In this document: piece after piece, positions 1-64,000 of the stretch | Numbering within the stretch: position 1 is the stretch's first letter | How the letters are laid out: each line of letters begins with the position of its first letter | Source: Rhodanobacter glycinis | Lineage (GTDB): Bacteria; Pseudomonadota; Gammaproteobacteria; Xanthomonadales; Rhodanobacteraceae | Length of the DNA stretch: 64,000 bases | Direction: 5' to 3' | NCBI RefSeq assembly: GCF_900114325.1 | Contig: NZ_FOSR01000001.1 | Coordinates: 141,693 to 205,692, forward strand | Notes under the pieces: model-generated | The model's input: the letters and a program-made list of their open reading frames with translations, nothing else | Database searches by the model: none | Told to the model about the DNA's origin: nothing | Translations under genes and position numbers: made by a program

Positions 1-6
1 GAGTGC

Positions 7-104
7 CCCCTCACCCCAACCCTCTCCCCGGAGGGGAGAGGGAGAACACCAAGCGTTGAGCAACCGCGGCACGCGATGACTTCCTCTCCCCGCCGGGGAG
101 AGGG
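7..104. repeat. Family A palindromic repeat pair, copy 1
   Basis: Two hairpins are seen, CCCTCTCCCC/GGGGAGAGGG at 20-42 and CCTCTCCCC/GGGGAGAGG at 83-103. They are joined by about 40 bases and preceded by a CCCTCACCCC tract. The same architecture recurs at 25811, 27914, 28594 and 51215. It ends just past the stop codon of the minus-strand enoyl-CoA hydratase gene, so its hairpins could also help end that transcript. That role is inferred. Confidence 0.8.
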
Positions 105-117
105 GAAACAGCGGTGG

Positions 118-900
118 TCAGCTGCCCTTGAATGCGGCCTTGCGCTTTTCCAGAAAGGCGCTGGTGCCCTCGTGCATGTCATCGGTGGAGAACATCAGCG
201 CGAAGCCCTGGGTTTCGAATTCCAGGCCCTGGTCGAGCGCAGCTTCGCCTCCCTGCAACACCGCATCGAGAATGCCGGCAGCGGCCAGTGGTGCGGCGGC
301 GGCCAGCTGATCGGCCAGGGCGGCCACGCTCTCGTCCAATGCCTCAGGCGCCACCACACGGTTGACGATGCCCAGCTCGTACGCGCGTTGTGCGCCGATC
401 GGCGCGCCGGTGAGGCACAGTTCCAGCGCAGCGCTGCGGCCGGCCAGGCGCAACAGGCGCTGGGTGCCGCCGAACCCGGGGATCAGGCCGAGGTTGATTT
501 CGGGCTGGCCGAACCTGGCCTTCTCGCTGGCGACGCGCAGATGGCAGGCCATCGCCAGTTCCATGCCGCCACCCAGCGCGAAGCCCTGGATGCGTGCGAT
601 CACCGGCTTGCCCAGTCGCTCGATCGAGCTCATCAGACGCTGACCTGCGCGCGAGAAGCCTTGCGCCTGCACCGGCGTGTAACCATTCATCTCGGCAATG
701 TCGGCGCCGGCCACGAAGGCCTTCTCGCCGGCGCCCGTCAGCACCACGGCGCGCACGGCGTCGTCCTGCGCGGCTTGGGCGAAGGCGATGGTCAGCTCGT
801 TGAGCGTGTCGCGGTTCAGCGCATTGAGCTTGTCGGGGCGGTTCACGGTGATGGTGCGCACCGCGCCACGGTTGGAGATTTCCAGGTTGCGATAAGCCAT
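118..900 (-). CDS. Enoyl-CoA hydratase
   Basis: This is a 260-residue crotonase-fold enzyme, predicted to hydrate trans-2-enoyl-CoA to 3-hydroxyacyl-CoA in fatty-acid beta-oxidation in the cytoplasm. The oxyanion-hole segment AGADIAEMN lies near residue 65. Both catalytic glutamates of true hydratases are present, one in GGGMELAMA and one in FGQPEINLGLIPGFGGTQ. Length matches single-domain crotonases. The ATG at 898-900 is the only good start before the core. It is read away from the FKBP gene across an intergenic gap of about 160 bases. The acyl chain preference cannot be told from sequence. Confidence 0.9.
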   Translation of the reverse strand: MAYRNLEISNRGAVRTITVNRPDKLNALNRDTLNELTIAFAQAAQDDAVRAVVLTGAGEKAFVAGADIAEMNGYTPVQAQGFSRAGQRLMSSIERLGKPVIARIQGFALGGGMELAMACHLRVASEKARFGQPEINLGLIPGFGGTQRLLRLAGRSAALELCLTGAPIGAQRAYELGIVNRVVAPEALDESVAALADQLAAAAPLAAAGILDAVLQGGEAALDQGLEFETQGFALMFSTDDMHEGTSAFLEKRKAAFKGS

Positions 901-1061
901 GATGGGGATTCCGGCAGGGCAAAGCCGGCATGGTAGCAGCGGGAACCTTTGCCGTTGTCGGGTTTCTCAGTTCCGTGCGCCGGATCGGTCGGTAGCTGCT
1001 GCATGTCGCAGTGGAACCACCTAGGATGTTGCGCTGTAGGTCCGTCCGCTGGAGATATGGA

Positions 1062-1790
1062 ATGACACGACTGCGTTGGCTCGCCTTCGGCCTGCTTTTC
1101 GTCGCGGGAGCGACGCTGGCGCAGCAGCGCATGATGGCGCCCGGCACACCGGCGGTGAAGCTGGACAAGCACAAGCTTTCCTATGCCATCGGCTACCAGA
1201 TCGGCAGCCAGTTCGCGGATGGCCAGCCAGCAGTGGACCTGGCCACTTTGCAGCAGGCAATCCGTGATGCCTTCGCCAAGCGCCCGCCATCGGTATCGAT
1301 GCAGGACATGCGCCAGCAGCTGCGCGAGCTCGATCACCAGATGCATGCGCAGGCCGTGTCCGAGTTCCGGCATCTGGCGGAAGCGAACCTGCGCAAGAGC
1401 CAGGCGTACATGGCGAGCAATGCCAAGCAGCCCGGCGTGGTGCAGTTGCCCTCGGGCATCCAGTATTCGGTGATCAAGAAGGGCAGTGGCACGATCACCC
1501 CGACCGTCACCAGCACGGTGACGGTGAACTATCGCGGCATGCTCACCGACGGCACCGAATTCGACAGTACCTGGGCGCGTGGCCAGCCGGTCAGCTTCGC
1601 CGTCAACAACGTGATCCGCGGTTGGCAGGACGTGATTCCGCGCATGCACGTGGGCGATCGCTGGAAGGTGGTGATCCCGCCGCAGCTGGCCTACGGCAAG
1701 CATGGCGCATTGCCGCGGATCGGGCCGAACGAGGCGCTGGTGTTCGAGATCGAGCTGCTCGACATCAAGTCCGGGCCCAACCATCCCTGA
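1062..1790 (+). CDS. FKBP-type peptidyl-prolyl isomerase, Mip/FkpA-like
   Basis: This 242-residue exported protein is predicted to catalyse proline cis-trans isomerisation and assist folding in the periplasm. The ATG at 1062 is chosen over the ATG at 1011 because GGAG lies 8 bases upstream and it gives a clean signal peptide, MTRLRWLAFGLLF..LAQ. An FKBP_N dimerisation region with SYAIGYQIGSQ follows (about residues 35-125). The C-terminal FKBP domain carries VNYRGMLTDGTEFDST, VIRGWQD and the VVIPPQLAYG signature. The order matches Mip and FkpA. The gene stands alone ahead of a small operon. Confidence 0.9.
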   Translation: MTRLRWLAFGLLFVAGATLAQQRMMAPGTPAVKLDKHKLSYAIGYQIGSQFADGQPAVDLATLQQAIRDAFAKRPPSVSMQDMRQQLRELDHQMHAQAVSEFRHLAEANLRKSQAYMASNAKQPGVVQLPSGIQYSVIKKGSGTITPTVTSTVTVNYRGMLTDGTEFDSTWARGQPVSFAVNNVIRGWQDVIPRMHVGDRWKVVIPPQLAYGKHGALPRIGPNEALVFEIELLDIKSGPNHP

Positions 1791-1845
1791 TCGCGTGACG
1801 CCGGGTCATCGGGACGGAGCCCGGCCGGTGGTAACATGGCCGGGC

Positions 1846-2034
1846 ATGTCGAACGACCCTGCCGTACCTCCTCCCGTCCTCACGCCCTGTGTCGGCATCT
1901 GCCGGCTGGATGCGCGTGGCTATTGCGTCGGGTGCCGCCGCACCGGTGAGGAAATCGGCCACTGGCGCGAGATGAGCGAGACCGAGCGGCGTTACTGGAT
2001 GGACGTGGTGCTGCCGGCAAGGCCGCCGGCATGA
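1846..2034 (+). CDS. DUF1289 family small protein
   Basis: This 62-residue protein carries the DUF1289 cysteine pattern: TPCVGIC near residue 13 and YCVGC near residue 27, followed by RTxEEIGHW and a basic/aromatic tail. Four cysteines in CxxxC and CxxC spacing suggest metal binding, but the family has no settled function. The ATG at 1846 was chosen because upstream codons lack family character. Its stop overlaps the start of the Nudix gene (ATGA at 2031-2034), so the two are probably translationally coupled. Confidence 0.85.
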   Translation: MSNDPAVPPPVLTPCVGICRLDARGYCVGCRRTGEEIGHWREMSETERRYWMDVVLPARPPA

Positions 2035-2624
2035 TCGACGAGCTTCTGCAGTCGCTGATCCCGCTGTCTTCGCCGCCGTCGGGGCCGGGCTGGAACCATG
2101 CATCGATGGTCGAGTTGCTGGGCGATGTGCCATTGCGGCCGGCATCCGTGCTGATCGGCCTGCGCGAAGGCGTGCAGCCGCGAATCATCCTCACCGTGCG
2201 CACCAGCCACCTCACCGCACATGCCGGACAGGTGGCGTTCCCGGGCGGCAGTCGCGATGCCGCCGATGGCGACGCAGTAGTCACCGCGCTGCGCGAAAGC
2301 GAGGAGGAAATCGGCCTCGATCGCACGCTGGCGTCGCCGCAGGGTTACCTCGACTGTTTCGAAACCATCAGCGGCTTTTGCATCACCCCGGTGGTGGCGT
2401 GCATCGACGCCAGCGCGCGCTTGCGCCCGTCGCCGGACGAGGTGGACGAAGTGTTCGAGGTGCCGCTGTCGTTCTTTCTCGAACCGGCCAACCTGCGTCG
2501 CTACGTGATGGAGTACCGTGGCCGCCAGCGCGAGATGGTGGAATTCGTGCATGGTGGTCACCGCATCTGGGGCGCCACCGCCGCCATCTTGCTGAACATG
2601 CTGGAGAGGATGAAACGCGCATGA
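2031..2624 (+). CDS. Nudix hydrolase, CoA pyrophosphatase (NudL/YeaB-like)
   Basis: This 197-residue protein is predicted to cleave coenzyme A or acyl-CoA to phosphopantetheine and 3',5'-ADP. The segment THSAHAGQVAFPGG-like lead (here HAGQVAFPGG, about residue 65) with a following RESEEEIGL is the CoA-specific Nudix arrangement. The first glutamate of the general Nudix box is not at its usual place, as in NudL homologues, while the RExxEE metal ligands are intact. It overlaps both neighbours by 4 bases (ATGA at 2031 and 2621), giving a tight three-gene operon with DUF1289 and the sulfurtransferase. Confidence 0.88.
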   Translation: MIDELLQSLIPLSSPPSGPGWNHASMVELLGDVPLRPASVLIGLREGVQPRIILTVRTSHLTAHAGQVAFPGGSRDAADGDAVVTALRESEEEIGLDRTLASPQGYLDCFETISGFCITPVVACIDASARLRPSPDEVDEVFEVPLSFFLEPANLRRYVMEYRGRQREMVEFVHGGHRIWGATAAILLNMLERMKRA

Positions 2625-3463
2625 AAACCACGCTGATTTCCGTCGCCGAACTCGCCGCGTTGCCGCCGTCGGATGTGCTTGTCGTCGATTGTCGCCACGT
2701 GATGGCCGATACGACTCAAGCCGAGCGCGACTATCGCGCCGGGCACATTCCCGGTGCCGTGTTCGCCGATCTCGACCGTGATCTGTCCGACCTTTCGCGG
2801 CGGTCCGAAGGCTTGGGCCGGCATCCCTTGCCGTCCGAATCGGCCTTTACCGATCTGCTGGGTCGCTGGGGCTGGCTCCCCGGCCTGCAGGTGGTGGCTT
2901 ACGACGCCGCCAACGGCGCCATGGCCGCGTCGCGCCTGTGGTGGTTGCTGCGCCTTGCCGGCGAGCATGCGGTCGCGGTGCTCGACGGTGGCCTGGCTGC
3001 CTGGCAGTCCGCCGGCTTGCCGATGGAAGCAGGAGCCACCGAACGCACGCCGACGCAGGTGGTGGTCCACTTCGATCCGGACCAGGTGATCCTCGACCAC
3101 GACGCGGTGGTCGGGCAGTCGCAGCAAGTGGTGCTGGATGCGCGCGCCGCGCCGCGTTATCGCGGCGACGTGGAGCCGCTCGATCGCGTCGGCGGGCATA
3201 TTCCCGGCGCGCTGAACCGCCCGTTCGCCGACAACCTGGATGCCGACGGCCGCTTCAGGCCCGCCGCCGAATTGAAGAACGAATTCCTCGCGTTGATCGG
3301 CACGCATGCGCCAGAGCAAGTCGTGCACTCGTGCGGCTCCGGCGTCACCGCCTGCCACAATCTGCTGGCGATGGAATACGCCGGTCTGAATGGCTCGAAG
3401 CTCTACGCGCCGTCGTGGAGCGGCTGGGTCAGCGATCCGTCGCGGCCCGTGGCCAAGGGCTGA
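2621..3463 (+). CDS. sseA: 3-mercaptopyruvate/thiosulfate sulfurtransferase (two rhodanese domains)
   Basis: The 280-residue protein has two tandem rhodanese domains, an inactive N-terminal one (VVDCRHVMADT.., GHIPGAVFADLD) and an active C-terminal one. The catalytic cysteine lies in HSCGSGVTAC near residue 231. The CGSGVTA loop is typical of mercaptopyruvate sulfurtransferases, whereas thiosulfate enzymes usually have CRKGVT. The conserved C-terminal YAPSWSGWVSDPSRPV segment is present. The ATG at 2621 overlaps the nudL-like stop by 4 bases and gives the normal family N terminus; a longer frame upstream is antisense-like noise within the Nudix gene. Confidence 0.92.
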   Translation: MKTTLISVAELAALPPSDVLVVDCRHVMADTTQAERDYRAGHIPGAVFADLDRDLSDLSRRSEGLGRHPLPSESAFTDLLGRWGWLPGLQVVAYDAANGAMAASRLWWLLRLAGEHAVAVLDGGLAAWQSAGLPMEAGATERTPTQVVVHFDPDQVILDHDAVVGQSQQVVLDARAAPRYRGDVEPLDRVGGHIPGALNRPFADNLDADGRFRPAAELKNEFLALIGTHAPEQVVHSCGSGVTACHNLLAMEYAGLNGSKLYAPSWSGWVSDPSRPVAKG

Positions 3464-3485
3464 AAGGGCGCACCCGGGCACGCAA

Positions 3486-3515
3486 CTGCAGGAGCGACTG
3501 AAGTCGCTCCTGCAG
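3486..3515. repeat. Family D repeat, short single-hairpin copy
   Basis: A near-perfect 14-bp inverted repeat, CTGCAGGAGCGACT paired with AGTCGCTCCTGCAG, sits between the converging sseA-like gene and the isomerase gene. It carries the GGAGC/GCTCC ends of the D family but lacks the internal spacer and second hairpin of the longer copies (20471, 29674, 38227, 48417, 54909). Its position suggests it may also serve as a two-way transcription barrier. There is no T-tract, so this is inference. Confidence 0.75.
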
Positions 3516-3549
3516 CACCCTTGGCAGCACTTCTGTCGCCGGGGAGCGA

Positions 3550-4305
3550 TCAACCCTTGTTCTTGAGCCGGGCCACCAGCGCCTGCAGCACGATTTGTGT
3601 CTGCGGGTGGTAGAAGCCGTCGACGAAGTCGTCGATGGCCAGGGCGTCGACGTCGGACCACATGTCGATCAGGTCGGCGCGGGCAATGCGGCGGGTCGCC
3701 AGCATCGAATGGGCCGGACGAGTCAGCAGATCGTCCAGCCAGACGCGGGCGCGGGTCACCACCTGGTCGATGGCGGTGGTTTCGTCGACGAAGCCGCAGG
3801 CCAGGGCTTCGGCCGAATCGATCATTGCACCGGCGACCAGCAGGCGTTCGGCACGATAGGCGCCGACCACGCGCCGCAACGCGAACTGGATGGCATCGGG
3901 TACGGTCAGGCCGACCTGCACCTCGTTGAGGCCGATCTTGTACGGGCCGTCGGCCATCACGCGGTAGTCGCAGAACAGCGACAACACGGCGCCGCCGGCG
4001 GGGCTGTGGCCGGTGATCGCGGCGACCACCGGTACCGGCGACTGGGCCAGCGAGCTGCAGGTGCCGAAGAACTCGCGCCAGAATTCGCGCACGCCGTTGC
4101 GGTCGGCCTGCAACAGTGCCGGCACATCCACGCCGGCGGAGAACATGCCTTGCGCACCGGACAGCACGATGCCGCGCGCGCCTTCGCTGACGACGGTGTC
4201 GAGGCTGCTGCGCAAGGTGCGCAGCAGTTCCAGGTTGAGCGCGTTGACCGGCGGCCGTGCAAGACGGATTTCGGTGATGGCGTCATGGCGGATGATGTCG
4301 AGCAT
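3550..4305 (-). CDS. Enoyl-CoA hydratase/isomerase family, delta3-delta2-enoyl-CoA isomerase-like
   Basis: A 251-residue crotonase-fold protein. In the segment HSPAGGAVLSLFCDYRVMAD the first hydratase glutamate is replaced (GGAVLS). The following YKIGLNEVQVGLTVP keeps the GLNE glutamate used by mitochondrial-type delta3,delta2-enoyl-CoA isomerases. The likely role is therefore shifting double bonds of unsaturated acyl-CoAs into the beta-oxidation pathway, not hydration. The ATG at 4303-4305 starts the family N terminus MLDIIRHDAITEIRLARPPVN; an in-frame upstream extension has no family character. The DUF4139 gene ends 15 bases upstream on the same strand. Confidence 0.85.
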   Translation of the reverse strand: MLDIIRHDAITEIRLARPPVNALNLELLRTLRSSLDTVVSEGARGIVLSGAQGMFSAGVDVPALLQADRNGVREFWREFFGTCSSLAQSPVPVVAAITGHSPAGGAVLSLFCDYRVMADGPYKIGLNEVQVGLTVPDAIQFALRRVVGAYRAERLLVAGAMIDSAEALACGFVDETTAIDQVVTRARVWLDDLLTRPAHSMLATRRIARADLIDMWSDVDALAIDDFVDGFYHPQTQIVLQALVARLKNKG

Positions 4306-4319
4306 GGAGTGGCTCCGGG

Positions 4320-5777
4320 TCAGGATTGCGGCTGGACGTCGGCGGTCCAGTGGTAATGCACGGCGTAGTCGAGCACGGCCTTGCCGTTGGCAGGCACGTT
4401 CACGCGGAACTCCAGCGTGTCGGTGGTCTGCTTGCTCGGCTTGCTGCTGGATGAGGTCAGCGTCCATTCGCGCCAGCGGTTCGGGTGCTCGCGCACGGTG
4501 ACGGTGCGTGCGTTGTCGCCGGCGTTGGTCAAGGTGATGCGGTACGCCTCGTCCATCGTGCGGCCGGCCTTGTCCACGTGGAAGGCGGTGCGTTCGCGGT
4601 TCGCACGCAGGTCGAACGCGGTGCCCAGGGTGATCGCGGCAGCGCTGCCCTTGGGCGTGTCGTCGATGCGGCCTTCGCCGATGAATTGCGGCACGCCGTG
4701 GCGGTCAGCCGTGAGCACGCGCAGGTAGCCGGCCGGCAGGCTGTCGAAAGCCTTGAGCTTCAGTGTGTCGACGACGGTGTTGCTGCTGCCGGTGTTGTAA
4801 TCGCGACCGAGCATCGGGTGCGACGGCGTCCAGGTACCGCCGTTCTCGTACAGCGCGGTGTGTTCGCAATCCAGCGTGCGCGGTGTGTACAGCGGCACCT
4901 GGCTGACGCTGCCGTCGGGCAGGTCCACGGTGCCGGGCAAGGTGTAGCTGCGGTAGTCGGCCAGTTGCGCCTGTTCGGGCATTGCCGGCGCGGCGGCGGC
5001 AAAGGACACCTTGGCCCGCATCATCATCGGGCGTGGCGCCGAATCCTTGGCGAAATTCGGCTCACCGGCGATCAAGGTGAGCTTCACGTCGCGCCAGTCG
5101 CGGCCACTGCGGTTGGCGATGCTGGCGCGCGATTCGAACTGCATGCGGCAGCTGCCACCCGGTTGCAGCGTGGCCACGTAGGCAGCGCGCCAGCCCAGGC
5201 CGGAGGTGGGATAGCTGAGCATCGCCTGCGTGTTGCCGGCATGCGCGGCGTCCACGCGCAGGTCGAGGCTGGAGCCGGTGGGGAAGTGGCTGTTGGCGCG
5301 CACCGCCGCGTATTGGCGCACCAGGGTGGTGCCGGATGCGCTGTGCACCAGCAGGCCGTCGCCGGCGCGCAGCAAGGTGCCCTGGGCCAGGGTTTCGCCA
5401 TTGCTGCCGAGCACGGTGATGTTTTGCCCGACCAGCCCGGTCATCGCCGCATCCGCGCCTTGTGCAAGCAACAGGCGTTGCGAGATGACTTTCGCACTGC
5501 CATCGGGGAAGCCCAGCGCCAGGGCCTCGGCGTCGATGTGGTCGGGCAGGTCGCCCAGCACCACGTCGTGGGTGCCGGACTGCAACGTCAGCGTGCGCTG
5601 CTCGCGGATCACGGCGTAACCGTCGTCAGCTCCACCGTTGCTGCTGCTGGCGTACAGCGCGGCGTTGTCGCTGCGGTAGAGCGTCATGCTGGCGTGGTCG
5701 GCGGCGTGCGCCAGCGGCACGCCGCCCAGCACGGTGGCACAGGCGAGGGCAAGGATGGTTCGATGCGGTGTCGTCAT
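4320..5777 (-). CDS. DUF4139 domain exported protein
   Basis: The 485-residue protein starts with a clear signal peptide (MTTPHRTILALACATVLGGVPLAHA) and is predicted to be periplasmic or outer-membrane associated. It reads as a DUF4139 protein: a beta-rich N-terminal region (SMTLYRSDNAALY, TLTLQSGTHDVVLGDLP) and a long C-terminal part with LGWRAAYVATL, TLIAGEPNF and YRITLTNAGDNARTVTVREH. Function in this family is unclear. Similar proteins have been loosely linked to polysaccharide or mucoidy phenotypes, which is not tested here. It probably shares a transcript with the downstream isomerase gene. Confidence 0.8.
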   Translation of the reverse strand: MTTPHRTILALACATVLGGVPLAHAADHASMTLYRSDNAALYASSSNGGADDGYAVIREQRTLTLQSGTHDVVLGDLPDHIDAEALALGFPDGSAKVISQRLLLAQGADAAMTGLVGQNITVLGSNGETLAQGTLLRAGDGLLVHSASGTTLVRQYAAVRANSHFPTGSSLDLRVDAAHAGNTQAMLSYPTSGLGWRAAYVATLQPGGSCRMQFESRASIANRSGRDWRDVKLTLIAGEPNFAKDSAPRPMMMRAKVSFAAAAPAMPEQAQLADYRSYTLPGTVDLPDGSVSQVPLYTPRTLDCEHTALYENGGTWTPSHPMLGRDYNTGSSNTVVDTLKLKAFDSLPAGYLRVLTADRHGVPQFIGEGRIDDTPKGSAAAITLGTAFDLRANRERTAFHVDKAGRTMDEAYRITLTNAGDNARTVTVREHPNRWREWTLTSSSSKPSKQTTDTLEFRVNVPANGKAVLDYAVHYHWTADVQPQS

Positions 5778-5988
5778 GAGGCGCTCCTTCGTGGGGAAGG
5801 GCCATCATAACGGGCGCGTTCGAATCATGGCCCGGGTTGCGCCGGCGCGCGCTGCCGATGCGCCAAAGCGTGACCGGCTTCAGCCATGCGGGCTTGCGCA
5901 CTTGCGGCTGTCGGCGTCTCCGGCTGGCGTGAAGCTGTTGCCGGACGGCCGTTTTTCGAGTCGTGGTGAAGCCACGCCCAAGCGAATT

Positions 5989-6018
5989 GTTGCGATGCAA
6001 CTTTCCACGATCTAAATT
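5989..6018 (+). promoter_or_regulatory. Possible promoter with inverted repeat upstream of the TonB receptor
   Basis: Within the 615-base gap between DUF4139 and the TonB receptor (5778-6392), TTGCGA (5990-5995) and TAAATT (6013-6018) are separated by 17 bases. The -35 box overlaps the inverted repeat GTTGC-GAT-GCAAC (5989-6001), a plausible repressor site. It would leave a leader of about 370 bases before the ATG at 6393. I see no gene in the rest of the gap; short frames there lack codon bias. Confidence 0.3.
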
Positions 6019-6392
6019 TGCGGGAAGCATAGTGGGCGCGGAGGGCTCGCGCGCCGGAAGGGGCGGCGTGTGCGAACCATCTCCCGACCCCGGGGAGGGG
6101 CTATGCGGGAATCGATGTACGTAGCAGGCATGCCACGCTCATGCGCCGTGTCCGTGCGACACGGTGAGGTGCTGCAGGCGACTTCGGCCGATGGGCGACG
6201 CGGCAACAGGGGGAACGGGCGCGCGCCGCCAGTAACACGTTGATGGTTTGAGCAGGGGAGCCCGGCACGCCGGGTCTGCGCGGAGCAATGCATGACGTCG
6301 GATTGGATCGATTCAATTGGCGAGTCATCGTTCGGCGTGGCCTGGGTACCGGAAACATCGCAGCGCAGGCTTTTCTATGGGAGAGGGCAGTC

Positions 6393-9377
6393 ATGGGCAA
6401 TAAAGGTTTCCACCGCAGCGTGCTCGCCAGTTCGCTGGCACTGGCATTGATGGCACCACAGGCATTTGCACAATCGGCCATGGCTGGCAGCAACCCGCCA
6501 TCTGCACCGCAGGCGTCATCCAGCGCCACGCCGTCCGGCCAGCCCGACAAGGACAAGGCGGTCCAGATGAAAGCGGTCACGGTGACCGGTTCGATGATTC
6601 CACGCGTGGAAATCGAAGGACCGGCTCCCGTGGTCACCATCACCGGCGCGCAGATCAAGCAGCAGGGCTTCACCACGCTGTGGGAATTCCTGGATTCGCT
6701 GCCGCAGATGGGGCAGACGCAGGACCCGGCCAGTTGGGGTTCGACCTCGGTCAATGCGCGCTCGGTGAACCTGCGCAACCTGGGCCCCGGGTTCAGCCTG
6801 CTGATGATCGACGGCCATCGCGTGGTGGACTACCCGCAGCCGATGAATTCGCAGAGCAACTTTCAGAACTACAACAACCTGCCCACCGGCATGATCGACC
6901 GGGTGGAGATCCTTGCTTCCGGTGCCTCGTCGATCTACGGCTCGGACGCGGTGGCGGGCGTGGTCAACGTGATCCTGAAGAAGAACTACCAGGGTGACCA
7001 CCTGCAGGTGACCGGTGGCGGGGCGACCCGCGGCGGACGCACCTATGGCGACGTCAATTTCTTCGGTGGCCGCTCCGGCGACAACTGGCATGTCGTCTAC
7101 AACCTGGAGAAGTCCAACCGCACTGCGTTGTGGGGCATGGATCGTCCGTATCAGGACTCGGTGGCCGATGCCGGTTATGGCGCCTGGGGCCCGGCGGCCC
7201 GCATGTTCGGCTACCAGTACGACGCGGCTGGTTCCATCGCGCTCTCGGCGATGAACGGCAACGGCCACTATCTCACGCCGCCGGCGGGTACCTGTGGAAA
7301 ATTCAGCAATTCCCAGTTGAGCCAGTCGCACACCGTCAGCACGAACGGCACCCAGATCACCGGCGTGACCAACAATGGTTACTACTGCTCGCAGCCCGCG
7401 CTGTTCCAGAACTGGGTGTTGACGCCAGGCAGCCGCAGCAACAACGGTTACGTGGCTGGCGAGTACGACTTCAGCAATGGCCTGCAGCTCTACGGCTCGG
7501 CGGCCTTGTACGACACGGTGGGCATTTCCAATACCCAATTGTGGGGCGAGGGTACGGGCGCGTTCTATGACAAGACGACGGGGCAGGTCATCAGCCAGGC
7601 CGTGCGCCAGTTCACCGCGCAGGAACTGGGCACATCCGGCAATACCCACGACCGCGAGCAGAACTGGAACATCACGGGCGGACTGCGCGGCACCGTCTTC
7701 GACGGCAAGTTCAACTGGGACCTCAGCCTGAATACCCAGAAATACATCGTGCGCGAGGACTACACGGCCTTCAACCAGACGGCTGCGAACAATTTCTTCC
7801 TCGGCAAGCAGCTGGGTACCACCACGGTTTCGGGCTACAGCGCCATCAACAACGGGGGCTCCGCCACCCTTCCCGTTTACGCCATGAACTGGCAGCAATG
7901 GTGGAATCCGATCACGCCGCAGCAGTACAGCCAGTTCTCCGTCAACGGCGAGAACACCGCCTCGTCATGGCTGGACCAGGTGCAACTGCGCGTCAACGGC
8001 GACCTGTTCCGCATTCCATGGGCGGACGACTCGGTGGGCTGGGCGGCCGTGCTGGAATTTGCACACAACGGTTTCCTGCTTTCGCCCGATCCGCGCGGCA
8101 ATGATTCGGCGACATTCGTCAATCCGTTCTATGCGAACAACACCGGTGGCGGCACCCGCCAGCGGGGTTCGTTCGGCACCGAGTTCCGCGTGCCAGTGCT
8201 GAGCTCGCTGACCTGGACCATTTCCGGCCGCCTCGACAAATATCGTGATGCCAGCAGCGCCGACGTGGCCCGCACCTGGGGCACCGGTATCGAATGGCGC
8301 CCGTACGCGGGCCTGTTGCTGCGCGGTACCTACGGCACCAACTTCAAGGCGCCGGACATGCAGGCGGTCTACCAGACCGGTTCCACCATTCCGGTAGGCA
8401 TCTACGAGGATTACCTGAGCTGCATCAACGCCATCAAGGCCGGCAACACCAACAGCACCTGGTGCAACGGCAGTGCGCAGCGTCCCCAGTCGCAGTACTA
8501 CACCCAGTACACCGACGGCAGCCGCTTGCTGCTGCCGCAGACCGGTCATTCCTGGACCTACGGTTTCGTGTGGCAGATTCCGGGCGTGCGTGGCCTGTCG
8601 ATGTCGGCCGACTACTGGCACATGGGCGTGGACAACACCATCGAGTACCTGGGCTACGACACCATCCTGAGCGACGAGGCGGGCTGCCTCACCGGGGTGC
8701 AGCCGGTTGGCTCGACCGGGCTGGCACCGTACATCCGGTATCCGCAGGGTTCGCAGTACTGCAAGATGGTGGAGGCGATGGTCCAGCGCAATGCGGATGG
8801 CACCATCGCCTCGGTGCATTCCGGCCCGATCAACGTGGCTTCCACCTATGTAAGCGGCATCGATGCATCGCTGGACTTCAAGCGGCATACCGACGATTAC
8901 GGTGACTTCCGCGCCAGCATCAATTACACCGACAACCTTTCCTACAAGAACCGCACGGTGGCCAGCGATCCGCTGCTCAATACGCGCTATGACCGTGTCG
9001 CGAGCAAGGTCACGTGGATCGGCGACTGGACCCGCGGCAACTGGAACGTGGCGATTTCCGGCCAGCGCGTCGGCACCTTGCGTTCGCCCGGCTACGGTGG
9101 TTGCGAGGTACTGGACAACGGCACCTTCCCGAACACGGGCGATGCCGATTGCGTGGTCTACAAAGGCCATGTGCCGGTGTGGATCACCTGGAATACCGCG
9201 ATCGGCTGGCAGTTCAGCCCGGACATCAAGGCGACCTTCACCGTGTCCAACATCTTCAACAAGGTGGCGTCGATTCCGTACTACGCCGGCGGCTTCGAGT
9301 TCGTCACGACAGGGCAGACTGCCGGCGAATACAACGGTCGCGAAATCTTCCTTTCCTTTGACTACAAGCTCGACTGA
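6393..9377 (+). CDS. TonB-dependent outer-membrane receptor
   Basis: A 994-residue receptor with a signal peptide (GNKGFHRSVLASSLALALMAPQAFAQ), a Pro/Ser/Gln-rich linker, a TonB-box-like MKAVTVTGSMIPR and a plug domain (TTLWEFLDSLPQM, VNLRNLGPGFSLLMIDGHRV, VEILASGASSIYGSDAVAGVVNVIL). A long beta-barrel ends in the aromatic-rich FLSFDYKLD. There is no N-terminal STN signalling domain. The ATG at 6393 follows GAGAGG and begins the signal peptide; an upstream ATG at 6288 is not convincing. The downstream GH20 gene suggests import of N-acetylhexosamine oligosaccharides such as chito-oligomers or glycan fragments, but the substrate is inferred from context only. Confidence 0.93.
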   Translation: MGNKGFHRSVLASSLALALMAPQAFAQSAMAGSNPPSAPQASSSATPSGQPDKDKAVQMKAVTVTGSMIPRVEIEGPAPVVTITGAQIKQQGFTTLWEFLDSLPQMGQTQDPASWGSTSVNARSVNLRNLGPGFSLLMIDGHRVVDYPQPMNSQSNFQNYNNLPTGMIDRVEILASGASSIYGSDAVAGVVNVILKKNYQGDHLQVTGGGATRGGRTYGDVNFFGGRSGDNWHVVYNLEKSNRTALWGMDRPYQDSVADAGYGAWGPAARMFGYQYDAAGSIALSAMNGNGHYLTPPAGTCGKFSNSQLSQSHTVSTNGTQITGVTNNGYYCSQPALFQNWVLTPGSRSNNGYVAGEYDFSNGLQLYGSAALYDTVGISNTQLWGEGTGAFYDKTTGQVISQAVRQFTAQELGTSGNTHDREQNWNITGGLRGTVFDGKFNWDLSLNTQKYIVREDYTAFNQTAANNFFLGKQLGTTTVSGYSAINNGGSATLPVYAMNWQQWWNPITPQQYSQFSVNGENTASSWLDQVQLRVNGDLFRIPWADDSVGWAAVLEFAHNGFLLSPDPRGNDSATFVNPFYANNTGGGTRQRGSFGTEFRVPVLSSLTWTISGRLDKYRDASSADVARTWGTGIEWRPYAGLLLRGTYGTNFKAPDMQAVYQTGSTIPVGIYEDYLSCINAIKAGNTNSTWCNGSAQRPQSQYYTQYTDGSRLLLPQTGHSWTYGFVWQIPGVRGLSMSADYWHMGVDNTIEYLGYDTILSDEAGCLTGVQPVGSTGLAPYIRYPQGSQYCKMVEAMVQRNADGTIASVHSGPINVASTYVSGIDASLDFKRHTDDYGDFRASINYTDNLSYKNRTVASDPLLNTRYDRVASKVTWIGDWTRGNWNVAISGQRVGTLRSPGYGGCEVLDNGTFPNTGDADCVVYKGHVPVWITWNTAIGWQFSPDIKATFTVSNIFNKVASIPYYAGGFEFVTTGQTAGEYNGREIFLSFDYKLD

Positions 9378-9403
9378 TCCCTCTCAGGTCGAGCTTGGCC
9401 CCC

Positions 9404-9429
9404 GCCCCGGCTTCGGCCGGGGCCTTTTC
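9404..9429 (+). terminator. Intrinsic terminator or attenuating hairpin between receptor and GH20 genes
   Basis: An 8-bp GC stem, GCCCCGGC paired with GCCGGGGC, is closed by a UUCG tetraloop and followed by CTTTTCC. It sits 27 bases after the receptor stop and 30 bases before the hexosaminidase start. The U-tract is short, so partial read-through into the GH20 gene is likely. Confidence 0.75.
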
Positions 9430-9458
9430 CCTTCACGCTGCTGATGGACAGGCAAATC

Positions 9459-11729
9459 ATGCCGAAACGACTTGCGGTTCTCCTGCTGCTTGGCTTGGCC
9501 ATGGCGGCCTGCGCGCTCGATGCACAGGCGCAATTCAACATCATTCCGCAGCCGCAGAAGATCACCGCGGGTACCGGCAGTTTCACCCTCGACCGGCACG
9601 TGACGATTGCCGCGCCCACGGACAAGCGGGCGCGGCAGATTGCCGATTTCCTGCGCGGCGCAGTTCGTGCGCAGACCGGCATCGACCTCACCGCAAGCAA
9701 GGAAGGCGGGCAACATGGGCGCATCGAATTGCGCATCGATCCGGCCATCCACGGTGACGAGGCATATCACCTCGACGTGACGCCCTCACGCATCACCATC
9801 ACGGCCTCCAGTGATCGTGGCCTGTTCTGGGGCGTGCAGACCTTGCGCCAATTGCTGCCGCAGCAGCGCGCCGCAAGCTTGAAGATTCCGGCCGTACGTA
9901 TTGAAGACGCACCGACCTATGCTTATCGCGGCGTGATGCTCGATGTCGGCCGGCATTTCTATCCGGTGAGCTTTATCGAGAAGCAGCTCGACGCGCTGAG
10001 CTACTACAAGATCAACACCTTCCACTGGCATCTCACCGATGACCAGGGCTGGCGCATCCAGATCAAGCGTTATCCGAAGCTCACCAGCGTCGGCGCATGG
10101 CGCACCGAGGCGGATGGCTCGCGCTATGGCGGATTCTACACGCAGGCGCAGATTCGCCAGGTAGCGGCGTATGCCAGTGCGCGCAATATCACGGTGATCC
10201 CGGAGATCGAGATGCCGGGCCACAGCACCGCGGCCATCGCGGCTTATCCCCAGCTGTCGTGCGACAAGAAGCAGGTAACCGTGCCGGCGACCTGGGGCGT
10301 GTTCAAGGACATCGATTGCGTGGGCGATCCCGGCACCTTCACCTTCCTTGAGAACGTGCTGGATGAGGTGATGCCGCTGTTCCCGTCGAGCTGGGTGCAT
10401 ATCGGCGGCGACGAAGTGCCGAAGGATGACTGGAAGGATTGCGCTTCCTGCATGGCGCTGATGCATGCGAAGGGGATGAAGAACGCAGAGGAGCTGCAGA
10501 GCTACTTCATCAAGCACATCCAGCGTTACCTGGTCGGCAAAGGCAAGACCATGATCGGCTGGGACGAAATCCTCGAAGGTGGCGCGAACAAGAACGCGAT
10601 CATCGAGATCTGGCGCGGTGACAGCGAGACGGCCAAGGCGCTGCTGAACGGCAATCGCGTGATCATCGCCGGGCCGTTCTATCTGGATTCGCCGATGGAC
10701 AAGTTGACCACGAAGGGCGTTTACCAAACCGATATCACCGGCTCGGCGGCAACGCTGTATTCGAAGGCCGAGCAGGGGGCGGCACAGGTTATCGCGGCGC
10801 ACCGCTCGCAGATCCTGGGTGCCGAAGCACCGTTGTGGAGCGAGCGGGCGAATCCGCTCAACGCCGAGTCGAAGCTGTATCCACGTGTGCTGGCGCTGGC
10901 CGAAAACCTGTGGAGTGGCGACACGCATTCCGACGCCGCCTGGGCGAACTTCCAGCAGCGCTTGCAGGCGCAATACCACTGGCTCGATGCGCAACGGATC
11001 ACGTACGGGCCGCAGGACAAGCCGGTGGTGACCTATTCGATCACGGCGGATACGCAGGGCGATGGCTGGCACCTGCACGCACAGCGCGGTTTCGATGACG
11101 TGCACAACCACTACACCCTGGACGGCTCGATGCCGACCGTGAAATCCCCTGCCTTCGACGACAGCGTGGCCATCCGCAAGCCCGGCACGCTACGGGTCAC
11201 GCCGTTCCGGCATGGCATGGCGTATGACGAAGCCACCAGCTTCACGCTCGAAGATAATCTTGCGCGCGGCCGCACAGTGAGCCTCGCGCAAGCCGTATCG
11301 TCCAGTTATGCGCCTGCCACCGTGCTGGTGGATGGCGTGGTCGGCAGCACCAATTTCCACGACGGCCGTTGGGCCGCCTGGGAAGACCACGACGTCGATG
11401 CGACGATCGATCTGGGCCGCTCGGTGAGCATCCATTCGCTCAGCGCGGATTCCCTGCAAGACGTGGGTTCGCGCATCCTGCCGCCGCAGCGCGTGACGTT
11501 TTCCGTGTCATCCGATGGCCAGCACTGGACCCCGCTTTACGTCGACACACCGAAAACCGACCTGTTCGACGATGGGCAACATCGCTGGCTGATCCGTTAC
11601 CAGCCGACGAAGGCCGTCACCGCACGTTACCTGCGCGTCGTGGCCAACCGGCACACCGATCTGCCTGCTGATTTCCCCGGTGGCAACAAGAACACCTGGT
11701 TGTTTGTCGATGAAATTCGGGTGCAGTAA
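9459..11729 (+). CDS. GH20 beta-N-acetylhexosaminidase with C-terminal discoidin-like domain
   Basis: This 756-residue exported glycosidase is predicted to remove terminal beta-GlcNAc or GalNAc by substrate-assisted catalysis. After a signal sequence (MPKRLAVLLLLGLAMAAC..AQA) come the GH20b domain (about 25-140) and the GH20 barrel from YAYRGVMLDVGRHFYPV. The catalytic Asp-Glu pair lies in HIGGDEVPKDDW at about residues 318-319. A small chitobiase-type C-terminal domain (HYTLDGSMPTV) and an F5/8 type C (discoidin-like) module of about 150 residues follow. MAAC could be a weak lipobox. The ATG at 9459 is preferred over 9444 because GGACAGG precedes it. Confidence 0.93.
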   Translation: MPKRLAVLLLLGLAMAACALDAQAQFNIIPQPQKITAGTGSFTLDRHVTIAAPTDKRARQIADFLRGAVRAQTGIDLTASKEGGQHGRIELRIDPAIHGDEAYHLDVTPSRITITASSDRGLFWGVQTLRQLLPQQRAASLKIPAVRIEDAPTYAYRGVMLDVGRHFYPVSFIEKQLDALSYYKINTFHWHLTDDQGWRIQIKRYPKLTSVGAWRTEADGSRYGGFYTQAQIRQVAAYASARNITVIPEIEMPGHSTAAIAAYPQLSCDKKQVTVPATWGVFKDIDCVGDPGTFTFLENVLDEVMPLFPSSWVHIGGDEVPKDDWKDCASCMALMHAKGMKNAEELQSYFIKHIQRYLVGKGKTMIGWDEILEGGANKNAIIEIWRGDSETAKALLNGNRVIIAGPFYLDSPMDKLTTKGVYQTDITGSAATLYSKAEQGAAQVIAAHRSQILGAEAPLWSERANPLNAESKLYPRVLALAENLWSGDTHSDAAWANFQQRLQAQYHWLDAQRITYGPQDKPVVTYSITADTQGDGWHLHAQRGFDDVHNHYTLDGSMPTVKSPAFDDSVAIRKPGTLRVTPFRHGMAYDEATSFTLEDNLARGRTVSLAQAVSSSYAPATVLVDGVVGSTNFHDGRWAAWEDHDVDATIDLGRSVSIHSLSADSLQDVGSRILPPQRVTFSVSSDGQHWTPLYVDTPKTDLFDDGQHRWLIRYQPTKAVTARYLRVVANRHTDLPADFPGGNKNTWLFVDEIRVQ

Positions 11730-11823
11730 GCCGAAATGCTTCCCGGCGCAGAGGGCGCCCTCTGCCGCCAGGGATCTTGTGCCGGGCATAAAATGACGCG
11801 GGCCATTTGTGCCGGATCACCTC

Positions 11824-12318
11824 ATGTCTGCATCCACCACTATCGCGCCCGCACACTTCCCGGAGGGCGCCGACGTCGTCCGGCGCCTCTTCGAGGAATA
11901 TATCGACAGTCTCGGCATCGACCTTTCCTTCCAGGACGTGGCGGCGGAATTGGCGGGTCTGCCCGGCAAGTATGCGTCGCCCCATGGGGTGGTGCTGCTT
12001 GCACGGGATGACGCGGGGATGCCCCTGGGCTGCGTGGCGTTGCGGCCGTGGACGCAACCGGGCACGGGAGAGATCAAGCGGCTGTACGTGCGTCCGGCGG
12101 CACGCGGGCAGGCGCTGGGCCGCCGTCTGGCCGAGGCCGTCATCGACGGTGCCCGGCGCGCCGGTTACACGCGCCTGGTGCTCGATACGCTGGCGTCGAT
12201 GCGGCCCGCGCTGCGGGTTTACGACGCGCTGGGCTTCCAGCGCGTACCGGCGTATTACGCCAATCCGTTGCCGGACACGGTGTACCTGGCGCTGGATCTT
12301 TCGCCCGCGCGGGCGTGA
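11824..12318 (+). CDS. GNAT family N-acetyltransferase
   Basis: A 164-residue cytoplasmic acetyltransferase. The acetyl-CoA binding core is clear: GCVALRPW, EIKRLYVRPAARGQALGRRLAEAVIDGAR (motif A with R-x-x-G-x-G/A type loop) and LVLDTLASMRPALRVYDALGFQ (motif B). The acceptor substrate cannot be told from sequence. The ATG at 11824 is used; an in-frame GTG at 11809 is a weaker alternative and neither has a strong ribosome site. It converges with the thioesterase gene, 15 bases apart. Confidence 0.85.
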   Translation: MSASTTIAPAHFPEGADVVRRLFEEYIDSLGIDLSFQDVAAELAGLPGKYASPHGVVLLARDDAGMPLGCVALRPWTQPGTGEIKRLYVRPAARGQALGRRLAEAVIDGARRAGYTRLVLDTLASMRPALRVYDALGFQRVPAYYANPLPDTVYLALDLSPARA

Positions 12319-12333
12319 TTCACGGGCGGCTGG

Positions 12334-12869
12334 TCAGCCGACCGCGCCGCGAATCGCCTCGGGCAGTGGCACCGGCTTGCCGCTGGTGGGGTCCATCCAC
12401 ACCATCACCACGTTGCCGTCGCAGTAGCAGCGGCTGGCGTCGGCAGCGTCGACGATGCGGTGGGTAATGGTCATGGAGGTGTTGCCCACGCGCTCGCAGA
12501 ACAGTTCCACGTGCAGTTGCGCGGGCCATTCGATCGGACGGCGATAGTTGAGCTGGGTAGCCGCCATCACCGGCATGGCGTGATCGCCGAACCACGGGCC
12601 GGGCACATGGCTGAGCCACTGCAGGCGCGCCTCTTCCAGATAGGTGAGGTAGTTGGAATTGTTGACGTGGTTGAACGCATCGAGATCGCGCCAGCGCACG
12701 TCCAGCACGGCAGTGAACAGCGGCGCGGGCGACGGTTCCGGTGTGGCTTCTGCAGCTGCGGTCGCCGCCGTCGGGGCGGGCGGCGTGGCCGCACTGTCGG
12801 CGACCTTGCGGCGTCGACGCACGGGCTTGGGAGAAGCGGGTTTGGGTGATTCGGGTGTATCGGTGGTGC

Positions 12870-12873
<4 letters not shown>
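12334..12873 (-). CDS. Acyl-CoA thioesterase, hotdog (4HBT) fold, with disordered N-terminal tail
   Basis: A 179-residue protein. Residues from about 52 form a YbgC/FadM-type hotdog thioesterase with [28 protein letters not shown], the conserved Asp-His-Asn active-site region. The first 50 residues are low complexity (Pro/Ala/Thr/Glu with a basic patch [10 protein letters not shown]) and have no counterpart in typical family members. Its start codon overlaps the uvrA stop by 4 bases (ATGA at 12870-12873), so it is translated from the uvrA transcript. The substrate is unknown. Confidence 0.85.
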
Positions 12874-15854
<2,981 letters not shown>

Positions 15855-16030
15855 GCGGAGGGGGTCGCAAGGGGAAAAACGAACTATACCAAACCGGTCG
15901 GATCAGATATTGAGACTGGCCCTGCAGCAGGTATGCCGCGCCGCAGGAGGGCTGCGGCGACATGCTGGCGCTTTGTGTGTGCCTCCAGCCCGTTCTTCGG
16001 GGCGCAGATGCGGCCAATCGAGTCCGGGGC

Positions 16031-17557
16031 TCAGTGCCCGCCCGCCGACGCCCCGGCCTTGGCCATGAACGGTGGCTTGGCCAGCCAGATCACCACGATC
16101 AGGCCAAGGAAGATCCAGCCCAGCGAGTGGAACAGTTCGTTGAAGGCGATCTGGTAGCTCTGCTGGGTGATCATGCCGTTCACCACGGCGGCGCCGGCCT
16201 GTGCATTGCCGTGGCCGTATTCACCCAGCGCCGTGCGTACGCTGGTGCTGTAGGGCGTGATGTGCTCGCTCAGCTGCGCATGGTGGAGCACGGCGCGGCG
16301 GTCCCACAGCAAGGTGGTGATGGAGGCGGCGAAGCTGCCGCCCAGCGTGCGCAGGAAGGTGGCCAGGCCCGAGCCGGAGGCGATCTCGTTCTGCTCCAGA
16401 TCGGACAGCAGGATCACCGTCACCGGCATGAAGAACAGCGCCACGCCCAGCCCCATCAGCAATTGCACGGCGGCGACGTGGTAGAAGTCGATGCCGATGA
16501 AGAAGCTGGCGCGGATGAAGCAGGTGGCGCCCATCACCACGAAGGCGGCGCTGGTGAGCAGGCGCAGGTCGAAACGCATCGCGTACTTGCCCACGATGAA
16601 GGTCAGCATCACCGGGATGATGCCCAGTGGCGCGGCGGCGAAACCGGCCCAGGTGGCGGTGTAGCCCAGGTTGCGCTGCAGCCATTGCGGCAGCAGCAGG
16701 TTGATCGCGAAGAACGCCGCATACGACAACACCAGTGCCAGCGTGCCGAACTTGAAGTTGTGGTGGCGGAACAGCTTCAGGTCGACGATGGGGTCCTTGT
16801 CGGTCAGTTCCCAGATCAGGAACACGATCAGGCCGAGCGCGGCGATGATGCTGGTGATGACGATGAAGCCGGAGTCGAACCAGTCGGCGTCGTTGCCCTT
16901 GTCCAGCACGATCTGCAGCGCGCCCACGCCGACGATCAGCGCGATCAGGCCCACGTAGTCCACCTTCGGGCGCGTGGTGGTCTCCACCCGGCCTTTCATC
17001 TGGCTGGCCGCCACCATGCTGGCGAAAATGCCTACCGGCACGTTGATGAAGAAGATCCACGGCCACGAGTAGTTGTCGGTGATCCAGCCACCCAGGATCG
17101 GCCCGGCGATCGGCGCCACCACGGCCACCATCGACAGCAGTGCCAATGCCATGCCGCGCTTGTGGTTCGGATAGATGCCGATCATCAGGCTTTGCGTGAT
17201 CGGGTACATCGGCCCGGCCACGGCGCCCTGGATGGCACGGAACAGGATCAGCGTGCCCATGCTGCGCGACAGGCCACACAGCAGCGACGAGGCCACGAAC
17301 AGCAAGGTGGTCCAGATGAACAGCCGGGTCTCGCCGAAGCGCCGGCTGAGGAAGCCGGTCAGCGGCAGCGAAATGGCCATGCTCACCGCAAACGAGGTGA
17401 TCACCCAGGTGCTTTCGTTGGCGCTGACGCCCAGGTTGCCCGCGATGGCCGGCAGCGACACGTTGGCGATGGTGGAATCCAGCGCCTGCATGAAGATGGC
17501 CAGTGACAATCCGATCGTCGCCAGCGCCAGGTTGGGCGGTTGATAGTGGGTGCTCAT
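16031..17557 (-). CDS. DHA2-family 14-TM drug:H+ antiporter (EmrB-like)
   Basis: A 508-residue MFS exporter of the EmrB/QacA branch, predicted to pump drugs or organic anions out across the inner membrane. The family motif [19 protein letters not shown] (TM1) is followed by ESTWVITSF and [11 protein letters not shown] (motif A region). The motif C-like [29 protein letters not shown] lies in TM5. About 14 hydrophobic segments are seen. The ATG at 17555-17557 begins [16 protein letters not shown]; the longer upstream reading is basic and unlikely. No adjacent EmrA adaptor or MarR/TetR regulator is present, so it may act alone. Confidence 0.9.
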
Positions 17558-17687
17558 GCGGGCATGACGGCTTGCGGGTTTCCGGGCGTGGCGATGCGGC
17601 AAGCCGCGGCGTCCGGCGAAACCGGGCGTTGCGATTTGAACGGCGTGAAGATGACAGGCGAGGCAGGGATGCCCGCGTCACCGGCAA

Positions 17688-17727
17688 ATTATGATTGTCT
17701 AGTACATTATTGGCAATGCAAGTACAT
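17688..17727 (-). promoter_or_regulatory. Candidate promoter and direct-repeat operator for the DHA2 exporter
   Basis: Read on the minus strand, TTGCCA (17716-17711) and CATAAT (17693-17688) are 17 bases apart, a good sigma-70 match in an AT-rich pocket of otherwise GC-rich DNA. Two direct copies of AGTACAT at 17701-17707 and 17721-17727 are 20 bases apart. One lies in the spacer and one just upstream of -35, which fits binding of a regulator to one face of the helix. Confidence 0.5.
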
Positions 17728-17834
17728 GCGCCAGCGGTTGGCAGCAGGCCCGCCGGGTCGGAAATCGCCGCCGCATGATGAATAATGCGGGCACTGCGGT
17801 CGCATCCGCGGCTGCCGCAACGGGAGATGCAAAC

Positions 17835-18350
17835 ATGGCGATGCGCAAATGGGCGATGGGGATCGGCGCCGGGCTGCTGCTGGCAGTGGGGACCGGCCAG
17901 GCCGTGGCCGCGACGACGAAACCCAGTGCCGAACAGGTGCGTCAGCTGATGCAGGTGTTCAGCGTGGGCAAGATGTTCAGCCAGATGAACACGCAGATGG
18001 CCGGTGTCATGGGCCAGCAGCTGCCGTGCGTGCCGGCCGGCTATTGGCAGGATTTCGTCGATGCCAATGGCGTCAAGCAGCTTACCGAGCGGATGATTCC
18101 GATCTACCAGAAGCATTTCACCGCCGAGGAAGTGGCCGGCCTGCTCAAGTTCTACCGTTCGCCGCTGGGCCAGAAGGTCATCGCGGAAATGCCGGCGACC
18201 ATGGCCGAAGGCATGCAGATCGGTCGCCAGTGGGGCCAGCAGCGCGCCCAGGCGATGCTTGGCGAGCTGCAGAAGGAAGGCAAGGTGGATGCCCAGGGGC
18301 GCTGTCCGGCCAGCCCCTCGGCGAAGGCTTCGCCGTTGAAAGGCAAGTAA
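17835..18350 (+). CDS. DUF2059 exported protein
   Basis: A 171-residue protein with a signal peptide (MAMRKWAMGIGAGLLLAVGTGQAVAA) and a DUF2059 helical domain: MIPIYQKHFTAEEVAGLLKFYRSPLGQKVIAEMPATMAEGM. It is predicted to be periplasmic and of unknown function. The ATG at 17835 has GGGAG 8 bases upstream. An earlier in-frame ATG at 17775 would put a non-signal stretch in front of the export signal. A C-terminal Ser/Lys/Ala tail is likely disordered. It is monocistronic, ending ahead of the rplU promoter. Confidence 0.82.
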   Translation: MAMRKWAMGIGAGLLLAVGTGQAVAATTKPSAEQVRQLMQVFSVGKMFSQMNTQMAGVMGQQLPCVPAGYWQDFVDANGVKQLTERMIPIYQKHFTAEEVAGLLKFYRSPLGQKVIAEMPATMAEGMQIGRQWGQQRAQAMLGELQKEGKVDAQGRCPASPSAKASPLKGK

Positions 18351-18430
18351 GCGACGGCGCGGGATTGGGCCCGCTCCTTTCCTGTTCGCGAGGAAGGGGC
18401 GTGGCAGGCCGTTTTGCGCCTGCTCATGAA

Positions 18431-18460
18431 TTGACCACCACGGATGGCTGTCGCTATAAT
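18431..18460 (+). promoter_or_regulatory. rplU-rpmA promoter
   Basis: TTGACC (18431-18436) and a perfect TATAAT (18455-18460) are 18 bases apart. They precede the rplU start at 18529 with a leader of about 60 bases. This is the strongest plus-strand promoter match in the area and fits a highly expressed ribosomal operon. Confidence 0.8.
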
Positions 18461-18528
18461 CCCCAGTTCACCACGGCCGGTTCGGCCTTGGCGAACCCCA
18501 AGAGAATAACGACAGAAGGGCCATTCCC

Positions 18529-18843
18529 ATGAGTTACGCAGTCATCAAGACCGGCGGCAAGCAGTATCGCGTGCAACAGGGCGACGTCCTGCGCGTGGAA
18601 CTGCTGAACGCCGAAGAAGGCGCCGTGGTCAGCTTCGACCAGGTGCTGCTGGTTGGCGAAGGCGAGTCGATCACCGTCGGTGCGCCGATCGTGGACGGCG
18701 CCACCGTGTCCGCCACCGTGCGCAAGCACGGCCGTGCCGACAAGGTGCGCATCATCAAGTTCCGCCGCCGCAAGCACCACAAGAAGCAGCAGGGCCACCG
18801 CCAGCATTTCACCGAAGTCGAGATCACGGGCATCAACGCCTGA
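18529..18843 (+). CDS. rplU: 50S ribosomal protein L21
   Basis: A 104-residue L21 with the full family pattern: [19 protein letters not shown] at the N terminus, [15 protein letters not shown] in the middle and the RNA-binding [18 protein letters not shown] segment near residue 75. It binds 23S rRNA in the large subunit. It is co-transcribed with rpmA (20-base gap) under the promoter at 18431, in the standard rplU-rpmA-obgE order. Confidence 0.98.
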
Positions 18844-18863
18844 GCAACTGGAGCATTTGAGTC

Positions 18864-19121
18864 ATGGCACATAAAAAAGGCGTAGGTTCCAGCCGCAACG
18901 GTCGCGATTCGAACCCGAAGTATCTCGGCGTGAAGATCTATGGCGGCCAGGCGGTTGAAGCCGGCAACATCATCGTGCGTCAGCGCGGTACCAAGTTCCA
19001 TCCCGGCGCCGGTGTGGGCCTGGGGCGCGACCATACCCTGTTCGCGCTGGTCGACGGTACCGTCGAGTTCAAGACCCGCGGCGAGAACAATCGCAAGTTC
19101 GTCGACGTCGTCAAGGCTTGA
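18864..19121 (+). CDS. rpmA: 50S ribosomal protein L27
   Basis: An 85-residue L27. The N terminus [24 protein letters not shown] is the segment that reaches the peptidyl-transferase centre. There is no cleavable leader, as expected for proteobacteria. The core [19 protein letters not shown] is intact. It lies 20 bases after rplU, and the operon ends at the hairpin at 19139. Confidence 0.98.
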
Positions 19122-19138
19122 CGCGTCGCGAAGTTGCC

Positions 19139-19170
19139 GCAAAAGCCCCGCTTCGGCGGGGCTTTTGCTT
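19139..19170 (+). terminator. rplU-rpmA terminator
   Basis: A perfect 13-bp stem, GCAAAAGCCCCGC paired with GCGGGGCTTTTGC, is closed by a TTCG loop and followed by TT. It starts 18 bases after the rpmA stop. obgE downstream therefore probably has its own promoter. Confidence 0.9.
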
Positions 19171-19181
19171 TATGCACGCAG

Positions 19182-19227
19182 CCGTCATTCCGGCGACAAC
19201 CGCTTCCGGCCTTCGCTGGAATGACGG
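19182..19227. repeat. Family C repeat (GTCATTCC/GGAATGAC), copy 1
   Basis: A 10-bp inverted repeat, CCGTCATTCC and GGAATGACGG, flanks a 26-base interior with a smaller hairpin (CCGGCGA / TTCGCTGG type). It lies between rpmA and obgE. Related copies are at 30138-30224 and, in frame, inside recD at 39032-39057. Confidence 0.75.
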
Positions 19228-19249
19228 TTGGGCGATCATGGCAAGATAG

Positions 19250-20370
<1,121 letters not shown>

Positions 20371-20371
<1 letters not shown>

Positions 20372-20403
20372 AAAAACGCGCCCTTTTCGAGGGCGCGTTT
20401 TTT
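20371..20403 (+). terminator. obgE terminator
   Basis: A 14-bp stem, AAAAAACGCGCCCT paired with AGGGCGCGTTTTTT, has a TTTCG loop and begins at the last base of the obgE stop codon. A/T runs on both sides would allow function in both directions, serving the converging lipoprotein transcript as well. Confidence 0.92.
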
Positions 20404-20470
20404 ATGTCGCAAGGGTCGGCGCAGGTGGGGAACTCACGCTCACGCCGCATAATCGCCCGAATCCCCCTCC

Positions 20471-20541
20471 GCAGGAGCCCGCTCGCGGGCGATGCCGTTG
20501 GCTGAAATTTGGGAGAGCATCGCCCGCGAGCGGGCTCCTGC
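20471..20541. repeat. Family D REPIN-like repeat with perfect 25-bp arms
   Basis: The left arm begins GCAGGAGCCCGCTCGCGGGC and runs to GATGC (20471-20495). The right arm (20517-20541) is its perfect reverse complement, and the spacer is about 21 bases. Each arm holds its own inner hairpin (GCCCGCTCGCGGGC). This is the best-preserved of the family D copies and lies between the obgE terminator and a lipoprotein gene. Confidence 0.9.
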
Positions 20542-20571
20542 ACCCGATGGCTGCGGGTCTTTCGCAGTCTC

Positions 20572-21168
20572 TCAGCGTTCGGCCACCAGGCCCTTGGTCT
20601 GCAGGTCCTGCACGAACTGCGTGGTCATGTCGAGAATGACGCGGTGGAACGCATCTCCCGGCGTGGTCGCCTTGACCCCCACCGGTACCTGCACATTGCT
20701 GCCGATGGCGGTGAGGATGTCCTGCTTGTAGCTGGCCTGGTACGGTTCGCCGGCGCTGTTGGCATACGACGCGGTGTAGGTGTAGTTGTCCGGAATCACG
20801 GTGCCCGAGCTGCCGAGCGTCAGGCCGGCGTGGAAGCCCTTCTTGTGCGCGGCCTGCAGGTCGACCGTATCGTTCACGGTCACCGTGATGCTGGCGGCGG
20901 TAGCCGGATCCTGCGAAGGCGTGAACACGCCGCTGCTGCGCAATGCGCTTTCCACCTGGGCCTGCAGCGAGGGGGTGCCGGCAGGGGAGGCCTTGCCGTT
21001 CACCTGGAACTGGGTGTTGACCTTCACCGGAATCGGCTGGCTCAGGCTGCGCAGTGCCGTCGTGCTGGCCATGGGGCTGGCGGGGCCCACGTAAGACTGG
21101 GTCGAAATGCAGGCGCTGAGCGAGGCGGCGCCGGCGCACGCCAATGCGAGTTTCAGAATCGTATTCAT
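20572..21168 (-). CDS. YajG-like outer-membrane lipoprotein
   Basis: A 198-residue lipoprotein. The signal MNTILKLALACAGAASLSAC ends in a clean lipobox (LSAC) near residue 20. The mature part resembles YajG-type proteins: VESALRSSGVFTPS, ITVTVNDTVDLQAAHKKGF, YTASYANSAGEPYQASYKQ and a C-terminal DMTTQFVQDLQTKGLV. Function is unknown. The ATG at 21166-21168 was chosen because it starts the lipoprotein signal directly; the frame is open further upstream without support. Assignment to YajG is by general pattern, so moderately sure. Confidence 0.75.
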   Translation of the reverse strand: MNTILKLALACAGAASLSACISTQSYVGPASPMASTTALRSLSQPIPVKVNTQFQVNGKASPAGTPSLQAQVESALRSSGVFTPSQDPATAASITVTVNDTVDLQAAHKKGFHAGLTLGSSGTVIPDNYTYTASYANSAGEPYQASYKQDILTAIGSNVQVPVGVKATTPGDAFHRVILDMTTQFVQDLQTKGLVAER

Positions 21169-21349
21169 GGTTATCCCCTTGGGCATGCTGAAGACAGCGG
21201 TTTGCGCAATCGGCAAGCCGAGGATACTAGCGTGGCCGTACAAGTGGCAGTGCGCCGGAAGCTTGCGTTTGTGCGGTGCGTGCGTGCGCGCGTCACAAAA
21301 TGGCCGGAGGAGGCATCAGCCGGGTGTGCCGGGTTGTTCCGGGCACACG

Positions 21350-21375
21350 AAAAAGCCGGCGCAGGCGCCGGCTTT
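21350..21375 (-). terminator. rpsT terminator
   Basis: The inverted repeat GCCGGCGC-AG-GCGCCGGC (21355-21372) is followed, on the minus strand, by five T residues. It lies 27 bases past the rpsT stop. Confidence 0.88.
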
Positions 21376-21401
21376 CCGTGGAACACGAAAAGCGGAGCGG
21401 C

Positions 21402-21665
21402 TTACGCCAGCTCGTGGATCTTCGCGTTCAGGCGGCTCTTGTGGCGAGCGGCCTTGTTCTTGTGGATCAGGCCGCGGGCGGCGTAACGATCCATCACCGG
21501 CTGGGCGGCGGCGAAGGCTTCAACGGCGGCAGCCTTGTCCTTGGCCTCGATGGCCTTGACGACCTTCTTGAGGGCGGTACGGACCATGGAGCGGGCGCTG
21601 ACGTTGCGCAGGCGGCGCTGCTCGGACTGGCGCGCACGCTTCTTCGCGGACTTGATGTTGGCCAA
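21402..21665 (-). CDS. rpsT: 30S ribosomal protein S20 (TTG start)
   Basis: An 87-residue S20 that binds 16S rRNA in the small subunit. The family N terminus (M)[17 protein letters not shown] begins at a TTG codon (21663-21665), with GGAG 7 bases upstream. The only in-frame ATG lies 45 bases further up and would add a non-conserved extension. E. coli rpsT also starts with UUG and is autoregulated at translation, so the rare start is probably conserved for control. The last residues [17 protein letters not shown] are typical. Confidence 0.95.
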
Positions 21666-21709
21666 GGTAGAACTCCGGAAAGGCTTGAGTGTTGGAAAAA
21701 AGACGCACA

Positions 21710-21738
21710 ATTATGCGCGCACAGGGCTGTCGGGTCAA
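21710..21738 (-). promoter_or_regulatory. rpsT promoter
   Basis: On the minus strand, TTGACC (21738-21733) and CATAAT (21715-21710) are 17 bases apart, about 45 bases upstream of the rpsT start codon. The divergent murJ gene begins at 21879. Confidence 0.75.
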
Positions 21739-21878
21739 CCACTTGGCAGTGCCAAGGGTGGCATCGGCGGGATGGCGTGATCGCGATGCCGCCATTGTGA
21801 CACGAGTTGGCCCGACCATTGGCCGGCGCTGGCTGGCACACTATGCGCTTGCCCGCCATTGAAGGTTCCCACAGCCGC

Positions 21879-23486
21879 ATGAAGTCCCCCAGCATGCTTC
21901 GCGGGTTGCTGTCGTTCAGCAGCATGACCATGGTTTCACGCGTGCTCGGGCTGGCCCGGGACGTGGCAATGAGTCACGTGTTCGGTGCTTCGGCAGCCAC
22001 CGATGCGTTCGTCATCGCCTTCCGCATTCCCAATTTCATGCGGCGGATGTTCGCCGAAGGCTCGTTCTCCACCGCCTTCGTGCCGGTATTCACCGAGGTG
22101 AAGGAAACCCGCAGTCACGCCGAGCTGAAGGAGCTGACCGCGCGCGTGGCGGGCACGCTGGGTGGGGTGTTGCTGCTGATTACCGCGCTGGGGCTGATCT
22201 TCGCCCCGCAGGTGGCGACGGTGTTCGCACCGGGTGATATTGCACAGCCACACAAGTTCGACCTGATCATCGGGTTGTTGCGGTTGACATTCCCTTATCT
22301 GTTGTTCGTGTCGCTGACGGCCTTGGCCGGCGGTGCGCTGAACAGTTTCCATCGCTTCGGCCTGCCGGCGATGACGCCGGTGATCCTCAACGTGTGCATG
22401 ATCTTCGGCGCGTTGTGGCTGGCACCGCGGCTGCAGGTGCCGATCATGGCGCTGGGCTGGGCAGTGCTGGTGGCCGGCGTGTTGCAGCTGCTGTTCCTGC
22501 TGCCGGCGTTGCGCGGGCTCGACCTGTTGTCGCTGCCGCGCTGGGGCTGGCGCCACCCGCAAGTGCGCCGGATCATGAAACTCATGGTGCCGACGCTGTT
22601 CGGCGCTTCGGTGGGGCAGATCAACCTGCTGCTGGATACGGTGCTGATCACCTTGCTGGTCACCGGCTCGCAGACCTGGGTGTACCAGTCCACGCGCTTC
22701 CTCGAATTGCCGCTGGGCGTGTTTGGCGTGGCGCTGGGCACGGTGATCCTGCCGGCGCTGTCGCGCCATCATGTCGGTACCGATCGGGCGGGTTTCTCCA
22801 GGGCGCTGGACTGGGGCGTGCGCACCACGCTGCTGATCGCCGTGCCGGCGATGTTCGCGCTGCTGCTGCTGGCCGAGCCGCTGGTGAGCACGTTCTTCCA
22901 GAACGGCCAGTACACCGTGTTCGACACGCACATGACCACTCTGTCGACCATGGCGCTGAGTTGCGGCGTGCCGGCCTATGCCCTGGTGAAAGTGGTGTTG
23001 CCGGCGTTCTATTCGCGGCAGGACACGCGCACGCCGGTGCGTGCGGCGCTGGTGTCGCTGGTGACCAACATGCTGTTCAACGGGCTGCTGGTGGCGTTGC
23101 TGTTCGAGCTGTGGGCGACGCCGGCGCAGAAGCAGCTCGGCTGGTTGCAGGGCATCGCACAGGTGCCGGGCTTGCACGTGGGCCTGGCGATGGCCAGCGT
23201 GTTGTCCAACTACCTGCAGTTCGCGTTGCTGTGGCGCTGGTTGAAACGTGCCGGCGTGTATGACCACCAGCCCGGCTGGGCGCGGCACTGGCTGCGACTG
23301 GCGGTGTCGTGCGCGGCGATGATCGTGGTCCTGCTGGCTGGTCGCTGGCTGTGGCCGCACTGGACCGTGGTGCCGGTGTTCGTGCGGGTCTGGCATCTGG
23401 CCGTGCTGGTGACCGCAGGTGGGCTGGCTTACGTCGGCACGCTGTTCGCCTGCGGCTTCCGCTTGCGCGACTTGCGCGGGAATTGA
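21879..23486 (+). CDS. murJ: Lipid II flippase MurJ (MviN)
   Basis: A 535-residue inner-membrane protein with about 14 hydrophobic helices of the MVF family, predicted to flip lipid II for peptidoglycan synthesis. The conserved start is SMTMVSRVLGLARDVAMSHVFGASAATDAFVIAFRIPNFMRRMFAEGSFSTAFVPVF. The loop-2 region NSFHRFGLPAMTPVILN is present. The ATG at 21879 gives MKSPSMLRGLLSFSS; the ATG 15 bases later is also possible. It is divergent from rpsT and leads towards ribF, separated by the large palindrome at 23504. Confidence 0.95.
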   Translation: MKSPSMLRGLLSFSSMTMVSRVLGLARDVAMSHVFGASAATDAFVIAFRIPNFMRRMFAEGSFSTAFVPVFTEVKETRSHAELKELTARVAGTLGGVLLLITALGLIFAPQVATVFAPGDIAQPHKFDLIIGLLRLTFPYLLFVSLTALAGGALNSFHRFGLPAMTPVILNVCMIFGALWLAPRLQVPIMALGWAVLVAGVLQLLFLLPALRGLDLLSLPRWGWRHPQVRRIMKLMVPTLFGASVGQINLLLDTVLITLLVTGSQTWVYQSTRFLELPLGVFGVALGTVILPALSRHHVGTDRAGFSRALDWGVRTTLLIAVPAMFALLLLAEPLVSTFFQNGQYTVFDTHMTTLSTMALSCGVPAYALVKVVLPAFYSRQDTRTPVRAALVSLVTNMLFNGLLVALLFELWATPAQKQLGWLQGIAQVPGLHVGLAMASVLSNYLQFALLWRWLKRAGVYDHQPGWARHWLRLAVSCAAMIVVLLAGRWLWPHWTVVPVFVRVWHLAVLVTAGGLAYVGTLFACGFRLRDLRGN

Positions 23487-23503
23487 TGGCGGTTGTGGTC
23501 CAA

Positions 23504-23665
23504 GGAGCGTGGGCGGCAGAAATCTTCCGGGCTGCAAAAGCGTCTGCGTGGTCCATATTTCCGTCGCTTCTTGGCCCATAGAACCACTATGGGCCGGCGA
23601 ATCGTCGAAAATCTGTCCTCACGCAGCCACTTTTTCGCCTCGAAAGTTTCTACCGCCCACGCTCC
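23504..23665. repeat. Family F: 162-bp near-palindrome between murJ and ribF
   Basis: The element starts with GGAGCGTGGGCGG and ends with its exact reverse complement. It is centred on GGCCCATAG-AACCA-CTATGGGCC (23573-23595). Between these, the two 78-79 base arms match imperfectly (about 70% by eye, one indel), sharing blocks such as AGAAA, CTGCGTG and ATTT. It occupies most of the gap before ribF. As RNA it would fold into one long hairpin. It is not coding. No second copy occurs in this window. Confidence 0.85.
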
Positions 23666-23768
23666 TAGCGCTGACGGCCTGGTAGCCATCATTCGGCGGC
23701 GACGCTTTTCACGCGGGCTGGGCCGTGTCGGGCATTACGCGTGGCGATGGTCCCGTTATACTCAGGCG

Positions 23769-24722
23769 ATGATGAGACTCTCCCGGGATGTTGCGGGGCC
23801 GTGTCTGGCTCCCGGCGGCAGCGTCATGGCGGTCGGGGCCTTCGATGGCTTGCACCGCGGACACCAGGCCTTGCTGGCCGAGGTGCGCGAGCGCGCGGCT
23901 GTACTTGGCTGTGTGCCGGTGGTGGTGAGTTTCGAGCCGCTGCCGCGAGCGTTTTTCTCGAAAGAGCCGTTGCCGCGCCTGTCCAGCGTGCGCGAGAAGC
24001 TGCAAGGTTTTGCCGCGGCCGGCATGGAACACGCCCTGTTGCTGCGTTTCAACACCGCGCTCACGGCCATGTCGGCCGAGGATTTCGTGCGTCGCGTGCT
24101 GGTCGAACGGCTGGCCGCGCGGGAAGTCTGGGTCGGCGCCGATTTCCGCTTCGGCCACAAGCGTGCCGGCGATGTCGCGATGCTGGAGCGGATGGGCGCC
24201 GAGAGTGGCTTCAAGGCGTGCACCATGCCGTCGGTATTGCTGGATGACAGCCGCGTTTCGGCCAGTCGCGTGCGCATGCTGCTGGCCGCCGGCGAGTTTG
24301 CCGGCGCCGCGCACCTGCTCGGTCGCCCGTTCGTGATCGAGGGCAGGGTGGAATACGGCAACCAGCTGGGTCGCACGCTGGGCTTTCCCACCGCCAACAT
24401 CCACTTGCGCCAACGGGTCAGTCCGGTGCAGGGCATCTTCGCGGTGCGCGTGGGCCTGGGCGAAAGCGAGTGCAGCTGGCCCGGCGTGGCCAGCCTCGGC
24501 GTGCGCCCCACGGTGAACGAGGTCAGCGAGCCGCTGCTGGAGACGCACCTGTTCGATTTCGACGGCGACCTGTATGGCCGGCGCATGGCGGTGGAGTTCG
24601 TGGCCAAACTGCGCGACGAGCAGAAATTCGACGGTCTGGATGCACTCACGGCGCAGATGGATCATGATGCGCGTTCGGCCCGGGAGATCCTGGGCATGAA
24701 TCCGGTACTGGCCCGCGCATGA
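23769..24722 (+). CDS. ribF: Bifunctional riboflavin kinase/FAD synthetase
   Basis: A 317-residue protein that makes FMN from riboflavin and then FAD. The N-terminal FAD-synthetase nucleotidyltransferase part has VGAFDGLHRGHQALL (the GxFDGxHxGH motif, about residue 25) and SASRVRMLLAAGEFAGA. The C-terminal flavokinase has GRVEYGNQLGRTLGFPTANI near residue 195 and ends RDEQKFDGLDALTAQMDHDA. The tandem ATG at 23769/23772 is chosen because the longer open frame upstream runs through the palindrome at 23504. Next in order is ileS, as in many gammaproteobacteria. Confidence 0.95.
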   Translation: MMRLSRDVAGPCLAPGGSVMAVGAFDGLHRGHQALLAEVRERAAVLGCVPVVVSFEPLPRAFFSKEPLPRLSSVREKLQGFAAAGMEHALLLRFNTALTAMSAEDFVRRVLVERLAAREVWVGADFRFGHKRAGDVAMLERMGAESGFKACTMPSVLLDDSRVSASRVRMLLAAGEFAGAAHLLGRPFVIEGRVEYGNQLGRTLGFPTANIHLRQRVSPVQGIFAVRVGLGESECSWPGVASLGVRPTVNEVSEPLLETHLFDFDGDLYGRRMAVEFVAKLRDEQKFDGLDALTAQMDHDARSAREILGMNPVLARA

Positions 24723-24934
24723 ACCCCAGTCACATGTTCTATCCGCAATCCACCACACACCGCCACGAGAACGTGGTCGGCGCGAGCATTATTATTATTT
24801 GAGGCAATCGCCCGAGCGCGTGCGCCTGCCGCCGCGCGTGGCGGGCGGTCAAACGGCGCTTCGGGGGTCCATAGCCCGGGGCGCAGACAACGCAAGGCCG
24901 CCATGACGACGGCCCTACAGATGGCACCCCAGCG

Positions 24935-27898
24935 ATGACCCAGGATTACAAGAGCACCATCAACCTGCCGCAGACGGATTTCCCGATGCGCGGCGATCTG
25001 CCCAAGCGCGAGCCGGGCTGGCTAGCCGAGTGGGAAAAGGCCGGCCGCTACGCGCAGATCCAGCAGAAGGCGGCCGGGCGCGACAAGGCGTTCGTGCTGC
25101 ACGATGGCCCGCCGTACGCCAATGGCGCGATCCATATCGGCCATGCGGTGAACAAGATCCTCAAGGACATGGTGGTGCGCTCGAAGCTGCTGGCCGGCTG
25201 CCGTGCACCGTACGTGCCGGGCTGGGATTGCCACGGCCTGCCGATCGAGATCGCGGTCGAGAAGAAGTTCGGCAAGCCGGGCGACAAGCTCGACGCCCGC
25301 GCCTTCCGCCAGAAGTGTCGTGAATACGCCGCCGAGCAGGTCGATGCGCAGCGTGCCGGCTTCAAGCGTCTGGGCGTGCTGGGTGATTGGGAAAACCCGT
25401 ACCGCACGATGGATTTCAAGTACGAGGCCGACATGATCCGCGCGCTGGCGCGCATCGTCGCCAATGGCCACGTGGTGCGCGGCGCCAAGCCGGTGCACTG
25501 GTGCTTCGATTGCGGTTCGGCGCTGGCCGAGGCCGAGATCGAATACGGCGACAAGCAGTCGCCGGCCGTGGACGTGGCTTATGACGCGGTCGACCCGAAG
25601 GCATTGGCTGCGAAGTTCGGCGTGGACGCCGGCGATGCCGTCGTCGCCGTGCCGATCTGGACCACCACGCCATGGACGCTGCCGGAAAGTCAGGCGGTGT
25701 CGCTGGGTGCGGAGCTGGAATACGCACTGGTCGAAGGCCCGGCGCGCGGCGGCAAGCGCGTGCTGCTGGTGATCGCCAGCCAGCTGGTCGACAAGTCGCT
25801 GGCCCGTTATTCCCCTCTCCCTCTGGGAGAGGGTGCCCGAAGGACGGGTGAGGGTACGGGCGAAGCGCGGCCTTCCGGCTCCGCCGAACCCTCACCCCCA
25901 GCCCCTCTCCCGCGGGGAGAGGGGAGCAAGGTGCTGGGCCATGTGGCGGGCGAAGCGCTCAACGGCACGCAGCTTCGCCACCCGTTCTACGAGCGCGTCG
26001 TGCCGGTGATCCTTGGCGATCACGTCAGTGCCGAGGACGGTACCGGTGCGGTGCATACCTCACCCGATCACGGCGTGGAAGATTTCGTGGTCGGCCGCGA
26101 GAACGGCATCGGCCTGCTCAACTACATCGGCGCACGCGGCACCTACCACGAAGGCACGCCGAAGGCCGGCGACCTCGACCTGGTCGGCATGCATATCTGG
26201 AAGGCCAACGACGCCATCGTCGAGCTGCTGCGTGCGCGTGGCGTGCTGCTGGCGCACGCGAAGATCGAACACAGCTATCCGAACTGCTGGCGCCACAAGA
26301 CGCCGGTGATCTTCCGCGCCACGCCGCAATGGTTCATCGGCATGGAGCAGGCGGGCCTGCGCGATACCGCGTTGAAGTCGATCAAGGACGTGCGCTGGGT
26401 GCCGGGCTGGGGCGAGGAACGCATCGCCGGCATGGTCGCCGGGCGCCCGGACTGGTGCATCAGCCGTCAGCGTACCTGGGGCGTGCCGATCGCGCTGTTC
26501 GTGCACAAGGCCACGCAGGAGCCGCATCCCGATTCCGTGGCGCTGCTGGAACAGGTGGCGAAGCGGGTGGAGCAGGGCAGCATCGATGCCTGGTACGACC
26601 TCGATCCGGCCGAGCTGCTGGGTGACCAGGCGAAGGATTACGACAAGGTCACCGACGTGCTGGACGTGTGGTTCGACTCCGGCGTCACCCATTTCGCGGT
26701 GATCGGCCAGCGGCCCGAGCTGCAGCAGGGCGACGCAAGCGAATACAAGGTGATGTACCTGGAAGGCTCGGACCAGCATCGCGGCTGGTTCCAGTCGTCG
26801 CTGCTCACTTCCAGCGCGATTCACGGCCGTGCGCCCTACGATGACGTGCTCACCCACGGGTTCGCCGTGGATGCGCAAGGCCGCAAGATGTCCAAGTCGC
26901 TGGGCAACGTGGTCGCGCCGCAGAAGGTGATGGATACGCTGGGCGCCGACGTGCTGCGCCTGTGGGTGGCTTCGGCCGACTACCGCAACGAGATGAGCGT
27001 CTCCGACGAGATCCTGAAGCGCGTGTCCGACAGCTATCGCCGCCTGCGCAACACCGCGCGCTTCCTGCTCGGCAATCTCGACGGTTTCGATCCGACGAAG
27101 CATCTGGTCAAGGTGGAAGACAGCCTGCCGCTGGACCAGTGGGCCGTGCAGCAGGCCTGCGACGTGCAGCAGGCGGTGATCGCCGCCTACGAGCGTTACG
27201 ACTTCCCCGAAGTGGTGGCGCGCGTGCAGAACTTCTGCACCAACGAGATGGGGGCGTTGTACCTGGACATCACCAAGGACCGCCTCTACACCATGCCCGC
27301 CGACAGTCACGGCCGGCGCAGCGCGCAGAGCGCGATGTACCGCATCGCCGAGGCGCTGGTGCGCTGGCTGGCGCCGATCCTGGGTTTCACCGCCGAGGAA
27401 ATCTGGCGCAGCCTGCCCGGCGAGCACGGCGAAAGCGTGCTGTTCGAAACCTGGTACGACGGGCTGGTCGCCACCCAGAACTCGCCCGAACAGCGGCGTT
27501 ACTGGCACGACCTGCTGGCGATCCGCGACACCGCTTCGCGCGTGCTCGAAGGTATGCGCAAGGGCGGCCAGATTGGCGCGGCGCTGGAAGCGAAGCTGAC
27601 AATCCATGCCGATGAGGCCACGGTGACGCGCTACGCGCCGGCGATGGACGAGCTGCGCTTCGTCTTCATCACCTCCGATGTGCGCCTGGACAAGGCCGGC
27701 GGCCAGCCGGAAGACGCCGTGCTCACCGAGTTGGAGGGCGCCGACGTGTGGGTCTCCGCCACGGTCAGCGACGCGGCCAAGTGCGTGCGTTGCTGGCACC
27801 GGCGTGATGACGTGGGCAGCCATGCCGACCACCCCGAACTGTGCGGCCGTTGCGTCGGCAATGTGGAAGGCCCGGGCGAAAGCCGCCGCTGGTTCTGA
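24935..27898 (+). CDS. ileS: Isoleucyl-tRNA synthetase with repeat-encoded insertion
   Basis: A 987-residue class Ia synthetase charging tRNA-Ile. HIGH lies at 67-70 (ANGAIHIGH), KMSKS at about 651-655, and the C-terminal zinc module has [16 protein letters not shown]. It is about 50 residues longer than the E. coli enzyme. Most of the excess is residues 293-330, which are translated from family A repeat 25811-25924 and rich in Gly/Pro/Glu/Arg. The insert lies in the CP1 editing domain, between [11 protein letters not shown] and [11 protein letters not shown], at a loop that varies between species. Reading frame and all catalytic motifs are intact, so the enzyme is expected to work. Confidence 0.97.
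25811..25924. repeat. Family A repeat, copy 2, in frame inside ileS
   Basis: The left hairpin CCCTCTCCCTCTGGGAGAGGG (25813-25833, with one mismatch allowed) and right hairpin CCCTCTCCCGCGGGGAGAGGG (25903-25923) flank GGTGAGGGT and ACCCTCACCC half-sites. This is the same layout as the intergenic copies. The translated product is rich in LPLGEGA and PLPRGEGS type segments. Its length keeps the ileS frame open with no stop codon. Confidence 0.93.
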
Positions 27899-27913
27899 CT
27901 CCTTGCCCTTCTT

Positions 27914-28043
27914 CCTCTCCCTCCGGGGAGAGGATCGAGGTGAGGGGCGGGTGCTAGCGAAAACCTTTCCAAAGCATGCTTCGACGTTACCTCAACGCAA
28001 GATTAGCCCCTCACCCCCAACCCTCTCCCCGCAGGGGAGAGGG
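27914..28043. repeat. Family A repeat, copy 3
   Basis: The left hairpin CCTCTCCCTCCGGGGAGAGG (27914-27933) and right hairpin CCCTCTCCCCGCAGGGGAGAGGG (28021-28043) flank GGTGAGGGGCGGG and CCCCTCACCCCC. The spacer is about 60 bases. It fills nearly the whole gap between ileS and lspA, placing a strong hairpin 28 bases before the lspA start. Confidence 0.88.
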
Positions 28044-28070
28044 AGTAAATCACCACGGCGCGATCAGCTC

Positions 28071-28571
28071 ATGACTCATCCCAAACCCAACGCCTTGCCC
28101 TGGCTGCTGCTTTCCGTCGTCGTCATCGCCCTGGACCAGCTCAGCAAATGGTGGGCATTGACCGGGCTGCAGCCGGGCGTGCCACACCCGGTGATTCCCG
28201 GTTTCCTCAATTGGACGCTGACCTTCAACCCCGGCGCGGCCTTCAGCTTCCTGGCCATGAGCGGCGGCTGGCAGCGCTGGTTCTTCGTGGTGCTGGCCAT
28301 CGTCATCAGCGCGGTGCTGGTGGTGTGGCTGGCACGTACCGCGCGGCGTGACTGGCGCACGGCACTGCCGCTGGCGCTGATCATCGGCGGCGCGCTGGGC
28401 AACCTGATCGATCGCCTGCATGCGGCCCAGGTCACCGATTTCATCGACGTCTACTACCGGAACTGGCATTACCCCGTGTTCAACATCGCCGACTGCGGGG
28501 TGACCGTCGGAGCGGTGATACTGGTGGTGTTCGGGCTGTTCGGCGGCACGGAAAAAGGCGGCGTGCGATAA
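28071..28571 (+). CDS. lspA: Prolipoprotein signal peptidase (SPase II)
   Basis: A 166-residue inner-membrane aspartic protease that cleaves lipoprotein signal peptides after lipidation. Four hydrophobic helices are seen. The catalytic aspartates lie in [20 protein letters not shown] and [23 protein letters not shown] marks TM1, and [10 protein letters not shown] is the conserved periplasmic loop. The ATG at 28071 gives the typical N terminus. It follows ileS in the common ileS-lspA-ispH order. No fkpB gene lies between lspA and ispH, unlike in E. coli. Confidence 0.95.
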
Positions 28572-28593
28572 TTGCTGCCTGCTCTCTATCACT

Positions 28594-28678
28594 CCCTCCC
28601 CTGCGTGCAGGGGAGGGTTGGGGAGGGGTAAGCCCGGTGCGCGACCCCCTCCATCTCCCCCTGCAAGCAGGGGGAGGG
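28594..28678. repeat. Family A-related repeat, copy 4
   Basis: Two hairpins, CCCTCCCCTGC/GCAGGGGAGGG (28594-28617) and TCCCCCTGC/GCAGGGGGA (28656-28675), are separated by GGGAGGGGT and CCCCCTCCA. The arms differ slightly from the CTCTCC type, so this is a subfamily. It fills the gap between lspA and ispH, where E. coli carries fkpB. Confidence 0.8.
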
Positions 28679-28698
28679 ACAAGGCCACGGCTTTTACT

Positions 28699-29643
28699 AT
28701 GGACATCCTGCTCGCCAATCCCCGCGGTTTCTGTGCCGGTGTCGACCGCGCCATTGCCATCGTCGACCGTGCGCTGGAATCCTACGGTGCGCCAATCTAC
28801 GTGCGGCACGAGGTGGTGCACAACCGCTACGTGGTCGACAAGCTGCGCCACGACGGCGCGGTGTTCGTCGAGGAACTGCACGAAGTGCCCGACGGTGCCA
28901 CGGTGATCTTCAGCGCCCATGGCGTGTCCAAGGCGGTGCGCGAGGAAGCCGAGCAACGCGACCTGAAGGTGTTCGACGCCACCTGTCCACTGGTCACCAA
29001 GGTGCACATGGAAGTGGCGCGACTAGGGCGCATCGGCCGCAGCGTGGTGCTGATCGGTCATGCCGGTCATCCGGAAGTGGAAGGCACCATGGGGCAGTGG
29101 AACCCTGCCAACACCGGCGAGATCCTGCTGGTCGAGTCGGTGGAGGATGTGGCCATGTTGACGCCGGCCTTCCCGCACCAGTTGTCCTACGTCACTCAGA
29201 CCACGTTGTCGGTGGACGACACCAAGGCGATCATCGCCGCCCTGCGCGAGAAATTCCCGGATGTCGAAGGCCCGCGCAAGGACGACATCTGCTACGCCAC
29301 GCAGAATCGCCAGGATGCCGTGCGCCGGCTCGCCGATGCGGTGGACTTGATGCTGGTGGTGGGCTCGGTCAACAGCTCCAACTCCAACCGCCTGCGCGAG
29401 CTGGCCGAGAAGCAGGGCGTGCGCGCCTATCTGATCGACGGCGCCGAACATATCGAACGCCAGTGGCTCGACGGCGTGCAACACATCGGCCTGACCGCGG
29501 GAGCCTCCGCCCCCGAGAAGCTGGTGCGTGACGTCATCGCCCGCCTGCAATCGTGGGGCGCGGGCGAAGTGCGCGAACTGGATGGCGAGCCGGAAAGCAT
29601 CACCTTCGCGTTGCCGAAAGAGCTGCGCGTCGTTACGCCCTGA
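28699..29643 (+). CDS. ispH: 4-hydroxy-3-methylbut-2-enyl diphosphate reductase
   Basis: This 314-residue [4Fe-4S] enzyme performs the last MEP-pathway step, making IPP and DMAPP. The three cluster cysteines are visible in [10 protein letters not shown] (about residue 12), [11 protein letters not shown] (about 96) and [10 protein letters not shown] (about 197). The catalytic glutamate region is [14 protein letters not shown], and the substrate-binding [13 protein letters not shown] and TAGASAPE follow. The ATG at 28699 gives the canonical [14 protein letters not shown]. Confidence 0.96.
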
Positions 29644-29673
29644 CGGCGCGTGTCGTCATCGTGGAATGCCACT

Positions 29674-29760
29674 GTAGGAGCCCGTTCACGGGCGATGCCT
29701 TTACTTTGCTCATTCGTCAGGGCCGGGGAGAGAAAGCATCGCCCACGAGTGCGCTCCTAC
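29674..29760. repeat. Family D REPIN-like repeat
   Basis: The left end GTAGGAGCCCGTTCACGGGC runs to GATGC (29674-29698). The right end is GCATCGCCCACGAGTGCGCTCCTAC (29736-29760). The two arms are complementary with several mismatches and the spacer is about 37 bases. It lies between the convergent ispH and the small minus-strand gene. Confidence 0.85.
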
Positions 29761-29770
29761 CGGGCAGGCC

Positions 29771-29974
29771 TCAGTGAACCACCGCTGCCGACACATCGAA
29801 CGCCAGCGCATAGCTCGCCGGCGTTTCGGCGTCCTTGAAAGCCTCGTGGAAACCGTTGCCGTAGAACTTCTGCGCCCAATTGCCATAGCGCTCATGGTTG
29901 GTCGGGGCGTGATCGCTGCGGGTGATGACATCCAGTTCAAACGGGCCTGGACGGGAGCTACCGATCGCATTCAT
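29771..29974 (-). CDS. Small hypothetical protein, 67 residues
   Basis: I do not recognise this protein. The ATG at 29972-29974 is preceded by a near-perfect Shine-Dalgarno, AAGGAGG, 7 bases upstream, which strongly supports translation. The product begins MNAIGSSRPGPFELDVITR. It has a central polar/aromatic part (HERYGNWAQKFYGNGFHEAF) and a mildly hydrophobic end (SYALAFDVSAAVVH). There is no signal peptide, membrane helix or cysteine. It stands alone between two repeat elements. It may be lineage-specific; a peptide modification precursor is conceivable but there is no direct support. Confidence 0.6.
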   Translation of the reverse strand: MNAIGSSRPGPFELDVITRSDHAPTNHERYGNWAQKFYGNGFHEAFKDAETPASYALAFDVSAAVVH

Positions 29975-30137
29975 GACGCGTCCTCCTTCGGTTGCCACGC
30001 CACCGACCGGGCGAAAAGCCAACTTCCCGCCCGCCGTGGCGCCTGACACCTACTTAAGGACTGCGGGCGTCAATCCCGCGTAGAAGTTATGTCCACGCCT
30101 TCTGCACCATAAGGATCTCGAATAACCTTATTTTGCT

Positions 30138-30224
30138 CGTCATTCCTGCGAAAGCAGGAATCCAGTGCCTTTGCTTTTCAATGCCTTGAAGGCGCAGGGT
30201 TCCAGCTTTCGCTAGAGTGACGGG
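30138..30224. repeat. Family C repeat, copy 2, in the 29975-30326 gap
   Basis: The repeat begins CGTCATTCCTGCGAAAGCAG and ends in GCTAGAGTGACGG. It contains the inner hairpin CCTGCGAAAGCAGG, and the outer arms match CGTCA/TGACG. The 352-base gap between the 67-residue gene and tRNA-Thr holds this repeat and the tRNA terminator. I see no gene there. Confidence 0.7.
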
Positions 30225-30284
30225 GCTTTTCGAGGTTTCCTATAGGGGACGAACCCGGATACGTGGAGGTGCGCTCGCGATGCC

Positions 30285-30324
30285 ACAAGCAAAAGGCCCG
30301 CATCGCTGCAGGCCTTTTGCTTGT
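30285..30324 (-). terminator. tRNA-Thr terminator
   Basis: A perfect 14-bp stem, ACAAGCAAAAGGCC paired with GGCCTTTTGCTTGT, has a 12-base loop and lies immediately after the tRNA 3' end on the minus strand. The AAAAGG/CCTTTT stretch provides the U-rich side within the stem. Confidence 0.75.
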
Positions 30325-30326
30325 CC

Positions 30327-30402
<76 letters not shown>

Positions 30403-30421
30403 AAAACTGGAGACACCGAAG

Positions 30422-30463
30422 TCGCACGAGAAATGCGTCGCTCCACCCACTGAGCCATATTCC
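30422..30463 (-). pseudogene. Possible 5'-half remnant of a second tRNA (tRNA-Arg(TCT)-like)
   Basis: Read on the minus strand, a D arm GCTCAGTGGGTGGAGC (30455-30440) is followed after one base by a stem-loop with stem ACGCA/TGCGA and 7-base loop TTTCTCG, which places TCT at the anticodon position. The spacing fits tRNA positions 8-43 exactly. The outermost anticodon pair is A-A, and no T arm or acceptor 3' strand follows. It lies 20 bases upstream of tRNA-Thr. A chance match to a D-arm consensus is the alternative. Confidence 0.4.
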
Positions 30464-30732
30464 ACGGTGAGCCGCGAAGTGTACGGGCAGGCCGGGTGGC
30501 GTGCAAGCATGGCTGCGGCCAAACTTGCGCCCTTCGCGAGCTGATGGACGCCTCGGGGGGGGGCGACGTTGCGGAGTTATCGGGTGCGCCGATGTTGGCG
30601 CAGTGTGACCTAGTGCAAGTTCCGGATCTGGCTAGGAACCGCTCGTCGGCTCGAATCCGCCGCTTGTCGGCCAGAGAGTGGGCTTGCCAGGGCAGCTCGC
30701 TAGAGTGAGTCACGAGATACAGGGGGATTTCC

Positions 30733-31356
30733 ATGCGATTTCTTATGGGGCGGCGGGCGCGCCTGTCGATCATGGCCGGGGATGCCATGCATTGCGCGAG
30801 TCGTGAACTTGCGCCGACGCCACGGCAACGCGGCTTCACCCTGGTCGAGCTGATGATCACCTTGGCCGTGGCCGTGATCCTTACCGCCATCGCGGTGCCG
30901 AGTTTCCGCAATCTCACCTTGTCCAACCGGCTAACCACCGCTGCCAATGACGTTGTCGGTGCGCTCAATGTGGCGAGGATGGAAGCTGTCAAGCGCAATG
31001 CCAGCGTCCAGTTTTGCAGCGACAGCAGTACCGCCAACGGCAGCGACACGTTGGGCGGCCTGTGTGGAAGCAATGCTGGCGCCGTTTACACCGTGGTCAA
31101 CGGAACGACTTCCGTGCTTGTACAAGCCCCGAATATGGGACTCGAAGGCGGTATCCAGCTCAATGGCAGCATGAAAGCCGTGCGATTCAATGGCCAGGGG
31201 CTGGGTTATGCCCCGACCAGCCTGACAACGCTTTCCGACGGCACGGTGGCGGATATCTGCACCACCTCGCTCAGTTCGGACAATCACCGGGTGGTCAGCA
31301 TTACCACGGGTTCGATCGTCCATGTTGACATCACTACGAGTTCCACGTGCCAATGA
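30733..31356 (+). CDS. fimT: Type IV pilus minor pseudopilin FimT/GspH family
   Basis: A 207-residue prepilin-like protein with a long leader of about 33 residues. The class III signal RQRG|FTLVELMITLAVAVILTAIAVPSF carries Gly(-1) and Glu(+5) for PilD cleavage and methylation. The C-terminal globular part is of the GspH/FimT type. It is predicted to join the priming complex of the pilus, and FimT proteins can bind DNA for uptake. The ATG at 30733 has AGGGGG 6 bases upstream. The 330-base stretch before it (30403-30732) holds only the tRNA remnant and a G9 run. First gene of the minor pilin operon. Confidence 0.9.
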   Translation: MRFLMGRRARLSIMAGDAMHCASRELAPTPRQRGFTLVELMITLAVAVILTAIAVPSFRNLTLSNRLTTAANDVVGALNVARMEAVKRNASVQFCSDSSTANGSDTLGGLCGSNAGAVYTVVNGTTSVLVQAPNMGLEGGIQLNGSMKAVRFNGQGLGYAPTSLTTLSDGTVADICTTSLSSDNHRVVSITTGSIVHVDITTSSTCQ

Positions 31357-31844
31357 TCATTCGACGAATGTATCGCTCATCCCGGACGCCTCGTGTGCAG
31401 GCGGGTGTCGGTCTCATCGAGGTGCTGGTGGCCGTGCTGGTGCTGTCCATCGGCTTCCTCGGCATAGCGGCATTGCAGGCGATGTCTCTGTCCACGAACA
31501 ACAGCGCGATGGCGCGCAGCATGGCCACGATCGACACCTACTCGATCCTGGATGCAATGCGCGCCGACCTTACCGGTGCAACCAGTGGTTCATATACCAC
31601 GACAGTCACGGCGAATGCTTGCCCGGCAGCAGGTGCCTCGCTGGCCAGTCTTCAGCTCAACCAATGGTGTGGGCAACTGGGCAAGGATCTCGGTGCTACT
31701 GCCAGCACCACAGGCAAGGTTGACTGCACGAATGCCACAGGCACCAATACTGCCTATTGCACGATCACGATCCAGTTCGACGACAGCCGGGCTGGCCTGC
31801 AAGGCAGTTCTACCCAGCAGGTCGTCACGAAGGCCATGCTATGA
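31353..31844 (+). CDS. pilV: Type IV pilus modification protein PilV
   Basis: A 163-residue minor pilin. The prepilin site is VQAG|VGLIEVLVAVLVLSIGFLGIAALQ, with the Glu(+5) and the Gly-Leu-Ile-Glu-Val pattern typical of PilV. Four cysteines are in the C-terminal half. It is predicted to sit at the pilus tip with PilW, PilX, FimT and PilY1. The ATG at 31353 overlaps the fimT stop (ATGA), preferred over the GTG two codons earlier. It also overlaps pilW by 4 bases. Confidence 0.92.
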   Translation: MIIRRMYRSSRTPRVQAGVGLIEVLVAVLVLSIGFLGIAALQAMSLSTNNSAMARSMATIDTYSILDAMRADLTGATSGSYTTTVTANACPAAGASLASLQLNQWCGQLGKDLGATASTTGKVDCTNATGTNTAYCTITIQFDDSRAGLQGSSTQQVVTKAML

Positions 31845-32884
31845 ACAATCCTTTTTCCCTGAGCCGAAACGGAAGGCTACGGTTTTCGAATGGCTTTACC
31901 CTCGTGGAATTGATGGTGGCCATGCTGCTTGGCCTTATCGTCATCGCGGGCGTTACCAGTGTGTTCCTGGCTGGCCAACGGACCTATCGCACGAACGATG
32001 CGCTGGGCGACGTGCAGGACAGCTCGCGCATAGCTTTCGAAATGCTTGCGCGCGACATTCGTGATGCAGGACTCACCGGTTGCGATACAAGCAGTGGGCG
32101 CGTGTCCAATGTATTGAACCCATCCACGAATGACTGGTGGGCTGACTGGCCAAACGCCTTGCACGGGTACGATGACGCCACCACCGACCCCGCGCTCAGC
32201 GGTCTGAAGGGTGATGGCGCTCCGGTGAAGGGCACCAGTTCCGTCCATGTCCTGAGTACGGGAGGAATGGGGCTGAGCGTTTCGCAAACACCCTCGTCAA
32301 ACTCGGCCAACTTCAAGATCAACGAGAGCACCAATGATCTGCAGACTGGCGACGTGATCATGGTCTGCGATTTTGATCATGCAGCCATCCTGCAGATCAC
32401 GAACATCAATTCGAACAATGTCACGGTCGTGCACAACGCGAACAGCAGTGGCACAAAGCCGTTTCCCGGAAACTGCTCGAAGGGGCTGGGCTATCCGACT
32501 GATTGCTCGAGCCAGAACGGGAATACCTACACTTTTCCACCCAACTCGCGGGTTGCCAAGCTCACCGGGGTCGACTGGTATATCGGCACGAACCCTGCGG
32601 GTGGGCAATCGTTGTATCGCCTGGCCCTGGTGACCAGTGGTGGCAGCGCGTCAACTACAACGCAGGAGATGGTACGCAATGTCACCGGAATGACGATTTC
32701 CTATCTCCAGCCATCGAGCAGCGCTTATCAAACGGCCACCGACATCGGTACAGGCTGGGCGACCGTCGATGCGGCAAAGATCATCCTGACGGTAGAGAGC
32801 ACGTACCAGCGAGCCGGTACCGACGCAAAGCCGCTTGTACGTTCGTTCACCTCGACTACCACGGTGCGCAACCGAGTCCACTGA
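31841..32884 (+). CDS. pilW: Type IV pilus minor pilin PilW
   Basis: A 347-residue minor pilin with N-terminal FSNG|FTLVELMVAMLLGLIVIAGVTSVFLAGQRTYRTNDALGDVQDSSRIAFEMLARDIRDAG, the PilW family start and helix. The C-terminal part is a large beta-rich domain with paired cysteines. Its role is assembly priming and presentation of PilY1. The start overlaps the pilV stop (ATGA at 31841-31844), and pilX begins 2 bases after its stop. Confidence 0.92.
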   Translation: MNNPFSLSRNGRLRFSNGFTLVELMVAMLLGLIVIAGVTSVFLAGQRTYRTNDALGDVQDSSRIAFEMLARDIRDAGLTGCDTSSGRVSNVLNPSTNDWWADWPNALHGYDDATTDPALSGLKGDGAPVKGTSSVHVLSTGGMGLSVSQTPSSNSANFKINESTNDLQTGDVIMVCDFDHAAILQITNINSNNVTVVHNANSSGTKPFPGNCSKGLGYPTDCSSQNGNTYTFPPNSRVAKLTGVDWYIGTNPAGGQSLYRLALVTSGGSASTTTQEMVRNVTGMTISYLQPSSSAYQTATDIGTGWATVDAAKIILTVESTYQRAGTDAKPLVRSFTSTTTVRNRVH

Positions 32885-32885
32885 C

Positions 32886-33488
32886 ATGAAACCCATCATT
32901 GTTTACCGTTTGCGTGGGCGTGCCATGTCGAGCATGGCACGTGCCCAGCAAGGCATTGCGCTGGTAGTGGCGCTGATTTTGTTGCTGCTCATTACCTTGG
33001 TGGGGCTGGCGAGCGTGCGCGGCACCATCATGCAGAACAAGATGGCATCCAATCAGTATGACCGGCAGATTGCCTTCCAGAGTGCCGAAGCCGGGCTACG
33101 TGCCGGTGAGGCCTTGGTCTCCAGCAACCCCGGCATCATCGCCCGAGATTGCCAGGCCAGCGGTGTCGTGTGCCTTTCCAATCCGTTCGCTGACTCGAAC
33201 CTGCCTTCCGGCGGTATCCATACGGTGAGTACCGGGACGGCGGCTGGCGACTTCAGTGCCAGTGCCGTGGCGGCCGGCCAGCCGCAGTTCGTGGTGGAGA
33301 ACATGGGCAACTGGGTCGATACGACCAACAACACCGGCTTCAACCAGACCGCCAACTCGCGCAACTACGGTGTGCAGGGATCCTCTTCCACCGCGGTGTA
33401 CTACCGCATCACCGCACGTAGCGGAGACCCTGCCACGATAGGGGATCGTGCCGTGGTGACTCTCCAGGCAGTCATCAAGCAAAACTGA
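32886..33488 (+). CDS. pilX: Type IV pilus assembly protein PilX
   Basis: A 200-residue minor pilin. The N-terminal helix ARAQQGIALVVALILLLLITLVGLASVRGTIMQNKMASNQYDRQIAFQSAEAGLRAGE is the PilX_N/PilX signature, with Gln-Gln-Gly before the hydrophobic stretch and a non-Glu +5 as seen in this family. ATG at 32886 follows the pilW stop directly. An in-frame reading upstream overlaps pilW and is not needed. Confidence 0.9.
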   Translation: MKPIIVYRLRGRAMSSMARAQQGIALVVALILLLLITLVGLASVRGTIMQNKMASNQYDRQIAFQSAEAGLRAGEALVSSNPGIIARDCQASGVVCLSNPFADSNLPSGGIHTVSTGTAAGDFSASAVAAGQPQFVVENMGNWVDTTNNTGFNQTANSRNYGVQGSSSTAVYYRITARSGDPATIGDRAVVTLQAVIKQN

Positions 33489-33670
33489 CCGTACCGGACA
33501 TTACCGCATGCATGGCCGAGCTGTGCTGCAACTCTAGAGTGGACGTCATGAATATCGCCTCGTGTTTGGAAACCTGGAAAGACCGCCTGTTGCCGTGGCG
33601 TGCATGTGCAAAGGGAGCGCTGGCGCTTGCGCCTGTCACCAGGTATCGGGTTTCTCTCTCCGGCGATGTC

Positions 33671-36600
33671 ATGGAGCGTGTTTCACCTCCTCGTGCACAG
33701 GGTGGCTTTGCCACGCTGCTTGGCCGGGCTCTCTCAACAGGTCTGTGCATCTGGCTGATGGGCATGGCCTACGTTCAGCCGGTGCATGCCGCAACGAGCA
33801 GCACCAGTACCGTGACAGTCGACCAACAACCACTGACGCTGCAGCCGTCAATTCCGCCGAATATCGTGCTGATGCTGGATGATTCGGGGTCGATGGCATG
33901 GGATTTCATGCCGGATGCGAATTATTTGACAGGGAATGCCACGGGGGTGGATGAAAACGGATACCAAGATACCTACGTGCCTGTCGATGGGTTGCGCAGT
34001 TCCAGTGTCAATGGCACGTATTACAACCCGAAAATCACTTATACCGTGCCGGTAAAGGCAGATGGTTCAAGTCAGGCTGCGCCAACGGGTTTGAGTGGTG
34101 CCTATGCTGACCCGTTCAGCAGTACAAGCACGACCGTGGATGTGACGCAGCATGCATCGACGCAGATGTGTGATTTCAACGGTTACAGTGCCAGCAATTG
34201 TCCGGATTCGCTTCTTTACGATTTTTCTTATTACACGGCGTTTCCGTCAGGTACGGCAACATATCGGCCTACTGAGCAGTGTGCGTCTGGGTACACTCTC
34301 GACTCCACCAGTGGTGTTTGCTACGACCCCAGTTCTTGGAGTCGGCGTCGTCAGTCTTACAGAGATGCATACAGTGCATACAGTTGCAAATCGGGCGATA
34401 CGTATAACAGTGCTACGGGTTGGTGTGAACCGTCGGGAGTGACGGTCAGCTATACCTATTTGTTTACGTACTCAACGGTGGATGGGGACGGAAATTACGT
34501 AAGAAACTATGTCGGCAAGTCGTCGGATTGCACTGCGGCTGAGGCGAGCAGTGCCTGGACATCTGGGGCGACGTGTACCGACGACAGCGACAAATCAGGC
34601 GTTGCCGCGCCAAGCAATGTGCAGGCTGGCCAGAACATTGCCATCTGGTTCTCGTATTACCGCAAGCGCATCCTGATGGCCAAGAGCGGCCTGATGACCG
34701 CATTTTCGAAACTTGATTCAAAGTATCGCGTGGGTTTTGGCTCGATCGACAATAATGGCTCCTCGGCAATCACGGGTCTCGGGACGGGCAATTACAAAGA
34801 ATTCAATAGTCAATATATTGCCTATGTCAAGCCTTTCGGGGATGGCTCATCGGACACGCAGAAAAGCAACTTCTGGAACTGGGTAACCAGCATTACCCCC
34901 AACAACGGAACCCCCCTGCGTCAGGCGCTGGATGCGGTGGGTGCCTATTACAAGACGAGTCAACCTTGGCAAACAATGTCCAGCGATCCGGTGGCGGATC
35001 CCACGACGAATACGCCCGAATTGGCTTGCCGTCAGTCGTACACCATTTTGACCACCGACGGTTTCTGGAACGGAAGCTATTCTTCCCAGACCACTTCTGG
35101 AGCCAGCGATACCAGTGGCCCGACCAATAGCGGCTCCAACGACCAGTCTTATACCTATAGCGCCGTGGCCCCTTATTCGGGAGGTGATACGCCAACATCG
35201 GACGGCAGCCCTTCGCTTGCCGACGTGGCAATGTATTACTGGAAGAAGGACTTGCGCAGCACCACGTCCAACGAGGTTCCACCCAGCACCGAAGATCCGG
35301 CGTTCTGGCAGCACATGACCACCTTCACGATGGGCCTGGGCTTTACGCCGAAGGATAGCAGCGGCAGTAAGATCGACATGACCGACGTGTTCAAGTGGGC
35401 GCAAGGCGGTACCAAGCCCAGTGGTTTCGCTGGATGGCCGCAGCCCGCTTCGAACAGCATCAACAACATTGCGGATCTCGCACATGCGGCGGTCAACGGC
35501 CACGGTGGTTTCTATTCCGCCACCAGCCCGGATTCCTTCACCAGCGGCCTGCAGGATGCGCTGAAGCGTGCAACCGAGCGCGTGGGTACCGGTGCCAGCC
35601 TGGCGGCGAACTCCACCCAGTTGAAGACTGGCACCATGGCCTATCAGGCCAACTATTACACGGCCAAGTGGAAGGGCGACCTCAAGGCATCGACGGTGAA
35701 TCCCAATACGGGCGTCATTACCCCCACGGCCAAGTGGACAGCGTCCAGCATGTTGCCTGCAGCGAGTGGGCGCAATATCCAGACTTACGATCCCGACGCC
35801 ACGGGAAGCCCAACGCTGGTGGCATTCAAGAACGGTACCGACTCCAGTGGCGCGGCCGCTCCGCCGGCTCTGTCGAGCAATGAGCTGACAGCGCTTGGAA
35901 GCACAGCTACCGATCAGATGAATATCGTGAACTATTTGCGCGGCGACGGCTCGCTGGAACAGAGCCACTCCAGCGGCATCTACCGTACTCGCGATACGCC
36001 ATTGGGCGACATCGTGGATTCGCAGCCGGTTTATTCCGGAGCGCCCGATCCCAATGAATTCGCGAACCAGTCGTTTACCGGGACCGATACTTTCAACGCT
36101 TTCGCCGTTGGTTCAGTCGACGCCACCACCGGCGTTGCCACGGCGAGCAAGGCCTCGACGCGTACGCCGCTGGTCTATGTGGCGGCCAACGACGGCATGC
36201 TGCATGCTTTCGACGCCAGCACGGGCGCGGAGACTTTCGCGTACCTGCCGGCGGCGGTGATTCTGGCTGGAGTGAAGAACCTTTCCGATCCTAACTACGG
36301 CACCACTACTGCACAGCCGCACCAGTATTACAACGATGGCGAGCTGACCGTTGCGGATGCCTATCTTCCGTCACTCACGCAGATCAACGGCTCGTCGTGG
36401 CATACCATTCTGGTGGGCACTACTGGTCGGGGCACGGCCAAATCGGTGTATGCACTGGATGTAACCGATCCCGCCAATATCGCCTTGCTGTGGGAACGTT
36501 ACGCCACGGATGGCAAGACGGGCAGTGGCTACATTGGCCAGATGGTGGGCAAGCCGGTGATTGCGCAGACGACGGATGGCAGCTGGTCGGTGCTGATCGG

Positions 36601-37696
36601 CAATGGTTACAACAGCGCTGAAGGCGTGTCGGCCCTGCTGCAGTTCGACCTCGCCACGGGCAGCCTGTCCGTGCACACGACCGGCGACACCTCGACTGGG
36701 AACGGGTTGGCTGCTCCGGTCGCCTGGATGGACGATGCCAGTGCCGGCGTCAGTACGGAGGCTTATGCAGGCGACTTGCACGGGAATGTCTGGTCATTTC
36801 CGCTCAACTATCTTTCCGGCAAGGGCAAGAATGCCTCCATCACGGCTTGTGGAAACCTCGACACGAATTGTGCGGGCACCAAGATATTCACGGCTACTGA
36901 TGGCACCAACACCCAGCCTATTACGGGGGGCATGCTGGCAGGCAAGGATCCCGCGACCGGTAACGTATGGTTGTTCTTCGGTACGGGGCAATACCTGAGC
37001 AGCACCGATCTCGCCAATATGCAAGTACAGACCTGGTATGGCGTGGTTGCACAAGCGGGGACGAACGCATCCAGCTTGCCTGCGTTGCCTGCGACGCGCA
37101 GTGACCTCGTGCAACGTTCGATCATTGCGGAGCAGGCAGGCGACGCCACCACCAATCCGCCGACCCTGCCGGCGCGAGCGGTGTCCGCGGCTGGGACCAA
37201 TGCCGATGGCACGCCGGATCTCTCCGGCAAGCGCGGCTGGTATCTCGACCTGGAATCGCCGACTGGAGCGAGCGGAGCCATGGTTGCCCAAGGTGAGCGG
37301 ATGGTCACTCCCAACCAGTTCCAGGGTAATTTGCTGTTGGGGACTACACGTATCCCCGAGGTGACAGACGTTTGCAATCCTTCCGGCCGTGGTTGGGTCA
37401 TGGCGATCAATCCGTTCACCGGCGGCAATCCACCGAGCAACTTCTTCGACGTGAATGGCGACGGTAGTATCAACAGCAGCGATATGATCACGTTGCCGGG
37501 GTCGGGGCCGGGCGGTTCAGGCGGGAAAGTGGTTGCGGCGGCAGGTGTGGGCTTCAATTCGCTGCCGAACAATCCAATCTTTGTCGGCGGTTCGATGCTG
37601 GTGAGCTTCGACAACGGCACTACTGCGAGCCTGAAAACGTCGGGTTCGACCGGGGCCATGACACGTGTGTCGTGGCAGGAACTGATCAGTCAGTAA
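33671..37696 (+). CDS. pilY1: Type IV pilus tip adhesin/mechanosensor PilY1
   Basis: A protein of 1341 residues from this start. The signal peptide is MERVSPPRAQGGFATLLGRA..VHAA. A von Willebrand A-like domain begins with IVLMLDDSGSMAWDF (MIDAS DxSGS). A C-terminal beta-propeller with LVYVAANDGMLHAFDASTGAE and repeated blades forms the second half. A calcium-loop-like DVNGDGSINSSDM lies about 80 residues from the end. The start is uncertain: an ATG at 33548 would add 41 residues. Bases 33900-34600 are visibly less GC-rich and encode a Cys/Ser/Tyr-rich stretch within the A-domain, suggesting a fast-evolving or acquired segment. Confidence 0.92.
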   Translation: MERVSPPRAQGGFATLLGRALSTGLCIWLMGMAYVQPVHAATSSTSTVTVDQQPLTLQPSIPPNIVLMLDDSGSMAWDFMPDANYLTGNATGVDENGYQDTYVPVDGLRSSSVNGTYYNPKITYTVPVKADGSSQAAPTGLSGAYADPFSSTSTTVDVTQHASTQMCDFNGYSASNCPDSLLYDFSYYTAFPSGTATYRPTEQCASGYTLDSTSGVCYDPSSWSRRRQSYRDAYSAYSCKSGDTYNSATGWCEPSGVTVSYTYLFTYSTVDGDGNYVRNYVGKSSDCTAAEASSAWTSGATCTDDSDKSGVAAPSNVQAGQNIAIWFSYYRKRILMAKSGLMTAFSKLDSKYRVGFGSIDNNGSSAITGLGTGNYKEFNSQYIAYVKPFGDGSSDTQKSNFWNWVTSITPNNGTPLRQALDAVGAYYKTSQPWQTMSSDPVADPTTNTPELACRQSYTILTTDGFWNGSYSSQTTSGASDTSGPTNSGSNDQSYTYSAVAPYSGGDTPTSDGSPSLADVAMYYWKKDLRSTTSNEVPPSTEDPAFWQHMTTFTMGLGFTPKDSSGSKIDMTDVFKWAQGGTKPSGFAGWPQPASNSINNIADLAHAAVNGHGGFYSATSPDSFTSGLQDALKRATERVGTGASLAANSTQLKTGTMAYQANYYTAKWKGDLKASTVNPNTGVITPTAKWTASSMLPAASGRNIQTYDPDATGSPTLVAFKNGTDSSGAAAPPALSSNELTALGSTATDQMNIVNYLRGDGSLEQSHSSGIYRTRDTPLGDIVDSQPVYSGAPDPNEFANQSFTGTDTFNAFAVGSVDATTGVATASKASTRTPLVYVAANDGMLHAFDASTGAETFAYLPAAVILAGVKNLSDPNYGTTTAQPHQYYNDGELTVADAYLPSLTQINGSSWHTILVGTTGRGTAKSVYALDVTDPANIALLWERYATDGKTGSGYIGQMVGKPVIAQTTDGSWSVLIGNGYNSAEGVSALLQFDLATGSLSVHTTGDTSTGNGLAAPVAWMDDASAGVSTEAYAGDLHGNVWSFPLNYLSGKGKNASITACGNLDTNCAGTKIFTATDGTNTQPITGGMLAGKDPATGNVWLFFGTGQYLSSTDLANMQVQTWYGVVAQAGTNASSLPALPATRSDLVQRSIIAEQAGDATTNPPTLPARAVSAAGTNADGTPDLSGKRGWYLDLESPTGASGAMVAQGERMVTPNQFQGNLLLGTTRIPEVTDVCNPSGRGWVMAINPFTGGNPPSNFFDVNGDGSINSSDMITLPGSGPGGSGGKVVAAAGVGFNSLPNNPIFVGGSMLVSFDNGTTASLKTSGSTGAMTRVSWQELISQ

Positions 37697-37706
37697 GGGG
37701 CGGACG

Positions 37707-38177
37707 ATGTGTTATCCAGCATGCAAGCGAGATGCAATATCTGTCGTTCCTGGTAACGGCCCATTCCTCGGCGATCATGGTGGTGGTTTCAGCCTGATCG
37801 AGTTGATGATAGTGGTGGCGATCATCGCGATCCTGGCGGCGATTGCCTATCCGTCGTACACGTCGCATATCACCAAGACCCATCGAGTGGCGGCGGAAGC
37901 CTGCTTGTCGGAGGTGGCCAACTACATGGAGCGCTACTACACCACCACCCTCAGCTACAAGGGGGCCACGATGCCCGCGCTGGATTGCCGCAGCGCGCAG
38001 CAAACCGGAGCGAATTACAGCTATGCCTTCTCGCCGGCTGCGCCGTCGAGTTCGGCGTACACCGCTCAGGCGACGCCCATCAATGCACAGCTGACGCGCG
38101 ACACCAAGTGCGGCACGCTGTCGCTGGACCAGTCGGGGACGCGTAGTGCATCGACCGGTGACGTCACCTGTTGGTGA
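37707..38177 (+). CDS. pilE: Type IV minor pilin PilE
   Basis: A 156-residue pilin with a 27-residue leader ending HGGG|FSLIELMIVVAIIAILAAIAYPSYTSHI, the classical class III prepilin site with Glu(+5). The C-terminal disulfide loop has Cys pairs at DCRSAQQ and TKCGTLSLDQSG..TCW. This matches PilE of the fimU-pilVWXY1E set. It follows pilY1 by 10 bases and ends the operon, before a family D repeat. Confidence 0.93.
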   Translation: MCYPACKRDAISVVPGNGPFLGDHGGGFSLIELMIVVAIIAILAAIAYPSYTSHITKTHRVAAEACLSEVANYMERYYTTTLSYKGATMPALDCRSAQQTGANYSYAFSPAAPSSSAYTAQATPINAQLTRDTKCGTLSLDQSGTRSASTGDVTCW

Positions 38178-38226
38178 ATTGTGGGACTGGATTGGATTTG
38201 GTCATCGTCTTGCAGGATCCGGCTTT

Positions 38227-38300
38227 GTAGCAGGAGCGCACTTGTGTGCGATGCCTTCCCTTCGTGTGGCGAAGAGCATCGCCCACTAGTGGGCTCCTAC
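38227..38300. repeat. Family D REPIN-like repeat overlapping the recD stop
   Basis: The left end is GTAGCAGGAGCGCACTTGTG with GATGC, and the right end GCATCGCCCACTAGTGGGCTCCTAC. The arms are imperfectly complementary. On the minus strand the repeat start CTGTAGGAGC supplies the last Leu codon and the TAG stop of recD (38297-38299). Confidence 0.85.
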
Positions 38301-40393
38301 AGGGTATCTGCAGGCTTCCGAGGGTTCTGCAAACGCTCGGCCAGGCCTGAATGCCGCTGCGTGCGCTGGCTGGTGGCCAGATCGATGCTGGCTTGCGGGG
38401 CGACCAGGCTGAAATGCCGTCGCGCGCGGGTGATGCCGGTGTAGAGCAATTCGCGGGTAAGCACGACGGTGGCCTGGTCGGGTAGCAGCAGGGCGGTGTG
38501 TTCGAACTCCGAGCCCTGCGACTTGTGCACGGTCATGGCGTAGACGGTGTCGGTTTCTTCCAGCCTCGAGGGCAGGATGAAGCGCACGGTGTTGTCGCCA
38601 GGCGTGGCGCCATTGCTTGGGAAAGCCACGTGCAGGCGCATGACGCCGTCGCGGTCGGGGCGGCGCAGTGCAATGCCGACGTCGCCGTTCATCAGGCCCA
38701 GCATGTAGTCGTTGCGCAGCACCATCACCGGACGGCCTTCGTACCAGCCACGGTCCGTGTCGATCAGGTCGTTGGCATGCAGTGCTTCGGCGATACGCTG
38801 GTTGAGTGCATGGGTGCCGAAGGGGCCGTTGCGCAGGGCACACAGCAACTGGAAGTGGCTGTGGGCCTCCAGCACGCGGCTTGCCCACTTGGCGAAGGCA
38901 TCGTCGCCGGCCTCGGCATCCGGGCGTTCGCGCTGCAGCAGTTCAAGGTAATGGCGATAGCCGCGTGGTGCGTCGTTGGACCCATCGTCAATGGGCAATG
39001 TTCCGGGCTTCGGTGGCATGTCGGATGGCGTGTCATTCCGGTGTTCGCCGGCATGACGCTGGTCCGGCGCCACCAGCTTTGAGTCATGGGCGGGTTGGCG
39101 TTGGCCTTCGACGGTCAGCGTGACGAGGTGGGCGTATTCGGCGGTCCAGCTCACGTCGCGGTGGGACGCTGCCAGCACGGTCTGCACGGCTTCGTTATCG
39201 CCGGCATTCACCGCACGCGCCAGCTCGCCGATGCCGCTGGTGTCGGCGAAGCGGTGGCTGTGGCGCAGCATGGCGATGTGCTGGTCCAGCGGTTGCGCAT
39301 CATGGCGGGTAAAGGCATCGATATCGCCGCAACCGGCCTGGCGTAGCCAGTTGGCGGTGGCGGCGCTGTAGTGGCCGGCTTCGGCGCGACGACACAAGTC
39401 ACCGAGTACGGCGCCGGCTTCCACCGAGGAAAGCTGGTCCTTGTCGCCCAGCAGCACCAAGCGGGCCGGAGGTGGCAGCGCCTCCAGCACGGCGGCAATC
39501 ATTTCCAGGTCGATCATCGAGGCTTCGTCCACCACCAGGACGTCCAGCGCCAGCGGATGGCCCGAGTGGTGGCGAAAGCGGCGAGTGTCGGGGCGTGCGC
39601 CCAGCAGCCGATGCAACGTGGTGACTTCGGACGGGATGCTGGCACGCACGGCTTCGTCCACGTCGAGCCGGGCTCGTTGCGCGCTGATCGAGGCATTCAG
39701 TCGTGCAGCGGCCTTGCCGGTGGGCGCGGCCAGGCCAATGCGCAGTGCCTGGCCCTGCTCACGCAGCGCCAGTGTCTGCAGCAAGCCCAGCAGGCGCACC
39801 ACGGTGGTGGTCTTGCCGGTGCCGGGGCCGCCGGTGATCACACCGAACGCGCCGCGCGCGGACAGCGCGCAGGCGATGCGCGGCCAGTCGGGGTTGGTGT
39901 CGGTGCCATCCATCGCCGCACCATCAGGAAACAGGCGTGCCAGTTCGGCGGCCAGGTGCGGCGAGGCGGGCAGCTGCTGGGCCACGCGCTGCGCAATGCC
40001 GTGGGCCACCGCGCGCTCGTGGTTCCAGTAGCGACGCAGGTACAGCCGCGTGCCATCGTGGACCAGCGGCGCATCGGCGGGCATGCCGTCGGCGCCGGCC
40101 AGCAGGGGCGAGGCCGGCAGGCCACCGTGCAGGTCGCGGGCCAATGCGCGCCAGTGGGCGGGCCAGTCTTGCGCGTCGGCTTGTGCGTCAAGTTGGTCCA
40201 GGTCCAGGCACAGGTGGCCATCGGCCAGCTGGCGGCTGAGCACGGCGGCCAGCCATGCCAGTTCGGTGGGCAGGCAGGGGTCGCACTCGGCCAGAAAGCG
40301 GGCGAATGCCACATCCAGCGGGCGCAGACGCTGGGCGGCAAGCGCCTCGTCGAGCAGGGCGTAGAGGGATGGCGTGTTTTCAGTCGCGGTCAT
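38297..40393 (-). CDS. recD: Exodeoxyribonuclease V alpha subunit (RecD helicase)
   Basis: The 698-residue 5'-3' helicase motor of RecBCD. Walker A is GGPGTGKTTTVVRLLGLLQ (about 178-196), motif II VDEASMIDLEMIAAVLEALP, and the end carries the helicase motif VYAMTVHKSQGSEFEHTALLLP with ELLYTGITRARRHFSLV. Residues 446-454 (DQRHAGEHRND region) are encoded by a family C repeat. The surrounding 40 residues have no obvious counterpart in E. coli RecD as I recall it. The ATG at 40391-40393 overlaps the end of recB by 14 bases. The stop codon lies in a family D repeat. Confidence 0.95.
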   Translation of the reverse strand: MTATENTPSLYALLDEALAAQRLRPLDVAFARFLAECDPCLPTELAWLAAVLSRQLADGHLCLDLDQLDAQADAQDWPAHWRALARDLHGGLPASPLLAGADGMPADAPLVHDGTRLYLRRYWNHERAVAHGIAQRVAQQLPASPHLAAELARLFPDGAAMDGTDTNPDWPRIACALSARGAFGVITGGPGTGKTTTVVRLLGLLQTLALREQGQALRIGLAAPTGKAAARLNASISAQRARLDVDEAVRASIPSEVTTLHRLLGARPDTRRFRHHSGHPLALDVLVVDEASMIDLEMIAAVLEALPPPARLVLLGDKDQLSSVEAGAVLGDLCRRAEAGHYSAATANWLRQAGCGDIDAFTRHDAQPLDQHIAMLRHSHRFADTSGIGELARAVNAGDNEAVQTVLAASHRDVSWTAEYAHLVTLTVEGQRQPAHDSKLVAPDQRHAGEHRNDTPSDMPPKPGTLPIDDGSNDAPRGYRHYLELLQRERPDAEAGDDAFAKWASRVLEAHSHFQLLCALRNGPFGTHALNQRIAEALHANDLIDTDRGWYEGRPVMVLRNDYMLGLMNGDVGIALRRPDRDGVMRLHVAFPSNGATPGDNTVRFILPSRLEETDTVYAMTVHKSQGSEFEHTALLLPDQATVVLTRELLYTGITRARRHFSLVAPQASIDLATSQRTQRHSGLAERLQNPRKPADTL
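39032..39057. repeat. Family C repeat, copy 3, in frame inside recD
   Basis: The 26-base hairpin GTCATTCCGG/CCGGCATGAC has a 6-base loop and one mismatch, the core of the family C repeats seen at 19182 and 30138. It lies within the coding part of recD and keeps the frame open. Confidence 0.7.
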
Positions 40394-43300
40394 CGGCCAG
40401 CTCTCCATCGGCAAACATCGCGTCCATCGCTTCGACCAGAGCGCGCGGTAAACGCGCGGCATGCACGCCGTGGCCGGCACCATCCACGCCACGCAAGTAC
40501 AGGTAGAGCACGCCACCCATGTGGCGCTCGTAGTCGTAGCCGGGCAGGCGCGCCTTCAGTTGGCGGTGCAGCGCCAGGGTGTAGATGGCGTATTGCAGCT
40601 CGTAGCGGCTGTGCAGCACCGAGTCACGCATGGCCTGCGCGGTATAGGCCCTTGCGTCTGCGCCCAGGTAATTGGATTTGTAGTCGGCCACGTACCAGCG
40701 CCCTTCGTGCTCGAACACCAGGTCGATGAAGCCCTTGAGCATGCCGTTGACCAGGTTCGCCGCCAGTGGTGGGCGCGGTGCGCCGTCCAGGGTATGCGCG
40801 CTGACCAGGCGGTCCAGCGCCTGCGCCTGCACGTGGTTGGCCTCGAACCAGAACTCCAGCTCGGCGCGGTAGCACTGCGGATCGGTGAGCGCCGTCAGCG
40901 GCATCGTGCCGCCCCCGGGCAGCGCCAGCGGCGTGCGCAGCAGGACGGGCAGCCATTCGGTGAGCGGCCTTATCCAGCCCTGCCAGCCGCGTGCCTGGCA
41001 GCGGCGTGCAATGGTGTCGCGCAGTGCCAGCGAGGGCGCGGCGGCGTGGGCAAAGCCTTCCTCGGCACAATGCTCCAGCAGCTCGTGCAGGAAGGTGCCG
41101 GGCGCGGCGCCACGATGAAAATCGTGGATGCCGCCGGTCCGAGCGGTATTCGGCATATCGCCATCTTCCCGGGCTGCCTCGGCGAGCGTGGACTGCGCGG
41201 GGGTCTCTGGCGCGGGCGGCGGTGCAGCGTCGTCATGCCGGGCCAAGGCGCTGTAGCTGGCGATCCACCACGGCGCGCGTGGCGGCAACCTGCAGATGCG
41301 GGCGGGGCGCGGTTTGCGGGTGTCGTGCGTGGGGCGATAGCGCTGCGCATCGGCCGGATCGTCCAGTGTTTGCACCGCGATGGCGGTGCAACCCGCGGCC
41401 AGTGTTTCCAGCGCGGCGTGCAGGTCGGCCGGGGCGATCACCGCGCCGTCGCCCAGCACGTAACCGAAGGCGGACTTGTGCAGGCCGGGATCCTTCTTTC
41501 CGCCATCCTTGAGGCAGGCCACGCCCAGCCAGCACAGGTGGCGGGCGCGGGTGAGCGCCACGTAGAGCAGGCGCAGGTCTTCCTGCAGGCGTTCGTCCTC
41601 GGCGCGCTGCCATGCGGCGGCATCGGGGCGCAGGTCGAAGCGCGCCATGCCCTCGGCGTCGTGCCACAGCAGCGGGCGATCCGTGCGGGTTTCGCGGTAG
41701 CCGCAGACGAAAGGCAGCAGCACCACCGGGTACTCCAGCCCCTTGGACTTGTGGATGGTGACCAGCTTGACCAGGTCGGCCTCGCTTTCCAGCCGCACGA
41801 TCTGTTCCTCGGCGGTCTCGCCGGTGGCGGGGCTGTCGATCTGCGCTGCCAGGTGGCGGATCAGCGCATGTTCTCCATCCAGCGCGGTGGCGGCCTGCTG
41901 CAGCAGCTCGGCCAGTTGCAGGATATTGGTGAGCGCACGCTCGCCATCGCCGCGCGCCAGCAGCCGCGCCGGTACCTCGAAGCGGTGCAGCAGCTCGTGC
42001 AGCATCGCCAGTACGCCGTGGCGTTGCCACAGCGCGTGCAACTGGCGGAAGTGCTCGCCGCAAACCTCCCAGTAGGCCTCGTCGGTGTTCAGACGATCCA
42101 GCTCGGCCACGCTGCGGTCCATCGCCGGCGTGGCCAGCGCGGCGCGCATGGCGCGGTCGTTGCCCGGTCTGGCGCAGGCGGTGAGCCAGACCAGCAGCTC
42201 GCCGGCCTCGGCGCTTTCGTACACCGATTGTTTGTCCGACAGGTACACGTGGGCGATGCCGCGTGCGTGCAGGGCGGCGCGCATCGCAGCGGCGTCGGTC
42301 CTGTCGCGCACGAGGATGGCGATATCGCCGGGGGCCAATGCGGTGAATACGCCATGGTCGTTGCTGAAGCCGCAACGACCGTCGCGTGCGGCATTGAGCC
42401 AGTCCACCAGCTGCGCGGCGGCATGGGCGGCCAGGGTTTCGCGGTAGTCGCCCGCGCCGATGGTTTCGGTGGACGTCCGGACGGCCATGGTCATGGCCGG
42501 CAGCGTGGCGCCGTCCAGCTGCAAATGGTCCGTGCGGCCCTTCGCCTCCACTTCGAGGAAGGGCAACGCGTCACCGAAACCGAACGCGCCCTTGGCATGC
42601 CGGTCCGCGAAGGCGAAGACATGGTTGACGGCCCTCACCAGCGTACCGGTGGAGCGGTGGTTGGTGCCCAGCGTCCAGTGCGGTGTGGCGGCGTCGTCGC
42701 GCGCCGCGAGATAGGTGTGGATGTCGGCGCCGCGAAAGCCATAGATCGCCTGCTTGGGATCGCCGATCAAGAGCAGCGCGGTGCCCGGCACGTCGTGGTA
42801 GAGGCGGCGGAAGATGCGCCACTGCAGCGGGTCGGTGTCCTGGAACTCGTCGACCAGGGCTACCGGGTACTGGCTGGCCACCAATTGCGCCAACGCCTCG
42901 CCGGTGGGGCCGCGCAAGGCGCCATCCAGCCGCGCCAGCATGTCGTCGTAGCCCAGCAGGGCCTGGCGGCGACGCGCTTCGTCGGCGCGCTGCGCCACCC
43001 ATGGCGCGGCATGGGCCAGCAGCAGCGGCGGCAGCGTGTCGGTCTCGGCGCGTCGCGCCTGCAGTTGTTCCAGTGCGGCGAAGGCCGGATGGGTGGGGGT
43101 GGGCTTGTCCTTGGCCGTGCATTCGACCAGTCGCGCCTGGGTGAAGCGCGCCAGCGTATCGTTGTCCAGCGCCTCGCCGCAGGTCCAGGCGCGCATGCTG
43201 GCCAGATGGTCTGGCAGGTTGGCGGCGCGTACCTTGTTGCCGTTGAGCTGTTTGGTCTGCGACGCGGTGAGCAGCAGGTTCTCGATGGCATCGATCGCAT

Positions 43301-44024
43301 CGCGCCAGCTGTCGCACGCAGTGGCTTCGGCGTCGTGCAGGGCGTTGGCGGGCGCGGCCAGCAGCTCGCGCGGCGCGCGTGGTGTCGGTAGTGGCTGGCC
43401 ATCCAGTCGCAGCGCCCCGGCATGGGGTAGCAGGTCTTTCAACGCTTTTTGCAGCGCCTCGGGACTGGCCCACCACTGTGCGTACAGCGCGGCGGCGTCG
43501 GGGTCCAGGGTGAAGACGTGGCCGCGCCAGTAGTCGCGTACGGCTTCGGCCAGCAGCGCGGCCTCGTCGGCCACGGTGTCGCTGATGGCGCCCTCGCCGC
43601 TGGCGAAGGCGTGCTGGGTCAGCATGCGCTGGCACCAGCCGTGAATGGTGAATACCGCGGCTTCGTCCATCCACTGCGCGGCCAGCTCCAGTTGGCGCGC
43701 CGCGCGGGCGCGCGCGTCGGCATCGGGGTAGTCGGCGATCAGCGTGGCGAGGAAATCGTCAGGCGCACGCTGGCCGCGGAAGGCCGCGGCGGCGTCGGCC
43801 AGGCGCGTGCGGATGCGCTCGCGCAGCTCGGCAGTAGCGGCGCGGGTGAAAGTCATCACCAGGATCTGCGCGGGCAGCAGCGGCGTGCCGCCACCGTGAC
43901 CCAGCACCAGGCGCAGGTACAGCGCGGCGATGGTCCAGGTCTTGCCGGTGCCAGCGCTGGCCTCGATCAGCTGGATATCGGTCAATGGCAGGCGCAGGGG
44001 ATTCAGGGCTTGCGCGGCGTTCAT
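40380..44024 (-). CDS. recB: Exodeoxyribonuclease V beta subunit (RecB)
   Basis: The 1214-residue helicase-nuclease subunit of RecBCD, which resects double-strand breaks and loads RecA at Chi-type sites. The UvrD-type helicase half has Walker A EASAGTGKTWTIAALYLRLVLG (about 23-32), QILVMTFTRAATAELRERI, VDEFQDTDPLQWRIF and LLIGDPKQAIYGFRGAD. VTIHKSKGLEYPVVLLPF and LYVALTRARH follow. The C-terminal nuclease carries WYVADYKSNYLG with the catalytic Asp and Lys, and the preceding GFIDLVFEH. The ATG at 44022-44024 overlaps the recC stop (ATGA), so expression is coupled. Confidence 0.96.
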   Translation of the reverse strand: MNAAQALNPLRLPLTDIQLIEASAGTGKTWTIAALYLRLVLGHGGGTPLLPAQILVMTFTRAATAELRERIRTRLADAAAAFRGQRAPDDFLATLIADYPDADARARAARQLELAAQWMDEAAVFTIHGWCQRMLTQHAFASGEGAISDTVADEAALLAEAVRDYWRGHVFTLDPDAAALYAQWWASPEALQKALKDLLPHAGALRLDGQPLPTPRAPRELLAAPANALHDAEATACDSWRDAIDAIENLLLTASQTKQLNGNKVRAANLPDHLASMRAWTCGEALDNDTLARFTQARLVECTAKDKPTPTHPAFAALEQLQARRAETDTLPPLLLAHAAPWVAQRADEARRRQALLGYDDMLARLDGALRGPTGEALAQLVASQYPVALVDEFQDTDPLQWRIFRRLYHDVPGTALLLIGDPKQAIYGFRGADIHTYLAARDDAATPHWTLGTNHRSTGTLVRAVNHVFAFADRHAKGAFGFGDALPFLEVEAKGRTDHLQLDGATLPAMTMAVRTSTETIGAGDYRETLAAHAAAQLVDWLNAARDGRCGFSNDHGVFTALAPGDIAILVRDRTDAAAMRAALHARGIAHVYLSDKQSVYESAEAGELLVWLTACARPGNDRAMRAALATPAMDRSVAELDRLNTDEAYWEVCGEHFRQLHALWQRHGVLAMLHELLHRFEVPARLLARGDGERALTNILQLAELLQQAATALDGEHALIRHLAAQIDSPATGETAEEQIVRLESEADLVKLVTIHKSKGLEYPVVLLPFVCGYRETRTDRPLLWHDAEGMARFDLRPDAAAWQRAEDERLQEDLRLLYVALTRARHLCWLGVACLKDGGKKDPGLHKSAFGYVLGDGAVIAPADLHAALETLAAGCTAIAVQTLDDPADAQRYRPTHDTRKPRPARICRLPPRAPWWIASYSALARHDDAAPPPAPETPAQSTLAEAAREDGDMPNTARTGGIHDFHRGAAPGTFLHELLEHCAEEGFAHAAAPSLALRDTIARRCQARGWQGWIRPLTEWLPVLLRTPLALPGGGTMPLTALTDPQCYRAELEFWFEANHVQAQALDRLVSAHTLDGAPRPPLAANLVNGMLKGFIDLVFEHEGRWYVADYKSNYLGADARAYTAQAMRDSVLHSRYELQYAIYTLALHRQLKARLPGYDYERHMGGVLYLYLRGVDGAGHGVHAARLPRALVEAMDAMFADGELADDRD

Positions 44025-47000
44025 GCGGCATCGTCCATGACGCGCGCGGCGTCCAGCAGCGGGCGGTACAGGTGCAGCCAATGCTCGAAGCCGGCGGCGT
44101 GCAGGGCGGCAAAGTCGCTCCAACTGCGGGCCAGCGCGGGCTCGCTGTCCACCTCGCCACGGGAATGCTCGCCATCACCGCGCGGTGCGTAGCATTGGCG
44201 GGCGGCGGCAAAGGCAGCAGCAGCCAGCGCGTCGTCGGACTTTTGTTTTTCCGGCGCGGCCTTCGCGTTGGCGGCCTCGACCTGCAGCCATGCGCAGGCG
44301 GTCTTGCGCGCGATGGGCAGCGGCGTGCACATGCCGGTGGCGAAGGCGGCCAGCAGCGCGTGCAGATGCTGTCGTGCTTCGGCGGTTGCCAGCGGGGGCA
44401 ACTGCACGATGGCGTCGGGCGCCACCACGTGGGTGGTGATGGCCAGCGCGCTGGCGTTGGCCAGAAGGTGCGCCACCCAGGGTGCCACCAGCTTGTCGTG
44501 GCGCAGCTTCTTCTTGTCCATGAGCTTGCTGGCGGTGGCCAGCAGGCGCACGCGCTCGCCATCCTCGCTCTGACGCAGGTCGTCCACGCTGTCTTCCACG
44601 CTCAGGCCGTGCGCGGTGGCATGCAGGGCGTGGCGCGTTCCAGTCAGCGGATAGTGCAGGTCCAGCGCCTGCCAGCGCGTGGCGACGCGCGCGGCGGCGG
44701 CCGTCATTGGCGCCAGGGTCAGCGCGCCGAAGCTGCCCGGTGGCAGCGCGCCCTGTTGCACCAACCGCGTGGCCATCGAGGCCTGCGCGTCGGCGCCCCC
44801 CTGGATGGCGGCGCGCAGCAGGGTGTCGGTGAGCAGGTGGTTTTCCAGTGCGTCGAGCGCGAAGGGCTCGTGTTCGAGTTCGGCGTCGTCCGCGTCGGCA
44901 AACTGCACACCCAGGCGCTCGGCGTAGAAGCTGCGCGCAGGCGAACGCAAGAAGCGTTGCAGCACGGCCAGGTCCAGCGGCGTTTCGCGCGAGCATGGTG
45001 GCAGCGGCGCGTCGGACGTCTGCGCATGGCCAGCGCGCGCCTGCTGCCACTCGCGGGCGTAGGTGAACACGCGCGCGTCGGCTTGGGCGTCGAAGTAGCA
45101 GGGGCTGAAGGCTTGCAGCGGATAGTGGGTGGTGAGGAGCGGAAGGGGATCAAAAAGGGGGTCAGAGTCAAAAAGGGGGTCAGAGTCACTTTTCCGATCC
45201 CTCGCCGCCAGTCCGTACCGCGCCGAAAAGTGACTCTGACCCCCTTTTTGACCCCCTTTTTGTTCTGCCCATCCCGCGGCGAGGTAGTCGCGCAATTGCC
45301 CTACCAGCACCGAGGGCGGCAGTTCGCTGTTGTCACGGGCGCTCTTGCCCACCCAGCTCACATACAGCCGGTCGCGGGCGGCAAGCAGCGCTTCCAGGAA
45401 CAGATAGCGGTCGTCCTCGCGGCGCGAGCGGTCGCCGGGACGCTGCTGGCCGGGCGTGGCCATCAGGTCGAAATCCGGCGCGCTGCTCTTGCGCGGGTAG
45501 GCGCCGTCGTCCATGCCCAGCAGGCACACCACGCGGAACGGGATGGCGCGCATCGGCATCAACGTGGCGAAGCTCACCGCGCCGCCCATGAAGCGCTGCG
45601 ACAGGCGGCTTTCGTCCACGGCGGCGAGCCAGTGTTCGCGCACCACGGCAAGCGGCACGACATCGGCGAAGCCGGCTTCCGTGCAGGCCAGCTCCCAGGC
45701 TTCCAGCGCGCCGTGCAGGCGCTGCAGCAGCGCGGCATCGCCGTCGTCGCGGCCTTCGTCGAAGAAGGTCGCCAACAGCGCGCGCAAGCGCTGGCCCCAT
45801 GCGCTTGGCGTGGCGGACGTGGCCAGTTGCCGGCCGTGCTGATCGAGGGCATCCATCAGCAGCGCCAGTGGCCCGACCAGCGCGGCATCCAGGCCGCCGA
45901 CTTCGTCGAACGGCGCGATGCCATGCAGCGACTGGCCATCGCCCACGGCGTAGCCAAGCAGCATGCGGCGCAGGCCGAAGCGCCAGCTGTTCTGTTCCTC
46001 TGGCGGCAACCCCAGGTTGGCCTTTTGCGCGCCATCCAGGCCCCAGCGGATGCCGGCGCCCTCGATCCAGCGGCGCAGCGTGGGCAAGCCGGATTCGTCG
46101 AGGCCGAAGCGGCGGCGCAGCGCGGGCGTGTCCAAGAGGTCCAGGATGTCGCCGCTGGCGTAGCGCGATTCGGGCAGGCGCAGCAGCTGCTCCAGTGCCA
46201 CCAGCAGGGGCGCGGTGCCGCGGCCAGGGCGATCGGCGATGCTGCACGGCAGGAAGCGTGGATCGTCCATGGGCAGACGGCCGAACACCGCCTGGATGTG
46301 CGGTGCGTAGGCCTGGATGTCGGGCACCATCACCATCACCTCGCGCGGCGCCAGCGGCTGGCCGTCGCGTTCGGCCTGCTCGAACATCGCCAGCAGGTTG
46401 TCGTGCAGCACTTCCACCTCGCGCTGGCGGTTGTGCGCCACGTGGAAGCCCAGCGAATCGTCGTCGGGAATCAGCGCCTTGCGCTGGTCGGGGGCGGCGG
46501 GCAGCGGCTCGAGTTCGAGAATGGCCTGTTGCACCTGGTGCAGCAGACTGCCCGCGCCGGGGTCGGCAAACAGGTCGATGTCGCGACCCAGTGCGGCGAA
46601 GCGCGGGCGGTAGCTGTCCGGCGCGTCGAAGCTGTCGAGCAGGCGGATGTAGTCGCGGCCCTGCTTGCCCCAGGCCGCCAGCAGCGGATTGGCGTGCTGA
46701 TGCAGGTCCTCGAAGCGCGGCTCGGGCGGCAGGCCGGGCTTGCCGGCGTGGCGGCGCTGCTGCGCGCGCAGCAGCTCGCGGTCCTCGATGATGTCGGCCC
46801 AGTAGTGCCGGCAGGGATTGGCCACCAGCAGCAGCACCTGGCACACGCGCGCCAGCGCGGTCAGCGCCTCCAGCGTCTGCTGCGGCAGGCTGGAGATGCC
46901 GAACACCACCAGCCGGCATGGCAAACCCGCGGGGCGCTGGTCGAGGCTGGCGGCGAGCTCAAGGAAGGCGCGGTGCACGCTGGCGCGGTGGGTCTGCCGC

Positions 47001-47635
47001 GCATCGGCGCCCACGTCGTCCAGCAAGGCGCGCCACAGGCGTGGTTGCCAGCACTGGTCGGTCGGCAGAGATGAGCTTGATCCGCGCAGCTCGTCGCGCA
47101 ACACGTCACGGCCGTGCTCCCAGTCATCCAGCCAGTCGGCGCGATAGACCTGGTACTGGTCGAACAGGTCGGCGATCTGGCCGGCCAGCTGGAACAGCTT
47201 TGTCGGCGTGGTCTGGGCGTCATCGCCGAGGAAATGGCGCAGCGGCGCGAAACCGTCGTCGTGCAGATGCGCCGGCAACAGACGCATCAGTCGCCAGGTC
47301 AGGCGTGACTTGTCGAACGGCGACGCGGTCGGCACGGCGTCGGGTCCCAGCACGGCGCGATAGGCCTGCCACAGGAAGCGGCCGGGCAGTTGCATGTCCA
47401 CCGCCGCGCTGATGCCCATGCCGCCCGCTGCCGGCGCGCGCGCCAGCGCCATCTTCAGCCACTGCGCGATGCCGTTGCTCTGCACCAGCATCAACTCGTC
47501 TTCCAGTGGTGCCAGCGGCGCCTTGGCCAGCCACGCCAGCAGCAGGTCGCGCAGGTCTTCCAGGCGGTTGCCATGGACGACCATCAGGCCGGGCTGGATC
47601 GCCGGGGCGGGCGAGGTATCGCGGTTTGCTGTCAC
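44021..47635 (-). CDS. recC: Exodeoxyribonuclease V gamma subunit (RecC) with repeat-encoded insertion
   Basis: The 1204-residue scaffold and Chi-scanning subunit of RecBCD. Family segments include LMVVHGNRLEDLRDLLLAWL, ELMLVQSNGIAQWLKMALA, RVVCLLGMDDGAYPRKSSAPDFDLMA, RREDDRYLFLEALLAARDRLYVSWVG and HYPLQAFSPCYFD. Residues about 792-829 (EQKGGQKGGQSHFSARYG and on to DPLFDSDPLFD) are translated from the family B repeat at 45151-45262 and have no place in the family. The frame stays open. Being first in recC-recB-recD, it probably contains the operon's promoter region just upstream, within 47636-47868, though none is obvious. Confidence 0.95.
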   Translation of the reverse strand: MTANRDTSPAPAIQPGLMVVHGNRLEDLRDLLLAWLAKAPLAPLEDELMLVQSNGIAQWLKMALARAPAAGGMGISAAVDMQLPGRFLWQAYRAVLGPDAVPTASPFDKSRLTWRLMRLLPAHLHDDGFAPLRHFLGDDAQTTPTKLFQLAGQIADLFDQYQVYRADWLDDWEHGRDVLRDELRGSSSSLPTDQCWQPRLWRALLDDVGADARQTHRASVHRAFLELAASLDQRPAGLPCRLVVFGISSLPQQTLEALTALARVCQVLLLVANPCRHYWADIIEDRELLRAQQRRHAGKPGLPPEPRFEDLHQHANPLLAAWGKQGRDYIRLLDSFDAPDSYRPRFAALGRDIDLFADPGAGSLLHQVQQAILELEPLPAAPDQRKALIPDDDSLGFHVAHNRQREVEVLHDNLLAMFEQAERDGQPLAPREVMVMVPDIQAYAPHIQAVFGRLPMDDPRFLPCSIADRPGRGTAPLLVALEQLLRLPESRYASGDILDLLDTPALRRRFGLDESGLPTLRRWIEGAGIRWGLDGAQKANLGLPPEEQNSWRFGLRRMLLGYAVGDGQSLHGIAPFDEVGGLDAALVGPLALLMDALDQHGRQLATSATPSAWGQRLRALLATFFDEGRDDGDAALLQRLHGALEAWELACTEAGFADVVPLAVVREHWLAAVDESRLSQRFMGGAVSFATLMPMRAIPFRVVCLLGMDDGAYPRKSSAPDFDLMATPGQQRPGDRSRREDDRYLFLEALLAARDRLYVSWVGKSARDNSELPPSVLVGQLRDYLAAGWAEQKGGQKGGQSHFSARYGLAARDRKSDSDPLFDSDPLFDPLPLLTTHYPLQAFSPCYFDAQADARVFTYAREWQQARAGHAQTSDAPLPPCSRETPLDLAVLQRFLRSPARSFYAERLGVQFADADDAELEHEPFALDALENHLLTDTLLRAAIQGGADAQASMATRLVQQGALPPGSFGALTLAPMTAAAARVATRWQALDLHYPLTGTRHALHATAHGLSVEDSVDDLRQSEDGERVRLLATASKLMDKKKLRHDKLVAPWVAHLLANASALAITTHVVAPDAIVQLPPLATAEARQHLHALLAAFATGMCTPLPIARKTACAWLQVEAANAKAAPEKQKSDDALAAAAFAAARQCYAPRGDGEHSRGEVDSEPALARSWSDFAALHAAGFEHWLHLYRPLLDAARVMDDAA
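45151..45262. repeat. Family B repeat (GGGGGTCAGAGTCA) in frame inside recC
   Basis: The left arm has two tandem copies of CAAAAAGGGGGTCAGAGT, then CACTTTTC. The right arm is GAAAAGTGACTCTGACCCCC followed by two TTTTTGACCCCC-type units, the reverse complement of the left arm except for one missing 6-base unit. A spacer of about 30 bases separates them. The GTCAGAGTCA/TGACTCTGAC core is familiar from REP-like elements associated with RAYT transposases in related bacteria. No RAYT gene is in this window. Confidence 0.93.
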
Positions 47636-47824
47636 GGCGGGCTCGGTTGCACTCTGGACCGGGATTGTCCACGAGTTAAGCGGTGGATGTCGCCTCTAGC
47701 GTGGCATCGACGAGTCTCGCGGCCTGCGACGTCGGGTGGCTGGCGGGTGTCTGCGTGGACGAGCGGCGTCGCGCCTGCTCGGCTGGCGGCTCTTTACGGG
47801 CCGGGACAGGCCGCCGCCGCAACG

Positions 47825-47855
47825 AAAAAGGCCACCCTTGCGAGGTGGCCTTTTT
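47825..47855 (-). terminator. tRNA-Val terminator
   Basis: The stem AAAAAGGCCACC/GGTGGCCTTTTT has a 7-base loop and begins about 13 bases past the tRNA 3' end on the minus strand. A/T runs flank both sides, so it could work in both directions. The rest of the recC-tRNA gap (47636-47824) shows no gene. Confidence 0.85.
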
Positions 47856-47868
47856 CGACGATCTTGAG

Positions 47869-47943
47869 TGGTGGGCGGTACAAGGATCGAACTTGTGACA
47901 CCTGCCGTGTGAAGGCAGTGCTCTACCGCTGAGCTAACCGCCC
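47869..47943 (-). tRNA. tRNA-Val(CAC)
   Basis: A 75-nucleotide tRNA with encoded CCA. The acceptor GGGCGGT pairs with ACCGCCC and the D arm is GCTCAGCGGTAGAGC. The anticodon arm CTGCCTTCACACGGCAG carries anticodon CAC for GTG valine codons. The T arm is CACAAGTTCGATCCTTGT. Promoter (47958-47986) and terminator bracket it tightly. Confidence 0.96.
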
Positions 47944-47957
47944 GCCGAGAGCGCGCA

Positions 47958-47986
47958 AATATACGGGGTGACGGGACCGAGGTCAA
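47958..47986 (-). promoter_or_regulatory. tRNA-Val promoter
   Basis: On the minus strand, TTGACC (47986-47981) and TATATT (47963-47958) are 17 bases apart. The predicted start is about 8 bases upstream of the mature tRNA. The same TTGACC -35 is used by the rplU and rpsT promoters. Confidence 0.75.
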
Positions 47987-48072
47987 CTGGTGGATGCCGG
48001 CGAAAGGGGCGGAAATGGCGGGCGTTGCTAGAATGGCGGCCCCACGAGGCCGACCGATCCAAGGAATTTCAC

Positions 48073-48393
48073 ATGTCGCATGTCCTGCAGGCGTTGCAGC
48101 ACTTCCAGTTGACACCGTGGAAGATAGTGGGCTTCGCCGGTACGCTGATGTTTACCAGTCGCTGGTTCGTGCAGCTGTACTACACGCGCAAGTACAAGCG
48201 GGTGGTGATGCCGCTGGCGTTCTGGGTGCTGTCGGTGTGCGGCAGCATGCTGTTGCTGGCCTATTTCATCGCCGGCAAGAACGATTCGGTGGGCATTCTC
48301 TCGAATTTCTTCCCGGTGTTCGTCTCGGTCTACAACCTGATCGTGCACCTGCGGCATCGGAAGAACGCGATCACGGGTGACGCCACGGTGTGA
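48073..48393 (+). CDS. LAB_N domain small membrane protein
   Basis: A 106-residue inner-membrane protein with three hydrophobic helices (WKIVGFAGTLMFTSRWFVQLYY, PLAFWVLSVCGSMLLLAYFI, SNFFPVFVSVYNLIVHL). The segment MFTSRWFVQLYYTRKYKRVVMPLAFWVLSVCGSMLLL matches the lipid-A biosynthesis N-terminal (LAB_N) domain, usually found beside or fused to glycosyltransferases. Here it stands alone, so a role in lipid or undecaprenyl-linked sugar metabolism is only suggested. The ATG at 48073 has AAGGAA 7 bases upstream. Confidence 0.85.
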   Translation: MSHVLQALQHFQLTPWKIVGFAGTLMFTSRWFVQLYYTRKYKRVVMPLAFWVLSVCGSMLLLAYFIAGKNDSVGILSNFFPVFVSVYNLIVHLRHRKNAITGDATV

Positions 48394-48416
48394 CAGTATC
48401 TGTCGTGCCCCATTGG

Positions 48417-48491
48417 CAGGAGCGCACCCTGTGCGGGATGGCTCTTCGCCAGGTGACGGAAAGCATCGCGCACAGGGGGGGGCGCTCCTAC
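48417..48491. repeat. Family D REPIN-like repeat
   Basis: The left end CAGGAGCGCACCCTGTGCGGGATGGC and right end GCATCGCGCACAGGGGGGGGCGCTCCTA are imperfectly complementary, with a spacer of about 25 bases and a G8 run in the right arm. It lies between the convergent LAB_N gene and metH (C-terminal part), 4 bases from the metH stop. Confidence 0.8.
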
Positions 48492-48495
48492 GGGG

Positions 48496-51189
<2,694 letters not shown>

Positions 51190-51214
51190 GAGGAAATGCT
51201 TCTTGCGTTGGCCT

Positions 51215-51345
51215 CCTCTCCCCCGTGGGGAGAGGATTGAGGTGAGGGGCGGGTGCTCGCGTGAGAGGTGATTTGCACGCGCTTCGTTGTCGGGCCGAGC
51301 CACGGTTGGCCTCTCACCTCAACCCTCTCCCCGGCGGGGAGAGGG
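51215..51345. repeat. Family A repeat, copy 5, between the two metH genes
   Basis: The left hairpin CCTCTCCCCC/GGGGAGAGG (51215-51235) with GGTGAGGGGCGGGTGCT, and right hairpin CCCTCTCCCC/GGGGAGAGGG (51323-51345) with CTCACCTCAA, match copy 3 most closely, including the GAGGTGAGGGGCGGGTGCT block. It fills the 178-base gap between the metH halves and lies just before the start of the second. Confidence 0.9.
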
Positions 51346-51367
51346 AGCAAGGCGCGGCGGGCGTGTC

Positions 51368-52462
51368 TCATGCGGCTTCCTGAGCTTCGGTGGGCAACGC
51401 TCGCGGCGCCACGCCACGCACCGCTTCCGCAATCGCCTTGATATGTGCCGGCGTGGTGCCGCAGCAGCCACCAACCAGGTTGAGCAGGCCTTCGCGGGCG
51501 AAGCTGCCGATAACGGCGGCCATCTGTTCCGGGGTCTCGTCGTATTCGCCGAAGGCATTCGGCAGGCCGGCGTTGGGGTGCGTGCTGATGTGGCACTCGG
51601 CAACCCCGGATATGGTCTGGATGTGCGGGCGCAGGTCTTCGGCACCGAGCGCGCAGTTGAAGCCGACCGACAACGGCCGCGCGTGGCGCACCGAGTAATA
51701 GAACGCTTCAGCGGTCTGGCCGGAAAGGGTGCGGCCGGAGCGGTCGGTGATGGTGCCGGAAATCATCAACGGCAACCGCGCGCCGCGCGCACGGAACAGT
51801 TCGGACAGCGCGAACAGCGCAGCCTTGGCGTTCAAGGTATCGAAGATGGTTTCCACCATCAGCACGTCGGCGCCGCCGTCGATCAGCCCGCTGGCGGATT
51901 CGGTGTAGTTCTCGGCCAGTTCCTCGAAGGTGACGTTGCGGAAGCCGGGGTCGTTGACATCCGGCGACAGCGAGGCGGTGCGGCTGGTGGGGCCGAGCAC
52001 ACCGATCACGAAGCGCGGTTGCTCCGGCGTCTTCGCGCTGAACAGATCGGCGGCGGCACGGGCCAGCCGCGCACCTTCGCGATTCAACTCGTACGCGATG
52101 TGCTGCAGGTGATAGTCGGCCTGGCTGATGCGGGTGGCGTTGAAGGTGTTGGTTTCGACCAGATCGGCGCCGGCCTCGAAGTAGGCTTCGTGCACGCCGC
52201 GGATGATCTCCGGCTGGGTCAGGGTGAGCAGGTCGTTGTCGCCCTTGAGATCGCAGCCGCCGTGGTGGTCATGGGCGTGGCCGTCATGGGCATGCGCACT
52301 GTCGTGACCGTGCTCGAAACGTTCGCCGCGGAAGCCGGATTCGTCCAGCTGATGGCCTTGCAGCATGGTGCCCATGCCGCCGTCGAGGATCAGGATGCGC
52401 TCGCGCAGCGCCGCTTCGAGCAGGGCGACGCGATCCGGGTGAAGCCAGGGGAGGGCGCTCAT
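51368..52462 (-). CDS. Methionine synthase homocysteine-methyltransferase subunit (split MetH, N part)
   Basis: A 364-residue protein with only the homocysteine S-methyltransferase barrel of Met[28 protein letters not shown] at the start, [29 protein letters not shown] and the paired zinc cysteines [11 protein letters not shown] near residue 335. Residues 50-70 form a His-rich loop ([20 protein letters not shown], eight His) where the usual enzyme has a short turn before CDLKG. The ATG at 52460-52462 is the family start. It is co-directed with the regulator gene 10 bases upstream. Confidence 0.94.
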
Positions 52463-52472
52463 CGAGGGATCC

Positions 52473-53399
52473 TTATTTCTTCTGTGCCAGCAGGCTGATG
52501 ACTTCGAAATGCGGCGCCTTGCGCTCGCGGCTGAGCCGCGCGCAGCTGAGCACATCCAGGCCGGCGGCATTGGCGAAACCTTCCAGTTCGGCCTGGGCGA
52601 AACCGAGGTTGCGGTGGTCGAACGGTTCGACGACGGCGCGGTGGTCGTGCTTGCCCAGGGTCACCGCCAGCAGCCGGCCGCCGCGGCGCAGCAGGCGCGC
52701 GGCTTCGGCCACGGCGACGGCGGGCTGCTCGGCGTAGGTCAGCGCATGCAGCATCAGCACCAGGTCGAATCGTTGCGCGCCGAGGTCGAGGGCATGCATG
52801 TCGCCGTGGATGACCTTGACGTTGCCAAACGGCTTGAGTCGCTTGGCTGCCGCTTCGGCCACGCGCTCGCTGGAATCCACGCAGACGATGGAGCGCGCAT
52901 GCGGCGCCAGCAGTTCGGCGGTGATGCCGTCGCCGGAGGCGATGTCGAGCACGTCGCCGGTTTCCAGCAGCTGCAACAGGGAACGGGCCAGCGTTTCCCA
53001 AGTGCGGCCGGGCGAGTAGTGGCGCTCCATGTCGCCGGCAACGGTGTCGGCCCAACCCTCTTCGCGGGCGCGGTTGGCCAGCACGCTGGGCAGGCGGGCG
53101 GCATCTTCGCGCAGCAAGGCATCGTCGATGCTTTCGCGCAGCGAGTGCAGCAGGGTGTGATGGTGGTTGTCGCCGTCGTTATTGGCGCGGTAGTAGGCGG
53201 AGACGCCAGCGCGGCGATCGCGCACCAGTTCGGCTTCCTTGAGCTTGGCCAGATGGGTGGATACGCGCGGCTGGGCCAGGTGCAATACCGAGGCCAGCTC
53301 GGCCACGGTCAGCTCCTCGCGTTCGAGCAGGGCCAGCAGGCGCACGCGCGTGGAGTCGGCCAGCAGACGCAGCACGCTGGAGGCGGTGGCCAGATCCAT
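52473..53399 (-). CDS. ArsR-family regulator fused to SAM-dependent methyltransferase (SahR-like)
   Basis: A 308-residue fusion. Residues 1-90 are a winged-helix ArsR domain ([47 protein letters not shown]). From about 120, a class I methyltransferase fold has [29 protein letters not shown] (SAM-binding motif I), [16 protein letters not shown] and [18 protein letters not shown]. ArsR-methyltransferase proteins beside methionine-cycle genes are known as SahR, sensing S-adenosylhomocysteine. The context (metH 10 bases downstream, operator-like palindrome at 53405) fits this. Whether the domain methylates anything is unknown; it may be a pure ligand sensor. Confidence 0.88.
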
Positions 53400-53404
53400 G
53401 TGTT

Positions 53405-53428
53405 ATCCATCTATCGCGATAAAGAGAT
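53405..53428 (-). promoter_or_regulatory. Palindromic operator candidate before the ArsR-methyltransferase/metH operon
   Basis: The 24-base imperfect palindrome has a perfect core TATCGCGATA (53412-53421), flanked by ATCCATC on the left and AAGAGAT on the right. It lies 6 bases upstream of the regulator's start codon. This is a natural site for autorepression of the whole operon by the winged-helix domain. Confidence 0.6.
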
Positions 53429-53467
53429 TTACAAGGCTAGGCGCCATCCCGCGCTGCGTCAAGAGCC

Positions 53468-53533
53468 GGGAGTGAGTGAAGAGGAGTGAGGAGCGAGAGA
53501 GAGCCTTGGGCTTCGTGCCCTTCACTCACTTCT
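53468..53533. repeat. Family E purine-rich repeat, copy 1
   Basis: The block GGGAGTGAGTGAAGAGGAG continues as TGAGGAGCGAGAGAG and is followed by a reverse-complement-like CCCTTCACTCACTTCTCGCCC. It lies between the divergent operator region and the acyl-CoA dehydrogenase gene. Copies 2 and 3 are at 54787 and 55080. Confidence 0.7.
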
Positions 53534-53625
53534 CGCCCTCTGCTGCATGCGCACAAGGGTTCGAGCGGGGCTGCCGTTAGAATGGGCGGCTTTCCCTTCC
53601 CCATTTGACGTTGCCGGAGTCTCCC

Positions 53626-54786
53626 ATGGATTTCAGCTTTACCGAAGACCAGTTGTCGATCCAGTCGATTGCCCGTGACTTCGCCCAGAAGCGCATCGCG
53701 CCGGTGGCGGCCGAGCTGGATGCCAAGGGCGAGTTCCCGCTGGACAACATCCGCGAGATGGGCCAGCTCGGCCTGATGGGCATCGAGGTGCCGCACGAGT
53801 ACGGCGGCGCGGGCATGGACCCGGTGGCCTACGTGCTGGCGATGATCGAGATCGCCGCGGCCGACGCGGCCACGGCCACCGTGATGAGCGTGAACAATTC
53901 GCTGTTCTGCAACGGCATCCTCAAGCATGGCAGCGAGGAGCAGAAGCAGAAATACGTGCGTGCGATCGCGCAGGGCGAGGCGATTGGCGCCTACGCGCTG
54001 ACCGAGCCGCAGTCCGGCTCCGACGCCTCGGCCATGCATACCCGTGCCACGAAGAATGCCGATGGCGACTACGTCATCAACGGCAAGAAGAGCTGGATCA
54101 CCTCCGGTCCGGTGGCGCGCTACATCGTGCTGTTCGCGATCTCGACGCCGGGCATTGGCGCCAAGGGCGTGTCGGCTTTCATCATCGACACGCAAAAGCC
54201 GGGCTTCCACGCCGGCAAGACCGAGCCGAAGCTGGGTATTCGCGCCTCGGCCACCTGCGAAATCGAATTCACCGACTACGTCTGCTCGAAGGACGATCTG
54301 CTGGGCGCCGAGGGCAAGGGCTTCTCGATCGCGATGGGCGTGCTCGATGCCGGTCGCATCGGCATTGCCTCGCAGGCTGTCGGCATCGCCCGTGCCGCCT
54401 ACGAGGCGACGCTGGAATGGTCGCGCGAGCGCAAGGCTTTCGGTGCACCGATCGGCACGTTCCAGATGACTCAGTCCAAGATCGCCGACATGAAGTGCAA
54501 GCTCGATGCCGCGACCTTGCTGACCTTGCGCGCGGCCTGGACCAAGGGCGAGGCGGAAAAGAACGGTGGCCGCTTCGGCACCGAGGCCGCCGTGGCCAAG
54601 CTCACCGCGTCCGAAGCGGCGATGTGGATCAGCCACCAGGCCGTGCAGATCCATGGCGGCATGGGCTATTCCAGGGAACTGCCGCTGGAACGCTACTTCC
54701 GTGACGCCAAGATCACCGAGATCTACGAAGGCACCAGCGAAATCCAGCGCATCGTGATTGCACGCAACGAGACGGGGTTGCGCTGA
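53626..54786 (+). CDS. Acyl-CoA dehydrogenase (short/medium chain type)
   Basis: A 386-residue FAD enzyme, predicted to oxidise acyl-CoA to trans-2-enoyl-CoA and pass electrons to ETF. The family flow is intact: MDFSFTEDQLSIQSIARDFAQ, GIEVPHEYGGAGMDPVAYVLAMIEIA, YALTEPQSGSDAS (FAD-binding), and GIASQAVGIARAAYEATLEW. The catalytic Glu lies in IYEGTSEIQRIVIARN. QIHGGMGYSRELPLERYFRDAK is the usual C-terminal region. The ATG at 53626 has CCGGAG 6 bases upstream. The nearest relatives are butyryl-CoA dehydrogenases, and exact chain length is open. With two crotonases at the window start, it indicates a capacity for fatty-acid breakdown. Confidence 0.94.
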   Translation: MDFSFTEDQLSIQSIARDFAQKRIAPVAAELDAKGEFPLDNIREMGQLGLMGIEVPHEYGGAGMDPVAYVLAMIEIAAADAATATVMSVNNSLFCNGILKHGSEEQKQKYVRAIAQGEAIGAYALTEPQSGSDASAMHTRATKNADGDYVINGKKSWITSGPVARYIVLFAISTPGIGAKGVSAFIIDTQKPGFHAGKTEPKLGIRASATCEIEFTDYVCSKDDLLGAEGKGFSIAMGVLDAGRIGIASQAVGIARAAYEATLEWSRERKAFGAPIGTFQMTQSKIADMKCKLDAATLLTLRAAWTKGEAEKNGGRFGTEAAVAKLTASEAAMWISHQAVQIHGGMGYSRELPLERYFRDAKITEIYEGTSEIQRIVIARNETGLR

Positions 54787-54829
54787 AGAGCGAGGAGTGA
54801 GTGGAGGGGAGTGAGGAGTGAGAGAAAGC
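54787..54829. repeat. Family E repeat, copy 2
   Basis: The purine-rich block GAGCGAGGAGTGAGTGGAGG continues as GGAGTGAGGAGTGAGAGAAAG directly after the dehydrogenase stop. Its reverse complement recurs at 55080-55116 next to the RND pump stop. Confidence 0.85.
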
Positions 54830-54868
54830 TCGCACTTTCTCGCTTGTGCTGCAGCATGACACGGTTGC

Positions 54869-54898
54869 AAAAGGCCCCAGTGTGAACCGGGGCCTTTT
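54869..54898 (+). terminator. Acyl-CoA dehydrogenase terminator
   Basis: The stem AAAAGGCCCC/GGGGCCTTTT (54869-54878 with 54889-54898) has a 10-base loop and then GC. It lies 82 bases after the stop codon. Confidence 0.85.
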
Positions 54899-54908
54899 GC
54901 TTGGCTCT

Positions 54909-54987
54909 GTAGGAGTGGCTTCAGCCGCGATGCTTTGGCGTGGCGTCCAGCATCTTGGAGAGCATCGCGGCTGAAGCCGCTCGTGCC
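54909..54987. repeat. Family D REPIN-like repeat
   Basis: The left end GTAGGAGTGGCTTCAGCCGC runs to GATGC (54909-54933) and the right end is GCATCGCGGCTGAAGCCGCTCGTGCC (54962-54987). Each arm holds its own inner hairpin GGCTTCAGCC, and the spacer is about 28 bases. It sits between two terminators in the 333-base gap 54787-55119. That gap otherwise holds only family E copies. Confidence 0.88.
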
Positions 54988-55012
54988 GGTTTGCATGCAA
55001 GCATGCGGATAC

Positions 55013-55045
55013 AAAAAGGCCCCGGCTTGCGCTGGGGCCTTTTTG
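55013..55045 (-). terminator. RND pump operon terminator (bidirectional hairpin)
   Basis: The stem AAAAAGGCCCC/GGGGCCTTTTT has an 11-base loop, with A and T runs on both sides. It lies about 75 bases beyond the minus-strand RND permease stop and also faces the dehydrogenase transcript. Confidence 0.85.
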
Positions 55046-55079
55046 TTGGTGTCTTGCGGCGGAGGGAAGTGAGGCGAGC

Positions 55080-55116
55080 TTTTCTCTCACTTCTCACTCC
55101 TCTCCACTCACTCCTG
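55080..55116. repeat. Family E repeat, copy 3 (inverted)
   Basis: The pyrimidine-rich strand TTTTCTCTCACTTCTCACTC continues as CTCTCCACTCACTCC, the reverse complement of copy 2. It ends 4 bases before the RND permease stop codon. Confidence 0.85.
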
Positions 55117-55119
55117 CCT

Positions 55120-58100
55120 TCAATGCTCGCGTCGCGGGTCGGAGTCGAACGACTGCATGCCCGTGCCGGAAGCCGTCTGCGGGGTGTCATCGCCGTCGAG
55201 CTTGTCGCCCAGCAGGCGGCGGACCACGATGTAGAACACCGGGATCAGCAGCACGCCGAGGAAGGTGGCGAACAGCATGCCGCCGATCACGCCGGTACCG
55301 ATGGCGTGGCGGGCGTTGGCGCCCGCGCCGGTGGAGATGAACAACGGGAACACACCGAGGATGAACGCCAGCGAGGTCATCAGGATCGGGCGCAGTCGCA
55401 ACCGGGCCGCGTCGACGGTGGCTTCGCGCAAGGTACGCCCGGACTTCTGTTCGGCCACCGCGAATTCGACGATCAGGATCGCGTTCTTCGCAGCCAGGCC
55501 GATCACCGTGATCAGGCCAATCTTGAAGTAGATGTCATCGGGCAGGCCGCGCAGCAGGGTGAACACCACCACGCCGAGCAGGCCCAGTGGCACCACCAGC
55601 AGCACCGCTACCGGGATCGACCAGCTCTCGTACAGTGCAGCCAGTGCCAGGAACACGATGAAGATCGACAGCACCATCAGCAGCGTGGCGGCATTGCCGG
55701 ACAGGATTTCCTGATACGACTGACCGGTCCAGTCATAGCCGTAGCCACGCGGCAGGTCGTTGTTGACGATCTTCTCCATCTCGCTCATCGCCTCGCCCGA
55801 GGCATGCCCTGGCGCTGGCGAGCCGACGATTTCCACGGCCGGATAGCCGTTGTAACGCGTCAGCGATGGCGAGGACACTTCCCACTGCGAATGCACCACG
55901 TTGGCCAGCGGAATCATCGCCGGCGTGCCGTCGGCGTTGGTCTGCGTGCTGCTGGGCGTGAAGATGTGCTGCAACGCGTCCGGTCCCATGCGGTAGGGCG
56001 CGTCGGCCTGCATGATGACGCGCTTGACGCGCCCGCCGTAGGTGAAGTCGTTCACGTACACCGGTGCCAGCATCAGACTGATCGCGTTGTAGATGTCACC
56101 CACCGACAGGCCCATCGATTGCGCCTGCAGGCGATCCACATCCAGGTGCAACTGGGGTGAATCCTCCAGTGCGTTGGGGCGTACGCCGGTCAGTACCGGG
56201 TCCTTGCTGGCCTTGCCCAGCAGAATGTTGCGGGCTTGGGTCAGGGCGTCACGGCCAGCGCCACCGCGATCCTGCAGGTACATGTCGAAGCCGCCGAACT
56301 GGCCCAGACCCTGCACGGTGGGAATGTTCACCACGAAGATGCGGGCATCGCTGATGCTGTGCAGCTGCATGTTGGCGCGCTGGATGAATTGCATCGCGGT
56401 GACGTCACGCTTGGCCCAGTCCTTCAGCTTGATGAAGGCCATGCCCGCGTTTTCGCCGGAACCGATGAAGCTGAAGCCGGTCACCTGCAGCACGCCTTCC
56501 ACGGCGGGATCCTTCTTCAGGATCGCGCGCATCTGCGCCATCACCTCGCTGGTGCGCTGCTTGGTGGCACCTGGCGGCAACTGGATCACCGACAGCGCGT
56601 AGCCCTGGTCTTCCTCGGGCAGGAAGCTGCCGGGCAGGCGCGTGTACAGGAAGCCGCCCAGCACCGCGATGATCACGAACACCAGCATCCAGCGTGGCGC
56701 GTGTTTCACCGCGCTGCCGATATGTCCGGTGTAGGTGTGCGTGGTCCAGTCGAAGAACTCGTTGAACTTGCGGAAAACGACGTTCTTCTTCTTGTGGTGC
56801 TCCGGCTGCAGGAAGCTGGCGCACAGTGCCGGAGTGAACGACAGCGCGAGGAACGCCGAGAAACCCATCGACATCGCGATGGTCAGCGCGAACTGCTTGT
56901 AGATGATGCCCGAGGCACCCGGCTGCAGCGACGACGGAATGAATACCGCCGCCAGCACCACGGTGATCGCCACCACCGCGCCGGTGATCTGGCCCATCGC
57001 CTTGCGCGTGGCGTCCTTCGGCGAGAGGTTTTCCTCGGTCATGATGCGTTCGACGTTCTCGATCACCACGATCGCGTCGTCCACCACGATGCCGATGGCC
57101 AGCACCATGCCGAACAGGGTCAGCTGGTTGATGGTGAAGCCGAGCACCAGCATGCCGAGGAAGGTGCCCAGCAACGCGACCGGGATCACCAGGGTCGGAA
57201 TGATGGTGGCGCGGATGTTCTGCAGGAACAGCAGCATCACCAGGAACACCAGGATGATCGCCTCGACCAGCGTGTGCACCACCTCGTTGATGGAGATGGT
57301 GACGAAGGCAGTGCTGTCGTACGGGCTGAACCAGCTGACGCCTTGCGGGAAGCTGGGTGCCAGCTCGGCCATCTTGGCGCGCACGGCGGTGGCCACGTTG
57401 AGCGCATTGGCACCGGGCAGCAACTGGATCGCGAAGGCGCCGATCGGCTTGCCGTCCCACTGGGTGTCGAAGCCGTAATTGTTCGGACCGAACTCGACCC
57501 GTGCGACGTCGCCCAGGGTTACCGCGGTGCCGTCGCTGTTCTCGCGCAGGATGATGCTCTTGAACTGCTCGGGCGTGGTGAAGCGGCCCTCGGTGGAGAC
57601 CGTGGCGGTAAAGCCCTGGCCCGGGATGGCCGGGTCCGAACCGAGCGAGCCGGCGGCGAACTGCACGTTCTGCGCCTTCACCGCGGCAAGCACCTGCGTG
57701 GCCGACAGGCCATAGCCCTGCAGCTTGTCCGGGTTCAGCCAGATGCGCATGGCGTATTCGGAACCGAACTGCTGGGTGCTACCGACGCCCGGAACGCGGG
57801 CAATCTGGTCCAGCACCCGCGAACCGACGATGTCGTTCAGGCGGTCACGGTCGATGCTCGGATTGTCCGACTTCAGCGCGATCACCATCAGGAAGCCGGC
57901 GTTGGCCTTGGCCACCACCACGCCCTGTTGGGTCACCTCGGACGGTAGGCGCGGGGTGGCCAGCGCCACCTTGTTCTGCACCTGCACCTGGGCGATGTCG
58001 GGGTCGGTGCCGCTTTCGAAGGTCAGCGTGATCTGCGCGCGGCCGGTGGCACTGGACGACGAGCTGAAGTACAGCAGGTGGTCGATGCCGGTGAGCTGCT

Positions 58101-58299
58101 GCTCGATGACCTGGGTCACCGTCTTTTCGGTGGTGTCGGCACTGGCGCCCGGATACGTGGCCGTGACCGTCACTGATGGTGGCGCGATATCGGGATACGA
58201 CTCCACGCCCAGATTGAGGATGGAGAGGATGCCGCCCAGCGAAATGAGGATGGCCACCACCCAGGCGAAAATCGGGCGGTCGATGAAAAAACTCGGCAT
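55120..58299 (-). CDS. RND multidrug efflux permease (HAE1, AcrB/MexB-like)
   Basis: A 1059-residue inner-membrane proton/drug antiporter. The start is typical: MPSFFIDRPIFAWVVAILISLGGILSILNL. Two six-helix bundles and large periplasmic loops (ITVTATYPGASADTTEKTVTQVIEQQLTGIDHLLYFSSSS) follow. The proton-relay aspartates lie in GIVVDDAIVVIENVERIM. The second bundle contains GLAAKNAILIVEFA. The trimer is expected to bind the adaptor encoded 15 bases upstream and an outer-membrane channel not in this window. Its substrates cannot be read from sequence. Confidence 0.95.
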   Translation of the reverse strand: MPSFFIDRPIFAWVVAILISLGGILSILNLGVESYPDIAPPSVTVTATYPGASADTTEKTVTQVIEQQLTGIDHLLYFSSSSSATGRAQITLTFESGTDPDIAQVQVQNKVALATPRLPSEVTQQGVVVAKANAGFLMVIALKSDNPSIDRDRLNDIVGSRVLDQIARVPGVGSTQQFGSEYAMRIWLNPDKLQGYGLSATQVLAAVKAQNVQFAAGSLGSDPAIPGQGFTATVSTEGRFTTPEQFKSIILRENSDGTAVTLGDVARVEFGPNNYGFDTQWDGKPIGAFAIQLLPGANALNVATAVRAKMAELAPSFPQGVSWFSPYDSTAFVTISINEVVHTLVEAIILVFLVMLLFLQNIRATIIPTLVIPVALLGTFLGMLVLGFTINQLTLFGMVLAIGIVVDDAIVVIENVERIMTEENLSPKDATRKAMGQITGAVVAITVVLAAVFIPSSLQPGASGIIYKQFALTIAMSMGFSAFLALSFTPALCASFLQPEHHKKKNVVFRKFNEFFDWTTHTYTGHIGSAVKHAPRWMLVFVIIAVLGGFLYTRLPGSFLPEEDQGYALSVIQLPPGATKQRTSEVMAQMRAILKKDPAVEGVLQVTGFSFIGSGENAGMAFIKLKDWAKRDVTAMQFIQRANMQLHSISDARIFVVNIPTVQGLGQFGGFDMYLQDRGGAGRDALTQARNILLGKASKDPVLTGVRPNALEDSPQLHLDVDRLQAQSMGLSVGDIYNAISLMLAPVYVNDFTYGGRVKRVIMQADAPYRMGPDALQHIFTPSSTQTNADGTPAMIPLANVVHSQWEVSSPSLTRYNGYPAVEIVGSPAPGHASGEAMSEMEKIVNNDLPRGYGYDWTGQSYQEILSGNAATLLMVLSIFIVFLALAALYESWSIPVAVLLVVPLGLLGVVVFTLLRGLPDDIYFKIGLITVIGLAAKNAILIVEFAVAEQKSGRTLREATVDAARLRLRPILMTSLAFILGVFPLFISTGAGANARHAIGTGVIGGMLFATFLGVLLIPVFYIVVRRLLGDKLDGDDTPQTASGTGMQSFDSDPRREH

Positions 58300-58314
58300 G
58301 TCGTATGCGCTCCG

Positions 58315-59547
58315 TTACTTGCCGTGCGCCGCGCCGGCCGGAGCCTTGGCGGTGGCGGCAGGGGCTGCACCGCTGGGGGCGGCGCCGGCGGGCGCGCCCT
58401 TCGATGCTGCCTTGGGGGCTTGCCATGGCGTGGCCTTGACGGCGATGCCTTCATGCACGTTCTGGATCCCGGACACGATGATTTTCTCGCCGGCGGCAAG
58501 ACCGCTGTTGACGATCCAGTCGCTGCCACTCATGGATACGGCGTTGATGTCGTGGCGCACGACCTTGTCCTGATCACCGACCGCCAGCACGTAGGCGCCC
58601 ACCGTGTCGCGCAGCACCGCGGCCTGCGGAATCACGAACACATTGTGGTGCTCGCCCAGCTTGGCCTTCAGCGTGACGTACATACCCGGCAACAGGCGAT
58701 GCTGCGGATTGGGTACCAGGGCGCGCAGGTTCACCGCGCCGGTGGACGGGTTCACCGCGGTGTCGGAGAAATCGAGCGTGGCGGGCTCGCTGTACGGCGT
58801 GCCGTCGGGCAGGGTGATCTGCGCGCTGGCCTTGTCGGTCTGGCTCAGGCTAACGTTGCCCTTGCTCTGCGCCTGATGCATCTGGTCCAGCTCGGACACG
58901 CTCAGGCTGAAGTTGACGTACAGCGGGTCGAGCTGGTCGACCGTGGTAAGCAGGGTGGCCGTGCCGTTGCCGACGAGGGCACCCTCGGTCACCTGTTGCT
59001 GGCCGGCGCGGCCATCAATGGGCGAGGTGACGTTGGCATAGCCGAGATTGATGCGTGCCGTTTCCACGTCGGCGCGTGCGGCCTGCACGGAAGCGGCGGC
59101 CGTACGCTCGGTGGCCAGCGCATTGTCCAGGTCGGCCTTGGAGATGTAGCCCTTGGGCGCCAGCTCACGCGAACGCTGTGCGTTGACGTGGGCGTTGGTG
59201 TAGGTGGCCTGGGCCTGGGCCAGCGATGCCTGCGCGGCACGCAGGGTGGCCTTCAGCGGGGCCGGGTCGATCTGGAACAGCAACTGACCCTTCTTCACCT
59301 CGCTGCCTTCGGTATACACGCGCTTGAGCAGCACGCCGGCGACGCGGGCGCGCACATCGGCGCTGCGATAGGAGGACAGGCGACCGACCAGGTCCTTGGT
59401 CAGCGGTGCGTTCTGGGGCTGCACAGTGATCACGCCGACTTGCGGCGGCGGCATCTGCGGCGCTCCCTGCTGCTTGCCCTTGCTGCAGGCTGCCAACGCC
59501 AGCAGGCCGAGGCAGAGCGCGGGTGTGCGCAATGACGAAGACTTCAT
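58315..59547 (-). CDS. RND efflux periplasmic adaptor lipoprotein (AcrA/MexA-like)
   Basis: A 410-residue membrane fusion protein. The lipoprotein signal MKSSSLRTPALCLGLLALAAC has a good lipobox (LAAC). The lipoyl half-motifs VRARVAGVLLKRVYTEGSEVKKGQLLFQIDP and ANVTSPIDGRAGQQQVTEGALVG flank an alpha-hairpin. The beta-barrel and membrane-proximal domains end with a Gly/Ala/Lys-rich tail. The ATG at 59545-59547 has GGAG 8 bases upstream; a longer frame upstream lacks a signal. It is first in a two-gene operon with the permease. The 511-base gap 59548-60058 holds only the promoter region described separately. Confidence 0.93.
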   Translation of the reverse strand: MKSSSLRTPALCLGLLALAACSKGKQQGAPQMPPPQVGVITVQPQNAPLTKDLVGRLSSYRSADVRARVAGVLLKRVYTEGSEVKKGQLLFQIDPAPLKATLRAAQASLAQAQATYTNAHVNAQRSRELAPKGYISKADLDNALATERTAAASVQAARADVETARINLGYANVTSPIDGRAGQQQVTEGALVGNGTATLLTTVDQLDPLYVNFSLSVSELDQMHQAQSKGNVSLSQTDKASAQITLPDGTPYSEPATLDFSDTAVNPSTGAVNLRALVPNPQHRLLPGMYVTLKAKLGEHHNVFVIPQAAVLRDTVGAYVLAVGDQDKVVRHDINAVSMSGSDWIVNSGLAAGEKIIVSGIQNVHEGIAVKATPWQAPKAASKGAPAGAAPSGAAPAATAKAPAGAAHGK

Positions 59548-59717
59548 GTGAGCTCCAATTGAGGCTTCTTTAACGGGTGGGGGTACGTCTGCGCACGCTG
59601 TGTCCAACGCATGACGTTCGCCATCTTCGTCGCGCGGGAATTGCGCGTCACGTGTCGTTCGTCGTGCTTCGTCGAATACAGTCTGAACCACGCTCGTCAG
59701 GCGTGGTGATGCAGCAG

Positions 59718-59746
59718 ACTATACCGACCAGTTTACAATTTGTCGC
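59718..59746 (-). promoter_or_regulatory. Candidate promoter and operator of the RND pump operon
   Basis: On the minus strand, GCGACA (59746-59741) and TATAGT (59723-59718) are 17 bases apart. Over the spacer and -35 lies an imperfect 19-base palindrome, GACCAGTTTACAATTTGTC (59726-59744), with 13 of 19 positions symmetric. This resembles TetR-type operators. No regulator gene is adjacent; the divergent neighbour is the glutamate dehydrogenase gene. Confidence 0.5.
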
Positions 59747-60058
59747 GTGCATGAATCCAGTCCCATGTGCGTTGCGCAAAGCCTCACGGCGCGGGTAGCG
59801 GCATGCGATACGAAACCGCAGGTGAACGACGGGCGCCACGATGCGTGCGGGTGGGGGGCGTCGCCTCGTGGTGACAGCGCAAGTCAAGTCGCGTGGGTGC
59901 AACGTCGACGTGTCCGGATGTCGTCGCGATGGATCTTCGGGAACGCGTTTGCCATGCGCCCACGCATGGCGCGTCTTATGGATAAGCGGAATGTCGAGGC
60001 GTATCCTTTAACGGATTTTTGCTCTCACCCATTCCGTTTCCACTGACAGTTGAGTGCC

Positions 60059-63000
60059 ATGAATGCGATCCGTGCGGCTAGCGACGTTCCCCTGCCATCC
60101 GAAGTTTTCCAGGAACTGAAAAAAAGCGGTTTCCCGACCCAGCGCCTTGATGAGGCGCAATTTTTTATCAGCGCCTTTTTCGCGCGGGTGTCCGCCAATG
60201 ATTGCGCGCTGCACGCGCCGGCGACCTGGGCCACGTTGATCGCCGGCCTGCTCGATTTCGTGCAGCAGCGCGAGCCGGGCCGGGCTTCCGTGCGGGTGGT
60301 ATCCGCCGATGTCGGTGGCCGTCACCTGTTGCAGGTGGTGACCGACGACATGCCGTTCCTGGTCGACACGGTAAGCATGGTGGTTTCGGCCAGCACGTCG
60401 ATCCACGTGGTGATCCATCCCGTACTCAAGGCAGTGCGTGATGCTGCGGGGCGCTTGCAGCGCTTTGACGATGCGGCCGGCCATGCCGAGTCGGTGATGT
60501 ACTTCGAGATCGACCCGTTGGCCGACCAGGCTGCGCAGGAACAACTGCGCGCCGGCGTGGAAGCGGCGCTGGACGATGTGCGGCTGGCCGTGGACGACTG
60601 GGCCGCGATGCGCAGCAAGATGCTGGCGATCGCCGGGGAACTGCCGCAGCGCAAGCCGGCGCTGGACCCGGAAGAGGCGCACGAGGCGTCGGAATTCCTG
60701 CGTTGGCTGGCCGACGACAACTTCACCTTCCTCGGTTACCGCGAATATGAAGTGACCGAAGCGGAAGGCGACCGCGTGCTGCGCGCGCGCGATGCGTCGG
60801 GCATGGGCATCCTGCGCGGTCGCGAGCGCTCGGTGGCACCGCGTTCGCTGCGCACCCTGGCGGCGAGCGAGCTGCCGCATTCCGGCGCCACCGACGCGAT
60901 CATCCTGACCAAGACCAACGCGCGCTCGCATGTGCATCGCGCCGGTCACATGGATTACATCGGCGTGCTGCAGTTCGACGCCGCTGGCAAGCCGGTCTCG
61001 GAGCAACGCTTCCTCGGCCTGTTCTCCTCCAATGCCTACATGGCGCGCCCGCAGGACGTGCCGCTGGTGCGTCACAAGGTGGAAGCGGTGCTGTCGCGTT
61101 CCGGCCTGAAGCGCGATGCCTATTCGGGCAAGTCGCTGCGCCACATCGTGGAGACGCTACCGCACGACGAACTGTTCCAGGGCAGCGAGGACGAATTGCT
61201 GGCCGTTTCCACCGGCATCCTCGAACTGCGCCAGCGTGCGCAGACCCGCTTGTTCGTGCGTCGCGACCGTTATGGCCGCTTCTTCACCTGCCTGGTGTTC
61301 GTGCCGCGCGAGCGCTTCAGCACCACGGTGCGCGAGCGCATCGAGGCGATGCTGCGCGAAACCTTCCATGGCGAAAGTCTGGATTCCAACGTGCTGATGG
61401 GCGAATCCGCGCTGGCACGGTTGCATGTCACCGTGCGTCCGCACCCGGGCGACCAGCCGGTGTTCGACGTGCACGAGCTGGAAAACCGCTTGCTGCAGAT
61501 CGTGCGCAACTGGCACGACAGCTTGCGCGAAAATCTCGTGCGCGATCTAGGCGAGGCGCAGGGCGTGGCCTTGCTCAACCGTTTCGGCAAGGTGTTGCCG
61601 GCCGGCTACATCGAGGAAGTGTCGCCCGAAGCGGCCGCTTCCGATGTGCGTGCCATGGCTACGCTGAAGGCCGACGATGCACTGCACGTGCAGTTGTACC
61701 AGGACGCGCGCGACCAGAGCCTGCGCTTCAAGGTGATCCACTTCGGCGCGCCGATTCCGCTGTCCGAAGCCTTGCCGATGCTGGAGAACATGGGCGTGCG
61801 CATGCTGGCCGAGCATGTCTACACGCTGGAGAGTGATGAGCGTCCGCTGACCATCCATGATTTCGAGCTGAAGCCGAAAGCGCCGATGGCGTTCGAGCTG
61901 GCGCATGTGGCCGAGCGCTTCGAGCGCGGTTTCGAGGCCTTGTGGCGTGGCCAGGCCGAGAGCGACGGTTTCAACAACCTGGTGCTGTCGGCGCAGGCCG
62001 ACTGGCGCCAGGTGGCGGTGCTGCGCGGTTACTGCAAGTACCTGCAGCAGGTGGGCATCGCGTTCTCGCAGACCTACATGGAAGAAACGCTCAACCGCTA
62101 CCCGGCCATCGCCGGCGTGCTGATCGAGCTGTTCAACGCCAAGTTCGACCCGCAGCGCGAGCAGCTCGACGCCGCGACCCGCGAGCAGGCTGGCGAAGCG
62201 CTGCGTCGCGAGATGAAGGCGCTGATCCCGGAAGCCACGCAGAAGGCGAAGCCCGAGCTGATCGACGGCATGGTCGCCGTGTTGGCCAAGCCGCGCGCGC
62301 AGCAGGTCGAGGTGCTGTGGGATGCCCTGAAGTCGTTGCTGGACAACGTGGCCAGCCTCGACGACGAGCGCATCATCAAGAGCTACATGGACGTGATCCA
62401 TGCCACGCTGCGTACCAGCTACTTCCAGCTGTGGAATGGCGCCGCGCGTCACTACATCAGCTTCAAGTTCGATTCGCACCAGGTCCCGGACGCGCCCAAG
62501 CCGGTGCCGTTCCGCGAGATCTGGGTGTACTCGCCGCGGGTTGAGGGTATCCACCTGCGCTTCGGCGCCGTGGCGCGCGGTGGCCTGCGCTGGTCCGACC
62601 GCCGCGAGGATTTCCGAACCGAGGTGCTGGGCCTGGTCAAGGCGCAGATGGTGAAGAACACCGTGATCGTGCCGGTGGGCTCCAAGGGTGGCTTCTTCGT
62701 CAAGAAGCCACCGGTAGGCGGCGACCGTGACGCGCAGCAGGCCGAAGGCATCGCCTGCTACAAGCTGTTCATCAACGGTCTGCTGGATATCACCGACAAC
62801 CTGGTCGAAGGCAAGCTGGTGCCGCCGCACGACGTGGTGCGCCACGACGAGGACGACCCCTACCTGGTGGTGGCCGCCGACAAGGGCACGGCCACGTTTT
62901 CCGACATCGCCAACGCCATCTCCACCGAGCACGGCTACTGGCTGGATGACGCGTTCGCTTCCGGCGGTTCGCACGGTTACGACCACAAGGGCATGGGCAT

Positions 63001-64000
63001 CACCGCCAAGGGTGCGTGGGAGTCGGTCAAGCGCCACTTCCGTGCGCTGGGTCGCGACAGCCAGAGCGAGGACTTCACCTGCGTCGGCATCGGCGACATG
63101 TCCGGCGACGTGTTCGGCAACGGCATGCTGCTGTCCGAGCACATCCGCCTGCTGGCCGCGTTCGACCATCGCCACATCTTCCTCGACCCGAACCCCGATG
63201 CGGCGAAGTCCTTCGTCGAGCGCCAGCGCATGTTCAAGGTGCCGCGCTCGAGCTGGGAGGATTACGACAAGTCGCTGATCTCCGCCGGTGGCGGCATCTA
63301 TCCGCGCAGCGTGAAATCGATTCCGATTTCACCGGAAGTGCGTACGGTGTTGGGCCTGAAGCCTGATGTCGAACACCTGTCGCCGAACGAATTGCTCAGC
63401 GCCATCCTCAAGGCGCCGGTCGACCTGCTGTGGAACGGCGGCATTGGTACTTACGTGAAATCGTCGGTCGAAACGCAGGCTGACGTGGGCGATCGTGCCA
63501 ACAACGCCATCCGCATCAACGGCGGGGAGCTGCGTTGCAAGATCGTGGGCGAAGGCGGCAACCTGGGCTTCACCCAGAAGGGGCGCATCGAAGCGGCACA
63601 CCAGGGCGTGCTGCTCAACACCGACTTCATCGACAACTCCGCCGGCGTGGACACCTCCGACCACGAGGTGAACATCAAGATCCTGCTCAACGATGCCGTG
63701 CAGCGCGGCGAGTTGAGCTTCGACGGTCGCAATACCCAGCTGGCGTCGATGACCGACGAGGTCGGCCAGCTGGTGCTGTGGGACAACTATCGCCAGAACC
63801 AGGCGATCACCCTGATGGAGCACCAGTCGGCGCACCGCATCGGTTCGCTGGCCCACTTCATCCGCACGCTGGAAGCCGAGGGCACGCTGGATCGCCAGGT
63901 CGAGAACCTGCCCGGCGAAGCCGAGCTGACCGAGCGCAAGGCGCGCGGGCAGGGCATGACCCGGCCGGAACTGTCGGTGCTGCTGTCCTACGACAAGATC
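60059..64000 (+). CDS. gdh: NAD-specific glutamate dehydrogenase, large type (partial, cut by window end)
   Basis: The first 1314 codons of a very large GDH (the family is about 1600 residues), which deaminates L-glutamate to 2-oxoglutarate with NAD. The N terminus MNAIRAASDVPLPSEVFQEL is followed by a long regulatory region (VTDDMPFLVDTVSM). The catalytic part has VEGIHLRFGAVARGGLRWSDRREDFRTEVLGL, GSKGGFFVKKPP and FSDIANAIS with DFTCVGIGDMSGDVFGNGML. The Lys in VGSKGGF is the expected catalytic region. The frame is open to base 64000, so the stop lies outside. The ATG at 60059 is the only plausible start. Confidence 0.96.
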   Translation, partial: MNAIRAASDVPLPSEVFQELKKSGFPTQRLDEAQFFISAFFARVSANDCALHAPATWATLIAGLLDFVQQREPGRASVRVVSADVGGRHLLQVVTDDMPFLVDTVSMVVSASTSIHVVIHPVLKAVRDAAGRLQRFDDAAGHAESVMYFEIDPLADQAAQEQLRAGVEAALDDVRLAVDDWAAMRSKMLAIAGELPQRKPALDPEEAHEASEFLRWLADDNFTFLGYREYEVTEAEGDRVLRARDASGMGILRGRERSVAPRSLRTLAASELPHSGATDAIILTKTNARSHVHRAGHMDYIGVLQFDAAGKPVSEQRFLGLFSSNAYMARPQDVPLVRHKVEAVLSRSGLKRDAYSGKSLRHIVETLPHDELFQGSEDELLAVSTGILELRQRAQTRLFVRRDRYGRFFTCLVFVPRERFSTTVRERIEAMLRETFHGESLDSNVLMGESALARLHVTVRPHPGDQPVFDVHELENRLLQIVRNWHDSLRENLVRDLGEAQGVALLNRFGKVLPAGYIEEVSPEAAASDVRAMATLKADDALHVQLYQDARDQSLRFKVIHFGAPIPLSEALPMLENMGVRMLAEHVYTLESDERPLTIHDFELKPKAPMAFELAHVAERFERGFEALWRGQAESDGFNNLVLSAQADWRQVAVLRGYCKYLQQVGIAFSQTYMEETLNRYPAIAGVLIELFNAKFDPQREQLDAATREQAGEALRREMKALIPEATQKAKPELIDGMVAVLAKPRAQQVEVLWDALKSLLDNVASLDDERIIKSYMDVIHATLRTSYFQLWNGAARHYISFKFDSHQVPDAPKPVPFREIWVYSPRVEGIHLRFGAVARGGLRWSDRREDFRTEVLGLVKAQMVKNTVIVPVGSKGGFFVKKPPVGGDRDAQQAEGIACYKLFINGLLDITDNLVEGKLVPPHDVVRHDEDDPYLVVAADKGTATFSDIANAISTEHGYWLDDAFASGGSHGYDHKGMGITAKGAWESVKRHFRALGRDSQSEDFTCVGIGDMSGDVFGNGMLLSEHIRLLAAFDHRHIFLDPNPDAAKSFVERQRMFKVPRSSWEDYDKSLISAGGGIYPRSVKSIPISPEVRTVLGLKPDVEHLSPNELLSAILKAPVDLLWNGGIGTYVKSSVETQADVGDRANNAIRINGGELRCKIVGEGGNLGFTQKGRIEAAHQGVLLNTDFIDNSAGVDTSDHEVNIKILLNDAVQRGELSFDGRNTQLASMTDEVGQLVLWDNYRQNQAITLMEHQSAHRIGSLAHFIRTLEAEGTLDRQVENLPGEAELTERKARGQGMTRPELSVLLSYDKI

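Follow-up and report, generated by a model that had tools for sequence, protein, structure and literature searches.

The isoleucyl-tRNA synthetase gene ileS of Rhodanobacter glycinis contains a palindromic repeat in frame. At this loop five codons are lost and the frame is kept, the repeat is patchily present among related species, several repeat families and junctions occur, and selection on the encoded peptide is not seen. On the sequence comparisons described below, it is likely that a CCYTCTCC-type palindrome is tolerated in this loop, and that its distribution results from reshuffling of a short block together with separate insertions. The stretch of 64,000 nucleotides that was analysed is called the window here, and its relevant features are compiled in Table 1.

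Table 1. Features of the window associated with the ileS insert and with palindromes used for comparison.
Feature	Position	Strand	Basis or remark
ileS, isoleucyl-tRNA synthetase (IleRS), 987 aa	24935..27898	+	one open frame; IleRS domains by Pfam
In-frame insert, 39 codons (residues 293-331)	25811..25927	+	genus alignment; repeat copies in genome
Hairpin 1, CCCTCTCCC-tct-GGGAGAGGG, perfect	25813..25833	+	
Inner half-site, 93% complementary to 25884-25897	25846..25859	+	
Spacer between two REP-like units	25855..25887	+	likeness greater among ileS inserts than other copies
Inner half-site, 93% complementary to 25846-25859	25884..25897	+	
Hairpin 2, CCCCTCTCCC-gcg-GGGAGAGGGG, perfect	25902..25924	+	
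One end of dimer of same kind, at window edge	7..42	.	comparison copy
Intergenic dimer, sister subfamily, between ileS and lspA	27911..28046	.	comparison copy
Third-family palindrome CCCTCCCC...GGGGAGGG, between lspA and ispH	28594..28684	.	comparison copy
Dimer, same sister subfamily as 27914 copy	51213..51348	.	comparison copy

In the protein, the insert is preceded by Arg-Tyr 291-292 and followed by Lys332-Val-Leu-Gly. An initial sequence-only reading had recognized a complete repeat with two hairpins in frame in ileS, which is borne out by the hairpins, the half-sites and the copies elsewhere in the genome. It had counted about 38 extra residues; an extra peptide is indeed present, but its exact size is 39 codons, which stand for five loop codons of relatives (such as GVESP) and amount to a net gain of 34 amino acids. 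Comparison with the empty alleles of relatives revealed no target duplication at the ileS insert, five codons being replaced instead. The RNA of positions 25805-25930 folds with -86.5 kcal/mol (z = -6.7), a value that none of 200 shuffled sequences equalled. In a search of positions 24900-29000 against Rfam nothing was found over the insert at E values up to 0.1; three chance-level matches below the gathering scores were all located near 28590-28681.

When compared with the genome from which the window is taken, the insert yielded at least 44 matches at no fewer than 35 distinct places, the ileS copy included; the genome copy count scored 40 out of 66 first-look candidates. The best copy elsewhere among the matches listed is 85% identical over 121 query bases (E = 8e-31). 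In view of these genome-wide matches the insert is a copy of a dispersed dimer, in which a REP-like unit, a spacer of about 32 nt and a second REP-like unit in opposite orientation follow each other (head to head). A short palindromic unit, many copies and oppositely oriented pairs are generic traits of REP and BIME sequences and are all found here. Each of the six reading frames is open in 19 to 36 of 43 other repeat copies, and because copies are so often open in any frame, the open frame of the insert is a weak statistic. An element end extended by GCGCGCT, a candidate reason for the left flank shared by ileS inserts, was seen in copies from genome G002, which had themselves been picked by that very pattern.

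Other palindromes of the window are less closely related to the insert than had been supposed. The same element had been placed at 7, 27914 and 51215; these are dimers of the same kind, but they belong to a sister subfamily, and the presumed related copy at 28594 represents a third palindrome family. Neither the copy at 7 nor that at 27914 is among the matches listed for the insert, and at 51215 the match is limited to 44 query bases. We take the frames 3' of ileS to be lspA and then ispH. In the gap between ileS and lspA (window 27899-28072; loci L065-L099 and L112) the palindrome families differ between relatives; types CCTCTCC, CCCTCCCC, GTTCGCCCTGAGC, GTAGGAGCGC and GTAGGGCGGGC were noted by eye in many of 33 gaps, and the palindromes of this gap appear to turn over fast.

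The insert-bearing gene appears to be the sole ileS. With residues 1-221 as the query, a second ileS was not found in the window's genome, where the next matches are 25-40% identical over parts. Likewise, all 14 of 14 insert-bearing genomes have one ileS match above 80% identity, and their remaining matches reach 23-40% over parts only (one of them, at 35%, with stops). The insert is placed between the conserved stretches WTTTPWTLP (242-250) and residues 369-380, which hold the editing site of IleRS. With 48 sequences as input, AlphaFold2 gave a model of the window's IleRS (mean pLDDT 78) that agrees with solved structures of this enzyme, the best match being 8c9f (TM 0.71), and another 1qu2 with tRNA. 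Confidence is lowest at residues 295-330, located between a helix (282-292) and a strand (333-338), with block means of about 28-30; it also falls below 50 in eight other short segments. The insert is unstructured in the model and predicted to form a flexible, disordered loop.

The loop was compared in the window's genus (15 genomes) and in a related genus (45 genomes), with one genome per species. Within the window's genus it is empty in 11 of 15 genomes, with six residues, mostly GxESPx, between Arg-Tyr and VLG(H). Dimer inserts are present in the window's genome, in G002 and in G014 (loops of 40, 41 and 43 residues), and G012 contains a single repeat unit in a loop of 18 residues, the insert letters being identical to those of Fulvimonas sp. 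R45 (L065). In the related genus a protein search gave a match in 44 of 45 genomes; among 40 readable genomes, 10 sites are insert-bearing and 30 empty. The five others comprise one genome with a weak match, one without a match, and three (G187, G189 and G204; loci L290-L292) whose sole match was an IleRS with about 44% identity to the query in the insert region, perhaps a second type of the enzyme. A repeat-derived peptide was present at the loop in six of 80 named ileS loci, i.e. those of Fulvimonas R45, Rhodanobacter fulvus Jip2, Rhodanobacter B05, FW106_bin.6 (a MAG named Rhodanobacter), L111 (the distant SulCav MAG, also named Rhodanobacter) and L144 (the distant MAG 66-474); a seventh, L121, carries such a peptide 17 codons downstream. 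A search of 233 family genomes for the common left-junction pattern gave matches in 27. Thirty loci were read out of 52 pattern places listed, and the 12 ileS genes among them all have the repeat directly after Arg-Tyr.

Since the loop is ordinary in 11 of 15 and 30 of 40 readable genomes, the insert is not an old protein feature. Such a feature merely resembling the repeat was ruled out, as relatives lack the insert and its DNA matches repeats elsewhere. In support of the initial reading, alignment with relatives placed the insert in some species only, with related copies elsewhere in the genome. The opposite outcome, the same residues encoded by diverged DNA in distant relatives, was not found: the distant relatives read have a short loop, with the exception of L111 and L144, where the repeat is from another family and the junction is slightly shifted. 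The initial reading had not anticipated that five codons were replaced, that the loop is used recurrently, or that insert alleles are dispersed across the gene tree.

Based on junction and repeat family, five insert classes can be distinguished at the ileS loop. In class i, represented by 12 genomes (four of the window's genus and eight of the related genus), a CCYTCTCC repeat directly follows Ala-Arg-Tyr. A CCTTCCCCC repeat begins two codons further on, after Gln-Arg-Tyr, in class ii (G171) and three codons on in class iii (L111 and L144). Class iv is a dimer located 12 codons on in G190, which might be a class-i insert altered later, and class v a CCTTCTCC repeat 17 codons after the Arg-Tyr site (L121, ileS near 4421). 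The ileS gene of FW106_bin.6 (L091) contains, behind the first repeat, a second one of the CCTTCCCCC family in the same loop. All five classes share one reading frame (LPxxGEGARRADEG-like). The four inserts of the window's genus, the 12 ileS loci from the pattern search, two further loci of the related genus and L121 are all in frame and free of stops. The distance from Arg-Tyr to V/ILGH ranges from 17 to 61 residues among insert alleles, some of which keep one unit only.

The repeat is not confined to ileS. Pfam domains flank it in one frame at three of the 35 places listed, i.e. in ileS, polA and hrpB; the coding check covered 20 of the open frames that span repeat places. The polA copy (L045 1501-1599; G000:C14:82107-82205) is in frame and lies in the linker between the 5'-3' and 3'-5' exonuclease domains, and repeat-like peptides were seen by eye in the polA linker of about nine of the 15 genomes of the window's genus. 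The hrpB copy (L004 1504-1614; G000:C14:162847-162960) is in frame before Helicase_C, although in another frame than in ileS. This loop is filled in seven of 13 genomes and short in the other six, with at least three different peptides (SLRERVAGGRERV..., LPSPASEAESVGRDSS... and GxGAGGEG...), which points to other frames or other repeats. The fillings in ileS, polA and hrpB suggest that a few protein loops are colonised repeatedly. It is plausible that the ileS loop was struck repeatedly because few other places tolerate the repeat.

We propose that a CCYTCTCC-type palindrome composed of two head-to-head REP-like units took the place of the five-residue loop in the editing (CP1) domain of ileS. 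It would be transcribed and translated together with the gene, and the resulting peptide probably stays in the protein. The insert may be tolerated because this loop would lie at the surface of the enzyme and frames in the repeat are often open. The commonest class, at least its dimers, probably goes back to one origin, and a block consisting of the insert and a few to tens of flanking bases would have been reshuffled among species by homologous recombination. Other repeats would have been inserted separately at the same loop.

Phylogenetic analysis places insert alleles among empty ones. On a codon tree of ileS (44 rows, insert columns removed; G006, L111, L144, L121, G171 and G190 being outside this tree) the distribution of the 12 class-i alleles requires 12 changes (11-12 over the bootstraps), and starred branches enforce nine of them. 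With shuffled labels the mean is 10.6 changes, so that the insert label is unclustered on the gene tree. Likewise, nine changes, four of them forced, are needed for the nine insert rows of a protein tree with 94 rows, from which G012 was left out (insert letters the same as in L065). Full and empty sisters are R. fulvus with Root480, G170 with R. thiooxydans LCS2, G191 with Soil772, G167 with 67-28 (100/100), G180 with OK091 (99/89) and G014 with G004 (99/96).

Half of the class-i alleles (six of 12) pair with an empty sister at starred (strong) support, which is what one would expect if each insert allele were a de novo insertion by a palindromic element with a preferred target, with no exchange between species. 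The several families and junctions at one loop are also in line with this model, as is the occupation of the ileS-lspA gap by different palindrome families in different relatives. We nevertheless regard it as unlikely, for three reasons. First, the spacers of the ileS dimers are shared across genera beyond what is seen in other copies: those of seven ileS dimers are 75% alike vs 59% among 43 other copies, none of 2000 random sets being as alike, and the excess holds for cross-genus pairs too. For the whole repeat the values are 81% vs 75% (11 of 2000 random sets; 46 of 2000 for cross-genus pairs). The choice of the 43 other copies works against this contrast, because they were partly picked by their likeness to one ileS insert. 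Second, in the related genus Ala (GCN) precedes all eight class-i inserts, whereas Gln (26) or Leu (4) occupies this position in the 30 empty alleles; in the window's genus Ala also precedes Arg-Tyr in nine of 11 empty alleles. Third, a strong common target is absent in other repeat copies, the exception being a T at -5, found in 43 of the 59 left ends.

The sequences next to the insert carry a signal that is short. Between the members of seven full/empty sister pairs, 78 differences fall in the left 45 nt and 59 in the right 45 nt (expected 16.7 each), vs 15 and 41 differences per 45 nt in seven empty/empty control pairs (expected 21.5). Codon changes at -45..-12 amount to 21 synonymous plus 13 non-synonymous ones, of 77, in the full/empty pairs vs three plus three, of 77, in the controls. 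Within the left 45 nt the nearest row is an insert allele for 11 of 12 insert alleles vs one of 27 empty alleles, and at a distance of 150-300 nt for three of 12 (left) and one of 12 (right) insert alleles; these counts, and the control that follows, were made without L071, L078, L086, L087 and L092. Most of the left-flank signal comes from the last 15 nt, as 50 of 300 shuffles reach the observed value for -45..-15, and it is gone at -60..-12 (215 of 300). To the right the signal is weak (0..45 reached by 8 of 300 shuffles), and a separate test of this flank found it absent or opposite (within genus 94-424 of 500, across genera 431-471 of 500). A donor sequence for the shared block was not found in the flank comparison. 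A Gln-to-Ala change coupled to the insert, or local mutagenesis, could contribute to the flank signal. The idea that a long tract of ileS moved from one genus to the other is without support, there being no excess likeness in the flanks beyond about 45 nt. The spacers relate the dimer inserts to one another across the two genera, and this suggests either the exchange of a short block or repeated gain and loss.

It is tempting to speculate that the palindrome behaves as an exchangeable allelic cassette whose hairpins provoke breakage, with repair from a related species swapping the insert and a short flank. We consider this mechanism doubtful. If true, the sequence of one IleRS loop would be replaced time and again across genera, with ordinary descent for the remainder of the gene.

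Cross-genus spacer divergence (0.16-0.38 at 32 sites) spans the divergence at fourfold sites of ileS (0.21-0.29), and the left junction is common to 12 genomes. Both observations are compatible with a single old insertion in the ancestor of the two genera, followed by vertical inheritance and many losses; for G180 and G191 the spacer divergence is 0.09 vs 0.22 at fourfold sites. This scenario seems rather improbable, however, because every loss must restore the six-residue loop, which is impossible by deletion, and because the empty alleles carry genus-typical loops (mostly GxESPx in the window's genus, often GLEQAx in the related genus). Moreover, the other families and junctions require further insertions anyway.

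That one loop is used again and again, and in a single frame by all five classes, might also indicate that the insert is useful, i.e. selected because the added loop alters editing by IleRS or its regulation. Most of the species read are without it, though, its loop varies from 17 to 61 residues with one unit only in some alleles, and pN/pS is 1.16 both for five ileS dimers (ileS_G014 and ileS_G170 not included) and for 43 other copies, 157 of 300 random sets of five being as low. We thus judge a useful insert to be very unlikely, and a selected peptide sequence is without support, pN/pS of the insert being the same as that of other copies. One unused frame had a pN/pS of 0.46 in the ileS dimers vs 0.86 in other copies. 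That the insert is cut from the mRNA or skipped by ribosomes, yielding a protein without it, is scarcely credible in spite of the very stable RNA hairpins, since frame and freedom from stops, needless under skipping, are kept in all inserts read and the Rfam search found nothing over the insert.

Translated palindromic repeats are already known from Rickettsia palindromic elements (RPEs), GTAG- and CGTC-tagged REPs, RU elements and MITEs. RPEs are palindromic repeats of 100-150 bp that are inserted in frame into conserved genes, at positions exposed to solvent (PMC3767692), and RPE-7 is listed for isoleucyl-tRNA synthetase in Table 1 of that article. The ileS repeat is likewise in frame within pre-existing conserved open reading frames, and a likeness to RPEs, suspected from the sequence at the outset, does hold in kind and by description: both are in-frame palindromic inserts in a conserved gene. 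The lineage that hosts RPEs is unrelated to the bacterium studied here, and in the excerpts of PMC3767692 at hand all aligned Rickettsia orthologs carry the insert, whereas the ileS loop is without it in most species. According to the same excerpts, orthologs can carry members of different RPE groups close together, and it is left open whether these represent hotspots of separate insertions or one diverged old insertion, the latter being favoured.

GTAG- and CGTC-tagged REPs occur as singles and dimers inside genes for DNA polymerase I, RNA helicase and tRNA synthetase, and recB was struck at about the same site in two Xanthomonas species (PMC3733652, available portion). Unlike in these REPs, GTAG and CGTC are each present within 10 nt outside the hairpin in just one of 98 unit ends of the ileS repeat, and several families at one loop across many species are not described for them in that portion. 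Hairpins of the ileS family are absent within about 1.5 kb of the two Y1_Tnp genes in the window's genome; one palindrome of the third family was found near them, in L154. The Y1-type transposase gene of L154 (G000:C8:105465-105785) is flanked by GTAGGAGCGCACC...GGTGCGCTCCTAC palindromes (GTAGGAGCGC family) and not by the ileS repeat. Enterobacterial RU-1/2/3 are small palindromic mobile sequences whose open frames are fused into genes; according to the sections of PMC2759123 consulted, none lies within conserved domains of superfamily proteins, in contrast to the ileS repeat, which interrupts one. MITEs are short, non-autonomous, palindromic and multi-copy, and in-frame fusions have been noted (PMC10969869, in part). 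By contrast, the ileS insertion lacks a target-site duplication and replaces five codons. Xanthomonas is not mentioned in the accessible part of PMC2267715. Among the papers listed in searches of the literature by words and by sequence letters, a description of the ileS repeat was not found, the letter matches being judged by title; papers beyond them may differ. The same applies, in the texts at hand, to the combination of several repeat families sharing a single loop of an essential gene, many species, a replacement junction and a mosaic distribution, for which the nearest hints in print are the RPEs of PMC3767692 and the recB remark of PMC3733652.

Palindromic repeats that join proteins are best known from Rickettsia. 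At the ileS loop, dimer, single-unit and empty alleles with varied families and junctions are present in close relatives, and this variety makes the choice between a hotspot and an old insertion directly testable at this place. Ranging from 6 to 61 residues, the loops of these alleles form a natural size series in an essential proofreading enzyme, and thus pose the question of what the editing domain tolerates.
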